Virus record (IMG/VR): IMGVR_UViG_3300043466_001090 | Location: 1 to 62,472 of that record | Length of the DNA stretch: 62,472 bases | Source of the DNA: a virus | Strand: one strand, 5' to 3' | Part shown: positions 1 to 62,472 of the stretch, piece after piece | Position numbering within the stretch: position 1 is the stretch's first letter | How the letters are laid out: every line of letters begins with the position of its first letter | Notes under the pieces: generated by a model | What the model saw: the letters and a program-made list of their open reading frames with translations, nothing else | Told to the model about the DNA's origin: nothing | Database searches by the model: none | Program-made: the position numbers and the translations under genes

Positions 1-2
1 CT

Positions 3-1154
3 ATGAATTTTGTAGAGCAGGCTGGTATGAGAAGTGACATGGCTTCTTTTCTTCAACCTATTAGAAGTAATGTTACAGGTGAGATGTTATCACACAGCAC
101 CGTATATAATCCTTTAGGACTATCTCGTGCTGAACTAAGAAAGATGCAGAAGAATGATTACATCAACCAAATGAATTCATTATACTCTCCTAAGTTTTAT
201 GATAAGTATTTAGCAGAGGTTGTAAACTTTTACAATGATCCAAAAGGAGGATCTTCAGACTTTGTAGCAACTGCTGAGAATAAGTTTAAACAGAATAAAG
301 GTGGTGAAAAACAAACAATTGAACAATCTTTTTCTTTTGACTTTAATGAACCAAAACTTGAAATGTATGATGAAGAAACTGGTGAATACTTTTATAAAGT
401 AAAACCAGAGATAAAAGAGTTTAGTAGAATAAATAAACTACTAAATGGACCTGATGCTGGTAGAATGATAATTAATATGGGTGGTGTTTCTGAATCTCCT
501 GAAGAAAATAATTTAGAAAAACAAGCAATACTTGGTTTAATGAGTTCTGCTTTACAAGATGCTGTAGATAAGAACACAAGAAAAAAACCATATGGTGATA
601 TTACTTTTCAAGGAATAGTGGCAGGGGGTGAGTTAGACTATCATGCTTATCATATTAAGTTTAAAGAAAACTACTTAAATCAAAATAAGTTTAAAGGAAC
701 AGAAAAAGAACCTAAGCTTACTAAGAAATATCCAAAACTACTTTCAGAAGGATTTACAATTTACATACCTTCAGAGATTAGTTCTAAGAAGACTAGTACA
801 GGTAAGACATATAGAAAAGCTAGTACGCTTTCTACAGTGGAAATGTTACTTAATACAACAAACAATATTGATATTAACATTCCAAAGGGTGGTAATTTAC
901 ATCTAAGAAAGGATGATGAGACAGGACAAATAACTGCATCTGGATATGTAGTTGATTATAATCCAGACTTAGCAAGATATGATACTACTAGACTTCAATC
1001 AGAAACATTTCCTTTTGATGCTGCCACTGATATAGATGCTATAGTTATTGATGATTATTTAAAAGGTTTATTTAAAGATAAGTATTACTTTAATATTGAT
1101 ACTGAAAATAAAGTGAGAGAGCTTAGAGGAGTAAAAGATCCTAGTAAACTATAA
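3..1154 (+). CDS. C-terminal part of a putative virion protein (cut by window edge)
   Basis: The reading frame is open to the left edge of the window, so the methionine at position 3 need not be the true start. At least 383 residues are present. No enzyme motif is visible; the protein is rich in Lys, Asn and acidic residues and ends with a short soluble segment. It lies 13 bases before the 1690-aa giant gene on the same strand. In crAss-like phages the genes just before the giant cargo and RNA polymerase genes are structural, so a virion or cargo protein is the likeliest role, by position only. Function is not recognised. Confidence 0.75.
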   Translation: MNFVEQAGMRSDMASFLQPIRSNVTGEMLSHSTVYNPLGLSRAELRKMQKNDYINQMNSLYSPKFYDKYLAEVVNFYNDPKGGSSDFVATAENKFKQNKGGEKQTIEQSFSFDFNEPKLEMYDEETGEYFYKVKPEIKEFSRINKLLNGPDAGRMIINMGGVSESPEENNLEKQAILGLMSSALQDAVDKNTRKKPYGDITFQGIVAGGELDYHAYHIKFKENYLNQNKFKGTEKEPKLTKKYPKLLSEGFTIYIPSEISSKKTSTGKTYRKASTLSTVEMLLNTTNNIDINIPKGGNLHLRKDDETGQITASGYVVDYNPDLARYDTTRLQSETFPFDAATDIDAIVIDDYLKGLFKDKYYFNIDTENKVRELRGVKDPSKL

Positions 1155-1167
1155 GAAATATTTCAAC

Positions 1168-4100
1168 ATGGCTATAGAAAATACACTAGCGGAAGCTAAT
1201 GAGCAACTTCTAAATACATCAGAACAAGAACAAACTTTACTTAATCAAGATTCTTCTAAACTTGATTTTTCTACTTCTACAGAACCTACAGGTGATTTTT
1301 CTGGATTTAATTTAGAACAGATTCAAGAACCAAATGAACCTGCTGGTGATGGTTCATTTGTAACAACTGATCAAACTACAAAACCAGTAACTTTAGAAGA
1401 CTTAAGTAATCAATATAAGAAACAACGTGACATATCTAAGAACTGGTCTAGAAATGCAGTTAAGGTGGCAGCAACTAGAAGAGATCCTAGACTTGCTTTT
1501 GGTGACTATGAGTTTGATCAATATACAACTAACGTAGATAGATATAGAGGATACGGTAAAGAAACTTTTAATCGTCTTGGATTTAATCCATTAGATGATA
1601 ATGAAAAGTATTATAATGAAAATACCTCCAACTGGCAGGATTTTAAAAGAATGACTGGTCAGTTTGGTACATTATTTGGTTCAGCATTTTCTAGTAACTA
1701 TAGATCAATTGGTAATTTTTTATCAAATGATCAAGATGTTCTTTCTCCTGATCTAGATGGAGCAGCTACTTTTGAAAAAGCCATGAAAATTGGTATGAGT
1801 AGTAAAAAAGGAGTGAGAGCTTGGGGAACAAACTTTGCACTTAATCAAGCATATACAGCTGGTATAATGGCAAACATAGCCTTTGAAGAAGGTCTTATAT
1901 GGGCAGGGGGACTTGCCCTTTCTCCGTTTACAGGAGGGGCATCTGTAGCTGCTGCTACTGAACTAGGTGGAGCTAGTTTAACAAGAGGAGCACTAGCTTT
2001 GAAAAGAGCTAGAGAATTGAAACAAGCTGTTTCTTCTGCATATGGTGGTGCTCAAATAGGAGGCATGGTTAAGGGGGGTTTTCAGATGATCAAGTCTTTA
2101 AAAGATATAAATAATGCTAGGGCATTTTGGACAGGTGCTAGAACAGGAGCTAAAACATTTGCTAAGGGAACAGCTGGTTTTTTAAATCCTTTAAGACAAA
2201 CAACAGAGGCAATACAAGGAATGAGAGCAGGATTTTCTGTAGAGACAGGTTATAGAAATCTTTCAAACTTTGCTAAAATGTCTAGAGGGTTTGGAGGTTT
2301 TTATAGAGACACTAGAGAAAATATATTTGCCCTTAGTGAATCTCAATTAGAAGGTGGTAACACTTATAACGATGTATTAAATGAAAAAATAGATAAGTAT
2401 AAAAAGGAGAATGGTGGTAAATATCCAGAAGGAGCTGATCTTAATCAGATTTATACAGATGCTGAGGCAGCTAGTAGATTAACAACCAGCATAAACATAC
2501 CTCTTATATATTTATCAAACCGTTTTGTATTTGATGGGTTGTTTAATTTTAGAGGAGTTAAACCACTTATAGAGGCAGCAGAAGATGCTTCAACAAAAGG
2601 TTTGGCAAAAGGACTTAAGTTTGATTTAGCTTCTAAGTCTTTTACAGAAAATGCACAAGGCTTTTTTAAAGAAGCTTTTCAAAATGTAAAAAGACCTAAA
2701 GCTTTAGTTGGATCTTTTCTAAAATATACACAAGCTAATCTTGCAGAAGGTTTGCAAGAGATAGGTCAGGAAGTTACAGGAGGAGCTGTTAAGAATTACT
2801 ACATGGGTAATTATAAAGATGCTTCTCTTGGTGGTAAAGACTATTTAACAAGTGCTATACAATCATCTTTAAATGAAAATGTTTTTTCTGCACAAGGTTT
2901 AGATATATTTCTTTCTGGTTTTCTATCTGGTGGTGCCACTCAAGGTGGTATAAAACTTTTAAAGAATACTGTTACAGGTAGTAGAAATTTGTTTCTTGAA
3001 TCTAAAATAGCTCCTAATAAGTGGAGAGAACAATACAAAACTTATAAAGAACAAAAGAAACAAGCTAAAGATGTAGTTAGAAATGCAATGAATGAAATTG
3101 TTTCTGACCCTGAGAAATTCTTTAGTAGAAAAAATGAAAGTTTAGTAACTCAGAAGAAGGCTAATCAAGATATGATTGATGCCGATCTATCTAATGATAG
3201 TAAACTGTTTTATGATGCTAAGGATGAAAAAACTTTAGATCATATATTTACAGTGATTGAAGCAGGTGGTATACCTCAACTTAAAGCAGCTTTTACAGAT
3301 TTAAGAAGTTTATCGGATAACGAACTTAAAGAAGCATATAATATAGATAATGGTGCAAAGGCTAGAGAAAAGCTGGATGAGTATGTAACAAGGATGGACC
3401 AAATACAAAAGTCTTATAACTTTTTTAATAGTAAGTTTTCAAATCCTTTTAATCCATCTAAACTTAGAACAAAACCTTCTAAAGATTTAGTAATAGCAGA
3501 TAACTACTTATCTGGAAAAATAACATCAGAGGAGTTCTTGTCTAAAACTAAATCAATGCTTCCAGAAGGGGCTGATGCTGAAACATTTGCAACAGAAGAA
3601 GCTAATAAAATAATTGATAGCAAAAGTGGACATGAAGCTTATATAAAAGAGTTTATAGCTTATAAAGCTTTTGAAGATGCTAAGAAAGCAGCCATAGGTG
3701 CTACATTTGGATATGAAAGAGCTGTAGAAAGAATGGTGGGTTTGTTTGAAAATTTAATTTCAGAAGCTCCTCTTTCTAAAGCTAACGCTTTGGACTTTAC
3801 TGTTTTACAATCAGAGAAGTCTATGAGAGATGAGGTGAAAATGCTAAGTGAAGAAATTAACACCTTAGAAGAAGGAGGATCTAAAGAACAAAAAGCATTA
3901 GCCAAGTCTAAAAAAGAAAAACTTAATGCTTTACAAAACTATATAAAAGCTCTTTCTGAGTATAAGAAAAATAAGACCAATCCTAGTGTAGATGAGAACG
4001 GTCAGATAACTATTTCTTTTAACGAGGAGAATGCAAAAGGTTTAAAGGATGCGTATAATGCCTATCTAAAAGCTATTGCTAAAGTTAATGATGACTATGT

Positions 4101-6240
4101 TTTTGATTCTAAGATAGATGACTCTTTTGATAAGCTTTTAGATTATTATGAACTAGATGCTGATTCTAGAAGATTTAATAATGTTGTCAATACACTGTCT
4201 AATCCAGAAGGTCTTTTAAGATATGCAGATCTTGTAAACTCTACACTAACTGATTTATATCTTGAGAGGTTTGATATAATGGAAAAACGTGTAGATGACT
4301 ATATGAGCATATTTGAGTTTCAAATGCTCATAAATGTACTTGGGGAAATGAATGTTAAAATAAATCCTGCTGACGTAGAGGATTTGTTAAAGAGAGGAAT
4401 TATTCCTAATACATTCTTTGATCTTAAGAATAACAGGTTAATAACAGAATCTGATAGAAGATATCCTCAGATAGTACAGATGATTAACAACTTTGCCTCT
4501 TTACAAGAAGGAAAAGAAGCTGATGAAATAGAAGAGGAAGAATCTATAGAACAACCTACAGAAGAAGAAACAACAGCTCCTGCAGCACCATTTGAAATGG
4601 TTGAGAGAATTGAGGAAAAACCTGAAGAAAAAGTAGAACTTCCTGTTGATTTACAATTAAAGTTAAAGGCTGCATATAACGAATATATCAGATTTAATCC
4701 AGATGCTACGATGACGTTTAAAGAATATGTAGATACATCTTCTAAAGCTCAACGTATTAAAGAGGAATATGAAAAGCAACAAGTTAAACCTGCTGCTGAA
4801 ACAGTTGCAGAAGTAAAGCTTCCTGAAATAGAAGTGATAGAAGAACCAGTTGCAGAACCTGAAGTAACTCCTACAGAAGAAGCTCCTGTTTCTACAGATG
4901 CTAAAGCTGAGATACAACAAAAGATCATAGCACTTGTAAACGCAAGAAAGAGTGATTCTGTTGTTGCAAAAGCAATTAGAGACTTTAATCAAGATAAGAT
5001 TACCATTGAGGAGTTAGATGCTATTCAAAAGAAGTGGGATGATGAAAATGGATTAACTGATTTACAAAATCAACTTAGTGCTTTAGAAGGTAAACCAGAA
5101 ATACCTACAGCTCCAGTTGCAAGCGTAGAAACTGAAAAGAAAAAACTTGAAGCTGAGAGAGATAGGAAGATTGAAGAAGAAGCTCCTTTACAAAACTTTG
5201 GCGTAATTACATTAGGGTTTGTTAATGCAACTCCTAAAGAACGCAGATCTGTAAAACAATCTACAGAAGATGATGGTGCAAGTTATTTAAAAAATTTAGA
5301 AACATTAGCATTACGTACAGCACAAGCTAAAGAGGAAGATGTATTTCCAAAGGGAAAAGAAAATAACCCAGGAGCTTACATACGTAACTTTATGACAGGC
5401 AATACTTTTGATGATGTTAGAGTTGTATTTGCTGAAAATGAAAAAGCTATTTCATCAACTGATCCTGCCCTCGTAGGTAGACAATTTTATTTACAGTCTT
5501 ATAGATGGGCTCAGATGAAACTTGCAGGTCAAACTACAAGATCATTAGGTGAGTTCCTACTTGATACTCAGAAAGAAATTAGAGATGAATACCAAGCTAA
5601 GATAAATGCTTTAGAAGGTGGGACTAAACCTACGCAAGTAGAGCCTGTACAAGTTCAAAAAGAAGATGTTAGCAAAATTCTAGATGGCATAACATCTTTA
5701 AGAGATATGCCAAATATCTCTTTAAATGATAAGTCTGCAGTTAGTAATAAACTTTTAGACATGATTACTAACAAAGAAACTGATTCTATTACATTGACCA
5801 ACATGCTAAAAGAAAAGATGGAACAGTTGAGAAAAAATTTAACTGTTTCTGATTTTGTTAAAGGGGATTTTGTTACTTTTACTAATGGTAGAAAAGGGTG
5901 GATTACAAGTATTACCAAGACAGGAGATGTGCAGATGAAAATGGTAGGATCAGAAAAAGGACAGTACGAAATAATGGATGTAAAAGATATTTCTAAAAAT
6001 GTAAGCATGATTGAAAAAAGTAAAAAAGTATCTACACAACCAGTAGAAGAATTAACTATTGACCCTGCTGATCTTGAAGAAATTGAAGGTTCTAAAAAAG
6101 ATACCAGAGAAAGCTACTCTAGTGATATAAATAAGATTAAAGAATCTACAAACAGTGCTAAAGAAAGTAGTAAGGATGGTGTAAACAATAACTTAAATAA
6201 TCTATTAAATAACTTAGGCTGTAAAACAAAAGGACAATAA
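1168..6240 (+). CDS. Giant virion cargo-type protein, 1690 aa
   Basis: This 1690-residue protein is the first of three giant consecutive genes. Residues about 217-271 form a Gly/Ala-rich hydrophobic stretch that could insert into a membrane. Much of residues 650-1080 looks like charged coiled coil. Residues about 1110-1240 are Glu/Pro-rich and low-complexity, and the tail is Ser/Asn/Lys-rich. No catalytic motif was seen. The next gene begins three bases after its stop, which suggests co-translation. Crass-like phages carry large proteins inside the capsid and tail that are ejected with the DNA; position, size and hydrophobic region fit that class. The ATG start is preceded by an A/T-rich leader with no Shine-Dalgarno sequence, as is usual in Bacteroidota. 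Confidence 0.85.
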   Translation: MAIENTLAEANEQLLNTSEQEQTLLNQDSSKLDFSTSTEPTGDFSGFNLEQIQEPNEPAGDGSFVTTDQTTKPVTLEDLSNQYKKQRDISKNWSRNAVKVAATRRDPRLAFGDYEFDQYTTNVDRYRGYGKETFNRLGFNPLDDNEKYYNENTSNWQDFKRMTGQFGTLFGSAFSSNYRSIGNFLSNDQDVLSPDLDGAATFEKAMKIGMSSKKGVRAWGTNFALNQAYTAGIMANIAFEEGLIWAGGLALSPFTGGASVAAATELGGASLTRGALALKRARELKQAVSSAYGGAQIGGMVKGGFQMIKSLKDINNARAFWTGARTGAKTFAKGTAGFLNPLRQTTEAIQGMRAGFSVETGYRNLSNFAKMSRGFGGFYRDTRENIFALSESQLEGGNTYNDVLNEKIDKYKKENGGKYPEGADLNQIYTDAEAASRLTTSINIPLIYLSNRFVFDGLFNFRGVKPLIEAAEDASTKGLAKGLKFDLASKSFTENAQGFFKEAFQNVKRPKALVGSFLKYTQANLAEGLQEIGQEVTGGAVKNYYMGNYKDASLGGKDYLTSAIQSSLNENVFSAQGLDIFLSGFLSGGATQGGIKLLKNTVTGSRNLFLESKIAPNKWREQYKTYKEQKKQAKDVVRNAMNEIVSDPEKFFSRKNESLVTQKKANQDMIDADLSNDSKLFYDAKDEKTLDHIFTVIEAGGIPQLKAAFTDLRSLSDNELKEAYNIDNGAKAREKLDEYVTRMDQIQKSYNFFNSKFSNPFNPSKLRTKPSKDLVIADNYLSGKITSEEFLSKTKSMLPEGADAETFATEEANKIIDSKSGHEAYIKEFIAYKAFEDAKKAAIGATFGYERAVERMVGLFENLISEAPLSKANALDFTVLQSEKSMRDEVKMLSEEINTLEEGGSKEQKALAKSKKEKLNALQNYIKALSEYKKNKTNPSVDENGQITISFNEENAKGLKDAYNAYLKAIAKVNDDYVFDSKIDDSFDKLLDYYELDADSRRFNNVVNTLSNPEGLLRYADLVNSTLTDLYLERFDIMEKRVDDYMSIFEFQMLINVLGEMNVKINPADVEDLLKRGIIPNTFFDLKNNRLITESDRRYPQIVQMINNFASLQEGKEADEIEEEESIEQPTEEETTAPAAPFEMVERIEEKPEEKVELPVDLQLKLKAAYNEYIRFNPDATMTFKEYVDTSSKAQRIKEEYEKQQVKPAAETVAEVKLPEIEVIEEPVAEPEVTPTEEAPVSTDAKAEIQQKIIALVNARKSDSVVAKAIRDFNQDKITIEELDAIQKKWDDENGLTDLQNQLSALEGKPEIPTAPVASVETEKKKLEAERDRKIEEEAPLQNFGVITLGFVNATPKERRSVKQSTEDDGASYLKNLETLALRTAQAKEEDVFPKGKENNPGAYIRNFMTGNTFDDVRVVFAENEKAISSTDPALVGRQFYLQSYRWAQMKLAGQTTRSLGEFLLDTQKEIRDEYQAKINALEGGTKPTQVEPVQVQKEDVSKILDGITSLRDMPNISLNDKSAVSNKLLDMITNKETDSITLTNMLKEKMEQLRKNLTVSDFVKGDFVTFTNGRKGWITSITKTGDVQMKMVGSEKGQYEIMDVKDISKNVSMIEKSKKVSTQPVEELTIDPADLEEIEGSKKDTRESYSSDINKIKESTNSAKESSKDGVNNNLNNLLNNLGCKTKGQ

Positions 6241-6242
6241 AC

Positions 6243-9200
6243 ATGGCTTGTAAACTATCAGATGATCAATTAGATGCGTTATATAAAGCAACTGTAGGAG
6301 AAATAGTAGCTAGTAAAGTGAACGGACAAACATTTAGTCCTGATGCTTTTATGAAAAAAATACACAGTGCTATATTTGAAGCTACAAATGATATGGCAAA
6401 TGCTTTAGACTATGTACAGCATATTCCTTGGGCTATTAACCTGGCTCAAGGTATTGATATGGAAATAGCTGATTATCTAATAGATAGCGGAGTGAGTATG
6501 GATGCTGTAAATAAACTTCGTAGAGATTTTGATAATGTAGATAACATAGTTAAATACTTAGGTCTTAATAAGAACGATGAGTTAGAAACAGCTAAAGAAA
6601 TAATAGAAGAGTCTTTTCCAGAAACACAAGTGATTGAAACTGATGAGTATACAGAAGTAGAAAAAAAGGATAAAGATCTTAAAGAACAAGAAATTAAAAA
6701 CAATTTTGTTCAAACTAAAGATGGTGCTTTTGTAGCAAAACCAGATAGTGCACTTGCTACAATAAGTCAAGAAGCTAAAACCTATGGAGGCTTTGTACAA
6801 AAAGATAATGTAATAGATGATGATCCTCAGAAGAAAGCTTACTATAACCTGGTAAGATTAATTAATGATGAGTTGGTAGGTTTACCAAATGCTAATAATT
6901 TAAAGATAGGAAACATAACAGGCATCTTCTTTAAAGCAATACCTACAAAGAATATTGACTCTGAAGATTTTTATCAAGAGCATAGAGAGTTTTTTTCTAA
7001 ACCAGATAATCCTGGTATTAAAGAAGATGATGTTTCTTTGGTGTTTTCTGACAAGGAAGGAAACATATTATACTTTAATGAAAATGCAGAAATAGTTTCT
7101 AAAGAAGAAGGTAAACCACTCTATACATTTATGCGTAGGGTGTACACTAAATCTGGGAACAAGGTTGTATATAATGTTCAGGATGTAGAAAGTTTAAGTT
7201 TGAAACCTGGGGCAGAAGCTGTTGAAGTTTTAAGAGAGGCTCGTAACAGTGAGATAGAAACTTTAGAAAAGCTTAGAGACTATGTTTCAAAGAATCCTAA
7301 TCAAAATGTTTTACTTTCTGTTACAGCAGGTAAAAATGGATATGTCACTGAAGACTTCTCTAATAAAGTGAGAATATCTTCTATAGACTTAGGTGGTTCT
7401 TTCTCACCATACTATTCTTCTATAAATCAAAGTGGTCAGGTAAAAGGAGGCGTTTACTTTAATGTTTCTGATTATCCTCTTCCCGTACTTATACATAGAC
7501 CAAAGTTTTCTGAGATTCCAAATCTTGTTGAAAGTTTGACTAACGTTTTATTTGATTCTTCTTTAAACAATGCTCAAAAGATAAAACTTGTAAAACAGTT
7601 TACTCAGAGTAAAGACACTGCTGTTTTTGAAGAAGAGGGTGTTGTAAAGGTGAGACAAGGTGAAAGTATTTTAGATACAAGTGTAAAAACAAACAAGGAT
7701 GCATTTGTACAAAACTTAAACAACCAAACAGTAAACATTAACAAAGATCTTCTTGGAGGATACTTTACGATGCCTGTAATGGTAGATAATAAACTGGAGC
7801 TTCAAGAAAGTAAAAACTATAATAACTTTTTAGCAGATAACTTCTATACATTCTTGCAAAAGAATGCTGAGAATAAAATAGTTAAACTAAATGCTTATAA
7901 TACTTTTCAGCTCACTACAGAAAGTGCTGAAAAGATATTTGATGTAAAAGTTAAAGAGCCATCATCTAAACAAGAGTCTACACTGGAGCAGGATACACCG
8001 TCTGATCAGAGCGTGGAAGATTTTAAAAAAGCTATCGGTAAAATAGATACTTCCCTAAAGAAAGTTAAACAATTAAGCAGTGAGGCTACAGAAAAACAAA
8101 TAGCTGATGCTGAGAAGTGGTACAACAACTCTCCTCTTTCTAAACATGTTCCATTTAGTGTTATGCTTAATGCTGTAAACTCAGATGCTATAGCTGAGTT
8201 TACCACTTCAGGTATATTCTTATATAAAGGATCAAACTTTACAGATCTTTACCATGAAGGTTGGCACGTATTTAGCCAAATGTTTTTAACAAAACCACAG
8301 AAGAAAAAACTGTATGGTGAAGTTAGAAAACTATCTGGCACGTTTACAGATGTAAACGGAAAAACTTTAAGATTTGCTACAGCCACTGATAAACAAATTG
8401 AAGAGTTTTTAGCAGAAGACTTTAGAAAGTATGTTCTATCTAAGGGAACTAAGATATTTGAAAACAGACCTGTAGCTAATAACATATTCCAAAAGATATG
8501 GAACTTCTTAAAAGCATTGTATAAAGGTCAATCTATAAAAAGAATTCTTTCAGATACTTCTACTACCGGAATGGTGAAAGATCTTTATGACAAACTCTAT
8601 ATTGGAAACATTAATGAGTATAAGCCTTCTCTTTCTAATGTACAGTTTACTGTTTTAAATAAAGGTATTCAGGACTTAGACGCTAAGTCTGATGAAAACA
8701 AAGGTATGAACTACCAAGACTCAATGGTTATTAGTCAAACTATTGATTCTTTAATGGCTTCTAATCTATCTGAACAAGGTCTTAGTGTAAATACAGTGTT
8801 TACCAACCCTGAACTTCTAGGTCCTTTGTATGCTAAGATTAAGTATGACTTATCAAAACTGAAGGACAACTTTGATCCAGAAGACTTTAGAGTTAAAATG
8901 ATTGATAAGGCTTTAGAAAACTGGGGAGATTTTTCTAAGGTTATACAAGGAGAAGAACAGAATGGTGTAATTGCATTTCATAGAAAGAGATCTGACTTTT
9001 TAGGATTTGATGAAAAGTATTCTAATCTTGCATTAGATGAACAAGATGAGGAAGATGGAAACGTTAGTGAAACAGATATTACAGATGAGGGTAGTAAGTT
9101 AGAAAAGAGAGATGCTGAACTTCGTGAACAGTTTGGTTCTAAGGTTGGAGAAAAGAAAGGTAATGAAAATTCAATTCTTGAAATAGCTAGTAATCAAACG

Positions 9201-12200
9201 GTCTATTTGGTAAAAAGTTTGCCTGCCATGGACAAACAAGGAAACATAGACTATAATATACTGGGTGTACCTAAGCTGGTAGAGTTTAATAGAATGTGGG
9301 GTATTTTAATTAATACTGTAGCTGGTTCTATTAATAAGACAGACATGTATAATAAGATTGTTGCAAACTCTGCTGTTTTTCCAGAACTAAAAATGTTGGC
9401 AGAAAGATTGAAAGATCCTGTTAGCAAGTCTTCTGTTAAAACAGATGCTCCATATATTCAAATGTGGGGAGCTTTCTTTAGAGACTTTAGTGTTTACAAA
9501 GTACCTATTAAAGAACTTCAAGTAGTAAAACAAATAGTTAAGGAAAAAATTAATGGAAAAGAAGTTATTGTAAGTGAATCTTATAGTATAAGATTTGTAG
9601 AATCTGAACCACTGTTTCAACAAGTGAAGACTAACTTTACAAATCTTTTTCAGACATCAACATCTAGACAGTACATTACAAGAGATGCAAAAAATCTTGA
9701 AGGAGTAAATGTATTAAATCTTGAAAAACTATTTGAAGACTTTTCATCAGCTAAAGATCTTCAAAGAGGAGAAACTGCTCTTAAGTTTTTGAAAGCTATA
9801 GGTTTTTATATGACAGACAATAAGTTTGTTAAGGATAACTTATTCAAAAGCAATAACTTAAAAAAAGTTGGTTTCATTTATGATAGATTAAAGAGAGCAT
9901 ATAAAGCTAACATTGTTATACAAAACCCAATTGCTTTTTTAGAAAGTAATGAGATTAGTTCAGATGCTAGCTTTAACGGTAGAAATAATGGAAATGATGT
10001 AAAGGCTATCCTTGATATAGAAGGTAAATATTCTACCAACTACAGCAACAACTCTATAATGAATGTTAGTGGTGATAGAGAATATGATCTGTCACTTAAC
10101 AATAGTCTCACTCAGTTTTTAAAAGAAATAAACAACCCGCAAAAAGCTAAGTATCAAGATGTTGTTTCTCAACCACATATGGCTCACTTAGATTTTAGAA
10201 GAAATCCAAATGCTAAATATTCTTCTTGGATTAGTAGCATGTTTGATATTCCTAAACTCTATGGTGACTTCTCTACAATGAATCAGGGATTTAGAAAAAC
10301 AGAAAATGGAGTTGCCTCTGTTTTAAATGTTATAAATCTAAATGGTATTAAGAGCGTTATAGATGAAGTTGGTAAAACTCAATATAGTGATGGTGGTATA
10401 AAGACGGCTAACTTAGATGGAAATAGTAAGTTCTTACTGGACTTGCATACAATGCTTGAGTCTGGAGTTATGGAACTTGCTCGTAGAGCATCTAAGTCTT
10501 CTTCTTATGGTGTTTCTGTTTCTAATCTAAGAACTCCTTATAATGAGAATGATAGAACATCTTATATAAGTGTTGGTTATTTTGCAGATGATAATATATC
10601 TACAGACTATGCTATTAAGATGCTTAAGGAGAAACTGGCAGCTGAGATGGAAAGAATAGCAATAGTAAAAGATGATATAAAAAATAAGGGCGAGCTTTCT
10701 AAAATTCCAGGGTTTGCAGAAAGAGCTGTTAAGTTTATGGCTTTTGATGACATGTTGGCTAGTGACAAAACTTTGAAAGAAGATTTGATTAAAGTTGCAA
10801 ACCAAGAAGATTCTTTTTCTATTGTAAATTCTGCAGAGTTTTCTGGTAGAATATCAAAAGCTTTGTCTAAATATCTACAGGCTCTTTACAACGAGAATAC
10901 AGAGATATATAAAGAAATGCCTTTTCTTTCTACAGCTGTCAGAAATAAAATAAGAAAAACAGTAAAGAATGATGGGTATTCTGTTTCAGATTCTAAAATT
11001 GAAGAAGTTGCTATTAAAGCATTTACTGTAAACTCTTTAATTCATAACTTAGAAGTTATTGCTGTATTGGATGGTGATCTTGCTAACTTTAATCATGAGA
11101 AGGAAGAATACAATAAACGTAATGCATATATAACATCTACAGGTAGAATTTTCTCATTTGATGCTTCCGATATTAAAGTGTTAAATAGTGAAGACTATTT
11201 CAACAGTACGTATGCTAAATCTATCACTGCTCCTAAAAGAGACTTTAATGGAGTGTTAAACACTGCTGTATTTAAAGACAATAATTTTAAGTCTCTTTAT
11301 TATAAAGAATATGTAAATGCTTTAGTAGATACAGGAAAATATACAGAAGAAGAAGCTGAAAAGATATTAGAGCCCTACATTAAAATGAATGAAGGAGATG
11401 GTCAAGGTTGGATTACCTTTGATGCATACAGAACTCTTTCCATACTTGAGGGGAATAAGTGGACTCCTAAACAAGGAGAGCTTTATACAAAAATAATTAA
11501 AGGAGAAGAGGTTAGTCCAGAAGATATTTATGAATTCTTTCCTCCTCTTAAGTTTCAATATGCTGGTCCACTTAAAACAGATAAGCTTGACGTAAGAGCG
11601 TTTCATAAGTTTTCTCTAGCTCCATTGATTCCTAGTATTATAAAAGGAACCAACATGGAAATTTTTCATGACAATCTTGTAAAGCAAGGTATTGATTATG
11701 CTTTATTTGAATCTGGTTCTAAAATGTCCACTCTAACAAATGATGGATCTGCTGATTCATTTTATGATGGTGATGACTACGATTCTAGAAAGATTAGTCC
11801 TTGGACAGATAATAAACAAATGTATAAGAAGAATCCTGTTTTTATACAATACCTTAAGAATCAGGTTGATATTGCTCCAACGTGGAAAGGAAAAACAATA
11901 TTTTCTACGCAGCTTAGAAAACTAATCATTAATGATATTTTCTTAAAAGGTTTACCAATCAATGATGACTTTAAGAAACTTGTTGCTGATTTTGAAAAGA
12001 ATCTAAATGACCTACAGTCTTTTAAGAAACAAGAGCTGCTTGAAGAAATTGGTTGGGTGATTGATGATAAAGGAAACCCTAAAGGAAATACTGCAGACTT
12101 AGTAAAGTTTGTAAAGAAAGAATTATCAAGACAAGGTTTACCTGATCATGTTGTTGAGTTTATTGACTTAGATGATTCAGGTAAGAAGTTAAGATATGAT

Positions 12201-15200
12201 CTGAGCTATAGTCTTGCTGCAGAACAAATAGAAAAGCTTCTAAATGCTATAGTTGTTAAGAGACTCATTAGACAGAAGTTAAATGGAGAGCAGCTTATTC
12301 AAGTGAGTGGTGCTGGGTTTGAAACAAGTAATAGAGCTATATTTACTAAAGCTACGGAAGAGCAACTTAAGAAATATCGTGGTACCAATGACCTTCCTAC
12401 ATATCGTCCAGGTAAAGGAAAGAACGGAGCTACCACTGCTATGAAAGTTAAGGTGGCTATGAACGGAGATTATTATAAGTTGTTAGAATTAAATAGTGTA
12501 AAAGAGTTTTCAGAAAAAAATAATATAACTCGTTTAGAAGCTCTTAATAGACTTTTAAAGACCGAAAGCTGGTTAGACAAAGATGACAACCGTAAGCTTG
12601 TTACAATGGTGGCTGTACGTATTCCAGTACAAGGACTCAACTCTATGGAGTTTATGGAAGTGTATGAGTTTCTTCCTGAAGAAGCTGGTAACATTTTAAT
12701 TCCTCCAACTGAGATTGTAGCTAAATCAGGATCTGACTTTGATATTGATAAGCTCACTGTGTTTCAACCAAACTATGATGGTAAAAAAGATTATGCCAAG
12801 CTCTCTAAAGGAGATAATGTAAAAGGTGTTGAAAACAATGTAATTGATAATATACGTAAGATATTAGAGCATCCTGATAACTTTGTTTCTCTTATACGTC
12901 CTAACGATACAGATCTTGTTAAAGGAGTGGCTGATAACTTAGCTAAAGAAAATATTCAAGGTTTTAATCCACTTGCTAATAAAACAATAGAAGGTTATAA
13001 TAAAGGTAAGAAAGGAAATGTCATAAGCCCCACTCGTATTTTAGAATCAAGATATAATATATACAAACATGATTCTAATAATATAGGAAAGAAGACACTT
13101 GGTATTGGTGCTGTAGATAATGCCTACTCATCTATATTTAAACGTATAGGTGCTAGACTTATGCCTGAATATACATTTAGACCTTTTGATAAGAAAAAGA
13201 AACCTCACACTAGAAAAGTAAACATTGCATTTGATCACAATAAAATAGTTATTGACGGTGTAGAATATGTTTCTCTTTCTGATATAGAGACAACTACAGG
13301 TAGAAAAATAAGTGATATCATAGCTCAGCTTATGAATGGATGGGTGGATATTGAGAAAGATGCTTGGATATTTAACATCAATGGAAACAATGTAGCTGGT
13401 CCAGTTCTTCTATTCTTGTTAGAGACAGGAGTAGATTTTAAAACAGCAGCTTATTTTGTTTCTCAGCCTATAATTGTTGACTATATTAAACAAAGATTTC
13501 AATCTGAAAGTCCTTTCTACGAGCCTTCTGGTAAAGGTAAGAGACAACAAAGAGGTCTTAATAAGTTTGCCATAAGAATGAATATGGTTAAAGAGTATAT
13601 TGGACCACTTCCTGTTATACAGAAAGGAGATAGAGCTGGGGAAGAATTTTTGTCTGGTGAAATACTTTATAATAACTTTATAAAGCCTACTACTTCTAAT
13701 GTAGTGTTTTCACAAAAAGAATTGTTGGATAATATACAATCAAAAGACTTAAAATCACTTACATCTAAAAGAGCTCTGATGCATTTCTTTGAGCTTGAGG
13801 ATATGATGAACCAGCTTACAAATGTAAAGCTTACGGTTAACGTTGATACAAACCCATCTAAAACATTCTTAGATGCTCAGACTAGATTGATTAATATAGA
13901 AGGATTGAATAAAACTGATATCTTCCCTCCTGATACTATTCAAAAGATAAAAACAGATTCTCCTATTTCTTCTTTCTTTATACAGAACTTCCAGTTAAAT
14001 CTTTTCAAACCTTTGATGAAACTTAGAGCTGATGAAAAGATTAATAACTTTTTGATTAAGCAGATAGAGTCTGAGAGTTTTAAATTAGGGTTTGATGACA
14101 CGAGTAAGTTTGCAGTGGCATTTAAGAATGATATTCCTCTCTACTTGTTACACAACTATTTAAAAGGAGTTAACCTAGATAGTATAAAAGAATACAGTAG
14201 TATTGGTGTTGATTCTAATATTCCTGTAGAAGAAGCTCAGCTTAAATACGGAGCCTTTGTAAAGAATAATGTAATGTACATAGACAAGGCTCAGATAAAG
14301 GAAGACTTTAAAACTAAAGCTTACGCAAGTGCTGCTTATGAAAAAAGAGGTCTTCATAAAGTATCAGAAGAGCACTTTACTTTCTTTAAGAACAATGATT
14401 TGGATTTCCAAGAGTATAGTCACTTTGTTTTGGAGAGAGAATATCTCAGAAGCGTAACTCCTACAGAAGGTAAAACAAGACCAGAGTTTGAGAAAGAAAT
14501 TGCAGAGAAAGCTTTAGAGAATACCTATAACTTCTATAGTATTTTAAAGTCTCCTTCTAGTATAGCAAATGTCTTTAGTCAGATTAAAGAATCAGCAACA
14601 TCTGATGTATCAAAAAATTATATGATATTTGATCAGATTGTACCTAGTAAGCTTAAATCTGATAAGGGTATAAATACTCTTAAAATGAAAAGTGCAAAGG
14701 TAGATAAAGACATGGCTAACACTCTTCATGAAAATCTTGTTAGACTATCTGATCCTAATACAATTAAGTTAGCAGATCCTGCTAGAAATGCTAATATGTC
14801 AGCATTTTTTCGTAAATTTATTGTAGCGGAGTATATGAGATCAGGTATTACAAAATCAAGTGATAGTCTTTCTCCTATTCTTCCGACAGATGTTTTAATG
14901 AAACTTTTAAAAGAACCAACTCAAGACTTTAAAGTGACTGATGAGTTTTTAGAAAACTATTACTCAGCGTTCTTAAGAAACTGGAATAAAGCATCAAAAG
15001 ATAGAAGAAATAAAATTCGTAACTATTTGAAAGTGAGTGAGTTAAGTATACCAAGTTTGGAAGCTGCTGACAACTCACTGGTTATCACAGATGAGAAAGG
15101 TCTTAACAATTATGTTAGACCTATTAGTCCTGAAGGAGTTAAATCTATTATACAGAACAATCCAGGATATGTTTTTATATATCCTACTAATGAAGCTGGA

Positions 15201-15623
15201 ATAGATGAGAAGCTTTCCTCAGAGTTCCAAAAAGGATCTTCTATTGGAATTCCTGTTAAACCTAAGGGAGGACGTATGCAAAAGTGGTCAGATAGTTCTT
15301 ATGATAGTAATGTTGTGGCTATAAACAATTCTTTAAATAAAATAGAAAAGGCTCTTGAAGATGATCAACCTATTGCTTTTCCACAAGAAGGATTTACTGA
15401 TGTAGTGGATAAGAATAAGTCTAGTCAATTAGAGTCTTTTGATGTTTTACAACAAGCTGCACCACGTACCTTTGAGTATCTGGCTACAGAGCTTTATAAA
15501 AGATTTGGATATATCCACCCTGGAGCTGAAAAGCTTTTAGGATTTAGAACCCTGTATCAAACTTCACAAGAAATATCTGATACTGAGGTTGATGAGTTTA
15601 TTAAAAAATGCTTTGGAGAATAA
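6243..15623 (+). CDS. Virion-packaged RNA polymerase, crAss-like, with embedded zincin motif
   Basis: At 3126 residues this is the largest gene in the window. The catalytic loop reads DFDID (Asp2165, Asp2167, Asp2169), the metal-binding triad of the single-chain crAss-like virion RNA polymerase related to eukaryotic RNA-dependent polymerases and bacterial beta-prime. About 40 residues upstream, RIPVQG (Arg2126) resembles the conserved R-x-P element of beta-prime. The N-terminal 2000 residues are extra: they include HEGWH (His671, Glu672, His675), a zincin zinc site, followed about 60 residues later by EEFLAEDF, a plausible third ligand. The C-terminal 200 residues contain a separate small domain. 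By analogy with Cellulophaga phage phi14:2 gp66, the protein would be packaged, injected, and used to transcribe early genes. The assignment of the polymerase is firm; the zincin is an inference from motif and spacing. Confidence 0.93.
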   Translation: MACKLSDDQLDALYKATVGEIVASKVNGQTFSPDAFMKKIHSAIFEATNDMANALDYVQHIPWAINLAQGIDMEIADYLIDSGVSMDAVNKLRRDFDNVDNIVKYLGLNKNDELETAKEIIEESFPETQVIETDEYTEVEKKDKDLKEQEIKNNFVQTKDGAFVAKPDSALATISQEAKTYGGFVQKDNVIDDDPQKKAYYNLVRLINDELVGLPNANNLKIGNITGIFFKAIPTKNIDSEDFYQEHREFFSKPDNPGIKEDDVSLVFSDKEGNILYFNENAEIVSKEEGKPLYTFMRRVYTKSGNKVVYNVQDVESLSLKPGAEAVEVLREARNSEIETLEKLRDYVSKNPNQNVLLSVTAGKNGYVTEDFSNKVRISSIDLGGSFSPYYSSINQSGQVKGGVYFNVSDYPLPVLIHRPKFSEIPNLVESLTNVLFDSSLNNAQKIKLVKQFTQSKDTAVFEEEGVVKVRQGESILDTSVKTNKDAFVQNLNNQTVNINKDLLGGYFTMPVMVDNKLELQESKNYNNFLADNFYTFLQKNAENKIVKLNAYNTFQLTTESAEKIFDVKVKEPSSKQESTLEQDTPSDQSVEDFKKAIGKIDTSLKKVKQLSSEATEKQIADAEKWYNNSPLSKHVPFSVMLNAVNSDAIAEFTTSGIFLYKGSNFTDLYHEGWHVFSQMFLTKPQKKKLYGEVRKLSGTFTDVNGKTLRFATATDKQIEEFLAEDFRKYVLSKGTKIFENRPVANNIFQKIWNFLKALYKGQSIKRILSDTSTTGMVKDLYDKLYIGNINEYKPSLSNVQFTVLNKGIQDLDAKSDENKGMNYQDSMVISQTIDSLMASNLSEQGLSVNTVFTNPELLGPLYAKIKYDLSKLKDNFDPEDFRVKMIDKALENWGDFSKVIQGEEQNGVIAFHRKRSDFLGFDEKYSNLALDEQDEEDGNVSETDITDEGSKLEKRDAELREQFGSKVGEKKGNENSILEIASNQTVYLVKSLPAMDKQGNIDYNILGVPKLVEFNRMWGILINTVAGSINKTDMYNKIVANSAVFPELKMLAERLKDPVSKSSVKTDAPYIQMWGAFFRDFSVYKVPIKELQVVKQIVKEKINGKEVIVSESYSIRFVESEPLFQQVKTNFTNLFQTSTSRQYITRDAKNLEGVNVLNLEKLFEDFSSAKDLQRGETALKFLKAIGFYMTDNKFVKDNLFKSNNLKKVGFIYDRLKRAYKANIVIQNPIAFLESNEISSDASFNGRNNGNDVKAILDIEGKYSTNYSNNSIMNVSGDREYDLSLNNSLTQFLKEINNPQKAKYQDVVSQPHMAHLDFRRNPNAKYSSWISSMFDIPKLYGDFSTMNQGFRKTENGVASVLNVINLNGIKSVIDEVGKTQYSDGGIKTANLDGNSKFLLDLHTMLESGVMELARRASKSSSYGVSVSNLRTPYNENDRTSYISVGYFADDNISTDYAIKMLKEKLAAEMERIAIVKDDIKNKGELSKIPGFAERAVKFMAFDDMLASDKTLKEDLIKVANQEDSFSIVNSAEFSGRISKALSKYLQALYNENTEIYKEMPFLSTAVRNKIRKTVKNDGYSVSDSKIEEVAIKAFTVNSLIHNLEVIAVLDGDLANFNHEKEEYNKRNAYITSTGRIFSFDASDIKVLNSEDYFNSTYAKSITAPKRDFNGVLNTAVFKDNNFKSLYYKEYVNALVDTGKYTEEEAEKILEPYIKMNEGDGQGWITFDAYRTLSILEGNKWTPKQGELYTKIIKGEEVSPEDIYEFFPPLKFQYAGPLKTDKLDVRAFHKFSLAPLIPSIIKGTNMEIFHDNLVKQGIDYALFESGSKMSTLTNDGSADSFYDGDDYDSRKISPWTDNKQMYKKNPVFIQYLKNQVDIAPTWKGKTIFSTQLRKLIINDIFLKGLPINDDFKKLVADFEKNLNDLQSFKKQELLEEIGWVIDDKGNPKGNTADLVKFVKKELSRQGLPDHVVEFIDLDDSGKKLRYDLSYSLAAEQIEKLLNAIVVKRLIRQKLNGEQLIQVSGAGFETSNRAIFTKATEEQLKKYRGTNDLPTYRPGKGKNGATTAMKVKVAMNGDYYKLLELNSVKEFSEKNNITRLEALNRLLKTESWLDKDDNRKLVTMVAVRIPVQGLNSMEFMEVYEFLPEEAGNILIPPTEIVAKSGSDFDIDKLTVFQPNYDGKKDYAKLSKGDNVKGVENNVIDNIRKILEHPDNFVSLIRPNDTDLVKGVADNLAKENIQGFNPLANKTIEGYNKGKKGNVISPTRILESRYNIYKHDSNNIGKKTLGIGAVDNAYSSIFKRIGARLMPEYTFRPFDKKKKPHTRKVNIAFDHNKIVIDGVEYVSLSDIETTTGRKISDIIAQLMNGWVDIEKDAWIFNINGNNVAGPVLLFLLETGVDFKTAAYFVSQPIIVDYIKQRFQSESPFYEPSGKGKRQQRGLNKFAIRMNMVKEYIGPLPVIQKGDRAGEEFLSGEILYNNFIKPTTSNVVFSQKELLDNIQSKDLKSLTSKRALMHFFELEDMMNQLTNVKLTVNVDTNPSKTFLDAQTRLINIEGLNKTDIFPPDTIQKIKTDSPISSFFIQNFQLNLFKPLMKLRADEKINNFLIKQIESESFKLGFDDTSKFAVAFKNDIPLYLLHNYLKGVNLDSIKEYSSIGVDSNIPVEEAQLKYGAFVKNNVMYIDKAQIKEDFKTKAYASAAYEKRGLHKVSEEHFTFFKNNDLDFQEYSHFVLEREYLRSVTPTEGKTRPEFEKEIAEKALENTYNFYSILKSPSSIANVFSQIKESATSDVSKNYMIFDQIVPSKLKSDKGINTLKMKSAKVDKDMANTLHENLVRLSDPNTIKLADPARNANMSAFFRKFIVAEYMRSGITKSSDSLSPILPTDVLMKLLKEPTQDFKVTDEFLENYYSAFLRNWNKASKDRRNKIRNYLKVSELSIPSLEAADNSLVITDEKGLNNYVRPISPEGVKSIIQNNPGYVFIYPTNEAGIDEKLSSEFQKGSSIGIPVKPKGGRMQKWSDSSYDSNVVAINNSLNKIEKALEDDQPIAFPQEGFTDVVDKNKSSQLESFDVLQQAAPRTFEYLATELYKRFGYIHPGAEKLLGFRTLYQTSQEISDTEVDEFIKKCFGE

Positions 15624-15637
15624 AATAATACACACTT

Positions 15638-18600
15638 ATGCTAGTTTGTCCTAACATCAATACAAAAGAGTGGAAAGAGTTAGAAAAAGCTCTTGGTCAA
15701 AAAGAAGCTTTTAGAGAATATATTAGACTTAATACAGGAGGTATTCCCTCTTTGGTAGATGTTCTTCCTTTAAATCAGGTTCCTTTTTCTAAACTAGAAG
15801 ATGACGAGAGTGTTAAAACACTTAAAGAAAATACAGCTAATGATTTAATAGATTTTCTTAATAACAAGTTTCCTGGTGTTAAGGGTGCTGTCATCAATGA
15901 TAAGAAACAAAAGTGGAAAGGAAAACTAGTAGATGGTAAAACTCCAACAATCAATCTTGCATATGCAGAAGCTTCTGATGGTTTTCATGAGTTTTCTCAT
16001 CCTTTCTTAATGGCTTTAAGAAAGTCAAACTCTGAAACATTTAACTCTTTGTATAATGATTTAAAAGAATCTGAAGAGTGGAATGAGATAAGTGTTAGAG
16101 CTACAGAGCGTGTAAATAAACTCTACCCTGAACTGAGAGGTAATGTTAATCTAGATTTATACAAAGAAGAAGTGATGGCTACAGCCATAGGTTATGCTTC
16201 TGAATTAAAGCTTCTTACAAGTAAGAAAAAGATTAGCTCAAGATTAGGTAGAATAATTGATAATATTTTTGAGTGGCTTAATAATTTCTTCTCTGAAATT
16301 TCACAGAAAGGTTTTGCAGATCGTATTAAGACAAATGACCTCACTCCTAATACTACTTTTGGTGAAATCATTGATATGTTCACCGATACCAGAAGTCAGA
16401 TTATTTTAGATTCTGATTGGAATAAAGCTGCTGATAATCTTAGAATAGCTGATGCTATGACAGGAGCTCTTACAACCAATCAAGAACTCATGTCTGAACA
16501 ACTGATGAATGATGTATCAACTGAAATACTTACAAATAAAGCTTTTAGTTTAGATGAGTATATCAATCAGTGGTTAGCTAAAACATTTAAACTTCCTAAA
16601 AAAGAATTTGTACCAAGAAAAGTAAAACCTTCTGAGCTTGCTTACAATATTGCTAGCAGAATGATAGAAAGTGTTCAGCAAAAAGGTTTCCAACTGAGAG
16701 GTATTGATTTTAAACAAGTAAAAACTTTACCAGAGAGTTTTGCTGTTCAGAAAGCAACTATAGAAAGACTTGCAAATATCATCACCCCTATTGAACTTAA
16801 TTATAAGTTTTCAAACTATCTTACAAATAAGAAAGCTACATCTATAGCATTAAATCAACCTCTTGTTACAATAAAAGATGTTGAGACAAAAGATAAAGAA
16901 GGAAACGTAGTTATACAACCCACTCCTAATATTCAAATTTCTGTTGCTGAGGCAGAAGCTGTTATTGATTTTCAAAACTTTATTAAGGATAAATTTCCTG
17001 GACGTAAGTCTATACCAGCAGACGAGCTTAATGATGAGTATTTAAAGTGGGTGACAGAGAACTATGGAATAAATTGGACAGATGCAACTGGTGTAGCAGG
17101 CTATGGTATGAATAGGATTGCTAATGCTCCATATCAAAATTATACTAGAGTTTTATTTATAGATGATTATTTTGATACCAGTCCAAGACATAATTTTACA
17201 GTGAACCAAACAGGTGATCAAGGAAATGGATTAGGTTGGTATGTAAGAGTTGAGATTGGAGGAGATAGATTTGATCATGAGTTTCAATCAGATATTCTTC
17301 CTGAAATTGAAAAAGACTTTAAAGAGGGTAAGTATTCTGAAAGTTTACCAGCTGGAAAACTAAGACCTCAGAATAGAAGAACGCAAGTTGAAAATCTAGC
17401 TGTATCTAAGATAACTAGCATGATGCAAACATCTGGTGATTTTCTAATTGCCAGAGATAATTTTTTATATGATCAAATAACTACTGTTGATGAAGAAATA
17501 GAAAATTCTTCTCCTACTCTTATTGAGATAGAACCACAGGAGTTACAGATTTATCCTGAACTTCCTTTTAGTAAGTTGGATAGTTATGATCCAGCTAGAT
17601 TAGAAAACTCTAAAAAGTTTTTGCTTGCTGAGGTGGATGTTCAAATACAACTATTAAAAGATTCATCTAGAAGATTGGATACTATTTTAGGACAAAAAAT
17701 GTTTTCTAAACTTTACAATCTATTTTTAAGTAGAAAGAATGATGAGCAGAAAGAATTGTTTGATTGGTTTAAAACATTTAAAACTACTGATTTTAGTACC
17801 TCTGATCAAGACTCACTGCCTTTTAGTAAAATAGATAATGCTCCTGTAGAAATATTTTTAGGAACGTATAATGAAAAAAGTTATTACTTAACTCAAGAAA
17901 GTATTGATAAATTTCCTTCTGCATTTAAGAAAATATACAAAATACATTTGGAATGGGCTCAGTCAAATGCTCCATTAAAACCTAAGTTGCCAAATGATGA
18001 AATGTTTTGGATAAATACAATGGCTAATGCGTTTATGAACAGACTTGTTGATAAACAAGGAAATATTAAAAAGAATTATGGAAAAAATAAGGCTGATATT
18101 CAAAGGACAAGAGATCTTATAAAAGATGAGCTTAAAAAATCTTTTAACTCCTATAACTTTTCTAAAAAACAACTAAAGGCTTTAGAGTGGAGACAAATAG
18201 TATATCAAGATGTAAATAATATAGTACACATTACTGAATACTATAAAGGACAGTTTAATAGACTTTATAGATTTTATAATAATATTTATGAATCAGCTCT
18301 TCCTATAGCTCAAGAAAAAATAACAGCTAAAGAAAGAGACCCTAACTTTGCTAGATATAAAAAATACAATGACCTTTACTATAAGTGGTTTGATATAATT
18401 GTTCCACAATCTATAAATAGTGCTAAAGCTGAGGGACGTCCATACTACTATCTTCCTACAGCTATGGCTATGAATGCTATTGAAGGTAATCCTGCTGCTG
18501 AAAAAGTCTACTGGACTCCTTCTGATAGTCTTGAAGAAATGAAAAGAGGTTTAAATCCTATATTGGATATTGAACGTTACATATCACAAAATACAGAAGA

Positions 18601-21600
18601 GACAACAGCTGTAATGCGTCAGTATCTAACTTCAGAAATGTTGGCTAGATATACACAAGAAACAACTCCTAGAGAAATTGCTGAAGATTTATATGATAAG
18701 ACTAATTTTACAAACTCAGATGAATTTAATAAGTTTCTATTAACTAATTCCAACACTGTAACAAAACCTAATGGTCCTTTTTACAATGCTGTTGTTAGAT
18801 ATGCTAGAAAGAATAATATAAAACTTACGTTTGAAAAACCTGTCTGGTCTAAAGAAACATTGATTAAAGTAGATCTTACAGGTTACACAATAAAGCCAAT
18901 AGATAGATTCAGTAAGATAGATGTTGAAAATGTTGTTTCTCCATCTTTGAATAAAGAACAAGTAAAAAAAGAACAGAAAAAAGATGCAGGACAATCTATT
19001 GTAAACTCTGTAGCAAATAGATTATCTAATAACTTAGGAATAAACTTTAATGTTGTCACTGCAGAACAAGCTAGAACTCTTACAGAAGGAACAAATAATC
19101 CATGGAATGGTGAGAAAGCTTTCTATCTTAACGGAGAAACTTACTTCTTATCTGAAGGTTTTAATACAGAAAATGTACTACATGAATATAGTCATCCTTT
19201 AATTGATGCTGTATTTGCTACCAATAAAGAACTTTTTAACAGATTGTATGATATGCTTTCTTCCAGTGAAGAGGGTAGAGCAATCATAAATGATGTTACC
19301 AATCTTTATCCTGAGGTGAAGTCTACAGATCCTCTGTTTAGAAAAGAGGTGTTGGTTAGAGGTTTAGCTACTGAAGCTCAGAATAAAATAAACGGTGTTA
19401 CAAAAAGTAAAGATTTCAGCAGTTTTATAGATAGAGTTTTGTTTGCCATAAAACAAGCTTTGAGAAAAGTGTTTGGTGTAAAGGTTAAGGTGGAAAAACT
19501 TTCTACTAACACTACACTAGCAGAACTTGCTAAAATGTTAACTAGTGATCAGTTTGAAATTGACACTGAAGTGATTTCTGAAAATGATTATGTTCAGTAT
19601 TCAAGAGATTTGAATGAGTTAAATGAACTAGTGGAGTCTTTAGATGCTGTAGATAGTTCAGATATTTCTTTAACTATAGATAGGTTTTACGAACTGGTTA
19701 GTAATCAGATTCGTCAAGTTATGAGAAATAAAAACTATTCAGAAGCTCGTCAAATACTTATAAATGAAGAAACCAAAAAAGGTCTTCTTCAGGAAATCAA
19801 AAGTACATTAGAGGTTACTCCTGAAATTAATGAGAAACTGAGAGAGCTTTTGGATGAACAGGATATTAGAAAAAGAAACGTTAAGAACTTTGTTCACTCT
19901 GTAAACCGTCTTGAGATTTTAGCAAAAGCTGTTCTTTCACATATGCAAGAGCTGTCTAAAAAAGGAGATGGTGTGGAAGTGATGAACAGTATTTTTTACT
20001 ATGATCTTCTGGTTAGAAACTGGGATAAGTTCTTGAAGGAAACCAAAATAAGATTGTTTGATAATGGTCTTGATCCAGATAGTAGTTTTGGTGAAATGAT
20101 TTCTTCTACTTCTGAAAACATAGAAAAAACTAAAAGACTGATTAGATCTTCATATGTACCAGGTGTATTTAAAGTTTTAAAAGAATCTTTGGAGCCTCTT
20201 TCTAAAGATATTGATAGAGTTTATTCAGATCAAATTAAAAAAGCTCAGGACAGAAATGCTCCTCAGTCTGCTATAGATAGAATACAGAAGAAATGGGATG
20301 CTACTAAGTTAACCGATGAAAGAATAATGGATCTTTTGTTAGGTGAAGCTGGTGATACCAACCCTGTATCTGCTTTCCTGGAAGATTATACAAATAGTCC
20401 TGACCCAATTGTTGGTGGCTTTGCTGTATTTATTAAGAATGCTTATACAGATGTAGATGTTGAAGCATTGAAAAACTCAAATGAGTTTGTAAGAGAGATA
20501 ACTCCACTTCTTAAAGAAGCTGGATATAGTCGTACAAACTTTACATCTTTGATGCAGAAGATATCTTTCTTGGATGAGATGACCTATTTTAACAGTAAAA
20601 CAGGTAAGCTTGATACTAAAAAGATGTGGACGTTTTTAAATGAGTTTAAGAATGTTGATGCTAATCTTAAGAAATATCAGCATGACTATGAGATTGCTAA
20701 AGAAAATGGTGACGTTGCTGAAGCAGATAGAATACTAAAAGAAAAACGTAAACACTTAAAGGATTATTTTCATCAGGAATATACTGATGAGTTTTATAAA
20801 AGAGAAGAAGTTTATGATTCTTTAGAAAAGAATAAGGATTTAGAGGATGCTGTTTACAAAGTTTTAGGTGTTAATAAATCTAAAGCCAATGCTGCTCAAA
20901 GAGCTGAGGCTGCTGCTCTGTATGATAAATCTGCTAAAGAGGCTTACAGACGTAAGTATTTGATTATTAACGAGATTAAAGAGTTAGATGGTCTAAATTA
21001 TATTGAAAATAATTATGATCAAGTAGCTGAACAAAAAACACTTCTTTGGAGAAGGTATTCTCAGATTGCTTCTTTAAGAGATATAAATGGTCAACCTAAG
21101 TTTGGAGAAGAATTATTAATTGCCTTAATAGAAAAGAAATACAGAAAAGTTTCTAATGACATTTTTGAATGGAAACCTATTACAGGTCAGTTTGAATTCT
21201 CTTTAAGCATGTACGAACAGAGTTTAATAGATGCTGGGATACCAAAAGACAGTATAGAGTTTGATGAAAAAAGAAAGAAGTGGATTAAAGACAACACTGT
21301 TATTAAATACACAGATAACTTCTATAAAGATAGAAATGAAATACTTTCAAAGCTTAGAAGACTTCTTGATGAAATACGTAAGATAAATCCTAATCTTGTA
21401 GAAAGAATTGACTCTACAGAAGAGGTTGAAGAGATGTTGGATCTTTCGTTAGGTTTCCGTGATCAGAACGGTCAGATAATGGGGAATGATATATCTGATG
21501 CTTCTAAAGAAAGATTTAAACAGCTTCAAGAAATAATAATAAAAAAGAAAGAAAGTTACGCTGGTTTTAGTGGATTAACTGCTTCTGAAAGTAGGGAGCT

Positions 21601-24175
21601 TTCTGAGATATTTGAAAAGATTAAAGCTAAAACAGCAACTGCTTCAGATAAGCTTAGACTTAATGAACTCACTGAAATAAAAAATCAGTTGGGTATTAAT
21701 AAAGCAATGCAGCTTGAGCTACAAGGTTTATACAGAGAGCTTTCAGACATCCAATCTAAAGAAGCTACTGATTACTATGTAGAACAATTAAACGAGTGGC
21801 TAACTCACATGGGTGAGAATCCTGTTGATAATGATACAGCTTCTTCAGTGTTGGCTCCTGAAAACTACACTTCACTTTTTAAGAAGAGTGCTGATTTTGA
21901 AAAATGGTTTAAAGAGAACCATGTTTTAAAAGAGGTTTACGATGAGAGTAAAGGAGAAAGTGTGCTTCTATACGAAAGACTTTTTATATGGAACCGTACC
22001 CGTCCAAATGATCCAAAACATTTCCAAAGCTACACTCTTCCTTCTGGAGAGGTTATACCAGGTGTTCCGACTCTTTCTTACTTTAGAAGAGTTGTTAAAG
22101 ATGAATATAAAACCAAGAAAGTTGTTGGTAAGAATATAGATAACCGTGGAAACTGGCTTCCAAAGTTACCTCAAGATGGAGCACCTACAGACTCACCATA
22201 CATAAATCAGGAATATTTTGATTTAAAAAAGAATGATCCAAAAGCTTTTGCTGTCTTAGAAAAGATGAAAGAGTACCATCTTAAGTGGCAAGAGAACATA
22301 CCTTTTGAGAGTAGACTTTATATGCAAGCTCCTAGATATAGAAGTATGGCATCTGAGAACTTAAAAGTTTCCAGACTTAAAGAAGTTAATCCTTTAAGAA
22401 GACTTTGGTTAAATATAAAAGATACTTTCTTTAAAGCTAATGATGACTATCAGGATGATTTAAACTTCAACCCTGCAAACTTAGTAAGTGCAAACATGTT
22501 TGATGAGGAAATTAGAAAAGTTCCTGTTACTGGTTTGTATGATTTAAAACCTGATGAGGTTAGTATGAACTTCTTAGATGGGATGATGTCTTATATGCAT
22601 GCTGGTTTAAAACAAAAAAAGCTTATAGAACTTAATCCATTTGCACAAGCTTTAAAATCTGTATTGGAAGATCCTTCCAATGCCGTTGTGGTAGAAAATA
22701 AGTTTGTAAAAAGCATCTATAAAAAGACAGGTAGAAAAGTTCCTATTAGAGAGCAGGGTCAATCTGTTAGAGCAAAAGCAATATCTAACTTTATTGATAG
22801 AGAGTTCTTGGGTATTAATGTAGCAGATATGACAAGGTCCATGCCTCTATTATGGAAACTAAAACGTCTTACATCTAGTATAGCAAGTACTTCTGCATTT
22901 GCTTTAGACATACCATCAGCTTTTAAAAATAGACAAGGTGCTATTGTACAAGGTTTAATAGAAGCAGGTGGAGGTAGATTTATGAGTGCTAACAGTTATC
23001 GTTTAGGAAAAATCAGAGCTTTTTCTATGATGAAAGAGATTAGCACACAGGTGTATGCTACAAAAAATAAATCTTTAGATGTTCAATTGGCTCAGATTTT
23101 TGATCCAGGTGAAGAGTTTCTAAGAAAATCTATAGAAACTCAATTTGGAAGATCTGTTTTTTCTGATGCTGCTAACCTTAGTATACTAACTAATCCTCGT
23201 AAGTTTTTACAGTTAGAGGCTACATTAGAAGTGATGTGTGGTATGCTCTATCACGTTAGGGTTCCACAAACTATAGATGGTCAAACAAGAGAGTTAGAGT
23301 ATATAAATGCTTTTGAAATTAAGAATGGTCAGATACAACTAAAACCAGGAATACCAGAAGAGTGGGCTCCAGGTGGTGCTAAGTTTAAAGAAATTAAAAA
23401 CAAAGTTCAAGAAGTTGGTAAAAGACTAGAGGGTACTTATTCAGATTTAGGAAGAGCAGAAATAGATAGATACTTCTTAGGTAGTCTCATGAAGTTTATG
23501 AAGAAGTATTTTACTTCTATGTTTATGAACTGGTTTGCTCCTAATAGAACAAGTGCTGCTTTGGGAACAGTTAGTTCTGGTAACTATGTTGCCTTCTTAA
23601 CGTTGATGGCTCAAATTCTTAGATATGGACCTAAAGCTTATATGTGGGCTAATGAAAGTGATGTAGCAGGATTTAGAAAAACTCTTATGCAGGTTGCTGT
23701 TGTTTCTTTCCACTACATGGCTCTGTCTTGGTTCTTTGATTATGATGATTCAGATGAAAACAGATTTGAAAAAATAAGAGCTCGTGAAAAGTCAAATCTA
23801 GACGATAGTATAAACTATTCAGGATGGGTGTTTAATCATTTATTACTTCTTACGTTAAATACATTAACGGAGACTGAAACTTGGACAAACCCTAAAACAT
23901 TTATAAACACTGTTTATGGTATACCTACTCCTGGTCCAATAATAGACTTGTCATTGAAAACTCCTTATAATCTTGTAGACCATAGTATTGGTATGGTAAC
24001 AGGAGATCCTTCTGATTTCTATAAACAAGATACAGGACCTTTCTGGTTTCAAAAAGAAGGTGCACCAAAAGCTATGAATGATTTAGCTAAGTTGTTTGGT
24101 GTAACAGGTAAAACGTTAAGTCCTGAAAAAGGTATTAAAGCTGCTGAAGCAGTAAGAGAAGGGGTGTTTAAATAA
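15638..24175 (+). CDS. Giant virion protein with two zincin-like domains, 2845 aa
   Basis: This is the last of the giant genes. It carries two HExxH sites: HEFSH at residues 117-121 and HEYSH at 1182-1186. The surrounding segments are homologous: both continue with Pro, then E/K-x-F-N-x-L-Y about 15 residues on, S-x-E-E, and LYPE, and each has a later K-E-V-x pattern as candidate third ligand. This looks like an internal duplication of a metallopeptidase domain. Long charged coiled-coil regions follow (about 1300-2200). The C-terminus holds hydrophobic segments at about 2622-2665, 2681-2702 and 2730-2750 that may contact or enter the membrane. A terminator hairpin overlaps the stop codon. The likely role is an injected cargo protein; protease activity is inferred. 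Confidence 0.88.
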   Translation: MLVCPNINTKEWKELEKALGQKEAFREYIRLNTGGIPSLVDVLPLNQVPFSKLEDDESVKTLKENTANDLIDFLNNKFPGVKGAVINDKKQKWKGKLVDGKTPTINLAYAEASDGFHEFSHPFLMALRKSNSETFNSLYNDLKESEEWNEISVRATERVNKLYPELRGNVNLDLYKEEVMATAIGYASELKLLTSKKKISSRLGRIIDNIFEWLNNFFSEISQKGFADRIKTNDLTPNTTFGEIIDMFTDTRSQIILDSDWNKAADNLRIADAMTGALTTNQELMSEQLMNDVSTEILTNKAFSLDEYINQWLAKTFKLPKKEFVPRKVKPSELAYNIASRMIESVQQKGFQLRGIDFKQVKTLPESFAVQKATIERLANIITPIELNYKFSNYLTNKKATSIALNQPLVTIKDVETKDKEGNVVIQPTPNIQISVAEAEAVIDFQNFIKDKFPGRKSIPADELNDEYLKWVTENYGINWTDATGVAGYGMNRIANAPYQNYTRVLFIDDYFDTSPRHNFTVNQTGDQGNGLGWYVRVEIGGDRFDHEFQSDILPEIEKDFKEGKYSESLPAGKLRPQNRRTQVENLAVSKITSMMQTSGDFLIARDNFLYDQITTVDEEIENSSPTLIEIEPQELQIYPELPFSKLDSYDPARLENSKKFLLAEVDVQIQLLKDSSRRLDTILGQKMFSKLYNLFLSRKNDEQKELFDWFKTFKTTDFSTSDQDSLPFSKIDNAPVEIFLGTYNEKSYYLTQESIDKFPSAFKKIYKIHLEWAQSNAPLKPKLPNDEMFWINTMANAFMNRLVDKQGNIKKNYGKNKADIQRTRDLIKDELKKSFNSYNFSKKQLKALEWRQIVYQDVNNIVHITEYYKGQFNRLYRFYNNIYESALPIAQEKITAKERDPNFARYKKYNDLYYKWFDIIVPQSINSAKAEGRPYYYLPTAMAMNAIEGNPAAEKVYWTPSDSLEEMKRGLNPILDIERYISQNTEETTAVMRQYLTSEMLARYTQETTPREIAEDLYDKTNFTNSDEFNKFLLTNSNTVTKPNGPFYNAVVRYARKNNIKLTFEKPVWSKETLIKVDLTGYTIKPIDRFSKIDVENVVSPSLNKEQVKKEQKKDAGQSIVNSVANRLSNNLGINFNVVTAEQARTLTEGTNNPWNGEKAFYLNGETYFLSEGFNTENVLHEYSHPLIDAVFATNKELFNRLYDMLSSSEEGRAIINDVTNLYPEVKSTDPLFRKEVLVRGLATEAQNKINGVTKSKDFSSFIDRVLFAIKQALRKVFGVKVKVEKLSTNTTLAELAKMLTSDQFEIDTEVISENDYVQYSRDLNELNELVESLDAVDSSDISLTIDRFYELVSNQIRQVMRNKNYSEARQILINEETKKGLLQEIKSTLEVTPEINEKLRELLDEQDIRKRNVKNFVHSVNRLEILAKAVLSHMQELSKKGDGVEVMNSIFYYDLLVRNWDKFLKETKIRLFDNGLDPDSSFGEMISSTSENIEKTKRLIRSSYVPGVFKVLKESLEPLSKDIDRVYSDQIKKAQDRNAPQSAIDRIQKKWDATKLTDERIMDLLLGEAGDTNPVSAFLEDYTNSPDPIVGGFAVFIKNAYTDVDVEALKNSNEFVREITPLLKEAGYSRTNFTSLMQKISFLDEMTYFNSKTGKLDTKKMWTFLNEFKNVDANLKKYQHDYEIAKENGDVAEADRILKEKRKHLKDYFHQEYTDEFYKREEVYDSLEKNKDLEDAVYKVLGVNKSKANAAQRAEAAALYDKSAKEAYRRKYLIINEIKELDGLNYIENNYDQVAEQKTLLWRRYSQIASLRDINGQPKFGEELLIALIEKKYRKVSNDIFEWKPITGQFEFSLSMYEQSLIDAGIPKDSIEFDEKRKKWIKDNTVIKYTDNFYKDRNEILSKLRRLLDEIRKINPNLVERIDSTEEVEEMLDLSLGFRDQNGQIMGNDISDASKERFKQLQEIIIKKKESYAGFSGLTASESRELSEIFEKIKAKTATASDKLRLNELTEIKNQLGINKAMQLELQGLYRELSDIQSKEATDYYVEQLNEWLTHMGENPVDNDTASSVLAPENYTSLFKKSADFEKWFKENHVLKEVYDESKGESVLLYERLFIWNRTRPNDPKHFQSYTLPSGEVIPGVPTLSYFRRVVKDEYKTKKVVGKNIDNRGNWLPKLPQDGAPTDSPYINQEYFDLKKNDPKAFAVLEKMKEYHLKWQENIPFESRLYMQAPRYRSMASENLKVSRLKEVNPLRRLWLNIKDTFFKANDDYQDDLNFNPANLVSANMFDEEIRKVPVTGLYDLKPDEVSMNFLDGMMSYMHAGLKQKKLIELNPFAQALKSVLEDPSNAVVVENKFVKSIYKKTGRKVPIREQGQSVRAKAISNFIDREFLGINVADMTRSMPLLWKLKRLTSSIASTSAFALDIPSAFKNRQGAIVQGLIEAGGGRFMSANSYRLGKIRAFSMMKEISTQVYATKNKSLDVQLAQIFDPGEEFLRKSIETQFGRSVFSDAANLSILTNPRKFLQLEATLEVMCGMLYHVRVPQTIDGQTRELEYINAFEIKNGQIQLKPGIPEEWAPGGAKFKEIKNKVQEVGKRLEGTYSDLGRAEIDRYFLGSLMKFMKKYFTSMFMNWFAPNRTSAALGTVSSGNYVAFLTLMAQILRYGPKAYMWANESDVAGFRKTLMQVAVVSFHYMALSWFFDYDDSDENRFEKIRAREKSNLDDSINYSGWVFNHLLLLTLNTLTETETWTNPKTFINTVYGIPTPGPIIDLSLKTPYNLVDHSIGMVTGDPSDFYKQDTGPFWFQKEGAPKAMNDLAKLFGVTGKTLSPEKGIKAAEAVREGVFK

Positions 24176-24188
24176 CACCCCTTTTTTA
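24161..24188 (+). terminator. Rho-independent terminator of the giant-gene operon
   Basis: An 8-bp perfect stem GGGGTGTT/AACACCCC (24161-24168 with 24174-24181) closes a 5-base loop and is followed by six T. The stem includes the last codons and stop of the 2845-aa gene, and its T-run overlaps the end of the convergent 54-aa gene. Confidence 0.85.
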
Positions 24189-24350
24189 TTTCTGATACTT
24201 TACAAAGTCAAAGTTTATAAATATAAACCCTATTCTAAATCTTATAAACTCAATCCATTCACCATCTTTTTTCTGATAGTCTCCCTGGTCTATCATTACA
24301 CCTAGTAATGATTCTGCTTTATTAAAAAGTCTAATTTCAAATTCAAACAT
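24186..24350 (-). CDS. Small hypothetical protein, 54 aa
   Basis: The frame encodes 54 residues beginning MFEFEIRLFNK and ending FDFVKYQK, rich in Phe, Ile and Glu. It starts 5 bases after the stop of the 73-aa upstream gene, consistent with the end of an operon. It converges on the giant gene and stops inside the terminator T-run. No family is recognised. The compact spacing and amino-acid composition like the neighbours favour a real gene. Confidence 0.6.
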   Translation of the reverse strand: MFEFEIRLFNKAESLLGVMIDQGDYQKKDGEWIEFIRFRIGFIFINFDFVKYQK

Positions 24351-24355
24351 AGTTT

Positions 24356-24577
24356 CTATTTTTTAGATGATGCCACTCTTATGGCAATTTCTTTATTAAA
24401 TCTCTGACAGAATCTTCTTGTCTTAGTTTTTGCTGCTAAACTAATAACCTTATAGGTCAACCCAAGCTTTGAAGAAGCTTCTTTGTATGTATTATAAGTA
24501 GCTATTAACTCTTTCTTTTCAGGGTCATATACTTTAACACATACATCTTCGTGTCCAAAAAGATTTAGTGGATTCAT
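24356..24577 (-). CDS. NUMOD1-like small DNA-binding protein
   Basis: A 73-residue protein. The segment VKVYDPEKKELIATYNTYKE followed by ASSKLGL resembles the NUMOD1/intron-encoded nuclease repeat, a helix-turn-helix module (V-Y-D-x-x-G-x-L-I-x-x-F-x-S-x-K-E-A) found at the end of homing endonucleases. Here no nuclease domain is attached, so it stands alone as a candidate DNA-binding protein, or a remnant of a homing endonuclease. It lies one base after the stop of the next gene in the operon. Confidence 0.65.
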   Translation of the reverse strand: MNPLNLFGHEDVCVKVYDPEKKELIATYNTYKEASSKLGLTYKVISLAAKTKTRRFCQRFNKEIAIRVASSKK

Positions 24578-24578
24578 A

Positions 24579-25022
24579 TTACTTCTTAGTTTTAGTTTCT
24601 ATAATAAAGGGATGCTTCATTAGGAAGCAGTCTTCCACCCATCCCATGTGTTTCTTAAATCCATTTAGGAAGTTCTGTATATTAGAAGCTCCTACGGGAT
24701 TATGACTATGTACACAACACTGTTTTAACTTTACATCCATCTTCTGGCAGTATTCTACTAAGAAATTAGCACAATCCATACCTGTCTTCTCTTTATAAGA
24801 AGTGTAGTCTGGTTGTTGATATCCATTAGCAGCCACTTGATTGTAGTAGTCATTCATGTGTTCATCGGCTAAGTCATGATCAAAACTAATTAAATCAGGA
24901 ACTCCGTTTTCTATAATCCACTTACAGAACTCATCGTAGTTTCTCACTACAAACCAGGGATGATAACCTGGGATAGTTTCTGTAGGTGTGCGTTGATCAT
25001 CTAAATAAAGAGCTTTTTTCAT
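24579..25022 (-). CDS. Cyclic-phosphate processing receiver-domain protein (cPRec)
   Basis: The 147-residue protein matches the cyclic-phosphate processing receiver family: LDDQR (residues 7-11), SFDHDL (46-51) and HSHNPVG (105-111) are its hallmark motifs. The domain has a response-regulator fold but keeps an acidic pocket and conserved histidines. Burroughs and Aravind proposed that it handles 2',3'-cyclic phosphates during RNA repair. It sits directly behind dCTP deaminase with no gap. The presence of tRNA and tmRNA genes elsewhere in the genome makes an RNA-repair or anti-tRNA-nuclease role attractive, but this is an inference; no RNA ligase is seen in the window. Confidence 0.8.
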   Translation of the reverse strand: MKKALYLDDQRTPTETIPGYHPWFVVRNYDEFCKWIIENGVPDLISFDHDLADEHMNDYYNQVAANGYQQPDYTSYKEKTGMDCANFLVEYCQKMDVKLKQCCVHSHNPVGASNIQNFLNGFKKHMGWVEDCFLMKHPFIIETKTKK

Positions 25023-25556
25023 TTAAAAGTTTTTATGCATTAAAGACTCTTGTACACCTGTTTGGTTATGATATTTACTACCAGCTTTCTTATCATAGCT
25101 TTCCAAGATTTCACCTTCCACTCTTGCAAATTCTATTTGACAAATCTTCATGTTAGGATAGATGCGTATTTCTCTAGTGGCTACTAGTTCTAATACCAAG
25201 CTACCTTCAAAACCTGTGTCAATAAAACCTGCTGTTACGTGGATGAATAATCCTAGTCTTCCTAAAGAACTTTTACCTTCCACCTTAGCACGGATGTTTT
25301 TCTTTACGCCTATTCTTTCATTACAAGCATATAGATAAACTTGTTTAGGTTTAAGGATGAAGCCCTCTTCAGGAATTTGGAATTCCCAAAACTTATTTGG
25401 TTTACGAACATCTAGTACGCCGGGTTCATAAACTTTAAAGTCTGGGTGTAGCGTGAGGTCTACACTGTTAGGGTTTAAGTGATCTCTGTTAAACGGATCT
25501 ATGATAATGTTTCCGTTTTCCATCTCTTGCAAAATTGTCTTGTCTGATAAAATCAT
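25023..25556 (-). CDS. dcd: dCTP deaminase
   Basis: The 177-residue trimeric dUTPase-fold protein carries KVEGKSSLGRLGL (residues 91-103) and HVTAGFIDTGFEG (106-118) followed by LVLEL, the signature of dCTP deaminase; Glu123 is the expected catalytic base. It converts dCTP to dUTP, feeding dTMP synthesis through ThyX encoded further up the same strand. Length is close to bacterial Dcd (about 190). It is followed immediately by the cPRec gene and preceded by the radical SAM gene with a 2-base gap. Confidence 0.92.
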   Translation of the reverse strand: MILSDKTILQEMENGNIIIDPFNRDHLNPNSVDLTLHPDFKVYEPGVLDVRKPNKFWEFQIPEEGFILKPKQVYLYACNERIGVKKNIRAKVEGKSSLGRLGLFIHVTAGFIDTGFEGSLVLELVATREIRIYPNMKICQIEFARVEGEILESYDKKAGSKYHNQTGVQESLMHKNF

Positions 25557-25558
25557 AA

Positions 25559-26410
25559 CTAAAAAATGTATCTAATGTTTAAAGGGTTGAAATATTCCAT
25601 GTAAAGTTCAGTGAACTGCTTAACCATATTACTTTTGAGCTTATACATATAACGTATGTTATCAGGGGCATACTGAGAGTCTTTACACTCTTGTATGTCA
25701 GGTCTCCATAGTAGCTCATTAACTTGTTCATCATTACGCTCATATTGAATTTTGTTGTAAGTTAAGAAGATACATTCACATTTTACGTCTATATCTTTAG
25801 CTTTTAACTCTTCAAAAAGTTTTTTGTATTCATCTAACCATCCTCCTACATACACTATAGGAGAGAAGTTGATGTGTACTTCCATCTTCTCTTGAAGCTT
25901 TGGTATACAGTCTATTCTATCTGATATCTTATCTGTATTAGGTTCTAGTATGTCTGAGAAAATCTGAGGCATCAGACTCACTCTTATTCTGTGTTTACCT
26001 GGAACTAATTCATACTCATCTATAGGAAATTTAGTGGGGTACTTGGTTGCAAATGTACTTTTTGCTTTACCACTGTAGTTAAAGAAATCAAATACACTTT
26101 GCCAGTTATAATGCTTAGACATAAGTGCTACATCTGTACTACAGCCTATATCTATTGTATAACGTTCAGGATCGCATTGATTAGGAACTTTGGGCCATGG
26201 TTGGTAAGCTACCCACTTGTCTATAGAATGAAAAATATCTTCTATATTCTCATTTATATATACCTTGTCATCGTTGTATCTTCCTACATAACAATAGGAC
26301 TTCATACAACCTCCTAAACATCCGTAGATAAAATTGGGAGAAATGGCATCAGCACTTCTCCCATTATCTCTGGTATGTAGGGTTTTAGTTTTCTGTTTTA
26401 TTATTTTCAT
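25559..26410 (-). CDS. Spore photoproduct lyase-like radical SAM protein
   Basis: The 283-residue protein begins with a segment like spore photoproduct lyase: SPNFIYGC...C...CYVGRYN. Three cysteines (Cys31, Cys35, Cys40) would bind the 4Fe-4S cluster, but the spacing is CX3CX4C rather than the usual CX3CX2C, because two residues (Met, Lys) are inserted. Downstream motifs (STDVALMSKHY, HRIRVSLMPQIFSDIL, HINFSPIVYVGGW) fit the TIM-barrel strands of that family. It may repair UV lesions or modify nucleotides. It ends in TAG, and its start overlaps the 57-aa gene by 26 bases. Confidence 0.8.
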   Translation of the reverse strand: MKIIKQKTKTLHTRDNGRSADAISPNFIYGCLGGCMKSYCYVGRYNDDKVYINENIEDIFHSIDKWVAYQPWPKVPNQCDPERYTIDIGCSTDVALMSKHYNWQSVFDFFNYSGKAKSTFATKYPTKFPIDEYELVPGKHRIRVSLMPQIFSDILEPNTDKISDRIDCIPKLQEKMEVHINFSPIVYVGGWLDEYKKLFEELKAKDIDVKCECIFLTYNKIQYERNDEQVNELLWRPDIQECKDSQYAPDNIRYMYKLKSNMVKQFTELYMEYFNPLNIRYIF

Positions 26411-26558
26411 GATATCTTTCTTTTAGGAAGATGTACCTTCTAGATTCAAAGTCTACTGCTATAAGTTTCCAACCTTCCTCACCTATTTCGTTTAGACTAT
26501 TTTCTAGTAGGTTTGCTCCCATTGCAAGAGTTACCACTTTATAATCATATCTAGGCAT
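26385..26558 (-). CDS. DUF4177-like small protein, 57 aa
   Basis: The frame encodes 57 residues: MPRYDYKVVTL, then LLENSLNEIGEEGWKLIAV and RYIFLKE. This is the pattern of DUF4177 (Y-x-Y-K-V-V-x-L ... L-N-x-x-G-x-x-G-W-x-L-x-x-V ... Y-I-F-K-R). Its start overlaps the stop of dNMP kinase by one base (TAATG) and its end overlaps the radical SAM gene by 26 bases, so it is tightly embedded in the operon. The function of the family is unknown. Confidence 0.8.
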   Translation of the reverse strand: MPRYDYKVVTLAMGANLLENSLNEIGEEGWKLIAVDFESRRYIFLKERYHENNKTEN

Positions 26559-27235
26559 TACAAAAGTTTTTCGTGTTTAAGAATATTTTCAACTGTTGTT
26601 TTTAAAGAAAATAAATCAGAGACATTTGCTATTCTATAGTCAAAGTTCCATTTGTCTAAAGAAGTTTCACTAGGGTGAGCATTTACAGGTTTACATCCTG
26701 GTCTATCTATACGAATAATTATACCACCTTTTTCTTTTATAGCTGTTGCTTCATTAGAAAAACGTGTATCAGTGATAATCCAGTTATCACAATCCCACCC
26801 TTGTGGAGCTCTATCTGCGGGAACACATTCATAGTCAGCCATGAGAGCATTAACCCATACGTTAGTATGTAATCCGTTTCTCATAGCATCTGTACCAAGC
26901 TTTTGTAGAAAATCTCTTACCGTCATAGGTTGTAAGCCTTCGTCACAAGGTGTCCACCATTCTGCAGGAAGAGGTGTTCTTTTAAAGTCTTGATCTTCAA
27001 ATAGTTCTTCATCTATACCAAGTATATGAGCAGCAATTTCTTTAAGCTTATCTGCAAACTTTCTAATTTCCCAATTAGAAGACTCTTCCAACACCCAGTC
27101 GTATTCTTCTGGTTCGTTAACAGCATCTTCTATAGAGAATGCAAATGGATCTTTTTTACCACCCATTAAATATTGGATGATTTTTCCTACTGTGTCTTTA
27201 CCAGAACCTGCGTATCCTGATACTCCGATGATCAT
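26558..27235 (-). CDS. Deoxynucleoside monophosphate kinase
   Basis: The 225-residue P-loop protein has GYAGSGKDT (residues 7-15) and the later motifs VRDFLQKLGTDAMR and ITDTRFSNEATAIKEKGG typical of phage T4 gp1/T5-type dNMP kinases, which phosphorylate dNMPs to dNDPs. It is the first gene of the nucleotide-metabolism block (dNMP kinase, DUF4177-like, radical SAM, Dcd, cPRec). A candidate promoter lies 56 bases upstream, just past the terminator of the preceding operon. Confidence 0.88.
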   Translation of the reverse strand: MIIGVSGYAGSGKDTVGKIIQYLMGGKKDPFAFSIEDAVNEPEEYDWVLEESSNWEIRKFADKLKEIAAHILGIDEELFEDQDFKRTPLPAEWWTPCDEGLQPMTVRDFLQKLGTDAMRNGLHTNVWVNALMADYECVPADRAPQGWDCDNWIITDTRFSNEATAIKEKGGIIIRIDRPGCKPVNAHPSETSLDKWNFDYRIANVSDLFSLKTTVENILKHEKLL

Positions 27236-27290
27236 TTTGTGGGTTTTTTAGTAAGTGATATGAAACAAAAAATAATGTGTTTAATCCAAC

Positions 27291-27298
27291 CAAAGATA
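27291..27298 (-). promoter_or_regulatory. Candidate Bacteroidota -7 box before the dNMP kinase operon
   Basis: On the minus strand the sequence reads TATCTTTG, a match to TAnnTTTG. It lies between the terminator at 27331-27361 and the start at 27235. No clear TTTG at -33 is seen, so the call rests on the -7 box and on position. Confidence 0.5.
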
Positions 27299-27330
27299 GT
27301 GTTTTTTCTTTTATAGTTTTTCATAACAAA

Positions 27331-27361
27331 TAAAAAAAGGGGGAAGATTTTCTCTTCCCCC
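27331..27361 (-). terminator. Rho-independent terminator
   Basis: A perfect 9-bp stem (27339-27347 with 27353-27361, GGGGGAAGA/TCTTCCCCC) with a 5-base loop is followed on the minus strand by seven T. It lies directly after the stop of the 269-aa gene. Confidence 0.9.
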
Positions 27362-27368
27362 GTGATTA

Positions 27369-28178
27369 TTATAAAAAGGTTACACCAAATTCTTCTTGCT
27401 CAGTGACAGGATTATCTATATCAAAATCTGAACCAGTAGTTTGAACAGTCTGTACTGGAGTGATAACACCGTTATACTTTACAAAGTAGTCATGAAGTTT
27501 CTCATGATCACTCATGTATGTACTAGGGTGAGATTCTTTTAGAGCAAGTGTAATATGATTGTACATAGCCCAAGCTGAATCAGTGTGGCAGTTGTAAGTG
27601 TGACTAGGTTTATCCATTTCACGCTTAACTATACCCACTTGTGTCAGTGTAAGGATTTCGTCTTGAGCAAACAGCTCACCCAGAATTCTACCCTTTTCTC
27701 TAGGAGTGAGGATTACATTCTTAAGTGTAGTTTTATCTTGCAAGAGTCTATCGTAGTGTTCTCTAGCTGCGTGCACCTGATTTTTAATTTGACCCACTAC
27801 ATCTTGAAGAGCTGTACCAGAATGCTTACGAGAATAGCTTCCCATGTCTCCACGTAGTACACCATTCATACATACAAATACATGAGCTCCAATGCCACAC
27901 TTAAATCTCATAGTTTTATTGTAACTATTAGACCAAGCAAACATCATACCCATGTCTGGATCATTTCCATAATCAAGATGATATACACCTTGAGCTATAT
28001 TACCTTCATTGCTGAGCTTGTAACACTCATTCTTAATAGTAAACCCTGCTGCTTTTAATTCATTCTTTACATTGTCTATAACATCACCGTGTGGTACCAC
28101 GGCATAACGTCCACCATGGTTAGGCAGACTTACACTTCTTACTTGATTTTCTGTGTAATAAGGAACTTTAGGAGGCAT
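27369..28178 (-). CDS. DUF932-like phage protein
   Basis: The 269-residue protein has a central segment MMFAWSNSYNKTMRFKCG followed by VFVCMNGVL, which resembles the DUF932/phage-plasmid-like family, often found near replication genes of phages and plasmids. Its biochemical role is unknown. It lies 22 bases after the DNA polymerase stop and ends at a strong terminator, so it is probably the last gene of the replication operon. A C-terminal DFDID string is a coincidence rather than a polymerase motif (see rejected items). Confidence 0.65.
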   Translation of the reverse strand: MPPKVPYYTENQVRSVSLPNHGGRYAVVPHGDVIDNVKNELKAAGFTIKNECYKLSNEGNIAQGVYHLDYGNDPDMGMMFAWSNSYNKTMRFKCGIGAHVFVCMNGVLRGDMGSYSRKHSGTALQDVVGQIKNQVHAAREHYDRLLQDKTTLKNVILTPREKGRILGELFAQDEILTLTQVGIVKREMDKPSHTYNCHTDSAWAMYNHITLALKESHPSTYMSDHEKLHDYFVKYNGVITPVQTVQTTGSDFDIDNPVTEQEEFGVTFL

Positions 28179-28200
28179 ACGTGTTGGTTTTAATTTAGTT

Positions 28201-30138
28201 TTAAAATAATGAAAGCTGTGTTACTTTTTTGAAGGATACAGCTTGAATTCCTTCTATCTCTTTATAGATCTCTTCTAAATAATATCTTTTGTTTATATCA
28301 TAACTATCGAATGGTTTAGTAGCATCTAATTTGTTCACTGTTGTTTGCAGCCACTCACCAGATTCTACCTGGATCTCTCTTCCATCGTTATGACATTTCA
28401 CAAGCTTACTCCCATTACTAGATACATAATATCTAATTATTTTCTGTAGTTTGTTGTTAATAAGTTCTCCGTTAACTATTCTTCTTTCTTCAAAGTGCCA
28501 ACCACCCTTGGCTTTGACACCACCACAATAGTCTACTATGTCTTGGTTCTGATCTAGAAAGTCTTCAGGCTTAGTACCATGTACAAAATAAGCATAGATG
28601 GCTTTTGGTATAATAAGAAAAGACTTGTTCTTATGGAATGTAGCCACTTTCTTTTTAGCTAAGTCTTCCCATTCAAACGCACCTTTACATTTTACTTTAC
28701 CTCCTTTAGTGATAGCCATGTAGTTATTGACATCACGGATTATCATCTTACTATATTGGTCATGCTCTAGGGCTAGCTGTGTAAGCTTTTCCCATTCACC
28801 ACAAACTTTCATATAGTCATCCACTCTACTATCTGGTATCATCATCTCTAGACCATCTGTGTTCAACATAAGAGGTTGACACTCTGGAATAGCCAAACTT
28901 AACATCTCTGCAAGTTTTGATAATAGTAGCTGACCATTAATAGTAATCTGCATAGTCATTCTAGGATCATATAGGAAACTATTCTCGTCACCTGTTAATC
29001 CATATGTACTATTCAGGATAATCTTGTATACATAGTTCTTTGGGTCTGTCTTAGGAATCTTCTTTCTCTCTTCGAAGAACCACTCATACAGCTGATTAAA
29101 CTCTTTAGCTGGTAGATGCTCTGGATGAAAACCATTCTTGATAGCTAGATTAGGATAAAAACTAGTAACATCAGACGTCATTATTGTCCATCCTGGTTTA
29201 GCTTCATACACACCTGCTGATGTGGCACCATGGATACCACCTAAACCGTAGTCAGTCTTCACTCCCTTAAAGTTCATGCTATATTTAAATCCGTCTTTGG
29301 TAGATGTAATCACCTTAGTACGGAAATAGTCTAGCACTTTATTAAACTCAGGAGTTTTAAACTCCACATACGGTAGAATGCAATCTGCTAGTACAATATA
29401 ATCTCGTTTGGTTCTAAGCGTTTTAATATGAGCTTTGTCCCAACCAAGACGTTCTTGTAGAAAATAAAGAAATAGTTCTTTGGATATTCTAGGCTCAGAT
29501 GCTGAATATAAATCTATACCATATTCTTTAGTAAGTGTCTGCCTAAGTGCTATTTGTTCTTTAGAGTGATGAAGTATTTCTTTAGTTGAGAGTACGTCAT
29601 TAATACAATAGTCAATAACATCTTGTAATTGATTAGAATCTGTTATAGGTTGATAATGTGGATGAGGCATCTCTTCTACATTTCCCCAGTCCATGGAATA
29701 CTGTATCCACTTCAGGCTGCTCATCTTAGCTTTATTATCCCAATGATTAAGCTTAAACAAGTCTATCTGTTTAATCTTAAGCTTATAAGGAGCATAATCT
29801 AAGAAGACTCCCTTGTTGGATTTATCTATAACAGATTGTGCATAAGAATAAATATACTTAACTATATTTTCTATAGACTCTCTTAATAGATAAGTTTGAT
29901 TTTCATAGATCTTTTGTGTAATCTGAGCATCAAAGTTTAATCCATTAAAAGATATGTGCCATTCTTTCTTTGCAACACATGTGTTTAGAAACTTAACAAA
30001 CTCTGGAAAGTCATTTCTCTGTTCGCAAACAACGAACACTCTTTTTATATTTGGATCTTTATAGTGTTGAAATACTGCTATGAAACAATTACAGATAGTT
30101 TCATAGTCCATGATCCAGTGAGCTTTTTCTTCTTGCAT
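28201..30138 (-). CDS. Family B DNA polymerase with 3'-5' exonuclease
   Basis: The 645-residue protein shows the exonuclease motifs Exo I (DYET, Asp11/Glu13), Exo II (FNGLNFD, Asp70) and Exo III (Y177-C-I-N-D181). The polymerase motifs are A (DVTSFYPN, Asp323), B (K372-IILNSTYG) and C (LNTDG, Asp428). In motif C the usual DTD is NTD: Asn426 replaces the first aspartate while the second, more critical one is kept. At 645 residues it is compact compared with cellular PolB, as in many phages. It is the likely replicative polymerase, working with the DnaB-type helicase and primase encoded upstream. It is separated from the preceding gene by a terminator, so it may have its own promoter. Confidence 0.92.
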   Translation of the reverse strand: MQEEKAHWIMDYETICNCFIAVFQHYKDPNIKRVFVVCEQRNDFPEFVKFLNTCVAKKEWHISFNGLNFDAQITQKIYENQTYLLRESIENIVKYIYSYAQSVIDKSNKGVFLDYAPYKLKIKQIDLFKLNHWDNKAKMSSLKWIQYSMDWGNVEEMPHPHYQPITDSNQLQDVIDYCINDVLSTKEILHHSKEQIALRQTLTKEYGIDLYSASEPRISKELFLYFLQERLGWDKAHIKTLRTKRDYIVLADCILPYVEFKTPEFNKVLDYFRTKVITSTKDGFKYSMNFKGVKTDYGLGGIHGATSAGVYEAKPGWTIMTSDVTSFYPNLAIKNGFHPEHLPAKEFNQLYEWFFEERKKIPKTDPKNYVYKIILNSTYGLTGDENSFLYDPRMTMQITINGQLLLSKLAEMLSLAIPECQPLMLNTDGLEMMIPDSRVDDYMKVCGEWEKLTQLALEHDQYSKMIIRDVNNYMAITKGGKVKCKGAFEWEDLAKKKVATFHKNKSFLIIPKAIYAYFVHGTKPEDFLDQNQDIVDYCGGVKAKGGWHFEERRIVNGELINNKLQKIIRYYVSSNGSKLVKCHNDGREIQVESGEWLQTTVNKLDATKPFDSYDINKRYYLEEIYKEIEGIQAVSFKKVTQLSLF

Positions 30139-30182
30139 CTTCTATAGTGTTCAGTTAAGCTGTCCCCCCTTTACTAGAGCCA

Positions 30183-30206
30183 AAAAAAGCAGATGTAAAA
30201 TCTGCT
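30183..30206 (-). terminator. Rho-independent terminator
   Basis: The stem AGCAGA/TCTGCT (30188-30193 with 30201-30206) is followed on the minus strand by seven T. It lies between the 135-aa gene and the DNA polymerase gene, within a 95-base gap. Confidence 0.7.
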
Positions 30207-30233
30207 AGTTTTGGTTCACACAAAAACAAAGGA

Positions 30234-30641
30234 TTAAAGAGCAGTTAGGAGGTTGTTGGTTTGTGGGGCTTCAGTAGCAGCTGTGAAATATTGTTTGGTG
30301 TTAAACTCATCAGCGTTTATTGCAAACATTTTAATAAAGCTTTCTACTTCAGACATTTCTTCAATATAGTATTCGTAAAACGTTTCTAAAGTTTTACGCT
30401 CTTCTGCATAATCTTTACCATTTTCTCTTTTACCAATCTTCATTCTTTGAACGTCACCCATTTCAGTGAGCTTAGCTACCATGTGCATAGACTGTTTCTT
30501 TTGTTTTCCAATTACAGCTAACACTTTGCTATCCAGATCAAAGATACACTCGTTATAAGGAGCATCTTGTGAAGCTGGGATCATTTTAAAAGTCTTTCTA
30601 TTACCCCATGTAGAGGTGATAAGAATCATTGATTTGTTCAT
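30234..30641 (-). CDS. Conserved hypothetical protein, 135 aa
   Basis: A 135-residue soluble protein beginning MNKSMILITSTWGN, with a charged central region (KIGKRENGKDYAEERKTLE) and a Thr/Asn-rich C-terminus. No enzyme motif is recognised. It lies 22 bases after the 185-aa gene and ends at a terminator before the DNA polymerase, so it belongs to the replication operon. It may be an accessory factor, but no specific role can be read. Confidence 0.75.
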   Translation of the reverse strand: MNKSMILITSTWGNRKTFKMIPASQDAPYNECIFDLDSKVLAVIGKQKKQSMHMVAKLTEMGDVQRMKIGKRENGKDYAEERKTLETFYEYYIEEMSEVESFIKMFAINADEFNTKQYFTAATEAPQTNNLLTAL

Positions 30642-30663
30642 ACTAATTAGTTTAATAACAAAA

Positions 30664-31221
30664 TTATTGGTTTTCTTGTAAAACTTCCAAATTTTCTAAA
30701 GAAATTTTTAAAGTTTCTTTGTCTTTATTGCAAGGATTACATAACTCTCCTACATTTTTTAGGACGTCTACATCCATTTGTAAGAGATCTGCGTACTTAT
30801 TAAAGTATTCCTCAGGGTTTAAAAAGCTATGTAAATACTTATACTCACCTGAGTTTTCTCCATAATACATTCTTATAGCTCGTCTCAGCACAGTGGAAAA
30901 CTTAGAATACTTTCCAAGCATAAAATACAACCAATCATCTTTGTATAAGTAGAGATCAAATACATATATATTTTTAGATTCTGTATTTATCTTTTTTACA
31001 TAGAGAGGATTTGTAAGAATTTGTTGTTCTTCAAACACTTTGAACTTTTCAGTGTCAGATTTCTTAAAGACACATATTAGTTTCATGTCTTCAGGTGGTA
31101 TGACACCTTCTATAGATAGATAGGTATTTTCTGGTCCAAAGGTGGATTTCTTTATGCCTAATGCTGGATAGAGAAACGATTTAGACTTCTGAAAGTACTT
31201 GTTGTATAGTTTATCTATCAT
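30664..31221 (-). CDS. Hypothetical protein, 185 aa
   Basis: A 185-residue protein with many aromatic residues (YLYKDDWLYFMLGKYSKF) and a pair of cysteines near the end (LCNPCNKD). No family is recognised. It starts 11 bases after the RecE-like exonuclease stop and precedes the 135-aa gene, so it is part of the replication/recombination operon. Confidence 0.75.
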   Translation of the reverse strand: MIDKLYNKYFQKSKSFLYPALGIKKSTFGPENTYLSIEGVIPPEDMKLICVFKKSDTEKFKVFEEQQILTNPLYVKKINTESKNIYVFDLYLYKDDWLYFMLGKYSKFSTVLRRAIRMYYGENSGEYKYLHSFLNPEEYFNKYADLLQMDVDVLKNVGELCNPCNKDKETLKISLENLEVLQENQ

Positions 31222-31232
31222 GACTTGTTTAT

Positions 31233-32261
31233 TTACAGGCGTACCTTACCTATTGCAAACTCATAAGGAAGATCATACCTTTTGTTTATATAATGCCACT
31301 CTGCTTTATTTAAAGCCTCTTCAAGTTTTCCCAACCATAGATTTAATGTCTGCTCAGAAACTTCAAAAGGATAGACAGAATAGTTCTTATCAATCACTAC
31401 GAAGTTAAATTTTAAATCATATCCTTGATTAATCAAGTGTGAATATTTAGTAACTACCAAGCTTGTATATATAGCTGCTTGAAGTCCGTAGTTATAATAT
31501 TCAACTGATTCTGGAAAGTCTTTTAAGTCTTTACTAGTGGTCTTTACATCATTAATATACAGAATTTTTTTGTCATGATCAATAACTAAATTGTCCACAA
31601 TTCCTTTAAGACCAAATGGTTTTCCATTTATTTTACAATTTAACTGTAGCTCGTTTAAAACTTCTACATTATCAAACTCAGATGGGTTACATCCTATAAG
31701 TTTACATATAGCTTTATCAGTTTTAATTAGTTCTACAGCATTGTGACAGAAGTCATAAGTCTCTTGATCTAATAATGTCTTACCACCTTTAGCCTTAAGA
31801 AAGTTCCAATAGTTTTCACATTCTACAGTGAGTATTTTATCTAGTCTTTGTTGATCCGTCTTAAGATTCTGATGGTAGTTCATGTCTTTCATGACATCTA
31901 AAACAGCATCGTCAAATTGTTGAAGCTCTGATCTTTGATCACCGTGTTTGAGTAGTTCTTGATGATGAGCAAACACTCTATCTATAACTATTCTTGGATT
32001 ACCTGTTGGTAGATTAGCTGGGCTAACCATAAACTGCTCATTAAACTTTTCTGGTTCTAGTAATAATCCATGAATAATTTTTCCATGAACTAAATGAGCA
32101 TCTAATCTTTCTTCTTTATTTCCAAGTACATATAGCTGATAAAAAACTACAGGATTCCAAAGTAGTTTGTTAAGACTACTATAAGAAAACTCAAACTGTC
32201 TGCTATAGAATCCTTGTTCTAGGATTTCTACAGATTCATTCATCAAATCTTCTAGCTCCAT
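31233..32261 (-). CDS. RecE/Cas4-like PD-(D/E)XK exonuclease
   Basis: The 342-residue protein has the order of motifs of phage exonuclease VIII-like nucleases: FSYSSLNKLLWNP, GKIIHGLLLEP (His64), VDNLVID (Asp223), INDVKTT (Asp238-Val-Lys240) and YYNYGLQAAIY (Gln261). These are the active-site residues of the PD-(D/E)XK fold. It would resect double-stranded ends to give single strands for the Sak4-like recombinase and SSB-like protein encoded upstream. Its start overlaps a 40-aa gene by 10 bases. Confidence 0.87.
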   Translation of the reverse strand: MELEDLMNESVEILEQGFYSRQFEFSYSSLNKLLWNPVVFYQLYVLGNKEERLDAHLVHGKIIHGLLLEPEKFNEQFMVSPANLPTGNPRIVIDRVFAHHQELLKHGDQRSELQQFDDAVLDVMKDMNYHQNLKTDQQRLDKILTVECENYWNFLKAKGGKTLLDQETYDFCHNAVELIKTDKAICKLIGCNPSEFDNVEVLNELQLNCKINGKPFGLKGIVDNLVIDHDKKILYINDVKTTSKDLKDFPESVEYYNYGLQAAIYTSLVVTKYSHLINQGYDLKFNFVVIDKNYSVYPFEVSEQTLNLWLGKLEEALNKAEWHYINKRYDLPYEFAIGKVRL

Positions 32262-32374
32262 ACTTTTAAATCTTTTAATAATTTTCTAATTCTTTTTGCA
32301 GTTTCTTTGTCCTTAGTTAGAGCCTCTTCATACTCTAAGAATTCTATAAGTTTTTCTAAATCTGTCTTTGACAT
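32252..32374 (-). CDS. Small charged helical protein, 40 aa
   Basis: The frame encodes 40 residues starting MSKTDLEKLIEFLEYEE and ending LLKDLKVWS, almost all predicted helix. It overlaps the 70-aa gene upstream by 19 bases and the exonuclease start downstream by 10 bases, and it fills what would otherwise be an odd gap in a tightly packed operon. Function unknown. Confidence 0.6.
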   Translation of the reverse strand: MSKTDLEKLIEFLEYEEALTKDKETAKRIRKLLKDLKVWS

Positions 32375-32568
32375 AATTTTCTAATTTGTTTTCCTAAATC
32401 TCCATCATTTGGATAGTTCTTAGCAAGACTACTTAGTGATGAAGCCATTGGACTTGGTTTACTATTACTTTCTAAAGCATCTGCAATACGTTCTAACTGT
32501 CTAGCTATTTCAGGAAGAGTGTGTTCTATAAGTCTCTTTCCCATTACTGTGTTATGTAGTTCTGCCAT
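32356..32568 (-). CDS. Hypothetical protein, 70 aa
   Basis: A 70-residue protein with a helical heptad-like segment (LPEIARQLERIADALES) and a Ser/Pro linker. It overlaps both neighbours (17 and 19 bases). No family is recognised. The segment could mediate oligomer formation. Confidence 0.65.
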   Translation of the reverse strand: MAELHNTVMGKRLIEHTLPEIARQLERIADALESNSKPSPMASSLSSLAKNYPNDGDLGKQIRKLCQRQI

Positions 32569-32740
32569 CTTTTTCTGTTAAGTGTTTAAACTTTTTCCAG
32601 TCTGTTTCTGGAAGATAAAATATTAAAGATTCTATAGAGCAAAGTTCTAAAAGTTCTTCCATAGCTTCATATTCACCACAGTGAACATCTACCTTTATTT
32701 GTTCTATTACTGTTTCTATAAGGTCATCTTTAGTTTTCAT
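32552..32740 (-). CDS. Small acidic conserved phage protein, 62 aa
   Basis: The 62 residues begin MKTKDDLIETVIEQIKVDV and continue with EYEAMEELLELC. Similar small acidic helical proteins (E-x-V-I-E-Q-I-K-x-D, followed by E-x-L) occur in many phages with unknown function. It overlaps ThyX by 11 bases. Confidence 0.7.
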   Translation of the reverse strand: MKTKDDLIETVIEQIKVDVHCGEYEAMEELLELCSIESLIFYLPETDWKKFKHLTEKDGRTT

Positions 32741-33365
32741 AACCCCATGCTTTCAATGTTTCTTTAAATGGTGATCCAGGAATCTCTTGTACAAGCTTTA
32801 ACATGTTTGCTGCTATTTCTCTAATCTCAACCTGAGCATGTTCTGACATTCTGAGTTTCAAGAAGTTAGCAAAGCTTCTCATGTTAAACTGTACATCTGC
32901 TTGTATCTGAGAGTTGTATGTCTTAAAGAATCTAGCTGATTCCTTAGCTCTTTTTCTACCCAAAACAGGTGTCCAGTGTTCTAAAGCTTTGTGATAGAGT
33001 TCATTAGATTTTTTAGTAAACTCTTCAAGCTCATTATAAAATTTCCAATATCCATTACTTTTCCAATCTTCAGGTAGATAGTATTTATCTTCCTTTAACT
33101 CTTTGTATCTAGCTGATTCAGCATTAATAGAAGCTATCCTGTGCTTAAGAAGATGAATGTGTGACGCTATGTCACAGTTTACTAAAAAGTGAACTGTTCC
33201 TTTTTCAAAAGGAGTTTCATGTCCTTCTGACCAAAGCATATTTATAAGCTTGGGGATACGTTGTTTCTTTTCATCTGTAAGTTCTCTGGATGTACTAGTC
33301 CATGCTGAACAAGCTATAATCTCATCTGAGCCATAGTAGCCTAATAATTCTACTGTGTTGTTCAT
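32730..33365 (-). CDS. thyX: Flavin-dependent thymidylate synthase
   Basis: The 211-residue protein carries the ThyX motif KHRIASINAESARY (residues 74-87), corresponding to RHRxxSxNxxSxRY; Ser79 is at the position that holds dUMP. The first Arg of the motif is Lys here. It makes dTMP from dUMP using FAD, NADPH and methylene-tetrahydrofolate, in series with dCTP deaminase in the same strand block. Its start overlaps the HNH gene stop by 4 bases. Confidence 0.93.
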   Translation of the reverse strand: MNNTVELLGYYGSDEIIACSAWTSTSRELTDEKKQRIPKLINMLWSEGHETPFEKGTVHFLVNCDIASHIHLLKHRIASINAESARYKELKEDKYYLPEDWKSNGYWKFYNELEEFTKKSNELYHKALEHWTPVLGRKRAKESARFFKTYNSQIQADVQFNMRSFANFLKLRMSEHAQVEIREIAANMLKLVQEIPGSPFKETLKAWGYEN

Positions 33366-33754
33366 TTTTTTGTTTTTTCTAATTGGGTTTTCTTATCATG
33401 ACATGTAGTGCAAAGTACTTGAAGATTATCCACCTCACAGAAGAGTCTTTCTACAAATCCTGGAAGATCATCCGCACATCTTAATGTACCAGCTGGTATT
33501 CTATGATCTACGTTAATCTTCTTATCAGGAAACCAGTTAAGACATTCTGCACACTGATACTCAAACTTTTGTCTTTTAAGTGGACCTGTATATGCTCGTT
33601 TAGCTTTTGCTTTAGCTTGGGCTATAGGCTTCCACCATCTAGACTTTTGTCTAAGTGCAGATCTTATAAAACTCCAGAACGCAGATTCCGTCATGGTACC
33701 TGCATTCCGAGTTTTGGGTGTTTGGGTTTTTCTTGTAACTTTCTTCTTAGCCAT
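33362..33754 (-). CDS. HNH endonuclease
   Basis: The 130-residue protein has a basic N-terminus (KKKVTRKTQTPKTR) and a C-terminal HNH domain: Cys68-x2-Cys71, Asp83-His84, Asn110, Cys115-x2-Cys118-His119. The cysteines bind structural zinc and the His/Asn residues form the beta-beta-alpha metal site. It lies between primase and thyX, overlapping both, so it is part of the operon and not an inserted homing gene that breaks a neighbour. It may act in recombination or degradation of host DNA. Confidence 0.85.
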   Translation of the reverse strand: MAKKKVTRKTQTPKTRNAGTMTESAFWSFIRSALRQKSRWWKPIAQAKAKAKRAYTGPLKRQKFEYQCAECLNWFPDKKINVDHRIPAGTLRCADDLPGFVERLFCEVDNLQVLCTTCHDKKTQLEKTKK

Positions 33755-34718
33755 TCTGTATTTTTTTGTCTAAGATAGGAACTAATCTGTTACGAACTTC
33801 TTTAGCTCCAAAGTCTTTTATACTATCGGATACATCTTTACTCATAGGTAGAACGGCCAATTTTACAAAAGGATACTTCTCTTTATACTTTTTCATAGAT
33901 TCCAAACCAGCGTCATCATTATCAAAAAGTAGAATGATGTTTTTAAACTTCTCAGATAGATCATTCATTATATCTTCCTTTAGCATTGTATTTTCACTAT
34001 CAGGAGCTATAACGTCTATATCAAGCTTAAGAGATTTAATAGACATTGCATCTTTAAGACTAGATGTAATAACTAGATTGGGATGTTTATGAAGCTGTTC
34101 CATTCCCTGGACATAACTAACCACTTTGATAAATTTTTTATCAAGAGTTTTAGGTTGATATATCTTATAGAGTGTACCATCTTCTTTGAAATAACCATAA
34201 AGATAAAGTCCTTTTATGCAGAGCTCATTATCATCTTTGGTCATACAATAACTTTCCAAAGGTTTTACATGATGCTCTTCTAGTAGCTTAGACCCAATAT
34301 TAAACTGAGTCCAGAAATACTGATCTTGGGTACTCCACTTTCTAATCTTAAAACTTGTCACTTTATATTTACTAGCTTGTTTGAATTCTTTAATGTCATA
34401 GCCTCCATTGTTATGGAGAACATAGTCATTATACTTTTCTACAACTAGTTTACAAGCTTGGTGATAAGAAAGATCAAGAAGTAGTTTAACCATCTCTATA
34501 CCAGATCCTCCCTTTCCTGTAGAGAAATCTTTGAATTTATATACCTTTTGTCCATCTACATAAATGCACATACTTGGCGTGCGTTCTTTAGGATTGAACA
34601 TACTTTTTATTTTAACATCCTGACCCGTTAGTTTTTCTTTAAGGGAACAGAAATGTTCAAATACAAAGGACGCAGGTACGTCTTTTACATCATGGACTAA
34701 ATTTTTAATTTTAAACAT
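33747..34718 (-). CDS. DnaG-type primase (Toprim domain)
   Basis: The 323-residue protein has a primase N-terminal part (KFKDFSTGKGGSGIEMVKLL, residues 61-80) and a Toprim domain with LVITSSLKDAM (215-225) and LLFDNDDAG (263-271). The acidic DxD (Asp266, Asp268) is present, but the Glu normally found in the first Toprim motif (T-E-G-x-x-D) is replaced by Ser219/Ser220. No N-terminal CHC2 zinc finger is evident. It would lay down primers for the family B polymerase. It overlaps the HNH gene by 8 bases. Confidence 0.85.
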   Translation of the reverse strand: MFKIKNLVHDVKDVPASFVFEHFCSLKEKLTGQDVKIKSMFNPKERTPSMCIYVDGQKVYKFKDFSTGKGGSGIEMVKLLLDLSYHQACKLVVEKYNDYVLHNNGGYDIKEFKQASKYKVTSFKIRKWSTQDQYFWTQFNIGSKLLEEHHVKPLESYCMTKDDNELCIKGLYLYGYFKEDGTLYKIYQPKTLDKKFIKVVSYVQGMEQLHKHPNLVITSSLKDAMSIKSLKLDIDVIAPDSENTMLKEDIMNDLSEKFKNIILLFDNDDAGLESMKKYKEKYPFVKLAVLPMSKDVSDSIKDFGAKEVRNRLVPILDKKIQNG

Positions 34719-34730
34719 AACTTATTTAAA

Positions 34731-34758
34731 TTAAAAGAGGGGAATGTAGAAACACCCC
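34731..34758 (-). terminator. Probable terminator with an internal mismatch
   Basis: On the minus strand GGGG-TGT-TTCT-ACA-TT-CCCC, followed by TCTTTTAATTT, forms a hairpin with a 2-base bulge, 30 bases after the SSB-like gene. The apical ten bases TGTAGAAACA (plus strand) are identical to those of the terminator at 56388-56419. Confidence 0.45.
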
Positions 34759-34787
34759 CCGATCTATCCACGTATGAGAAAAAAAGA

Positions 34788-35402
34788 TTACATGCTAAAG
34801 TCATCATTACCAGCTGGTTCAAAACCAGAAATAGTTTTGTTTTCTAATGCTCTGTAATGATATTTATTATTCTTATCAAACTTCTCAAGTTTGTTCTCAT
34901 CTAAAGATACAAACTTATATTTTGGCAAAGACAATTTAATAACTGTTTTACCGTTATACTCTTCTTCTTGACCTTTCAAAAAGAAATAAGCATCATGTCC
35001 TTTGAGAATAGCTACAGTCTTTGCAACCCACTCTTCCAGACTTTCAGCAGATACTTTGTTAACATCTTCTCTTACACCCAGTTGGTCTGCAATAACAGTG
35101 AGCTTGTACATAATCTCATTCTTCATAACGTTTGGTTCGTTATGTTGATCAGTCCATGTAGTTGCCATAACCTTAGAAGACTGACCTTTAAACTTAGGTC
35201 CGTTTTCTTCGTTACGGTCTACCAACCAACCTTCAAAGTTTTCCAACTCTGGTCCTTCTAGAACCAGTTCCAATGCTTTCTTTCCAGTGTTTTTAGATTC
35301 TCTAACTTGTGCACTGTGGATGTGAGCATAAACTACTCCAGCTTGTAATGACTTAGGAATTCCTCCTCCTTGTTTGACATCTTGTCCTTGTGTACTAAAC
35401 AT
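34788..35402 (-). CDS. Single-stranded DNA-binding protein (SSB-like)
   Basis: The 204-residue protein looks like an OB-fold SSB of crAss-like phages: beta-rich core (GVVYAHIHSAQVRESKNTGK and KALELVLEGPELENF), a long variable middle, and a short acidic, hydrophobic tail (GNDDFSM) like the protein-binding tip of bacterial SSBs. It follows the Sak4-like ATPase by 22 bases and precedes the primase, which fits a replication and recombination role. The call rests on pattern and context; there is no diagnostic catalytic residue. Confidence 0.72.
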   Translation of the reverse strand: MFSTQGQDVKQGGGIPKSLQAGVVYAHIHSAQVRESKNTGKKALELVLEGPELENFEGWLVDRNEENGPKFKGQSSKVMATTWTDQHNEPNVMKNEIMYKLTVIADQLGVREDVNKVSAESLEEWVAKTVAILKGHDAYFFLKGQEEEYNGKTVIKLSLPKYKFVSLDENKLEKFDKNNKYHYRALENKTISGFEPAGNDDFSM

Positions 35403-35424
35403 GTGTTTAAATTTTAAATGGTTA

Positions 35425-36108
35425 TTAATTCTCGTAGTTAATAATAGCTTGTCTTACATACTCTAAATCATTTAAGATCTCAAAGGTAGGGAACATATCC
35501 TTAGGAGACTTACATGTATTCTCACCATTGGTTTGAGTTTCAAATACATAACGTATCACACCGTCTTTGTTCTTCTTGGCTTTACCAAACAAAACTATGG
35601 AAAAAAGTCCTTCCAACGTAAGTTTTTCATCAACCATTCTTCCAATAGTTTTTGCTTTAAACTTACGTTTACCTTCTAAATCCGTAGCTTCTTCAGCATG
35701 AGTGAGGAAGAAGATCATTAAGTCTTCTCTAAGATCCTTTGGCATCCTTGCTATTCTAGCTAAGTGTGCACCGATCTTAGTGAACTTTTCATAACCTTTC
35801 TCATCAGCCTTATCAAAGAATTCAAAGCTTGACATATACTGAAAGTCATCCACTACAATAGTTTTGATTTCAGGACGTTTCTCACTTACATACTTTAGAC
35901 AAGCCTCAATGCTTTCAGGATTACATTTGTCGTACATGTTACCACCTGGATTATCCTTACTCCATAGTGTGTACTTGGTTTTCCAACCTCTAAAAGGAAG
36001 GGGTTTGTTCGCAACGTTTACAATAAACGTTTCTTTGGGGTTTAAAGTCTCAATACTGGTAGATTTCCCAGCACCAGACTCAGCAATAATTAAGATCCCT
36101 TGTGCCAT
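35425..36108 (-). CDS. Sak4-like RecA-fold ATPase
   Basis: The 227-residue protein has a P-loop AESGAGKST (residues 9-17) right at the N-terminus, a Walker B-like strand (TIVVDDFQYM) and a polar strand with a sensor (FFLTHAEE). This is the arrangement of phage Sak4 single-strand annealing/recombination ATPases, which work with a phage SSB. An SSB-like gene follows immediately and a RecE-like nuclease lies in the same operon, completing a recombination module. Confidence 0.85.
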   Translation of the reverse strand: MAQGILIIAESGAGKSTSIETLNPKETFIVNVANKPLPFRGWKTKYTLWSKDNPGGNMYDKCNPESIEACLKYVSEKRPEIKTIVVDDFQYMSSFEFFDKADEKGYEKFTKIGAHLARIARMPKDLREDLMIFFLTHAEEATDLEGKRKFKAKTIGRMVDEKLTLEGLFSIVLFGKAKKNKDGVIRYVFETQTNGENTCKSPKDMFPTFEILNDLEYVRQAIINYEN

Positions 36109-36113
36109 ATGTG

Positions 36114-36686
36114 TTATTTATTGTTTTTAATTAACTCATTTAACCAAGTCTTTGCACTAACTGGTCTACCTGTTTGTATAGCAAAATAGTCTCTTATAGT
36201 CATTTCACTATAAGGAGCATCTTCCATAGGGGCAGGAGCTTTATAAGCTACTTCAGGTGTAAAAGATTTAGCTAACACTTTGTCACTACTAGTTACAGCA
36301 GAAGACTTACTAATAAAAACGGCTTGTTCGTTCACCACTCTTAGTTCATCTAATGGTACAAGATAAGATCCTTTTTCATTAAGTTCAAACTCTTCCTCAA
36401 AAGAACTACTTGGTGCCACTCTATACACTTTACGTTCAGAGTCAATAGGATCTAAGCTTCTATTGATTAACTCAAAGAAGAAACCTTTTTCTTTCTTAAA
36501 CTCTGATGCAAAAATACCTACCACCATTCTACCTTGATCGTCATAGAATGGCATTTTCATGTTGAAGTCTGTCTTGGCTATTTCAAGATCTTTGATGAGT
36601 TCTTGATGATAGCTACGGATAGCTTCTAATTTTGATTTTTTCCAAGCATCATGTGACACTTGATCTGACAGTTGAAATGTTGACAT
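36114..36686 (-). CDS. Hypothetical replication-operon protein, 190 aa
   Basis: The start was set at the ATG at 36686 (MSTFQLSDQV) and not further upstream, because that avoids a 137-base overlap with the helicase and leaves a 19-base gap. The 190-residue protein is acidic, contains PFYDDQGRMVVGIFASEFKK and ends with TWLNELIKNNK. No family is recognised. Its place between the helicase and the Sak4-like ATPase suggests an accessory factor for replication. Confidence 0.75.
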   Translation of the reverse strand: MSTFQLSDQVSHDAWKKSKLEAIRSYHQELIKDLEIAKTDFNMKMPFYDDQGRMVVGIFASEFKKEKGFFFELINRSLDPIDSERKVYRVAPSSSFEEEFELNEKGSYLVPLDELRVVNEQAVFISKSSAVTSSDKVLAKSFTPEVAYKAPAPMEDAPYSEMTIRDYFAIQTGRPVSAKTWLNELIKNNK

Positions 36687-36705
36687 GTTTGTTGTGATTT
36701 TGTAG

Positions 36706-37761
36706 TTATGAAATGTTGAGATCTGCAGATTCAGCTTGTCTTCCTCTACCAGAACCACCAGCTCTCCTTGGTACAAATCTACCAGTGGGATTATTAGAAA
36801 GTGGTTCAATAGTTTCAGACATCTTTTGTTTGTTAAAGTCACCTCTTAAGAAAATAAGATTGGTGTCGTCAGAACCATTACGTGACTTTATAATATGCAT
36901 GAACAAGTCTTCCTTGTTACACATATATTCTTTTGGCCCATATACAGGAATGTCAGCTTTGTATGGTCTAGTAAGAACTAACACCATGTCTGAACCCTGC
37001 ATAAGAGCATCACCACCAAATATATCTGAACTAGTAGGAAAGTTGGCTATAGAGCCAGGAGTTTTTCTAGCTGGTTCATCTATACTTCTATTAAGCTGGG
37101 TGATCATTAAGACAATAATAGGAAGCTCATTCTTCACTCTCATTAACATCTCTACGGTGTTATACAAAGTGTTAAGCTTTTCTTTCTCGTCTGGTGATTT
37201 CTTAATCAACCAGCTATGGTCTATGGATACAACCATTGGTTTACCACCTAATGCAGTGTAGTAGGTGTGAATGGCTTTCTCCATATCTTTATGTGTCAGC
37301 GGAGTATTTATCTGTAGTCTAAAAATACCAGCTTTCTCTAGTACCTCTGTTTCTTCAGCATGTTCCTTCATAATCTTTACAGAAAACTCATCTACTTGCT
37401 GCTTTGTACTAAGAATAATATCATAGTCCAGTCCTACGTGTGCAGCAAAAGCTCTTGAAGCTGATTGCTTAGCACCCATCTCAAACTGAAACTCTAAGAT
37501 GTTAAAGTCTTGTCCAATGTTTAAGTGACGAGCTTCTCTTATAAGTTGAGAAACAAACATGGTTTTACCAGCACCAGGTCTAGCTCCTATAGTTAGCATA
37601 CTCCCCCATTCTAAACCACCAACACCTGCTGAATTTAATGTTGGCCACGGGGTCTTAAAAGATTTGATTTTTCCTAGTCTTCTATCCTGTATATATTGGA
37701 GACCTTCTTTAAGAATCTCTGAATAGGTTCTAGCACCGAAAGGTCTTTCTGTCTTCTCCAT
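36706..37761 (-). CDS. DnaB-type replicative helicase
   Basis: The 351-residue protein has Walker A GARPGAGKT (residues 59-67), Walker B VVSID (177-181) and motif H3 TQLNRSID (221-228), the RecA-core motifs of DnaB family helicases. It lacks the separate N-terminal DnaB domain, as many phage versions do. The C-terminal 45 residues are Gly/Arg-rich (RRAGGSGRGRQ) and may bind DNA or the primase. It unwinds the fork for the family B polymerase encoded in the same strand block. Confidence 0.92.
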   Translation of the reverse strand: MEKTERPFGARTYSEILKEGLQYIQDRRLGKIKSFKTPWPTLNSAGVGGLEWGSMLTIGARPGAGKTMFVSQLIREARHLNIGQDFNILEFQFEMGAKQSASRAFAAHVGLDYDIILSTKQQVDEFSVKIMKEHAEETEVLEKAGIFRLQINTPLTHKDMEKAIHTYYTALGGKPMVVSIDHSWLIKKSPDEKEKLNTLYNTVEMLMRVKNELPIIVLMITQLNRSIDEPARKTPGSIANFPTSSDIFGGDALMQGSDMVLVLTRPYKADIPVYGPKEYMCNKEDLFMHIIKSRNGSDDTNLIFLRGDFNKQKMSETIEPLSNNPTGRFVPRRAGGSGRGRQAESADLNIS

Positions 37762-37820
37762 ACGTGTCTCTTTGGAATGTAAATATAAGAAAATTCTGTG
37801 AAAGAAAAAAGTTTTTCTTC

Positions 37821-38402
37821 CTATTTTATTTCGTTCAAGATGTTTGGATTATCTAGAAGTTCTTGACAATAATCTGCTAGTTTAGACGTTGTCTCTTTGG
37901 TTTGTGGATTAGTCTTCTTGATGAAGTAACTACTTGTTACCATATATTGGTAACGCTTACGTTCATATACAATGTTGTAATAGTCTGTGGCATCTAGTAC
38001 AAGATCCCAATCATATTCAGGATAGGTTTTGAAAAACCATACAAACTTATCTTTAAGTTCCTGAACACTTTGTCTAGCTAGTTCACCACTAGGAAGACGC
38101 TTAGCTGGAAATGCTTCTCTATATTCTTTTACCTTTTCTAGAAAGTCTTCACCTAATACTTCTTTAGTGACTTTCTTTTTAGTCTTAATAAGATAAGTTT
38201 CAAACTCATTTAGTATTACGCTTCCTAAGTTTGATATTTCTCCTTCTTCTGTTACAAATCCTTTAATCTTACATATAGAAGCTTCTGCATCGGAGTTAAT
38301 AATTTCTGTAGGTTTTATCTTTTCTCTGCAGCAGTCTAGAAAGTACAGCTGATTAGGCGTTATCTTGTACTTTATTGCTGTCTGCCATAGCTGATGACTC
38401 AT
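37821..38402 (-). CDS. Conserved crAss-like replication-operon protein, possible helicase loader
   Basis: The 193-residue protein lies between the DnaA-like protein (50-base overlap) and the helicase. It contains LPSGELARQSVQELKDKFVW and FFKTYPEYDWDLVLDATDYY, a helical pattern that also appears in similarly placed proteins of other phages of this group. No catalytic motif is visible. Its position suggests a role in loading the helicase or assembling the replisome, which is inference only. Confidence 0.7.
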   Translation of the reverse strand: MSHQLWQTAIKYKITPNQLYFLDCCREKIKPTEIINSDAEASICKIKGFVTEEGEISNLGSVILNEFETYLIKTKKKVTKEVLGEDFLEKVKEYREAFPAKRLPSGELARQSVQELKDKFVWFFKTYPEYDWDLVLDATDYYNIVYERKRYQYMVTSSYFIKKTNPQTKETTSKLADYCQELLDNPNILNEIK

Positions 38403-38832
38403 TCTTTATATTTTTTATGTGGTTGAAAATAGTTTGAAACTTGAGTCTATACCTTGGATCTACTTCCATCAAGTTTGCAAATGTTTTTAATCCATGGATA
38501 ACAGTAGTATGATCAAGTTTTCCTATAGAGTATGCTATGGCTGTTAGTTTATATCCCATACTACGGGCTAAGTGAAAATACATATGCCTTAGTTCAACTA
38601 TCTCATTAGTTCTAGACTTGTGTTCTAAAGATAGTTTTTTACCATAGTATGTTGGTAAAAATGGTGTTAGACATGCTTTAAGTTCAGCTAATGGCATCAC
38701 TTCTAGTTCAGAATCTGAAGAAACCTTTGTAATGATAACAGGTCTATATCCTATCTTTTTATAGAAGTCATCTATAAAATCTTCAACTAGTTTTCTTTCT
38801 AGTTTGAGTTTCTTATACTCTTCATCTATCAT
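38353..38832 (-). CDS. DnaA domain IV-like DNA-binding protein
   Basis: The 159-residue protein ends in a segment like DnaA domain IV: SRTNEIVELRHMYFHLAR (residues 73-90), then YKLTAIAYSIGKLDHTTVIH (94-113). DHTTV is the DnaA signature that contacts the TTATCCACA box. There is no AAA+ domain (the N-terminal 70 residues are unlike domain III). It is the first gene of the long minus-strand replication block, facing the divergent region at 38833-38951. It may recognise a phage origin or regulate this operon. The next gene overlaps it by 50 bases. Confidence 0.85.
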   Translation of the reverse strand: MIDEEYKKLKLERKLVEDFIDDFYKKIGYRPVIITKVSSDSELEVMPLAELKACLTPFLPTYYGKKLSLEHKSRTNEIVELRHMYFHLARSMGYKLTAIAYSIGKLDHTTVIHGLKTFANLMEVDPRYRLKFQTIFNHIKNIKNESSAMADSNKVQDNA

Positions 38833-38951
38833 AATTTTTGAGTTTTAGGGGGTTAAAAATAGTAAAAATGCTGAAAAAAATTGTATATTATATTGTAAGA
38901 ACTTACATGAAACGCTAAACTTTTTTATTTATATTTTATAACTAATTGAAA
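38833..38951. promoter_or_regulatory. Divergent regulatory region between replication and late genes
   Basis: This AT-rich 119-base gap separates the DnaA-like gene (minus) from the late membrane/fibre genes (plus). It holds a 14-bp perfect palindrome (38894-38907) and, on the plus strand, TATATTTT at 38930-38937, seven of eight matches to TAnnTTTG. No DnaA-box cluster is visible. It must hold promoters for both directions and is one candidate place for an origin. Confidence 0.55.
38894..38907. repeat. 14-bp perfect palindrome, candidate operator
   Basis: TGTAAGAACTTACA is an exact inverted repeat centred in the divergent intergenic region. Its central placement suggests a binding site for a dimeric regulator of both directions. 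Confidence 0.5.
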
Positions 38952-39275
38952 ATGAGTAACTTACCTCAGAAGAACTCTGTGGCTAACACCATTAAGCTTT
39001 ATCTATTTCCCTCGTTAGTCACTATAATTTCAATGCTTATTTGGCGTGACATTTCTGAGCTTAGAGCTGATGTTAAAGCTCTTCTAGCCCAGTCTAATAT
39101 AGACAAAACTAGAATAGACAATCTAGTGAATGATGTAAAGTCTTTAGAAAGTGCTGTTTTTAAAAGACAAATGTCTATGAATACAAGATGGTTTGAAGCA
39201 GTTAATCATGATCCTTGGTATAAACCAGAAGAAGAGTATGACATAAAAAAGTACATAAAGTATCCTAAAGCATGA
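38952..39275 (+). CDS. Small membrane protein with coiled coil, 107 aa
   Basis: The ATG at 38952 was chosen over the TTG two codons before. The N-terminal part holds one membrane helix (IKLYLFPSLVTIISMLIW, about residues 14-31), followed by a coiled coil (SELRADVKALLAQSNIDK onward) and a soluble C-terminus. Four bases overlap the next gene. It is the first gene of the fibre/lysis operon; the topology would fit a spanin- or holin-associated protein, but no family is recognised. Confidence 0.75.
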   Translation: MSNLPQKNSVANTIKLYLFPSLVTIISMLIWRDISELRADVKALLAQSNIDKTRIDNLVNDVKSLESAVFKRQMSMNTRWFEAVNHDPWYKPEEEYDIKKYIKYPKA

Positions 39276-40570
39276 TAGATAGTCCACAAACAATAAGCTT
39301 ACTAAAAAGCATTAACAAACAGCTTTGCTGTAAATTGGATGGTACAACTACTCCTTCTAGTATTGTTTTTGCACCCTCTACAGCTCAAGATAGCTTTGGA
39401 AGATTAAGAACCTCTGCACCACTTACATTATTTGATTCTAGTCATAGATATGCGGATAACGGACTTTGGGCCACAAATGCAGCATCAGATGGTGCAGCTG
39501 TATTTAATGCTAACCAAGGACTTGTAGATTTAAATATTACAGCAGCCTCTGGCTCTTCTATTATAAGAGAAACAATGAAGGTATTCTCTTACCAACCTGG
39601 TAAGAGTCTTTTAGTTCTTAATACGTTTGTAATGGCTCCTGCTAAAACAGGACTGACACAGAGAGTGGGATACTTTGGTGTAAATAATGGATATTATTTA
39701 CAACTAGAGAACAACACTCTTAGTTTTGTTGAAAGATCTATTGTTACAGGAAGTATTATAAATACACCTGTAGTTCAGTCTGACTGGAACTATGATAAGA
39801 TGGATGGAAATGGTCCATCTGGAATAACTCTTGATATCAGTAAGTCTCAAATACTTTGGATGGATCTTGAGTGGTTAGGTGTTGGTTCTGTAAGAATGGG
39901 CTTTGTTATAGATGGTCAGTTTATACTTTGTCATACTTTCCATCATGCTAATATCTTAGCATCTACATATATTACAACAGCTTCCCTGCCTTTGCGTTAT
40001 GAGATTTTTAATACAGCTGGAACATCTGGAGCTAGTACACTTAAACAAATATGTTCCACTGTAATTTCAGAGGGCGGGTATGAGTTAAGAGGTGTACAAC
40101 AAGCTGTTGGTACAAATATAACAACTCCTAAAGCATTTGCTGCAGCAGGAACCTATTATCCTATTGTAGCAATTAGACTTAGATCTATAAGACTAGATGG
40201 TATAGTTATCGCAACCGCTGTGTCTTTATTAGGACTTGGTAGTAGTAAAAACTATCAATGGAGAGTAGTGCAAAGTGGTATAACAACAGGAGGATCTTGG
40301 ACACCTGCATCTGCTGATTCTTCTGTAGAATATAATACTGGTGGAACTAGTGTATCTGGTGGTAGAGTTTTAGCTAGTGGATTTGTCAGTTCATCTAATC
40401 AAGGATCACCCTCTATTAATATATTAAAAGAAGCATTGTTTGCTAATCAATTAGAGAGAAACAGTTTTACAGGAACAGCTTTTGAATTTGTTGTAGAAAT
40501 GGCTGTAGGATCAATATCTGGAGGTGAAGGTGCTTTTGTTTCTATAGACTGGGAAGAAATAAGTAGATAA
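39272..40570 (+). CDS. Virion structural/fibre protein, 432 aa
   Basis: The 432-residue protein begins with a short N-terminal helix with a double Cys (INKQLCCKLDG) and continues with FGRLRTSAPLTLFDSSHRYA, a segment found in structural proteins of many unrelated phages. The rest is beta-rich (Gly/Ser/Thr) and probably forms a trimeric fibre or head/tail decoration. The Leu-Cys-Cys N-terminus recurs in the next gene. Its place before the lysis cassette fits late expression. Confidence 0.8.
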   Translation: MIDSPQTISLLKSINKQLCCKLDGTTTPSSIVFAPSTAQDSFGRLRTSAPLTLFDSSHRYADNGLWATNAASDGAAVFNANQGLVDLNITAASGSSIIRETMKVFSYQPGKSLLVLNTFVMAPAKTGLTQRVGYFGVNNGYYLQLENNTLSFVERSIVTGSIINTPVVQSDWNYDKMDGNGPSGITLDISKSQILWMDLEWLGVGSVRMGFVIDGQFILCHTFHHANILASTYITTASLPLRYEIFNTAGTSGASTLKQICSTVISEGGYELRGVQQAVGTNITTPKAFAAAGTYYPIVAIRLRSIRLDGIVIATAVSLLGLGSSKNYQWRVVQSGITTGGSWTPASADSSVEYNTGGTSVSGGRVLASGFVSSSNQGSPSINILKEALFANQLERNSFTGTAFEFVVEMAVGSISGGEGAFVSIDWEEISR

Positions 40571-40582
40571 AAATTAAAAAAT

Positions 40583-40996
40583 ATGGCAATGGGAATATTT
40601 GAACAATTAGCATTGTTAAATAAAAAAGTTAATAGACTTTGTTGTGCTATAAAAAATCAAGGCTTAACAAGCACTAACGTTGATGTTACCCCTTTAGAAG
40701 AAACTCCTGGTTATACTATTACAGAAAGTGGTATTTATCAGTTTTATGGTGGAACAAATATAGGAATTACCTTAACATTTGCTTCCCCAACTTCTGCTGG
40801 ACAAACAATTTATGTAATAAATACTTCTATTGACACTCTTACAATGAGTGGTCTTGTACCATTTATTGGACCTACAGGAAGTGGATTAACTTCTATTGGT
40901 ACTGATAGTGCTTATCACTTGATATCAATGGAAGACGCAACTTCACCTGGAAACTTTATTTGGAGAGCATTTAGTATATATCCTAATAACGCTTAA
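40583..40996 (+). CDS. Small fibre-like structural protein, 137 aa
   Basis: The 137-residue protein shares with its upstream neighbour an N-terminal N-K-x-V-N-x-x-C-C pattern (KKVNRLCCAIKN), followed by a Thr/Ser/Gly-rich beta domain (GIYQFYGGTNIGITLTFASP). The shared N-terminus suggests that both attach to the same virion partner. Its stop overlaps the next start by one base (TAATG). Confidence 0.75.
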   Translation: MAMGIFEQLALLNKKVNRLCCAIKNQGLTSTNVDVTPLEETPGYTITESGIYQFYGGTNIGITLTFASPTSAGQTIYVINTSIDTLTMSGLVPFIGPTGSGLTSIGTDSAYHLISMEDATSPGNFIWRAFSIYPNNA

Positions 40997-41616
40997 TGAA
41001 ACGTAACAGCTACATACAAGATAACTTTATGAACATTGTAATCATTGTTCTTATTGTTGTTTTATTACTTCAGAGATGTGGTGGTGATAAATCTGAACCA
41101 GTTCAACCTTCTGTAAAGAGAGATACGGTTTGGATTGTAAAAGATAGTACAATCATCACCAAACCTCAACTTGTTAAGACAATTGAGGTTCCTATAGAAA
41201 GATGGGATACAGAATATCTGCCAGATACTAACTATGCTAAATTGTTAGAACAGTATGTTGCTCTGTCATCTAAGTTCTTACAGATGGGAATCTATCAGGA
41301 TACTGTAAAGCTAGATAGCTTTGGTTATGTGGCTATAAAAGATACAGTGACCAAGAATGCTTTATCTGGAAGACTTGTAGACTACCACATAAAGGTTCCT
41401 AAGATTACAGAAACCATTACAGTCCATGAGAAGAAAAGAAACCAGGTGTATATAGGAGGATCTATAATAGGATCCCCTGTACCAAATGGTATAATGGGTG
41501 GGTTTATGGTTAAAACAAAGAAAGATAAATTATTTGGAGGTTCTGTAGGTGTAAATTCTTTTGGGGATTTACAATACGGAATTCATTCATATTGGAAAAT
41601 AAAACTTAAGAAATAA
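40996..41616 (+). CDS. Membrane-anchored DUF6808-like protein of the lysis cassette
   Basis: The 206-residue protein has one N-terminal membrane helix (MNIVIIVLIVVLLLQRC, about residues 12-28) and a large periplasmic part. The part VKRDTVWIVKDSTIITKPQL, together with the later beta-rich C-terminus (IYIGGSIIG-type, GGFMV), resembles the DUF6808 proteins of Bacteroidota phages and prophages. Start and stop are both TAATG overlaps, so it is coupled to its neighbours. The topology (inner-membrane anchor, periplasmic body) fits a spanin-like role in outer-membrane disruption; this is inference. Confidence 0.75.
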   Translation: MKRNSYIQDNFMNIVIIVLIVVLLLQRCGGDKSEPVQPSVKRDTVWIVKDSTIITKPQLVKTIEVPIERWDTEYLPDTNYAKLLEQYVALSSKFLQMGIYQDTVKLDSFGYVAIKDTVTKNALSGRLVDYHIKVPKITETITVHEKKRNQVYIGGSIIGSPVPNGIMGGFMVKTKKDKLFGGSVGVNSFGDLQYGIHSYWKIKLKK

Positions 41617-41897
41617 TGAAAATCATAACTAGTTTACTAAAAGACTTTAGAGAGTTGTTTACAGATGACAAAGGTAGAATTTCCTCTAAAAGATTAATGG
41701 GAATCGTTTGCAGCCTCACTTTGTGTATCACTTTATACCACAATAGCTTTTCAGAACAGAGCGTTGCCCCATCACCAGCCCTTGTAGAGAGTGTAGCTCT
41801 TTTAGCTTTTGGTTGTCTGGGACTTACATCTTTAGACAAGTTCATTGCTGCTAAAAACAAAGGTAACGATACTACTAACAACACAGGTTCAGAATAA
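41616..41897 (+). CDS. Holin-like membrane protein, 93 aa
   Basis: The 93-residue protein has a charged N-terminus (FRELFTDDKGRISSKR), two membrane helices (about residues 27-42 and 60-80) and a polar tail. Size, topology and position just before the PAS protein and endolysin fit a holin that permeabilises the inner membrane. It is joined by one-base TAATG overlaps to the genes on both sides. The family is not certain. Confidence 0.72.
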   Translation: MKIITSLLKDFRELFTDDKGRISSKRLMGIVCSLTLCITLYHNSFSEQSVAPSPALVESVALLAFGCLGLTSLDKFIAAKNKGNDTTNNTGSE

Positions 41898-43015
41898 TGA
41901 AACATCTATCGAAAGAAGAGTTGTTGAGTAGAATGGAAGCTATAAATAGGAGCAATGCTCTTATTTACTTTGACCTTAATGGTATTATATTAGGTGTAAA
42001 TGATATCTTTTTGAAAGCAATGGGGTATGGTGAGAATGGTCACGAAGAACTTATTGGTAAGCATCATAGTACATTTGTATGTGAAGACTATGCTAGATCA
42101 TTAGAATATGAAAAGTTTTGGGATATACTAAGAAGTGGTAAGTATTACAAAGGAGAATTTGAAAGGAGAAGAAAAGATGGTTCTTTAATTAACTTACAAG
42201 CAACTTATAATCCCATTTTTGATGATAGTGGTAAGATTACTAAAATAATGAAAGTTGCTACTGACATTACTGCTATTGTAGATAGTAAAAAACAAATAGA
42301 TGCAATTAATAGAAGTAGTGCAATCATTAGTTTTAACATTGATGGGTTCATACTAGATGCAAATTCTATATTTTTAAAGACTATGGGTTATAAATCTAAC
42401 GAAAAAAATAAAATCGTTGGAAAGCATCATAGCATATTTATAAGTTACGAGTATTCTAAATCTGATGAGTATGTCAAGTTTTGGGAAAGCTTAAAAACGG
42501 GTAAGTATTTTGATGGAATATTTGAAAGAAGAAAAGTAGATGGTTCTACAATATATTTACAAGCATCATATAACCCAGTATTTGATAGTAAGGGTAATGT
42601 TACTGGAGTGATTAAGATTGCTACAGATGTTACTGATTCAATAAATAATAAGAAGAAAATAGATGAACTTTCAAAAAGTTTACAAATTGAGTTAGATAAT
42701 TCAAACAAACTTAAAGATTCAATAGAGATAGAAAAAAATATAGCTCTGAATGATTTAGACATGGTGTTAAAGAAGAGTCAAAATGAGTTAATAAAAGTAA
42801 TAGTTAAATGTGCTTTGGCGGTAATAGTAGGAGTTGGTGTTGTTACCACTATTTTATATTGGATGGCAATACTAACAGGTAAAGATACTCAGATAATTGG
42901 CTCTACTTGGAGTAACATGTTTAGTGTTCTACTAACAAATGCATTTTCAATAGTTGGTACAATTATGGGTATTAAATACGCTACACAAGATGACAAGAAA
43001 GATAAATCAAAATAA
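41897..43015 (+). CDS. Tandem PAS sensor fused to a two-helix membrane domain
   Basis: The 372-residue protein has two PAS domains (about residues 15-126 and 136-247), each with a PAC part ending K-V/I-A-T-D-I/V-T. They are close copies of one another: INRSNALIYFDLNG/INRSSAIISFNIDG, the GKHHS element (at 54 and 175) and Q-A-x-Y-N-P. This PAS type is the one found in soluble chemoreceptors such as BdlA and in Aer-like proteins. A coiled coil (about 248-298) leads to two membrane helices (about 300-324 and 336-361) and a Lys-rich tail. No kinase, HAMP, methyl-accepting or diguanylate cyclase domain follows. It is coupled by TAATG to the holin-like gene and lies 27 bases before the endolysin, so a role in sensing and timing of lysis is plausible. 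The architecture is clear; the role is inference. Confidence 0.88.
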   Translation: MKHLSKEELLSRMEAINRSNALIYFDLNGIILGVNDIFLKAMGYGENGHEELIGKHHSTFVCEDYARSLEYEKFWDILRSGKYYKGEFERRRKDGSLINLQATYNPIFDDSGKITKIMKVATDITAIVDSKKQIDAINRSSAIISFNIDGFILDANSIFLKTMGYKSNEKNKIVGKHHSIFISYEYSKSDEYVKFWESLKTGKYFDGIFERRKVDGSTIYLQASYNPVFDSKGNVTGVIKIATDVTDSINNKKKIDELSKSLQIELDNSNKLKDSIEIEKNIALNDLDMVLKKSQNELIKVIVKCALAVIVGVGVVTTILYWMAILTGKDTQIIGSTWSNMFSVLLTNAFSIVGTIMGIKYATQDDKKDKSK

Positions 43016-43042
43016 CTGGTAATAATATAAAACAAACAATCC

Positions 43043-43636
43043 ATGGATATTAACAAACTAAAAGGACACATTCCAGACGCTGTATTAGCTCAAATTCCTG
43101 AGGTGCAGCAGAAGTTTGGAATAGACACAGCAGTTGAGCTTTCTCATTTCTTAGCTCAGTGTGGTCATGAATCAGGTGGATTTAAAGCAGTAAGTGAAAA
43201 CTTAAACTATGGAGCTAAAGGGCTTCTTGGTATATTTAAGAAATACTTCCCTACAGAAGCTAAAGCTAAGGAATACGAACGTAAACCAGAAAAGATTGCT
43301 AATCTAGTTTATGGTGGTAGAATGGGTAATGGTCCTGAAGCTTCAGGTGAAGGATATAAGTTTAGAGGTAGAGGCTATATTCAGCTCACTGGAAAATCTA
43401 ACTACTCAGAGTTTGATAAAGTGGTAGCAGAAGATATCATTAGTAACCCTGATTTAGTAGCAACTAAGTATCCATTGTTATCTGCTGCTTGGTTCTTCCA
43501 TAAGAACTGTTTAAAAAGATGTGTAGACGCAAGTGATGCTACAGTTACATCTGTTACCAAGTGTGTTAATGGTGGTACAATAGGACTTCCTGATAGATTG
43601 AAGCACTTTAAAGAATACTACAGTCTTTTAAAATAA
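43043..43636 (+). CDS. GH19 family endolysin
   Basis: The 197-residue protein has the GH19 (chitinase-like) muramidase signature: HFLAQCGHESGGFKAV with catalytic Glu43, then YGGRMGNGPEASGEGYKFRG and RGYIQLTGKSNY. The length is typical of a single-domain phage lysin with no signal peptide, so it needs the holin to reach the cell wall. It follows the holin-like and PAS genes. Confidence 0.92.
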   Translation: MDINKLKGHIPDAVLAQIPEVQQKFGIDTAVELSHFLAQCGHESGGFKAVSENLNYGAKGLLGIFKKYFPTEAKAKEYERKPEKIANLVYGGRMGNGPEASGEGYKFRGRGYIQLTGKSNYSEFDKVVAEDIISNPDLVATKYPLLSAAWFFHKNCLKRCVDASDATVTSVTKCVNGGTIGLPDRLKHFKEYYSLLK

Positions 43637-43654
43637 CCAGTAAATCTATATAAC

Positions 43655-43717
43655 ATGATTAAAAACAATAACATCTACGGCTGTGGCTGTGGTAAACCTA
43701 AGAAACCTAAAAAATAA
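43655..43717 (+). CDS. 20-aa Gly/Cys and Lys/Pro-rich peptide
   Basis: The frame encodes 20 residues: MIKNNNIYGCGCGKPKKPKK. The composition (Cys-Gly repeats plus a strongly basic end) is far from random AT-rich sequence, and it is set 18 bases after the endolysin and 5 before the next gene. It might be a small metal- or nucleic acid-binding virion peptide. Translation is unproven. Confidence 0.45.
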   Translation: MIKNNNIYGCGCGKPKKPKK

Positions 43718-43722
43718 AAACT

Positions 43723-44127
43723 ATGAAAAAAAGAGCATTTGTAAGGTACAGTAAGCAAGGCAAAATTGTACCTGGTAGTTTGATCCTCACTAGTGGATCA
43801 TTCCCTAGTGGACCATCTACATGGAAAGAAGTTCCAGCAGACTTATGTTGTGAAACTGTAACCATCAGTGCCCAAGTGAATGATCCTGCGATTAACGCTG
43901 TATCTATTTCATTTTTGTGTAATGGTGTTAACAAAATTTCTAAATATAGTACCCAAGAGTCTACTGATACGGACAGTTTAGTTGCTATTCTTAATGAAGA
44001 ATTTGGACCTGAGTATGGAACTTTTACTTACTTAACAGATGGTTTGTTTACTTTAGATATTAAAGCTTCTATAGCAAACGAATTATGTCCTAATGGATTT
44101 TTATCATTTGAAATATTTTCTGACTAA
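43723..44127 (+). CDS. Fibre/adhesin accessory protein with VPGS module, 134 aa
   Basis: The N-terminal 44 residues (AFVRYSKQGKIVPGSLILTS, later WKEVPADLCC) form a module that recurs twice in the next gene: A-x-V-x-Y-x-x-x-G-x-I-V-P-G-S-L-I, followed by W-x-E-V and C-C. The C-terminal part is a beta-sandwich-like domain of unknown type. It is probably a virion surface protein. Two bases separate it from the next gene. Confidence 0.75.
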   Translation: MKKRAFVRYSKQGKIVPGSLILTSGSFPSGPSTWKEVPADLCCETVTISAQVNDPAINAVSISFLCNGVNKISKYSTQESTDTDSLVAILNEEFGPEYGTFTYLTDGLFTLDIKASIANELCPNGFLSFEIFSD

Positions 44128-44129
44128 TC

Positions 44130-44993
44130 ATGAGTAAAAATAAAGCCTGGATACAGTATACTAAACAAGGAGAAATAGTTCCTGGTAGTTTGATTGTGTC
44201 TCCAAGACGTCCTGTAAATGGTGTTTGGTATGAGGTGATTACAGACATATGCTGTGACACAGAACCTCCATTTGGTGTTATTAGTAGTAAACAAAAAGCA
44301 TTCGTTAAGTATGACGCTTCTGGGAACATAGTTCCTGGAAGCTTAATACTTACAGATAGTAGACTACCAAAACCTGGTATATGGAAAGAAGTATATATTA
44401 ACATTTGCTGTAGTACTACTATTGATCCTTTAATTCCTGTTACTATTGGTACACAAATATGGAGTGGAATAAACTTAGATGTTGTTAATTATAGAAACGG
44501 TGATCCGATACCTCAGGTTACAGATCAAACAACATGGAATAGTTTAACAACAGGAGCTTGGTGCTATTATGATAATGATCCAGCTAACGGACCAATTTAT
44601 GGTAAATTGTATAATTGGTACGCAGTAACTGATCCACGTGGACTAGCTCCTATAGGTTGGCATGTTCCTAGTGATACTGAGTGGACAACATTAATAAATT
44701 TTGTTGGTGGTACACCAGTAGCTGGTGGAGCCTTAAAAGAAACAGGAACTACTCATTGGGATGCACCCAATACAGGAGCTACTAACAGCAGTGGATTTAC
44801 TGCTTTAGGTGGTGGTAGTAGATTAAGTAGTTTTTCGGCTTTAAAAACAAATGGTAGTTTTTGGACAGCTACTTCATCAGGTCCTACAAATGCAAGAAAT
44901 GCTTCAATGACTTCATTTAATACAGTACTAAGTTTTGGACCAACAGGTACTGCAAAATATAGAGGTAGTTCAGTAAGAATAGTAAAAGATTAA
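44130..44993 (+). CDS. Tail adhesin with two VPGS modules and a FISUMP domain
   Basis: The 287-residue protein has two VPGS modules (residues 1-45 and 54-94) and then a Fibrobacter succinogenes major paralogous (FISUMP) domain from about 104: IGTQIWSGINLDVV, PIYGKLYNWYAVTDPRG and GWHVPSDTEWTTL are its hallmarks. FISUMP domains are common on surfaces of Bacteroidota and Fibrobacter and are likely carbohydrate- or protein-binding. This makes it a candidate receptor-binding protein. Modules shared with the previous gene suggest a common attachment point. Confidence 0.85.
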   Translation: MSKNKAWIQYTKQGEIVPGSLIVSPRRPVNGVWYEVITDICCDTEPPFGVISSKQKAFVKYDASGNIVPGSLILTDSRLPKPGIWKEVYINICCSTTIDPLIPVTIGTQIWSGINLDVVNYRNGDPIPQVTDQTTWNSLTTGAWCYYDNDPANGPIYGKLYNWYAVTDPRGLAPIGWHVPSDTEWTTLINFVGGTPVAGGALKETGTTHWDAPNTGATNSSGFTALGGGSRLSSFSALKTNGSFWTATSSGPTNARNASMTSFNTVLSFGPTGTAKYRGSSVRIVKD

Positions 44994-44998
44994 TAATA

Positions 44999-45127
44999 AT
45001 GGCAAAAGGAAAATCATTAGGTGATGTTAGAAAAGTCACCTTTGGGAAAAGAAAAAAGGGTAATGCTCAGAAGAGCTTTAATAAACATACCCCCCGTCCC
45101 AAGAAATACGTTGGACAAGGTCGCTAA
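44999..45127 (+). CDS. Small basic protein, 42 aa
   Basis: The 42 residues start MAKGKSLGDVRKVTFGKRKK and end PRPKKYVGQGR. It is strongly basic, with no hydrophobic core, 5 bases after the adhesin gene and before a bidirectional terminator. It may bind nucleic acid or be a small virion protein. The regular codon use and compact spacing favour a real gene. Confidence 0.7.
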   Translation: MAKGKSLGDVRKVTFGKRKKGNAQKSFNKHTPRPKKYVGQGR

Positions 45128-45187
45128 CCCTTCTATATATATTCTGGACGCTGGTCTACTCCTATAGACTCACCCAGAAAAAGAAAT

Positions 45188-45213
45188 AGCCCCTGTATTA
45201 CATAACAGGGGCT
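45188..45213. terminator. Bidirectional terminator between convergent blocks
   Basis: A 9-bp perfect stem AGCCCCTGT/ACAGGGGCT (45188-45196 with 45205-45213) closes an 8-base loop. T-rich sequence follows on the plus strand, with A-rich sequence before it for the minus strand. It stops the late plus genes and the minus MoxR/VWA block. Confidence 0.85.
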
Positions 45214-45221
45214 TTCTTGTT

Positions 45222-46727
45222 TCACTTTATTACTCTACCTTTTTCATCCACCTTACTGATAGTAGAACCATCAAAGATGATCACTTGATCTCTTCTAGAA
45301 TACTCTGCTATAGTATCAGCATGAAAATGGCTAAACCTGGCTCCCTTTAGACCAATGAAGAATGCTTTCTCAGAATAAGTGTTACATCCGTCTTCTGCAT
45401 CTGTAAGAATAATAGCGTTAACGCCATTTCTCTGTACGCTATTTACAGCATTGTTAATAGTTGTACCACCAGATGTATCCAACATTGCAATACTTACAAC
45501 ATCTTTCTTAAACTTCTTAACATTATTATTAAAGATGTACACTTCATTTAGCATATCCATCTCAGCTAATTTAGCCACCATAGATTTACAAAAATCTAGA
45601 CGGGAAATATTATGTCCATCTTTATTGGTTACACCACAAGAGTCAGACATAGATCCTGATATGTCTATATAGACATCTATCTTACCTATAGACTTGGTAT
45701 CTTTTACCATGATGTCTTCTGCAAAAAGCTTTCTAAGTTTTGGATGTAAGAATTCAAACTCCTCTAGACCAGATATATTATCTGAGTTGAACAAGTCTTC
45801 ATATATCACTTTCTTCTTAGAACTAAAATAACTTGCAGACTTATCAAGCAGCTTCTTAAGCTTGTCTTTAAGAGATCCCATAGATAAAGATATGTTCTCA
45901 AGACTCTTTGCTACTTGTCTGATATAATCAGGACTAAGTTTACCAGCTTCAGATTGACCTCCAGGTTCATTCACCTGGTCAAACATCATCTCTTGTATAT
46001 CTTGGTCCATTGTATCATCCATCTGATTACATAAGTCTGTAGCTTGTTTAATAGCTTCTTCCATTGCAGACTTACCTTGTTGACTATCCATCATGTTTTT
46101 CATAGCATCATCAAACCCATCACTATCAAACTCTGATTGACCGTTCATACCATTCTTAATTTTCTCAGAAGCTTGTGCATCTACATAATCCATGGTTGTT
46201 AGTCTGGTCATATATGCACCCATGATGTTTCTAGCAAAAATGGCAGACTTTAGATTAGATCCTTCAGACATAATCTTAGCTACAGGATTGTTAGCTTTCT
46301 CTAGAAATCTAAACTTAGCGTGGTTAGTATCAGTACGCTCTTCAAACTCTAAGTTTTCCATTCTGTGATAGAACATCTTGAAGATGTCTTTAGGCATATG
46401 TTTAGGAAACTTCTGATAGTTTTCTTTAACCTTCTTTACAAAGTCTCCAAAGTCTGGCTTTTTACCATCAGGTATCTTAGCATAGCCTGTACTCTTTGCA
46501 AACTTATTGTATGCATCTTGTACATTTTTAGCATCACCAAAATAATGATTCATGATGTTATCTATCCGTTGTTCATCTAACCAGTGCATATGTGGCTTGA
46601 TAAGGTCTGGTTTTTTGTAGAAGTTAATCTTACCAAACAAACCACCTTCATTTTTATAATGAGATTGTATCTCACCTTTCTTTACTTTCTCAAGAATGGT
46701 ATATACATTCTTATATTGTTTTGCCAT
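45222..46727 (-). CDS. VWA-domain protein, partner of the MoxR-like ATPase
   Basis: The 501-residue protein carries a C-terminal von Willebrand A domain with the MIDAS motif DISGS (residues 355-359), followed by TSGGTT and ILTDAEDG. The N-terminal 320 residues are charged and helical (EEAIKQATDLCNQMDDTMDQ) and probably contact the ATPase. The arrangement resembles CobT/RavA-ViaA type MoxR-VWA chaperones that use ATP to remodel or insert metal into targets. The paired ATPase lies about 100 bases upstream on the same strand. Confidence 0.85.
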   Translation of the reverse strand: MAKQYKNVYTILEKVKKGEIQSHYKNEGGLFGKINFYKKPDLIKPHMHWLDEQRIDNIMNHYFGDAKNVQDAYNKFAKSTGYAKIPDGKKPDFGDFVKKVKENYQKFPKHMPKDIFKMFYHRMENLEFEERTDTNHAKFRFLEKANNPVAKIMSEGSNLKSAIFARNIMGAYMTRLTTMDYVDAQASEKIKNGMNGQSEFDSDGFDDAMKNMMDSQQGKSAMEEAIKQATDLCNQMDDTMDQDIQEMMFDQVNEPGGQSEAGKLSPDYIRQVAKSLENISLSMGSLKDKLKKLLDKSASYFSSKKKVIYEDLFNSDNISGLEEFEFLHPKLRKLFAEDIMVKDTKSIGKIDVYIDISGSMSDSCGVTNKDGHNISRLDFCKSMVAKLAEMDMLNEVYIFNNNVKKFKKDVVSIAMLDTSGGTTINNAVNSVQRNGVNAIILTDAEDGCNTYSEKAFFIGLKGARFSHFHADTIAEYSRRDQVIIFDGSTISKVDEKGRVIK

Positions 46728-46806
46728 CTGTATCTGTTTTAATTTGAGCAGCCTTTACGAGATCTTCCAATGAAACACCAGGGAGATCTAGTCCCCCTGG
46801 GTCCAT
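46711..46806 (-). CDS. Small protein between MoxR and VWA genes, 31 aa
   Basis: The frame encodes 31 residues: MDPGGLDLPGVSLEDLVKAA, then QIKTDTDGKTI. It fills the gap between the two large genes, overlaps the VWA start by 17 bases, and looks like a short amphipathic helix with an acidic end. Function unknown. Confidence 0.5.
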   Translation of the reverse strand: MDPGGLDLPGVSLEDLVKAAQIKTDTDGKTI

Positions 46807-46826
46807 CGGCTTAAGAAAATCTCTAT

Positions 46827-48224
46827 TTAGAAAGGGTTAGCATCAGTCATTGGTGCTGCATCTTCTAGCATATTATCAAACTCTTCTGCAGACATATACT
46901 CTTTACGAGCAGGATGATTAGAAATGATATACTGCATAGACATTTCTATCTCTTCCACCTGACCTTCATCAAGAACACCTCTGCTAGTATAAGCATTGAT
47001 AAGACTTTCAATCTCTGCTACAGCTAGTTCTAGTTGTTCACTAGTGCTATGAGAATGTAACATCTCTACCTTGCTCATAACAGCTTTAACTTCTGAAGAC
47101 ATTAGTTTATTCTGTAGGTTAGAAGCTGCATTCTGATCAATCATAATCTGAGCTGTCTTTACAAGAGCTTTATCTACAGAGATATCCCATATGTAACTAA
47201 CAGCTTTGGCTAGTCCTGGTACGAAAGTCAACGTTCTATCTGAGCTTTTAGTATAACCCACCTCAAGATATTTCTCCAGCTTTTTAACTGGAATCTCTAC
47301 GGCAGCAATCTCTGCTTTGTTTGGAATACCAATAGCAAACTTCTCACGATAGTTACGGGCACCCTTCTCATAATACTTAGCCATCTCACCTGCAGATACA
47401 CGGTTAACCGTCATCTTCAGCATGAATCTGTCCCAGAACGGAGAGTCTTGCTCGTCTTTAGGAATTTCATTACAAGTAGCAATAAACAGCTTCCACTTAC
47501 ATGGAATCTTGTGCTTACCATTAAAGAGGAACTTCTCATTCATTACACCCAGCATAGCATTTCTAATGGCTGAGCTAGCTTTATCCACCTCATTGATGAT
47601 TACAATGTCTGCTTCTGCAATAGGTGTGTTAAGCTCATACTTATTCTCTGTAAACAAAGTTTGTAGATCTGGCATACCTTTAATCTCTGATGCTTTAGTA
47701 CCCTCATCAGTTTCTAGGATGTACATCTTGTTAGCAAAGTCTTCTGCGGACATCTTGCCATCTTTATTCAACCATGCTTTAGCATATTCTATAATAGTTT
47801 TGGTTTTAGCTACACCTGGCTCACCTACTAACAACAGTGGTAATCCTGTAGCCTCTGCTAATGCTAGCATCTTAAATACTTCTTCCTTATTAATCAAGGA
47901 AGTTTCAATCTGACGAACCTCTTGGGTTGTTTTTTTTGTAATGGTCTTAGTTGACTTAGCCATTTTAAGGGGTTTTTTTGTTATTGTTGGTTGTGTTGTT
48001 GCATATAATGATGGTGTTACTAGTTCAAATGATTCTTCTCCTATAAGTCCATCATAGTGATTATGTTTAGTATTTCCTATAGGTGGATAAACTTTATATC
48101 CTGGTCCATAAGAATAATCTCCTCTTTCTATAATAGTCACTTCTAAACCTACTTCTTCTGGTCCACAACCAGAACCAGATGTTATCACTTTTACTATATC
48201 TCCTACATTAAATTTATAATTCAT
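46827..48224 (-). CDS. MoxR-like AAA+ ATPase with N-terminal SH3-like domain
   Basis: The start was set at the ATG at 48224 (MNYKFNVGDIVKV), 4 bases after the upstream stop, instead of a longer frame that overlaps the upstream gene. The 465-residue protein has a SH3/KOW-like N-terminus (residues 1-68), a linker, and an AAA+ core: Walker A GEPGVAKT (134-141), then ADIVIINEVDKA (Walker B) and FIATCNEIP (sensor I). A second possible start lies at residue 88 (MAKSTK), so a shorter form may also be made. The protein pairs with the VWA protein. Confidence 0.87.
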   Translation of the reverse strand: MNYKFNVGDIVKVITSGSGCGPEEVGLEVTIIERGDYSYGPGYKVYPPIGNTKHNHYDGLIGEESFELVTPSLYATTQPTITKKPLKMAKSTKTITKKTTQEVRQIETSLINKEEVFKMLALAEATGLPLLLVGEPGVAKTKTIIEYAKAWLNKDGKMSAEDFANKMYILETDEGTKASEIKGMPDLQTLFTENKYELNTPIAEADIVIINEVDKASSAIRNAMLGVMNEKFLFNGKHKIPCKWKLFIATCNEIPKDEQDSPFWDRFMLKMTVNRVSAGEMAKYYEKGARNYREKFAIGIPNKAEIAAVEIPVKKLEKYLEVGYTKSSDRTLTFVPGLAKAVSYIWDISVDKALVKTAQIMIDQNAASNLQNKLMSSEVKAVMSKVEMLHSHSTSEQLELAVAEIESLINAYTSRGVLDEGQVEEIEMSMQYIISNHPARKEYMSAEEFDNMLEDAAPMTDANPF

Positions 48225-48228
48225 AGTA

Positions 48229-48579
48229 TTAGAGGTTTGCAAAGATGTCTGCTGCTTCAGTAGAATCCACTGTTGTTCTCTCACTGACCATAGATACCAC
48301 TGGTTGTTCCACTGGAGTGTTTGATTTGGTAGGTTTAGATCCTTGGGTTTTATCTGTGGTCTCATTCTTAGTATCGTCTATAATGTTAAAGATTGTAATA
48401 CTAGTCTCTGCATCTTTAAGAGATGGGTGTTTTCTAATAGTAGCAATCTGTAATGCATTAGCACCATATTTAGTTTCTATACTTCCATAGCCAAGGTCAT
48501 CTTTCTTAAGCCATGTTAAACCTGAGTTCAAGTCATTGATAATTTGAGACACTGTAAGGTCTACTTTATTTACTGCCAT
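48229..48579 (-). CDS. Hypothetical protein, 116 aa
   Basis: The 116-residue protein has a helical N-terminal half (NKVDLTVSQIINDLNSGLTW) with a GYGSIETKYG segment and a Ser/Thr/Pro-rich disordered C-terminus. It lies directly before the MoxR-like gene and 12 bases after ung. It might be a partner or substrate of the MoxR/VWA machine. No family is recognised. Confidence 0.7.
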   Translation of the reverse strand: MAVNKVDLTVSQIINDLNSGLTWLKKDDLGYGSIETKYGANALQIATIRKHPSLKDAETSITIFNIIDDTKNETTDKTQGSKPTKSNTPVEQPVVSMVSERTTVDSTEAADIFANL

Positions 48580-48591
48580 ATTAAAGGGGTT

Positions 48592-49308
48592 TTACCAGTT
48601 AATTTTAAATTCTGGTCCATTTTGACCAGTGATTATTCTGTTTATTTCGTTGAACATATTCTCACAATCCCATGGTTGCTTAGTATAACTAGCATAAGCA
48701 GGATGTGTAGTTTTTATAATGTAGTGATGTTCTCCTATTAGTCCTTCTAACTCTTGAGCTTGTTTACCCATGAGTACAAAGATTAATCCTGAGTCTGTAA
48801 AGTTTAGAATATCCATTACATATGCTATGAATTCTTTCCATACATTGTAATGAGACCCTACTTTATCTATCTCACATGTAAGAGCTGAATTAAGAAGTAA
48901 CACTCCTTGGTTAGCCCATCTAGTAAGATCTGGATCTTGATGAGTGGGATAGTCTTGATACACTGTATGTTCTACAGCTTCAAATATCTTCTGAAGACTA
49001 GGTTGAGGTTTGCCTGTATTAGCACAGCTAAATGCTAGTCCATCTGCTACGCCAAAGTGGGGATAGGGGTCTTGTCCTATAATAATAACATGCAGTTTAT
49101 TTACAGGACATTCTTCAAATGCTCTAAACACTTGCTTTAAAGGAGGAGTAAATCTTTTACCATCCTCTCTTAATTTATATAAGGTTTCTAAAATCTTATC
49201 AAAGTCTGAGCTTTGAATGAAACCTCTTAGTTTAGAGGCCCATCCAGAAGCTTGTAGACGATCAATAAGCTTGAGTTTTATTTCCTCAAGATTTATTTGT
49301 TCTGTCAT
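48592..49308 (-). CDS. ung: Uracil-DNA glycosylase
   Basis: The 238-residue protein has family 1 motifs GQDPYPHFGVADGLAFS (residues 78-94, Asp80 catalytic), LLLNSALT (Asn140 pocket) and THPAYAS (His202). It removes uracil from DNA, which is useful because dCTP deaminase raises dUTP. Length is typical. A divergent promoter for the plus-strand gene lies in its first codons. Confidence 0.93.
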   Translation of the reverse strand: MTEQINLEEIKLKLIDRLQASGWASKLRGFIQSSDFDKILETLYKLREDGKRFTPPLKQVFRAFEECPVNKLHVIIIGQDPYPHFGVADGLAFSCANTGKPQPSLQKIFEAVEHTVYQDYPTHQDPDLTRWANQGVLLLNSALTCEIDKVGSHYNVWKEFIAYVMDILNFTDSGLIFVLMGKQAQELEGLIGEHHYIIKTTHPAYASYTKQPWDCENMFNEINRIITGQNGPEFKINW

Positions 49309-49326
49309 AAATAATTCTTAAGTTTG
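49296..49326 (+). promoter_or_regulatory. Bacteroidota-type promoter for the 49341 gene
   Basis: TTTG at 49296-49299 is followed by 19 bases and TAAGTTTG at 49319-49326, an exact match to the -33/-7 consensus of Bacteroidota. The start codon is 14 bases later, so the leader is very short. The -33 box overlaps the first codons of ung on the other strand. Confidence 0.75.
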
Positions 49327-49340
49327 TAAAAAATTACACT

Positions 49341-49631
49341 ATGGCTAAAATAAAAATGATTAAAAATGATGCTGTTGTCCAAATAGGTATAGGAGCAGGA
49401 TTTATGCAAAAAATCCAAACCATGCTTATGAATATAACATCCAAATTATCAATGGATGATATAAAAACTTATAAAGAATTGGTTGATAACAGCCAACCTT
49501 TTACAGAAACTTGGATGGAAGATGTCACTATTCTAACAACTCTTCTAAAAGAATTAGAAGATAAAGCAAATGAACAAGGTCTTATTTTTGAAGAAGATGT
49601 TCCTGATGATTCTCCTATAGTAAAAAGTTAA
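49341..49631 (+). CDS. Small helical protein, 96 aa, the only plus-strand gene in its block
   Basis: The 96-residue protein begins MAKIKMIKNDAVVQIGIGAG and has a long helical middle (FMQKIQTMLMNITSKL) and an acidic end. No family is recognised. It points against about 17 kb of minus-strand genes, with its own good promoter, and its last 17 bases overlap the end of the convergent gene. Independent expression suggests a different timing from its neighbours. Confidence 0.75.
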   Translation: MAKIKMIKNDAVVQIGIGAGFMQKIQTMLMNITSKLSMDDIKTYKELVDNSQPFTETWMEDVTILTTLLKELEDKANEQGLIFEEDVPDDSPIVKS

Positions 49632-50007
49632 CTTCTTCTCCAATTTCTTGAGCAGCTTGAATAGCTAGAGATAATTCTTCTCTAGAACATTCTGCAAAAG
49701 ATTTAGCTAAGAAATATTCCTTACCACTTACTTCCCTTGCTATACATAACCCTGCTCTGTCCTTCACTAGCAACTTCATGTTCTCAGCTGTTTCACCAAC
49801 GTGCATAGCTAGATGTTTAATCATCACATGAAGTTTTGCTAGCTGAGGAAGAGTACCGTCATCATGTTGCACTTCATAGAAGAATTCTACTATAGCTCCT
49901 TCTGGAATGTTTGATACAAACTTCTCATATTGTTTCATCTCAGCTAGAGAAAGAGGCTTAAGTAAACCTCTCTCCTTTTTATACTTACCATTAAGATGTT
50001 CTGTCAT
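49615..50007 (-). CDS. Hypothetical protein, possibly NinB-like, 130 aa
   Basis: The ATG at 50007 (MTEHLNGKYKK) gives a 17-base overlap with the helicase and was preferred to an ATG 11 codons earlier. The 130 residues contain LPQLAKLHVMIKHLAMHVGE, followed by MKLLVKDRAGL, a pattern seen in phage NinB-like recombination proteins (L-H-x-M-I-x-x-L-A-x-x-x-G-x-x-x-x-x-M-K). Similarity is only to general pattern, so the call is tentative. Confidence 0.6.
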   Translation of the reverse strand: MTEHLNGKYKKERGLLKPLSLAEMKQYEKFVSNIPEGAIVEFFYEVQHDDGTLPQLAKLHVMIKHLAMHVGETAENMKLLVKDRAGLCIAREVSGKEYFLAKSFAECSREELSLAIQAAQEIGEEVNFLL

Positions 50008-51094
50008 TGGTATCAAAGTATTTAATTTTTGACTGATCAAGATCTTTCAGAGCTTCGGAAACCCAACGTTCATCCACAGTTTGCTTGTAACACAGAATAT
50101 GTATTATAGCAGTTTCTGTAGGATTAAGCCTAAGAAGTCGTCCAATTCTTTGTGACGACTTTCTTTCGTTTCCATATGCGTGCATAATAATACCAGCTCT
50201 TAAATCTGGAACGTTAACACCCTCATTAAGTTGTAGTACACAACTGAGTTTGTTAATGTTTCCTTTCTTAAATTGTTGAAGATTTTCTTCTGAGTCTGGA
50301 TTATTAGAATGATATGAATAATCACACATATTATCAGCTTGCTCTTGGGTGTTACAAAATAGTATACACTTATCTTCTATCTCGTCAAATAGATTTTTAG
50401 CATACATTTCTTTAGTCTTAAATCCCATAAGAGCTTTCATACGCATGATAGAAGCTATCTGTTCTTGTTTCTTAGTTGTAGCCTGCATTATACGTTGTGT
50501 CCAATACGCATAATTCTTAGACTCTGAAGTGTAAAATGTTTTATCTTTAAGATTAACAGGTAAATTATTTACAGAAGACAAGCTCATTAGATGAACCATT
50601 ATTCTATAATCATTTAGGATTTCATCTTCTACAGCTGTATCTGTAATATACTTGAATACTATGGGACAAAACTGACTTACCATTCTACCCTTTTCTGAAT
50701 TATTATATCTAGGCGGTGTACCTGTTAGTCCTAAGATCTTACCAGTGTAACATCCTAGAAAGTTCAGATGGGAGTCAAGTAAACTATGACACTCGTCAAG
50801 AACCACTATGTCAAACTCTTGACAATCATATTTATTTAGAGAGAGGTAAGTTGTAAACTCAGCCTCACTTATGTCTATACCAAACGTTTCAGCATCAGAT
50901 CTCCAAGAATCAAAAATAGAAAGTTTGGGTGCTACTATGAGCACCCTCACCTTCTTTTCTAACCCCTGATGATGTTGAATATATTTTAATCCTATAAGAG
51001 TTTTACCAACACCCATAGAGATCCCTAAGCCACAACGTTTGTGTTTAATTGCTATGTCCAAGGCATCTTTCTGGACTTGTTCTCTTTTAGTCAT
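49991..51094 (-). CDS. SF2 helicase (DEAD/SNF2-like)
   Basis: The 367-residue protein has Walker A GISMGVGKT (residues 24-32), motif Ia VLIVAPKLSI, the DECH box (100-103), TGTPPR (124-129) and motif VI SQRIGRLLR. These are the full SF2 helicase motifs in a compact form. Homologous proteins in crAss-like phages are described as SNF2-like helicases. It may act in replication restart or recombination. Its start overlaps the 58-aa gene by four bases (ATGA). Confidence 0.88.
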   Translation of the reverse strand: MTKREQVQKDALDIAIKHKRCGLGISMGVGKTLIGLKYIQHHQGLEKKVRVLIVAPKLSIFDSWRSDAETFGIDISEAEFTTYLSLNKYDCQEFDIVVLDECHSLLDSHLNFLGCYTGKILGLTGTPPRYNNSEKGRMVSQFCPIVFKYITDTAVEDEILNDYRIMVHLMSLSSVNNLPVNLKDKTFYTSESKNYAYWTQRIMQATTKKQEQIASIMRMKALMGFKTKEMYAKNLFDEIEDKCILFCNTQEQADNMCDYSYHSNNPDSEENLQQFKKGNINKLSCVLQLNEGVNVPDLRAGIIMHAYGNERKSSQRIGRLLRLNPTETAIIHILCYKQTVDERWVSEALKDLDQSKIKYFDTNDRTS

Positions 51095-51267
51095 TTTGAA
51101 ACAGTGTTATAACCGTAAAAGAATATAGGTTTACTTTTTTTAGATAATTCTTTTTTTTCTTTCTTTTTCTTCTTTTCTTTTAAATCTTTCTCTTTAAAAT
51201 AATTATCTATTTCAGATTGTGTAAATCCTTCTTCAAGTAATTGTTTCTTAAAATCTTCTCTTTTCAT
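51091..51267 (-). CDS. Lys-rich small protein, 58 aa
   Basis: The frame encodes 58 residues: MKREDFKKQLLEEGFTQSEI, then KEKDLKEKKKKKEKKELSKK and a short aromatic tail. It joins its neighbours by ATGA and TAATG overlaps, which strongly supports translation. The N-terminal half looks like a helix-turn-helix or SHOCT-type motif (E-E-G-F-T-Q-S-E-I-D-N-Y). Function unknown. Confidence 0.7.
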   Translation of the reverse strand: MKREDFKKQLLEEGFTQSEIDNYFKEKDLKEKKKKKEKKELSKKSKPIFFYGYNTVSK

Positions 51268-51527
51268 TAGTCAAATACTCTTGAAATGGTTTGGTCAAAC
51301 GGATTATACTCCACTTGGTTGTAGCTTCTATATCTACCTTTTTCAAACATCATTTTAGCATGTTCGTCATGTGTAAGAATACCCATAGACTTCAGCATAA
51401 ACGTAATACCGTTGTCATCTATTTCATATTCTATCTCAGCTGTAGAGTCTAATACATGCTTCTTAATTTCTCCATTAAGATCTCTACCTTCTCCTTCTCC
51501 AAGGATAAGTCTTTTAGATTTTTTCAT
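51267..51527 (-). CDS. Hypothetical protein, 86 aa
   Basis: The 86-residue protein begins MKKSKRLILGEGEGRDLNGE and contains ITFMLKSMGILTHDEHAKMM. No family is recognised. It overlaps the next gene by one base (TAATG) and lies 11 bases after the AT-hook gene. Confidence 0.65.
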   Translation of the reverse strand: MKKSKRLILGEGEGRDLNGEIKKHVLDSTAEIEYEIDDNGITFMLKSMGILTHDEHAKMMFEKGRYRSYNQVEYNPFDQTISRVFD

Positions 51528-51538
51528 GTTGTTTAATT

Positions 51539-51883
51539 TTAATAGTTGTCATCATTAATGTCATCCCAATGATCTACATCGTTCTTACCATAGATATCTT
51601 CTAAGACTTCTTCAAGCTTATCATTAGCTTCATCTAATGGACCATAAGCTCTACCTGCTCTAAATGCAGCTTCTGCTAGATTTTCACAGCTATCTATAAA
51701 TCCTATTTGAGTTAATGCTAAATCTATTTTCTGTTTAATCTTAGCTAGTTCTTTATATAATGCTCCTAACTGAATATCTTGTTCTTGTTCACGTTGTTTC
51801 AACAGTTTTTCATAATCAGCAGTTGTTACTTTTGTTGGTAGTACTACTGATTCAATCTTTCTAGGTCTTCCTCTTTTTGCCAT
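51539..51883 (-). CDS. AT-hook/coiled-coil small protein, 114 aa
   Basis: The N-terminus MAKRGRPRK (residues 1-9) contains the AT-hook core Arg-Gly-Arg-Pro, which binds the minor groove of AT-rich DNA. A charged coiled coil (LLKQREQEQDIQLGALYKEL) and an acidic tail follow. This could be a DNA-organising or regulatory protein; the genome is AT-rich, so sites would be common. Confidence in DNA binding is moderate. Confidence 0.7.
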   Translation of the reverse strand: MAKRGRPRKIESVVLPTKVTTADYEKLLKQREQEQDIQLGALYKELAKIKQKIDLALTQIGFIDSCENLAEAAFRAGRAYGPLDEANDKLEEVLEDIYGKNDVDHWDDINDDNY

Positions 51884-51894
51884 GGTTTTGTTTT

Positions 51895-52632
51895 TTAAGT
51901 TTCTGAATACATTTTTTCTAAATAAGCTTCTTTACTAAGATGTCTGAAGAATGCTATAGGCTCAGCTTTATCATTGAGTTTAGCTACAATAATATCACCT
52001 TGTCTATAAAGCTTTTCTATTTGATCTTCTGATACATCCACTCTAATAGTCCAAGCTATAGCTCGTATAGCATCATAAGTGACTTCATCACCAGGTGAAA
52101 ACCATCTTTCTCCTGTCGCTGCTTGGTTATCTACATATAACCAATACTCTCTATTAGTTGTAGTGCACCAACATCTTACAGCAAATACAGGATTAGGACG
52201 TCTACCCCATCTGTCTGTTTCAAACATCTTATGTCCATCTATTTCATAGAGCTCATAGACATCTTCAAACTCATACTGATAAGGATCATTGTTGTCATCC
52301 CATTTAGTACGTTTCTTCTTAATCACTTGTCTATCTCTAAGAGTGGGTTCTAATTGTTTGAACAACTCTTGTACACCTATACAATCAAAGAACACTCTTC
52401 TTTCTTCTGCGTTCTCTCTAGCTAAAGCCTGCTCTACTGTTGCAGGTTTAATAGAATCCCACATTTCTTCTATAAAGTTACCAAAATCTTGCAAACTTTC
52501 ATGAATAATAATCTCTTTTTTTAGGTCTTTTAAGTCTGCATATTTTGCTTTCCATAAAGAAAGAGCTTCACTTAATGTGAAGCCCCCTCTGTTTGATACT
52601 GTGTATACTTGTTGTGAATAATCAATCTTCAT
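51895..52632 (-). CDS. Conserved hypothetical protein, 245 aa
   Basis: The 245-residue protein has a helical N-terminal half and a beta-rich C-terminal half (FAVRCWCTTTNREYWLYVDN) with a GERWFSPGDEVTYDAIRAIA segment. Similar proteins are common in large phages, without known function. It overlaps the 225-aa gene by 11 bases. Confidence 0.7.
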   Translation of the reverse strand: MKIDYSQQVYTVSNRGGFTLSEALSLWKAKYADLKDLKKEIIIHESLQDFGNFIEEMWDSIKPATVEQALARENAEERRVFFDCIGVQELFKQLEPTLRDRQVIKKKRTKWDDNNDPYQYEFEDVYELYEIDGHKMFETDRWGRRPNPVFAVRCWCTTTNREYWLYVDNQAATGERWFSPGDEVTYDAIRAIAWTIRVDVSEDQIEKLYRQGDIIVAKLNDKAEPIAFFRHLSKEAYLEKMYSET

Positions 52633-53299
52633 CTTCTATTTCAATTGTTTTAAGATTTAAATAAATTTCTTTATCATGTCCCTCTGGATATCTAAAGTCT
52701 ATGTGCTTAATCTCTCCCACTAACTGATCACCCACCACTTTAAAGTCTTCAAATCTTAGTGTAACATCATCCCATAGACTTTCCAGTTCATGTCCAGTGT
52801 GAGCTTCCCAATCTGATACAGCCTGCTGTATTTTTTCTGATAAAGTTTGTTTTAAATACTCTTCTATTTGGTTATGTTCAGGAGTGAGAAAACCATTTCT
52901 TATTCCAAAGCTTACTTCTAAATCAGGAGTTTCATCATAGTTTGCCTCTATATGAATACCTAACTCATTGAACCACAAGGTTTTAGGAATACTCACTTGA
53001 ATATTTACTTCCTGTGATAATGTTGCAGTTTCAGAATAATAGTCTGTACCTACAAAGGCTTGTTCTTCTACATCATATATAGCATCACCACTAGCATTAA
53101 ACTCACCAGCCCATGATCCATAGTCTAGTTGGTTATACATATAGTCTACTAGCTTTTCTGTATGCTCATCATCATAACTATCTCCATCTATCTCAAAGTG
53201 TACCCACCCTGAGTCTCCACCACCATCCCATACAATCTTAAGTTCTTTACCATCTTTTACTTGTTGGTCACACCAACTGAGCAATGTTTGTTTTGTCAT
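52622..53299 (-). CDS. DUF6878-like protein, 225 aa
   Basis: The protein has a characteristic KIVWDGGGDSGWVHFEIDGD segment (about residues 21-40) and is strongly acidic. A similar W-D-G-G-G-D-S-G motif marks the DUF6878 family of bacteria and phages, whose role is unknown. It overlaps the DUF6915-like gene by 32 bases and the 245-aa gene by 11. Three genes in a row appear to form a translationally coupled unit. Confidence 0.7.
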   Translation of the reverse strand: MTKQTLLSWCDQQVKDGKELKIVWDGGGDSGWVHFEIDGDSYDDEHTEKLVDYMYNQLDYGSWAGEFNASGDAIYDVEEQAFVGTDYYSETATLSQEVNIQVSIPKTLWFNELGIHIEANYDETPDLEVSFGIRNGFLTPEHNQIEEYLKQTLSEKIQQAVSDWEAHTGHELESLWDDVTLRFEDFKVVGDQLVGEIKHIDFRYPEGHDKEIYLNLKTIEIEDED

Positions 53300-53666
53300 A
53301 ATCTAATTTTTCTTGTTTAATTTCTTTTAAGATTTTTCTACCTTCTCCTGGTTTGTACATCCAACCAGTTTGATTCATTTCTTTTAAATAGTCAGCTATT
53401 GTAGGAATCCATCCTATGTCTTCCATAATATGCTGTTCTGCTATAGTTCTAACAGGTACCATCTTACCATCAGAGTTGGTAATTACTGTTCCGAATTTTT
53501 CTTCACACCAGAAGATACCTTCTGAATGATGACGTAGTGCTCTATGTCTCATATCAGGGAATGCACTTTTAGTCTCGTCAAAAAAATCATGGATTTTTAT
53601 ATAGTCCTGCCACACTCCCCCGAACTTACGGCTGGAGCTAATACTGTGGTAGTAAGGATGACTCAT
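53268..53666 (-). CDS. DUF6915-like protein, 132 aa
   Basis: The protein begins MSHPYYHSISSSRKFGGVWQ and continues with IHDFFDETK, MRHRALRHHSEGIFWCEEKF, TITNSDGKMVPVR-like and EQHIMEDIGWIPT, which is the conserved block of the DUF6915 family seen in bacteria and phages. The many conserved His residues suggest metal binding, but function is unknown. It shares an ATGA overlap with the small gene before it. Confidence 0.8.
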   Translation of the reverse strand: MSHPYYHSISSSRKFGGVWQDYIKIHDFFDETKSAFPDMRHRALRHHSEGIFWCEEKFGTVITNSDGKMVPVRTIAEQHIMEDIGWIPTIADYLKEMNQTGWMYKPGEGRKILKEIKQEKLDYDKTNIAQLV

Positions 53667-53830
53667 CTTCTATAGTATTCTAGTTTAATAATTAAAGTGT
53701 AGTGCTTAAAGTGTTTCTTCTTTGACCAAAATTCTTTACTTCTTGGTCCTGGTACAGCATGTTTGTACCAAATTCCACCTATAAGTTTTCTATACCATTT
53801 ATACTTTGTTAAGAATTTAAGGGCTTTCAT
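53663..53830 (-). CDS. Small basic aromatic protein, 55 aa
   Basis: The frame encodes 55 residues: MKALKFLTKYKWYRKLIGGI, then WYKHAVPGPRSKEFWSKKKH and a basic tail ending EYYRR. It is joined to the DUF6915-like gene by an ATGA overlap and lies 4 bases after the HNH gene stop. Function unknown; the basic charge suggests nucleic acid contact. Confidence 0.6.
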   Translation of the reverse strand: MKALKFLTKYKWYRKLIGGIWYKHAVPGPRSKEFWSKKKHFKHYTLIIKLEYYRR

Positions 53831-53834
53831 TTCT

Positions 53835-54224
53835 TTAGTTTAAACGTGATTCAGATAAACCAAGTTCTTTGGCTTCTTCAGGATGAGTTTCTATGTAACT
53901 ATGACAATCTCTGCAAACAGCCAACCACGTGTTCATGTTAAGATAGTTATCTCCAACACGTCCAGCTTTATGATGTACATCTGTACTAGATTTTGTACAC
54001 CCAACTAGTTTAGCTTGGCAGAATTGATGTAGAGAAAGGAATGCTAATCTTTTCTTAGAGTATTCATCCATAGCAACCTGCCTCTTTTTAGAGACAGGAG
54101 CTATAGACTTGGGCTTCTCTATTGTATACCAACATTCTTTACAATACTTATCTTTTTTGTGAGATTTCCAAATGTGCTTAAGCTGAGAACAACCAGCACA
54201 TTTTTTAAGTTTAGGTGTGATCAT
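53835..54224 (-). CDS. HNH endonuclease with N-terminal zinc ribbon
   Basis: The 129-residue protein has an N-terminal zinc ribbon (Cys9, Cys12, Cys28, Cys31) and an HNH domain: VHHKAGR (His84-His85), NMNTW (Asn98), VCRDCHSYIE (Cys104, Cys107, His108) and HPEEA. The layout resembles NinG-like and phage HNH proteins with roles in DNA processing. It overlaps the next gene by four bases. Confidence 0.85.
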   Translation of the reverse strand: MITPKLKKCAGCSQLKHIWKSHKKDKYCKECWYTIEKPKSIAPVSKKRQVAMDEYSKKRLAFLSLHQFCQAKLVGCTKSSTDVHHKAGRVGDNYLNMNTWLAVCRDCHSYIETHPEEAKELGLSESRLN

Positions 54225-54745
54225 GCTAAATTGTAAAAGTTTTGCGGAAGCAAATTAAATTCTATGAGTTTATCAATGATTTGCTTTCTAGTAATTCCTA
54301 GTTCTCTAAAAGAGATATGAGAACAGTCTAATGTATCATCATATCCATTTGTACACACCATTGCTTTTGTAACTGGTGAGCTAGGAAAAAGTTTAGAAAA
54401 CAAACTATTAATATTCTCATTAATAACATTTTGTTTCCAACGGTTAAAAATTCTTTGAGCTATTGTGTATGACTTTTTGATCTCCATACGTTTGCTCGTA
54501 GACATTACGTTTAGTTCTTCATTTGTACAAGCTGTAAAGCCATATACAATTTTGTGATAGAGATCTGTTTGGTGAGGATTTAATTCAACCACTTCAATTT
54601 TCTGGTAGCGTTTAGTACCTTCTAATTGAATCTTACGTACATACTCACTTCTGTTATAAGAAGTAAACATGTGTTTGTTAACATCTCCATAGGATACCAC
54701 TATACCCTTGGAGTTAGCACTGATTGTTTTTTCAGAGTTTCTCAT
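54221..54745 (-). CDS. Hypothetical protein, 174 aa
   Basis: The 174-residue protein contains VELNPHQTDLYHKIVYGFTA and a conserved-looking C-terminus CSHISFRELGITRKQIIDKL. The pattern L-x-I-T-R-K-Q-I-I-D-K-L resembles a small helical DNA-binding element. No family is recognised. It is the first gene after a strong terminator, so it likely starts an operon that includes the HNH gene. Confidence 0.7.
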   Translation of the reverse strand: MRNSEKTISANSKGIVVSYGDVNKHMFTSYNRSEYVRKIQLEGTKRYQKIEVVELNPHQTDLYHKIVYGFTACTNEELNVMSTSKRMEIKKSYTIAQRIFNRWKQNVINENINSLFSKLFPSSPVTKAMVCTNGYDDTLDCSHISFRELGITRKQIIDKLIEFNLLPQNFYNLA

Positions 54746-54777
54746 GTTTAGAGATTTTAGTTATTAAAAATTTATAA

Positions 54778-54808
54778 AAAAGGAGAGAGTGTTGTTCTCT
54801 CTCCTTTT
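54778..54808. terminator. Bidirectional terminator
   Basis: A 12-bp perfect stem AAAAGGAGAGAG/CTCTCTCCTTTT (54778-54789 with 54797-54808) has a 7-base loop; T-runs exist in both directions. It follows the stop of the 151-aa minus gene. Confidence 0.85.
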
Positions 54809-54819
54809 GTTGTTTCATC

Positions 54820-55275
54820 TTACAAAGTCACTTCTTTAGTTATTTCTGAAAGTTCTTTCTGAGCTTTAATAACTTCTTTAATTTCATCAGTATTGGTATG
54901 CTGAATAAACTCATCAAAGCTATTTTGATTTGTTGTAAAGAACATATCTCTATAGATGGGTTGATCTTCATAACGGCATATGATACCAGAATCACCTGCA
55001 ATTTTTAAATTCTTATCAGGATTTTCATAATCAAACGGAGTTAAAGACTCTACTACAACAATCTTACCAGGGATTTCCATTCCTTCGTGAAAGTTTGCAG
55101 CTTTTAAATCTTCAATTTTACCATTGATAATGGCAGTTCTTCTAACTCTTCTCAACCAACCTGTTTCTGTAATTTGTGTTACAGTTTGTTCAACATTGAT
55201 AAATCCATACTCAGGATTTTTTGAGACACTGATAATGTTTTTGTGTTTGTCAGCTAACACTTTAACTTTTTCCAT
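54820..55275 (-). CDS. Hypothetical protein, 151 aa
   Basis: The 151-residue protein begins MEKVKVLADKHKNIISVSKN and contains GMEIPGKIVVVESLTPFDYE. The beta-rich pattern with an acidic tail (KAQKELSEITKEVTL) is like small accessory proteins encoded by many crAss-like phages; no function is known. It is transcribed alone between two terminators. Confidence 0.7.
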   Translation of the reverse strand: MEKVKVLADKHKNIISVSKNPEYGFINVEQTVTQITETGWLRRVRRTAIINGKIEDLKAANFHEGMEIPGKIVVVESLTPFDYENPDKNLKIAGDSGIICRYEDQPIYRDMFFTTNQNSFDEFIQHTNTDEIKEVIKAQKELSEITKEVTL

Positions 55276-55304
55276 TTTTTTTAATTTTTTAATAAGTGAA
55301 TAAA

Positions 55305-55346
55305 TAAAAAATCCTAACCCCTTAGATATTTTCTAAAAAGTTAGGA
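55305..55346 (-). terminator. Rho-independent terminator
   Basis: The 7-bp outer stem TCCTAAC/GTTAGGA (55312-55318 with 55340-55346) has an inner TTAGA/TCTAA stem and six T on the minus strand. It follows the 83-aa gene. Confidence 0.75.
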
Positions 55347-55351
55347 CTTAT

Positions 55352-55374
55352 GAATAGTTCTTTTTTAACTATTC
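55352..55374 (-). terminator. Hairpin overlapping a stop codon
   Basis: Stem GAATAGTT/AACTATTC (55352-55359 with 55367-55374) includes the TAG stop of the 83-aa gene. It could be a first attenuating or RNA-stabilising hairpin ahead of the terminator at 55305. Confidence 0.45.
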
Positions 55375-55620
55375 TTCCTCAAAATCTGTATCCAGATTTA
55401 TCAGTTTTTCTGTTTCGGAAGCGTCAAGTAAGTCAGGTATAGTTTCTGATATGTCGTCAGTATCTCTTTCTTGTTTATTTAACACTGAGCCGTGCCATGG
55501 GTTTTCTACAACGTCACCATAGTTATAGGCAATCAAGTATTCTAATTCTTCATCAGACATTTCTAAATACTGTTCCGTACTTATTTCAATGACTCTTCCA
55601 TTTGGAAGCTGGTAAAACAT
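55369..55620 (-). CDS. Acidic small protein, 83 aa
   Basis: The 83-residue protein begins MFYQLPNGRVIEISTEQYLE and contains EELEYLIAYNYGDVVENPWH. It is strongly acidic (LDASETEKLINLDTDFEEE at the end). The pattern P-N-G-x-x-I-x-I-S-x-E-x-Y-L-E-x-S-D-E-E-L occurs in many phages of Bacteroidota with unknown function. The 10-bp upstream zone has the tandem sites described separately. Confidence 0.7.
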   Translation of the reverse strand: MFYQLPNGRVIEISTEQYLEMSDEELEYLIAYNYGDVVENPWHGSVLNKQERDTDDISETIPDLLDASETEKLINLDTDFEEE

Positions 55621-55630
55621 TGAGTATTAA

Positions 55631-55679
55631 TTTACTATAAAGTTAATAGTAAATTTAATATTATCTATAAGTTGATAGT
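55631..55679. promoter_or_regulatory. Two operator-like sites 30 bp apart
   Basis: TTTACTAT-N7-ATAGTAAA (55631-55653) is an inverted repeat; its core CTATAAAGTTAATAGT reappears as CTATAAGTTGATAGT at 55665-55679. Starts are 30 bp (about three turns) apart, just before the 83-aa gene on the minus strand. This looks like tandem binding of a dimeric regulator. Confidence 0.45.
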
Positions 55680-55705
55680 TTTAGAACGGATTATAGAGCT
55701 ATAAC

Positions 55706-55876
55706 TTATTTAGAGCTCTTTACTTCTCTCATTTTTTTCTTCCAAAAAGCATTTGTCTTGTTAATATGCTCTTGTTTTTCAAGTAGTTTTTTAGAACAAT
55801 CAGCAAGTTGTTCTTTAAGTTGTTCGTTTTCTTTTTCTAGTTCTTGTGTTTGTTTTTTCTTAAATAGGTTAAACAT
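55706..55876 (-). CDS. Small coiled-coil protein, 56 aa
   Basis: The frame encodes 56 residues: MFNLFKKKQTQELEKENEQL and then KEQLADCSKKLLEKQEHINK, an almost pure coiled coil with a basic end. It overlaps the upstream gene by 8 bases. Function unknown. Confidence 0.6.
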   Translation of the reverse strand: MFNLFKKKQTQELEKENEQLKEQLADCSKKLLEKQEHINKTNAFWKKKMREVKSSK

Positions 55877-56369
55877 TGTCATTGAAATTTTTAAATAGTC
55901 CTACAAATCTTCCTTCTGTTTTTAATCCACTTTCATTCATTACTTCCTCAAGTTCTATCTTTTCTACTAGTCCCTTGTCTTTTACAACCTCCATACCATT
56001 TCTTTTGATTTCATAGATGAGGCTTTGTTGTTTCTTACTTGTCTCTACACTAATCATAATCACTTCTTTTCTGTCTTGTTCATCTTCATGCACCACGGTC
56101 ATCCATGCTTCTGCAGACCAGATTAATGCTACAGGATTGAAGTCTTCTTTTAGTTTCTTAGCCACTTTTGGAAACACTTTCTCTACAAACTCATCTTTAG
56201 ACTCATCGTCTTTCATAAATTCAGCTGGTATAGGTATGTGTATAACAGCTTTTTCATCGTTTTCTAAATTTCTAGCAAATACTGTGATTATAGGAGGAAT
56301 AAACCCCTCTTCTACCATCATTGTTTTAAGATGATCTATATACTCATCTTTCATTTCTTTAAAGGTCAT
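55869..56369 (-). CDS. Acidic hypothetical protein, 166 aa
   Basis: The 166-residue protein is acidic and contains VFARNLENDEKAVIHIPIPA and EAWMTVVHEDEQDRKEVIMI. Similar proteins that read A-E-A-W-x-x-x-x-x-D occur in bacteria and phages with unknown function. It is the first gene after the tRNA terminator, so it may have a promoter in the 18-base gap or be read through. Confidence 0.65.
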   Translation of the reverse strand: MTFKEMKDEYIDHLKTMMVEEGFIPPIITVFARNLENDEKAVIHIPIPAEFMKDDESKDEFVEKVFPKVAKKLKEDFNPVALIWSAEAWMTVVHEDEQDRKEVIMISVETSKKQQSLIYEIKRNGMEVVKDKGLVEKIELEEVMNESGLKTEGRFVGLFKNFNDNV

Positions 56370-56387
56370 ATGATTATAGATTTAGTT

Positions 56388-56419
56388 TAAAAAAAGAGTC
56401 CCGTGTAGAAACACAGGAC
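56388..56419 (-). terminator. Terminator of the tmRNA/tRNA operon
   Basis: The stem GTCCCGTGT/ACACAGGAC (56398-56406 with 56411-56419, one G-T pair) is followed by seven T on the minus strand, 35 bases after the tRNA. It shares the apical ten bases with the terminator at 34731-34758. Confidence 0.8.
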
Positions 56420-56453
56420 GTGATACCCTTTGAAGACTATTTTCCCATAGTCG

Positions 56454-56527
56454 TGGACTCATCTAGGATCGAACTAGAAACCTATTGATTATGAGTCAAT
56501 TGCTCTAACCTATTGAGCTATGAGTCC
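56454..56527 (-). tRNA. tRNA-CAU (Met or Ile2)
   Basis: A complete 74-base cloverleaf: acceptor GGACTCA/TGAGTCC, D stem GCTC/GAGC, anticodon stem ATTGA/TCAAT with loop CTCATAA (anticodon CAT), T stem TCTAG/CTAGA with loop TTCGATC, discriminator A. The CCA is not encoded. The C4-G69 pair is a positive mark for lysidine-modified tRNA-Ile2, but Met cannot be excluded. Its 5' base is immediately next to the stop codon of the beta-helix gene. Confidence 0.93.
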
Positions 56528-57868
56528 TTAGTATATACCCATATTGTATGGGAACACAACAGGATTGTTTTCAAAGTTTCTTGACAGTCCTACATCAGTT
56601 CCTGTACTAGCAGCTGGACTTCCTGGAGCTAAATGATAATCCCAAAGAAGAGGATTAGCACTAACTGTGTTCATCCAGATAGTTGATGTAGAATTGATTT
56701 CTGATCTATCTAGCGTGAAGTTGGTTATGCTACCTCCTGATAGTTGAAATAAGTTATTTGTATGTACAAACTGATTAGCAGGAGTGGTTAAGCTTGTTCT
56801 AGCTACCTGAAGACCATTGGTAAGCTTGAAGATGTTGTTCTTAGCTACAATAACATTAGGAATAGTGTCAGCTGATTTTTGACCAAATACAGCTGTAGAT
56901 GTTCTAGGAGTTGTTTCTACAAATACATTGTTATAGATCATTAGGTTTCTCACTCTTGTCTTATACTGTCCACCGTTGTTAATATAAACACTACTACCAC
57001 AGTTAATCACCTTGTTAAAAGCAAATGTGTTGTTACGGATGTCATTGTTAGCTATACCATCAGCATTAGAACCGTGCTCAAGTGTACCGTTGTTATCATA
57101 GAACGTGTTATAAGCAATAAAGTTATTCTCTATAACAGCTCCTTCTTCAAAGAACTCTATACCACCACCATCTCTACCATAATCATAGGACATAGCCCAA
57201 CAATCATGTAGATAGTTGTTTGTGAATGTATTCCCTGAACTAGAGATTTGTACTGGTACACCACCATAGTCATCATCAGGATTGATAGTCTTTGGTGTGT
57301 TTTTAATCATTCTAAGATTACCAATATCACAGCCTGTAATATTGTTACCTGTTGAGGATGATGTAAGATAGAACCCATATCCAATTCTATCCATTCTACA
57401 GTTTTTAACAGTGTTTCCTGTAGAACTTTGATCCATCATAAAGGCTATTTTTATCTTAGCCATTACATATCTATCTGTAAATGAGATGGTTGTATCAGAT
57501 ATATTCCAGTTATCAACTACAATGTTCTTAGAATTTCTAAGGATAACCAATGAGGATATTGTAGCTCCTGTTCCCCAGAACAAAGGTTTTGCACCTGTTC
57601 CATAACTACCAAAGTAGACATTTGTCTTAGAAGATACAACTAATGTCCCATTGAATCTATCTCCACTTCTAAATAACACACTGTCTCCACTAACTATGGA
57701 GGACATAGAGCTCTGCACTTTGCTAAGACTAGCCCATGGTGTAGATGAGCTCTGAGCTTGTGTAATAGTTCTTGTATCATTACCCAAAGTGGATGATACA
57801 TAAATAATTCTACCATAGCTTAATTGACATACTAAAAATGCCAATGCAAAAAGAAAAACTTTTTTCAT
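56528..57868 (-). CDS. Secreted right-handed beta-helix protein, 446 aa
   Basis: The start was set at the ATG at 57868 rather than the TTG three codons before it. The first 19 residues (MKKVFLFALAFLVCQLSYG) are a signal peptide, followed by RIIYVSS and a long ladder of Asn/Ser/Thr/Gly repeats (SGNTFTNNYLHDCWA, GIANNDIRNNTFAFN, VYINNGG), the pattern of parallel beta-helix pectate-lyase-like proteins. The conserved Asp/Arg triad of pectate lyase is not obvious. It is a phage gene with a host-type export signal, so it probably acts in the periplasm or outside the cell, perhaps on a polysaccharide. The gene lies between a tmRNA and a tRNA on one transcript. Confidence 0.85.
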   Translation of the reverse strand: MKKVFLFALAFLVCQLSYGRIIYVSSTLGNDTRTITQAQSSSTPWASLSKVQSSMSSIVSGDSVLFRSGDRFNGTLVVSSKTNVYFGSYGTGAKPLFWGTGATISSLVILRNSKNIVVDNWNISDTTISFTDRYVMAKIKIAFMMDQSSTGNTVKNCRMDRIGYGFYLTSSSTGNNITGCDIGNLRMIKNTPKTINPDDDYGGVPVQISSSGNTFTNNYLHDCWAMSYDYGRDGGGIEFFEEGAVIENNFIAYNTFYDNNGTLEHGSNADGIANNDIRNNTFAFNKVINCGSSVYINNGGQYKTRVRNLMIYNNVFVETTPRTSTAVFGQKSADTIPNVIVAKNNIFKLTNGLQVARTSLTTPANQFVHTNNLFQLSGGSITNFTLDRSEINSTSTIWMNTVSANPLLWDYHLAPGSPAASTGTDVGLSRNFENNPVVFPYNMGIY

Positions 57869-57890
57869 TTTATACAATTTTGGTTAAATG

Positions 57891-58399
57891 TGGAGGTGAG
57901 GGGAGTCGAACCCCTGTCCAACAAGATTCCAAAAATACCATTCTTACATGCTTAGTCAAGAGATAGCTTGACAACTATTGTACTAAAGTAAAGCTATAAG
58001 CTTACTTTTGCACCGTAGTTTATACTGATAATCAAGAGGATGAACCCCCGTTATCTGCACCGTAAAGGGAACTAACCAGTGGTTTAGAAGCCACCAGCTC
58101 CACCACCTAGTTTATGAACTAGGAAACTAACTTTCTTTTTACATCATATAGTCTTGGATGGTCAGTGTCACAGGATGTCCTATGTCTTTACATGTGCTAT
58201 TTTCTGTTCCAAAGCATAGCTGCTCGTCTGATTAGGCTAATACAGCCTCAGCTTCAAGTTCTGCAAGCAGACTGTCCACTGTGTACTCAGAAAGGTCAAC
58301 GTTAGTGTTGCCAGTTAAAAGTAATCAGTTTTTTTGACCACTGACTAGGTCTTGCATGTGATACTTCCTTCATAATGCTGTCAAAACCATGGCACCCCC
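57891..58399 (-). ncRNA. ssrA: tmRNA (ssrA), phage-encoded
   Basis: The tRNA-like ends are complete. The 5' strand GGGGGTG (58399-58393) pairs with CACCTCC near the 3' end over 7 bp, with one G-T. The T arm is AGGGG-TTCGACT-CCCCT, then discriminator A at 57891; CCA is not encoded. The tag frame starts with GGC, as in Bacteroidota tmRNAs, just after TTTTAACT, and encodes 26 residues: GNTNVDLSEYTVD, then SLLAELEAEAVLA, before TAA (stop at about 58230). The usual ALAA end is AVLA here. A GCAAGA/TCTTGT pair fits stem P2. The total is about 509 bases, longer than the common 350-400. No smpB is seen, so host SmpB would be used. The 5' end lies 20 bases after the stop of the Zn-ribbon gene. Confidence 0.95.
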
Positions 58400-58408
58400 A
58401 TGAGTTTA

Positions 58409-58416
58409 CAAATATA
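58409..58416 (-). promoter_or_regulatory. Candidate -7 box of the tmRNA
   Basis: On the minus strand TATATTTG matches TAnnTTTG, 9 bases before the first base of mature tmRNA. A TTG about 24 bases upstream is a weak -33 match. It overlaps the end of the 123-aa gene by a few bases. Confidence 0.55.
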
Positions 58417-58418
58417 CA

Positions 58419-58790
58419 CTATTTTACTTTACACTTTTCACAATATTGTGGATCTAAATGTCCACTCTTAAAAGCAAAGTCTATTTCTTCTTCTGTAAAA
58501 TCTACACCAGTTTTTATAATAGTTCTACAATCATTACATAGTAGAGCTAAATCACCACCATTGAACTTAACAATAGCTTTTTCTTTTGTCAAGTTTTTTG
58601 TGTCATTTACTTGACTTTTATCTGATTCTTCCCAGAATCTGCAGTAGAAATGTTCTCCTAATGCATCTATTTCAGATTGAGGATAACCCTGTTCTATAAG
58701 CCATACAAGACTGTCTTGTCTTCTATCTTCAGGAATAGATTTAGGAAACCCATACTTCCACCCTGATGGTGGGTCAATAATTGTTGCCAT
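58419..58790 (-). CDS. Zn-ribbon-like protein, 123 aa
   Basis: The 123-residue protein begins MATIIDPPSGWKYGFPKSIP and ends with two CxxC pairs (LLCNDCRTIIKTG, CEKCKVK) that probably bind one zinc ion. The middle is charged and contains WLIEQGYPQSEIDALGEHFY. The pattern is common in phages near tail or small accessory genes. Function unknown. It lies 4 bases after the 37-aa gene. Confidence 0.7.
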   Translation of the reverse strand: MATIIDPPSGWKYGFPKSIPEDRRQDSLVWLIEQGYPQSEIDALGEHFYCRFWEESDKSQVNDTKNLTKEKAIVKFNGGDLALLCNDCRTIIKTGVDFTEEEIDFAFKSGHLDPQYCEKCKVK

Positions 58791-58793
58791 AAT

Positions 58794-58907
58794 TTAGTTG
58801 TTTATAATGTATAAAAGTATAGCTACAATTAATCCAATTATTCCTAGGATAGTCATCATTAGACATCCTTCTTTTCTTTGCTGTTTGTTTGTTGGTAAAT
58901 CCATCAT
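58794..58907 (-). CDS. Single-TM small protein, 37 aa
   Basis: The frame encodes 37 residues: a polar head (MMDLPTNKQQRKEGC) and a membrane helix (LMMTILGIIGLIVAILLYII). It is linked to the 54-aa gene by an ATGA overlap, which supports translation. Function unknown. Confidence 0.6.
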   Translation of the reverse strand: MMDLPTNKQQRKEGCLMMTILGIIGLIVAILLYIINN

Positions 58908-59068
58908 TGTTCATATTTTTTATAATATGCTCTGTCCCATTTATAACTATGAGCCCAGAACATGATTTTATTAATTTTACTTTTAAAAATTTTAGGTCTC
59001 ATTATCATGACATATCTAGATAGATTGTCATCTACTTTTTCTATATACACTCTTTTATGTCTTTTCAT
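58904..59068 (-). CDS. Small basic protein, 54 aa
   Basis: The frame encodes 54 residues: MKRHKRVYIEKVDDNLSRYV, then MIMRPKIFKSKINKIMFWAH and a Tyr/Lys-rich end. The ATG begins one base after the 3' end of tRNA-Arg. Strong positive charge suggests RNA or DNA contact. Function unknown. Confidence 0.6.
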   Translation of the reverse strand: MKRHKRVYIEKVDDNLSRYVMIMRPKIFKSKINKIMFWAHSYKWDRAYYKKYEQ

Positions 59069-59069
59069 G

Positions 59070-59143
59070 TGATCTCAGATGGGCTCGAACCATCAGCCTA
59101 CAGCTTAGAAGGCTGTCGCTCTATCCTGTTGAGCTATGAGACC
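59070..59143 (-). tRNA. tRNA-Arg (UCU)
   Basis: A complete 74-base cloverleaf: acceptor GGTCTCA/TGAGATC (G2-T71 wobble), D stem GCTC/GAGC, anticodon stem ACAGC/GCTGT with loop CTTCTAA (anticodon TCT), T stem GATGG/CCATC with loop TTCGAGC, discriminator A. CCA is not encoded. It reads AGA, the favoured Arg codon of this AT-rich genome. Confidence 0.95.
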
Positions 59144-59151
59144 ATTGGTTA

Positions 59152-59235
59152 TTAGTCATCATTCCAAAGCTGGTTAATCATACTGATCACACCATAGATG
59201 GTAACTATACCTGTAAAAATAAGAAAATAAGCCAT
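59152..59235 (-). CDS. Single-TM peptide, 27 aa
   Basis: The frame encodes 27 residues: MAYFLIFTGIVTIYGVISMI and a polar end NQLWNDD. One membrane helix is evident. It lies 11 bases after the 68-aa gene and ends 8 bases before tRNA-Arg. Translation is plausible from the context but unproven. Confidence 0.45.
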   Translation of the reverse strand: MAYFLIFTGIVTIYGVISMINQLWNDD

Positions 59236-59246
59236 TGTTTTTAGTT

Positions 59247-59453
59247 TTAATCTTCAACAAGAACTAGACTAGCATTTTTTTCCATACTCAAAATTTTCAT
59301 AGCTTGTTTTTCTGTATAAATAATATGAGGCTGCATTCTAGCTATTCTGTTTCCGTTAATTTTAGCAGTGGTGTTTTTAAGCTTTACCCATTCTCCAAAA
59401 GAGAATATGTAATTTAAATAAGATCCATTTTTTCTAATGTAATATCTGTTCAT
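59247..59453 (-). CDS. Hypothetical protein, 68 aa
   Basis: The 68-residue protein begins MNRYYIRKNGSYLNYIFSFG and contains ARMQPHIIYTEKQAMKILSM. Similar short proteins (Y-x-I-R, then a W-V-x-x-x-N segment) appear in phages near tRNA genes. Function unknown. Confidence 0.65.
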   Translation of the reverse strand: MNRYYIRKNGSYLNYIFSFGEWVKLKNTTAKINGNRIARMQPHIIYTEKQAMKILSMEKNASLVLVED

Positions 59454-59702
59454 TTGATTTTAGTTTAAAAAATAAGAGAAGAAGGAAGAATTCCCTATCA
59501 TCGGAAGTTAATTTACCTTACTAAATTAAAAAATTAAATGATTAAAGTGTGTTTTCTTCCTTCTTTCTTATTTATGCCTATTCAAGGGATGAGTCTTCTA
59601 AGTCTTACCGATCCTTGATCCCATATCTACTCGGTCGTCACCTTTTGAAGTACATCGTTGATCTTCACGTTAATACGGACTTTAGCTCCTTAAATCAGAC
59701 AG
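59454..59702 (-). other. 249-base non-coding region with stem-loops
   Basis: No credible gene is seen on either strand. On the minus strand, arms of about 19 bp (AATAAGAAAGAAGGAAGAA at 59554-59572 with its near-complement at 59471-59490) enclose about 63 bases and end in a T-run, like a long terminator. Upstream on the same strand, CAAGGAT can pair with ATCCCTTG, ACCGA can pair with TCGGT, and GAAG can pair with CTTC around an ACGA tetraloop. Some of these helices exclude each other. A structured leader, a small RNA or only a long terminator are all possible. Confidence 0.4.
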
Positions 59703-59981
59703 TTATTTTAATAGAATTGTCTTACGAGTTGATCCAACTATTCTATTCTCACGTAAAATTATACCCTTTTTCTCTAAACTTGTAAGAATTCTTTTTACGG
59801 TTGATTGAGTTATTCCACACTCTGCACACATTCTGTTCACGCTTACAAACACCTCATTATCACCACCAGAATAACTACAGAGGTATGAATATAGTGCCTT
59901 TTCTTGTAACGTAAGATCTGGATCTCTAATTACAAGAGAAGACACCATACCAAACCCTTTTATGACACGATTATTCTTCAT
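59703..59981 (-). CDS. Winged-helix protein, RepL/HTH_36-like, 92 aa
   Basis: The 92-residue protein matches a winged helix: a hydrophobic N-terminus (MVSSLVIRDPDLTLQEKALY), then MCAECGITQSTVKRILTSLE, the recognition helix, and GIILRENR, the wing. The order L-T-x-x-E-K-A-L-Y-x-Y-L is typical of phage and plasmid initiator or HTH_36 proteins. It may bind its own leader or act at an origin. It overlaps the next gene by 11 bases. Confidence 0.75.
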   Translation of the reverse strand: MKNNRVIKGFGMVSSLVIRDPDLTLQEKALYSYLCSYSGGDNEVFVSVNRMCAECGITQSTVKRILTSLEKKGIILRENRIVGSTRKTILLK

Positions 59982-60516
59982 TGTTTAATTGCTCCTGTCT
60001 AAACATATTTGCAACCTGTTCCATATACTTCTGAAAGTTGTAGTTAGAACTTTTTACAAATTTAACTCTTTCAATCATATTGAACTTAGTTAGAGCAAAA
60101 GGATCATTTTCTTCTTTGTCTTCGTCATCATCAGACATGAGCTTTTTAACTTCCATAAGTTTTTTAAACAGCTCATATTTCTTTTTAAGTTCAGGATCTT
60201 CTTCTGATTCAAAACTATTGTAATGTCTAAAGGCGGCAATAGCTGCTTCATGATAATGCATGAACATTAAGAGCATGATTTCATACTCTAACTCATTCTC
60301 CATCATAGTGATACACTTTTGAAGATCTCCTGTTATAGTAGTGAGAGACTTTGGAGCGTCTGATGACTTTTCATACATTTCTTCTACAAACAATGCATTG
60401 GATATTGTTGTAAAGATTACTTTTTCTCTGGATGAGATTACAAGATCATGTGGTACACCCAATGCTTTTTGGATGTTGTCTATATGATGATCCACGGTTA
60501 ATTTTGCTAATTCCAT
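59971..60516 (-). CDS. Hypothetical protein, 181 aa
   Basis: The 181-residue protein is mostly helical and acidic in the middle (SDDDEDKEENDPFALTKF). It contains ELEYEIMLLMFMHYHEAAIA. No family is recognised. It lies in a two-gene unit with the HTH protein, so it may be its partner. Confidence 0.65.
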   Translation of the reverse strand: MELAKLTVDHHIDNIQKALGVPHDLVISSREKVIFTTISNALFVEEMYEKSSDAPKSLTTITGDLQKCITMMENELEYEIMLLMFMHYHEAAIAAFRHYNSFESEEDPELKKKYELFKKLMEVKKLMSDDDEDKEENDPFALTKFNMIERVKFVKSSNYNFQKYMEQVANMFRQEQLNNEE

Positions 60517-60539
60517 GTTTATGTTTTTTAAAAAGATTA

Positions 60540-60568
60540 AAAAAAGCAGGGTTTGTTAGACCCTGCTG
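60540..60568 (-). terminator. Rho-independent terminator
   Basis: An 8-bp stem AGCAGGGT/ACCCTGCT (60545-60552 with 60560-60567), a 7-base loop and a T-run on the minus strand, just after the ParB-like gene. Confidence 0.85.
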
Positions 60569-60572
60569 TTTG

Positions 60573-61352
60573 TTATGAAAGTTTCTCAAACAATTCAGAT
60601 AGTTTACCTTCTTCTTGTGTAGCAAGAATAAACTTCTCTTTGTTTTTCTGAAGCTTTGCTAAAAATGTTTTATGATCATACTTAGAAGTGCCTCTTAAGA
60701 ACTTTACATACTCTTTTACAGCATATCTGTTCTCAAATCTGTTCATACGTGGAACAATCTTGAGCATATCTGTAACATTGTTAAGTATTTCTACATTCTT
60801 TTGCTCATTAATAATCTTAAACTCACCTGATTTAAGAATTTTAGTATGAGCACCACCACCTCTTGAATTACCCATAAGAATAGCGGCAAGTTCTGTTATT
60901 TCAAGATCATACACTTGAAAGTAATGATTAAGTTTTACATAATCTTCTTTCAAGCTAGACCAAGCTACAACATAGTCTTGCATACTCCATGTCTTAGAGC
61001 TAGCATTAAGCATTGCTATTTTCTCTACAAGATCTTGTTTGTTGTCCACTTGTATAGTGACATAAGGTATTTCCCATCCCAATCTAATGAGAGCATTGAA
61101 GATGTGTTGACCGTCAATGATATACTTTGCTAGTTTACCATTAACAAAAGACATTTCTGCTATCACTACAGGTCTAATAATAGTCATCATTTCTAATGAC
61201 TTAGCTAGTTTAGTAACTTGACCTGGATTTATTGGACGGTTTATACCAGCTAAGTAGTTAAACTTGATGTTACCTGTAAGAGATAACCATTTGATGTTCT
61301 TCAGAGCGTCTTTGTAAAAGTTTTTTGATGCTACTGTTGTTGTTTTTTTCAT
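60573..61352 (-). CDS. ParB/Spo0J-like domain protein
   Basis: The 259-residue protein has an N-terminal ParB-like region: NRPINPGQVTKLAKSLEMMT, then RPVVIAE, YIIDGQHIFNALIRLG (Asp80-Gly-Gln-His83) and IPYVTI. The G-Q-H replaces the G-x-R-R of classic ParB, as in DGQHR-type proteins. The rest is helical and may bind DNA. No ParA is seen, so it is likely a nuclease-like or regulatory variant rather than a segregation protein. Confidence 0.78.
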   Translation of the reverse strand: MKKTTTVASKNFYKDALKNIKWLSLTGNIKFNYLAGINRPINPGQVTKLAKSLEMMTIIRPVVIAEMSFVNGKLAKYIIDGQHIFNALIRLGWEIPYVTIQVDNKQDLVEKIAMLNASSKTWSMQDYVVAWSSLKEDYVKLNHYFQVYDLEITELAAILMGNSRGGGAHTKILKSGEFKIINEQKNVEILNNVTDMLKIVPRMNRFENRYAVKEYVKFLRGTSKYDHKTFLAKLQKNKEKFILATQEEGKLSELFEKLS

Positions 61353-61375
61353 TTTTTTGAAATTTAAAGGGTTGT

Positions 61376-61543
61376 TTAGTTTAAATAGACTATTTTTCTA
61401 TCGTGTAACATACTTACACGTAGTTCTTTACACCATTTCTGAAAGTCTTCAGAATTGAATTGTCTTTCTTTAATAGGTGGAGGAACAGGGAGTTTTTCTC
61501 CCTGTATCCTTACACCAAAGATGATTTCAGTAATCTTCTGCAT
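61376..61543 (-). CDS. Small hypothetical protein, 55 aa
   Basis: The ATG at 61543 (MQKITEIIFGVRIQGEKLPV) gives a 17-base overlap with the preceding gene; other starts at 61561 or further upstream would overlap more. The rest contains PPPIKERQFNSEDFQKWCKE. Function unknown. Confidence 0.5.
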   Translation of the reverse strand: MQKITEIIFGVRIQGEKLPVPPPIKERQFNSEDFQKWCKELRVSMLHDRKIVYLN

Positions 61544-61748
61544 AATGATTGATTTCGTCATAGATTTTACATGCGTTTTGATAGGTGTCTGCCCAGCAGC
61601 GGATACCTTTAATGTTCCATAAACCTTTACCAGTTTCAAGATCTATTTCCTCAGCTGGTGGAAATAACTGGTTGTTTTGTAGCAGTTCTGCTACATTTGG
61701 ATGTACGTCTGTAGACTTTACATCGTTCTTTGAGAGATTGATAGCCAT
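61527..61748 (-). CDS. Small hypothetical protein, 73 aa
   Basis: The 73 residues begin MAINLSKNDVKSTDVHPNVA and contain GLWNIKGIRCWADTYQNACK. The W-N-I-x-G-x-R-x-W-A-x-x-Y-x-x-A pattern is typical of small phage proteins found beside PcfJ-like genes. It lies 13 bases after the PcfJ-like gene. Confidence 0.65.
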   Translation of the reverse strand: MAINLSKNDVKSTDVHPNVAELLQNNQLFPPAEEIDLETGKGLWNIKGIRCWADTYQNACKIYDEINHYAEDY

Positions 61749-61761
61749 GTTATTTGGGGTT

Positions 61762-62472
61762 TTAAAATGAAAGTTCTTTAATTAATTTGTTTCCTAGTGC
61801 CCAAGAATTTATAGCATCTAGAAAAATAGCTACTTCTTCTTTAATAGCAGTGCTTACAGATCTATTACTATATCCATAACATTGGTTATAAGTGATAGTG
61901 TCTGATATGTAACATCCAAGTGTTGCTTGTTCACCATAAAGATCTATATGATATACTAAATAGGTACCATGATATACACTATTCCAATAGTTAGTGTATA
62001 CACAATGATTCATTGTTTTACCTTCTGCATAAAGTTCTTTTTTTGTGGTGAGAAGTGTAAATCCTGGATGTGTAAATTCTGTAAAGTTTAGAGTGTTTTC
62101 TGCTACAACATCTTGCATATCTTTTACTTCTACTTCCATGATTTCTTTAGTCCAAACCTGATGTTCTTCATGTAATCTTTTACTAGACCATGTATAGTCT
62201 ATTTTCTTATCAAGAATTTGAGCTTGCTTTACTAAGTCCATAAGAAAATAACTAGTTTGCTTTTCAGGATCAACAGACATACAATATTCTAAGAAGTGAT
62301 TCTGGTCCTTAGCTACAGACATCATAAGTAATAACAACTGTTTGTTATAAACACCTGCTTCTATAATGTTATACAAAAGTTTTGGGCTACAATTTAGTCT
62401 CATCACCTTTATATATGCCTTAACAAGCTCCATGTTATTAGTAATCTTACCATTTAGTAGCTTTTCTGCTAT
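61762..62472 (-). CDS. PcfJ-like protein (cut by window edge)
   Basis: The frame is open to the right edge, so the ATG at 62433 is only one possible start. The C-terminal part reads LTTKKELYAEGKTMNHCVYT, ATLGCYIS and YNQCYGYSNR, the conserved block of PcfJ-type proteins carried by plasmids and phages: His/Cys residues around H-C-V, and Q-C-x-G-x-x-N-R. Their role is not established. It heads the minus-strand run that ends at the ParB-like gene. Confidence 0.8.
   Translation of the reverse strand: MAEKLLNGKITNNMELVKAYIKVMRLNCSPKLLYNIIEAGVYNKQLLLLMMSVAKDQNHFLEYCMSVDPEKQTSYFLMDLVKQAQILDKKIDYTWSSKRLHEEHQVWTKEIMEVEVKDMQDVVAENTLNFTEFTHPGFTLLTTKKELYAEGKTMNHCVYTNYWNSVYHGTYLVYHIDLYGEQATLGCYISDTITYNQCYGYSNRSVSTAIKEEVAIFLDAINSWALGNKLIKELSF

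Follow-up and report, generated by a model that had tools for sequence, protein, structure and literature searches.

A phage-encoded one-piece tmRNA with a 26-codon tag and its relatives in viral contigs and Flavobacterium phages

The tmRNA locus and its neighbourhood

We analysed a locus in a 62,472-nt stretch of viral DNA, which as a whole is called the window here. An earlier note had described this locus (57891-58399) as a phage-encoded tmRNA with all tRNA-like parts and a 26-residue tag that ends in AVLA. The features of the locus are listed below.

59069-59143, tRNA-Arg, called by ARAGORN
58419..58790, minus strand, upstream neighbour of 123 aa with CxxC...CxxC; its homologue (59% identity) adjoins the tmRNA in the relative G017
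58409..58416, minus strand, TATATTTG box, 17 nt upstream of the mature 5' end, fitting TAnnTTTG
57891..58399, minus strand, mature one-piece tmRNA (ssrA), 509 nt, with A73 at 57891; from RF00023 and the acceptor/T-arm pairing
58393..58399, minus strand, acceptor stem 5' strand GGGGGUG, in which G3 pairs with U70; located by pairing
58325..58351, minus strand, PK1, H-type pseudoknot before the tag, GACC/GGUC and UCAGU/ACUGA; from covariation
58235..58312, minus strand, tag reading frame of 26 codons, GNTNVDLSEYTVDSLLAELEAEAVLA; from translation and third-position excess
58232..58234, minus strand, tag stop codon TAA
58196..58224, minus strand, PK2, H-type pseudoknot after the tag, AGCA/UGCU and GCUA/UAGC; from covariation
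58131..58195, minus strand, insert of about 65 nt common to the loci L017, L294 and L217 and missing in the other aligned relatives; from alignment
58009..58063, minus strand, stretch between two ACGGUGCA copies (58063-58056 and 58016-58009); from sequence and alignment
57891..57920, minus strand, T-arm and acceptor 3' strand CACCUCC with A73; located by pairing
56453-56527, tRNA-Met, called by ARAGORN

In the Rfam covariance search, RF00023 matched positions 58399-57888 of the minus strand over the full model (1-374) with a score of 88.7 bits (E = 4.3e-33; gathering score 47), while Bacteroidota tmRNAs reach 122-160 bits with the same model. Together with G3-U70, the T-arm and A73, this full-model match bears out the reading as a phage-encoded tmRNA with a complete tRNA-like part, and the coordinates, the tag length and the AVLA end given earlier were all correct. 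The RNA ends with the discriminator A73, and CCA is absent from the DNA. G3-U70 and the discriminator A were present in the tmRNAs that we delimited, both in the window and in its relatives. ARAGORN called only the two tRNAs in the window and did not call the tmRNA.

A covariance-model check of P2 and the pseudoknots had been proposed in the earlier note. In the cmscan alignment P2 (CAUGC/GCAUG), which joins both ends, was placed and contains several non-standard pairs distally, and both PK1 and PK2 were upheld by covariation. For PK1, 97.8% of cells were paired and 24 cells were changed on both sides, in a set of 11 sequences picked for a similar PK1 arrangement; for PK2 the respective values were 96.2% and 44 in 23 sequences. 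None of 500 shuffles scored as high as the observed covariation (PK1: 0.731, shuffled mean 0.256; PK2: 0.667, shuffled mean 0.242), and the signal was gone when the partners were moved by 1-3 columns. The PK3/PK4 region is expanded and rearranged, and mostly lies outside the structure assigned in the Rfam alignment. An Rfam search with the insert at 58131..58195 gave no credible match. The stretch at 58009..58063 is an apparent duplicated pseudoknot-region module; most aligned relatives have a single ACGGUGCA copy.

The first tag codon encodes Gly, and the frame runs to its stop codon with a small hydrophobic C-terminus, AVLA. An -AA end is usual for tmRNA tags and not obligatory. The tag is indeed long and without the ALAA end, as the earlier note had remarked; in the tmRNA database, tags of 10 residues are the most common (PMC11915505).

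The TATATTTG box is a candidate promoter element, since it fits TAnnTTTG, the Bacteroidota -7 promoter consensus. In the relatives G017 and G062 the tmRNA is flanked by homologues of the ParB-like gene (60573-61352) and of gene 55869-56369, as in the window. In some relatives the tmRNA follows immediately on a tRNA-like 3' end, once that of an ARAGORN-called tRNA-Ile. Gene 56528-57868 (minus strand), which starts about 20 nt past the tmRNA 3' end, has an apparent signal peptide, and its product contains repeats that by eye resemble a right-handed beta-helix; its homologue is absent from G017 and G062. Elsewhere, at 1168-24175 (plus strand), the window carries three giant reading frames (1690, 3126 and 2845 aa), which are weakly similar to giant genes of G062 and had no PHROGs matches.

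Lineage, host and distribution

We used the window DNA polymerase (28201-30138) as the query and obtained 72 viral-contig loci with 50-93% identity. The polymerase was chosen as the lineage marker because the protein of the structural gene 39272-40570, which we rejected for this use, is widespread and occurs also in cyanophages. Among 50 polymerase-relative records searched, some of them possibly fragments in which absence says little, 8 scored above the RF00023 cut-off; a ninth record (G063) carries a 779-nt tmRNA, only a small part of which was matched in this search. Of polymerase relatives longer than 100 kb, 7 of 10 have a tmRNA. In the remaining three (G034, G045, G058) it was not found by model, pattern or tag search, so the tmRNA is either dispensable in this lineage or at times undetected. 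The tmRNA is present in further viral contigs; the earlier note had advised looking in related genomes. The RNA of L017 is near-identical (532 nt) and has the same tag as the window, and in L293 ARAGORN independently reads a homologous tag, GNTNVDLSDYTVESLFAELEGELALA. BLASTN of the tmRNA locus against annotated phages gave no matches.

ARAGORN is part of common phage annotation pipelines. It called 21 of 32 loci and missed 11 as well as the window's own, which implies that phage tmRNA genes of this type are undercounted. Where it made a call the tag mostly agreed with ours; the discrepancies were another frame for L212 and a later tag start in some loci.

Several of these RNAs are well above the usual length: L265 (the RNA of G063), L264 (681 nt), and L270 and L292 (640 nt each). 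Introns and known RNAs were sought in the long inserts, and neither was found. A module of about 75 nt with the core AUUAAGA-CUA-GUUCCCAAA is present in one or two copies per RNA in these four, and a pattern scan of viral contigs found the core confined to the tmRNAs of those four contigs. Another module, about 60 nt long (AGUCCUAUGAU...GGAUACU-AUGGCGUG), occurs at varying positions in the tmRNA bodies of L262, L264, L270 and L286; in L264 it had no Rfam match.

We identified no terminase in the window and therefore placed the lineage through G062; crAss-type portal and capsid genes are not in the window either. Most matches of the G062 terminase were to crAss-like phages and to phages of Bacteroides, Cellulophaga and Flavobacterium, with 25-27% identity among the best. 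The capsid protein of G062 is closest to that of Leptolyngbya phage Lbo-JY46 (29%), with crAss-like phages next. We infer through this relative that the clade forms a distant branch of the crAss-like phages. The label "crAss-like", which the earlier note had used, holds at this distance. A cyanobacterial host, raised by the capsid match, was considered and rejected; Lbo-JY46 has no tmRNA above cut-off.

Shine-Dalgarno sites are rare in Bacteroidota, and in the window a Shine-Dalgarno-like site precedes only 1 of 46 long frames. The window tmRNA shares the 5' motif TGGTTTTGACAGC with Flavobacterium tmRNAs. The tag of Bacteroidota hosts is GE[NT]NYALAA, and the GNTN start of the window tag resembles its GENN or GETN start, while the length and the -LA end differ; the earlier note had suggested this comparison with host ssrA. 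These three observations and the TAnnTTTG box make a Bacteroidota host likely for the window phage, as judged from sequence. Flavobacterium itself has a host-type tmRNA and tag.

The earlier note named no other tmRNA from crAss-like phages. That of the window is not the only one in such phages, as Flavobacterium phage FpV21 and its sister records have one. In FpV21 (KT876726.1) RF00023 scored 58.2 bits at 84348-84762, an unannotated site, and this was the only one of 11 records tested that was above cut-off. The FpV21 tag has 35 codons, GNTNNSVVSLEDNAQVEANMNMAFSLIREDVAVAA, and ends in DVAVAA. We found it at an identity of at least 99% in 29 F. psychrophilum phage records, a count that takes in closely related isolates and duplicate records. 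The annotated F. psychrophilum phage records listed have no feature at the tmRNA site; NC_031912.1, for example, has an unannotated tmRNA around 84756-84860. The gut crAss-like records that we examined gave no RF00023 matches above cut-off.

Tag cassettes and the possible role of the RNA

We delimited 40 tmRNAs from viral contigs and FpV21, some of them nearly identical, and read their tags. Three cassettes were distinguished: A, V[DE]LS-YT--SL-AEL (window, L017, L293, L294, L295, L008 and L011); B, ERVAEGEAILASIF; and C, IINMAFANARVAVAA. Despite the unrelated cassette sequences, most tags have 24-27 codons, with the exceptions of FpV21 (35), L120 (30) and L123 (29). The tag ends in -AA in 32 of the 40, in -LA in 7, all with cassette A (the window and 6 relatives), and in -VA in one. 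Since relatives with the same RNA mostly end in -AVAA or -AIAA, it is specifically the subgroup of the window that has lost -AA. Tag ends seen in other viral contigs were LAEEALVA in L120 (G012), VELAIAA in L123 (G025) and IELAIAA in L119 (G015).

Four cassette-A phages whose recruitment had not depended on the tag (window, L008, L011, L295) were compared over a 15-codon tag core. The minimal numbers of changes at codon positions 1, 2 and 3 were 5, 1 and 13 (at least 13 of 19 at third positions by chance: binomial P = 0.0019, a rough value as the sequences share ancestry). With L217 added, a hybrid that has an A-like tag start and an AIAA end, the numbers were 10, 3 and 21 (P = 0.0006, rough for the same reason). 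This third-position excess indicates that the tag peptide is under selection. For a second tag group pN/pS was 0.19; we set this value aside as evidence, because the pattern used to recruit those sequences follows amino acids. The distribution of the cassettes disagrees with the polymerase tree: cassette C is found in G046/G047 and also in G049, a phage that groups with the cassette-B G017. Exchange of cassettes between phages would be one reading of this discordance in a small tree.

We consider it likely that the RNA is a working phage tmRNA, which would serve host SmpB-dependent ribosome rescue and mark products for degradation. SmpB was not found in 15 phage records, while 10 bacterial controls were positive; hence it would be supplied by the host. 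Host AlaRS would charge the RNA, and during infection host SmpB would bring it to ribosomes that have stalled on truncated mRNA. The stalled protein would gain Ala and GNTNVDLSEYTVDSLLAELEAEAVLA and be released, and would then be degraded by an AAA+ protease of the host, for example ClpXP. The most likely benefit would be that ribosomes are kept available for phage translation.

A passenger copy of host ssrA in functionless decay would fit the patchy occurrence on the polymerase tree and the Rfam score below those of Bacteroidota tmRNAs, but is highly improbable in view of the compensatory changes in PK1 and PK2, the third-position excess, the conserved G3-U70 and the wide spread of divergent copies.

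For ClpXP of E. coli it is chiefly the terminal Ala-Ala that counts, and replacing the penultimate Ala increases KM while Vmax changes little (PMC7652416). Because its last two residues are -LA and not -AA, the window tag would probably be a weaker ClpX signal than the host GE[NT]NYALAA, if Bacteroidota ClpX behaves alike. Thus the E. coli data predict weaker recognition and not protection, although with this departure from the best ClpX signal degradation is not assured. A purely terminal degron leaves the conserved mid-tag unexplained, which suggests an additional contact. It is conceivable, though rather doubtful, that the tag serves as an independent address beyond a terminal degron, in which the mid-tag (V[DE]LS-YT--SL-AEL in the group of the window, ERVAEGEAILASIF in others) would bind a specific partner that decides what becomes of proteins from ribosomes stalled in the infected cell, and that phages swap such address cassettes within a single tmRNA gene.

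Alternatively, in line with an idea of the earlier note, the tag might send tagged host or phage proteins elsewhere, to another protease, to an adaptor or into protection, with the mid-tag as the address. The consistent -LA end of the window's subgroup, the mid-tag conservation beyond the need of a terminal degron, the near-constant tag length over unrelated cassettes and the raised KM would all fit. However, -AVAA or -AIAA is kept in most relatives with the same RNA, Vmax in E. coli is hardly altered, an adaptor was not identified, and no phage protein of three genomes matches the mid-tag convincingly. We regard such redirection as unlikely. An origin of the tag in a phage protein was sought with tblastn, which gave chance-level matches only.

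The phage RNA could also act as a competitor of host tmRNA, for instance through titration of SmpB, and so block host trans-translation. A tRNA-like-only RNA such as that of mycobacteriophage DS6A inhibits tmRNA, perhaps in this way (PMC4131195), and the lack of SmpB in the 15 records would agree with it. The DS6A RNA has no tag, however, whereas here selection maintains the tag frame, the stop codon and the pseudoknots, and competition is therefore a very unlikely explanation.

In summary, a working tmRNA remains our preferred reading, and the phage seems to invest in the tag itself, beyond freeing ribosomes, as indicated by selection, the sharp difference from the host tag and the alternative cassettes of near-fixed length.

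Comparison with known tmRNAs

With the one-piece tmRNA of Bacteroidota (RF00023) the window RNA shares the G3-U70 ends, P2, PK1, PK2, the Gly first codon and the Flavobacterium-like TGGTTTTGACAGC. It differs in its 26-codon tag ending in -LA instead of GE[NT]NYALAA, in its length (509 nt, not about 397 nt) and in the expanded, rearranged PK3/PK4 region.

Phage tmRNAs as such are already known (PMC4131195, PMC9004378) and were present in 402 of 18,146 phage genomes surveyed (PMC9004378). Bxz1-like mycobacteriophages and Bacillus phage G also encode a tmRNA (PMC4131195), but these phages and their hosts are unrelated to those considered here. Methylophage Melnitz and its SAR11-phage relatives are a further case of aquatic phage tmRNA (PMC9004378); theirs is two-piece (permuted) and riboswitch-controlled, whereas that of the window is one-piece. 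New here are the lineage, tags that are both long and conserved, and a body expanded to as much as 779 nt. We found no report of a tmRNA in crAss-like or F. psychrophilum phages in the open-access literature; the tmRNA database may already include the FpV sequences.

The tmRNA of FpV21, Fpv2 and Fpv20 (Fipvunavirus) shares with that of the window a distant crAss-like kinship by terminase, a long tag with a GNTN start and the lack of annotation. It differs in its 35-codon tag ending in DVAVAA, its length of 412 nt and its known, cultured host. A related tmRNA in cultured F. psychrophilum phages makes the question of why phages carry tmRNA open to experiment.
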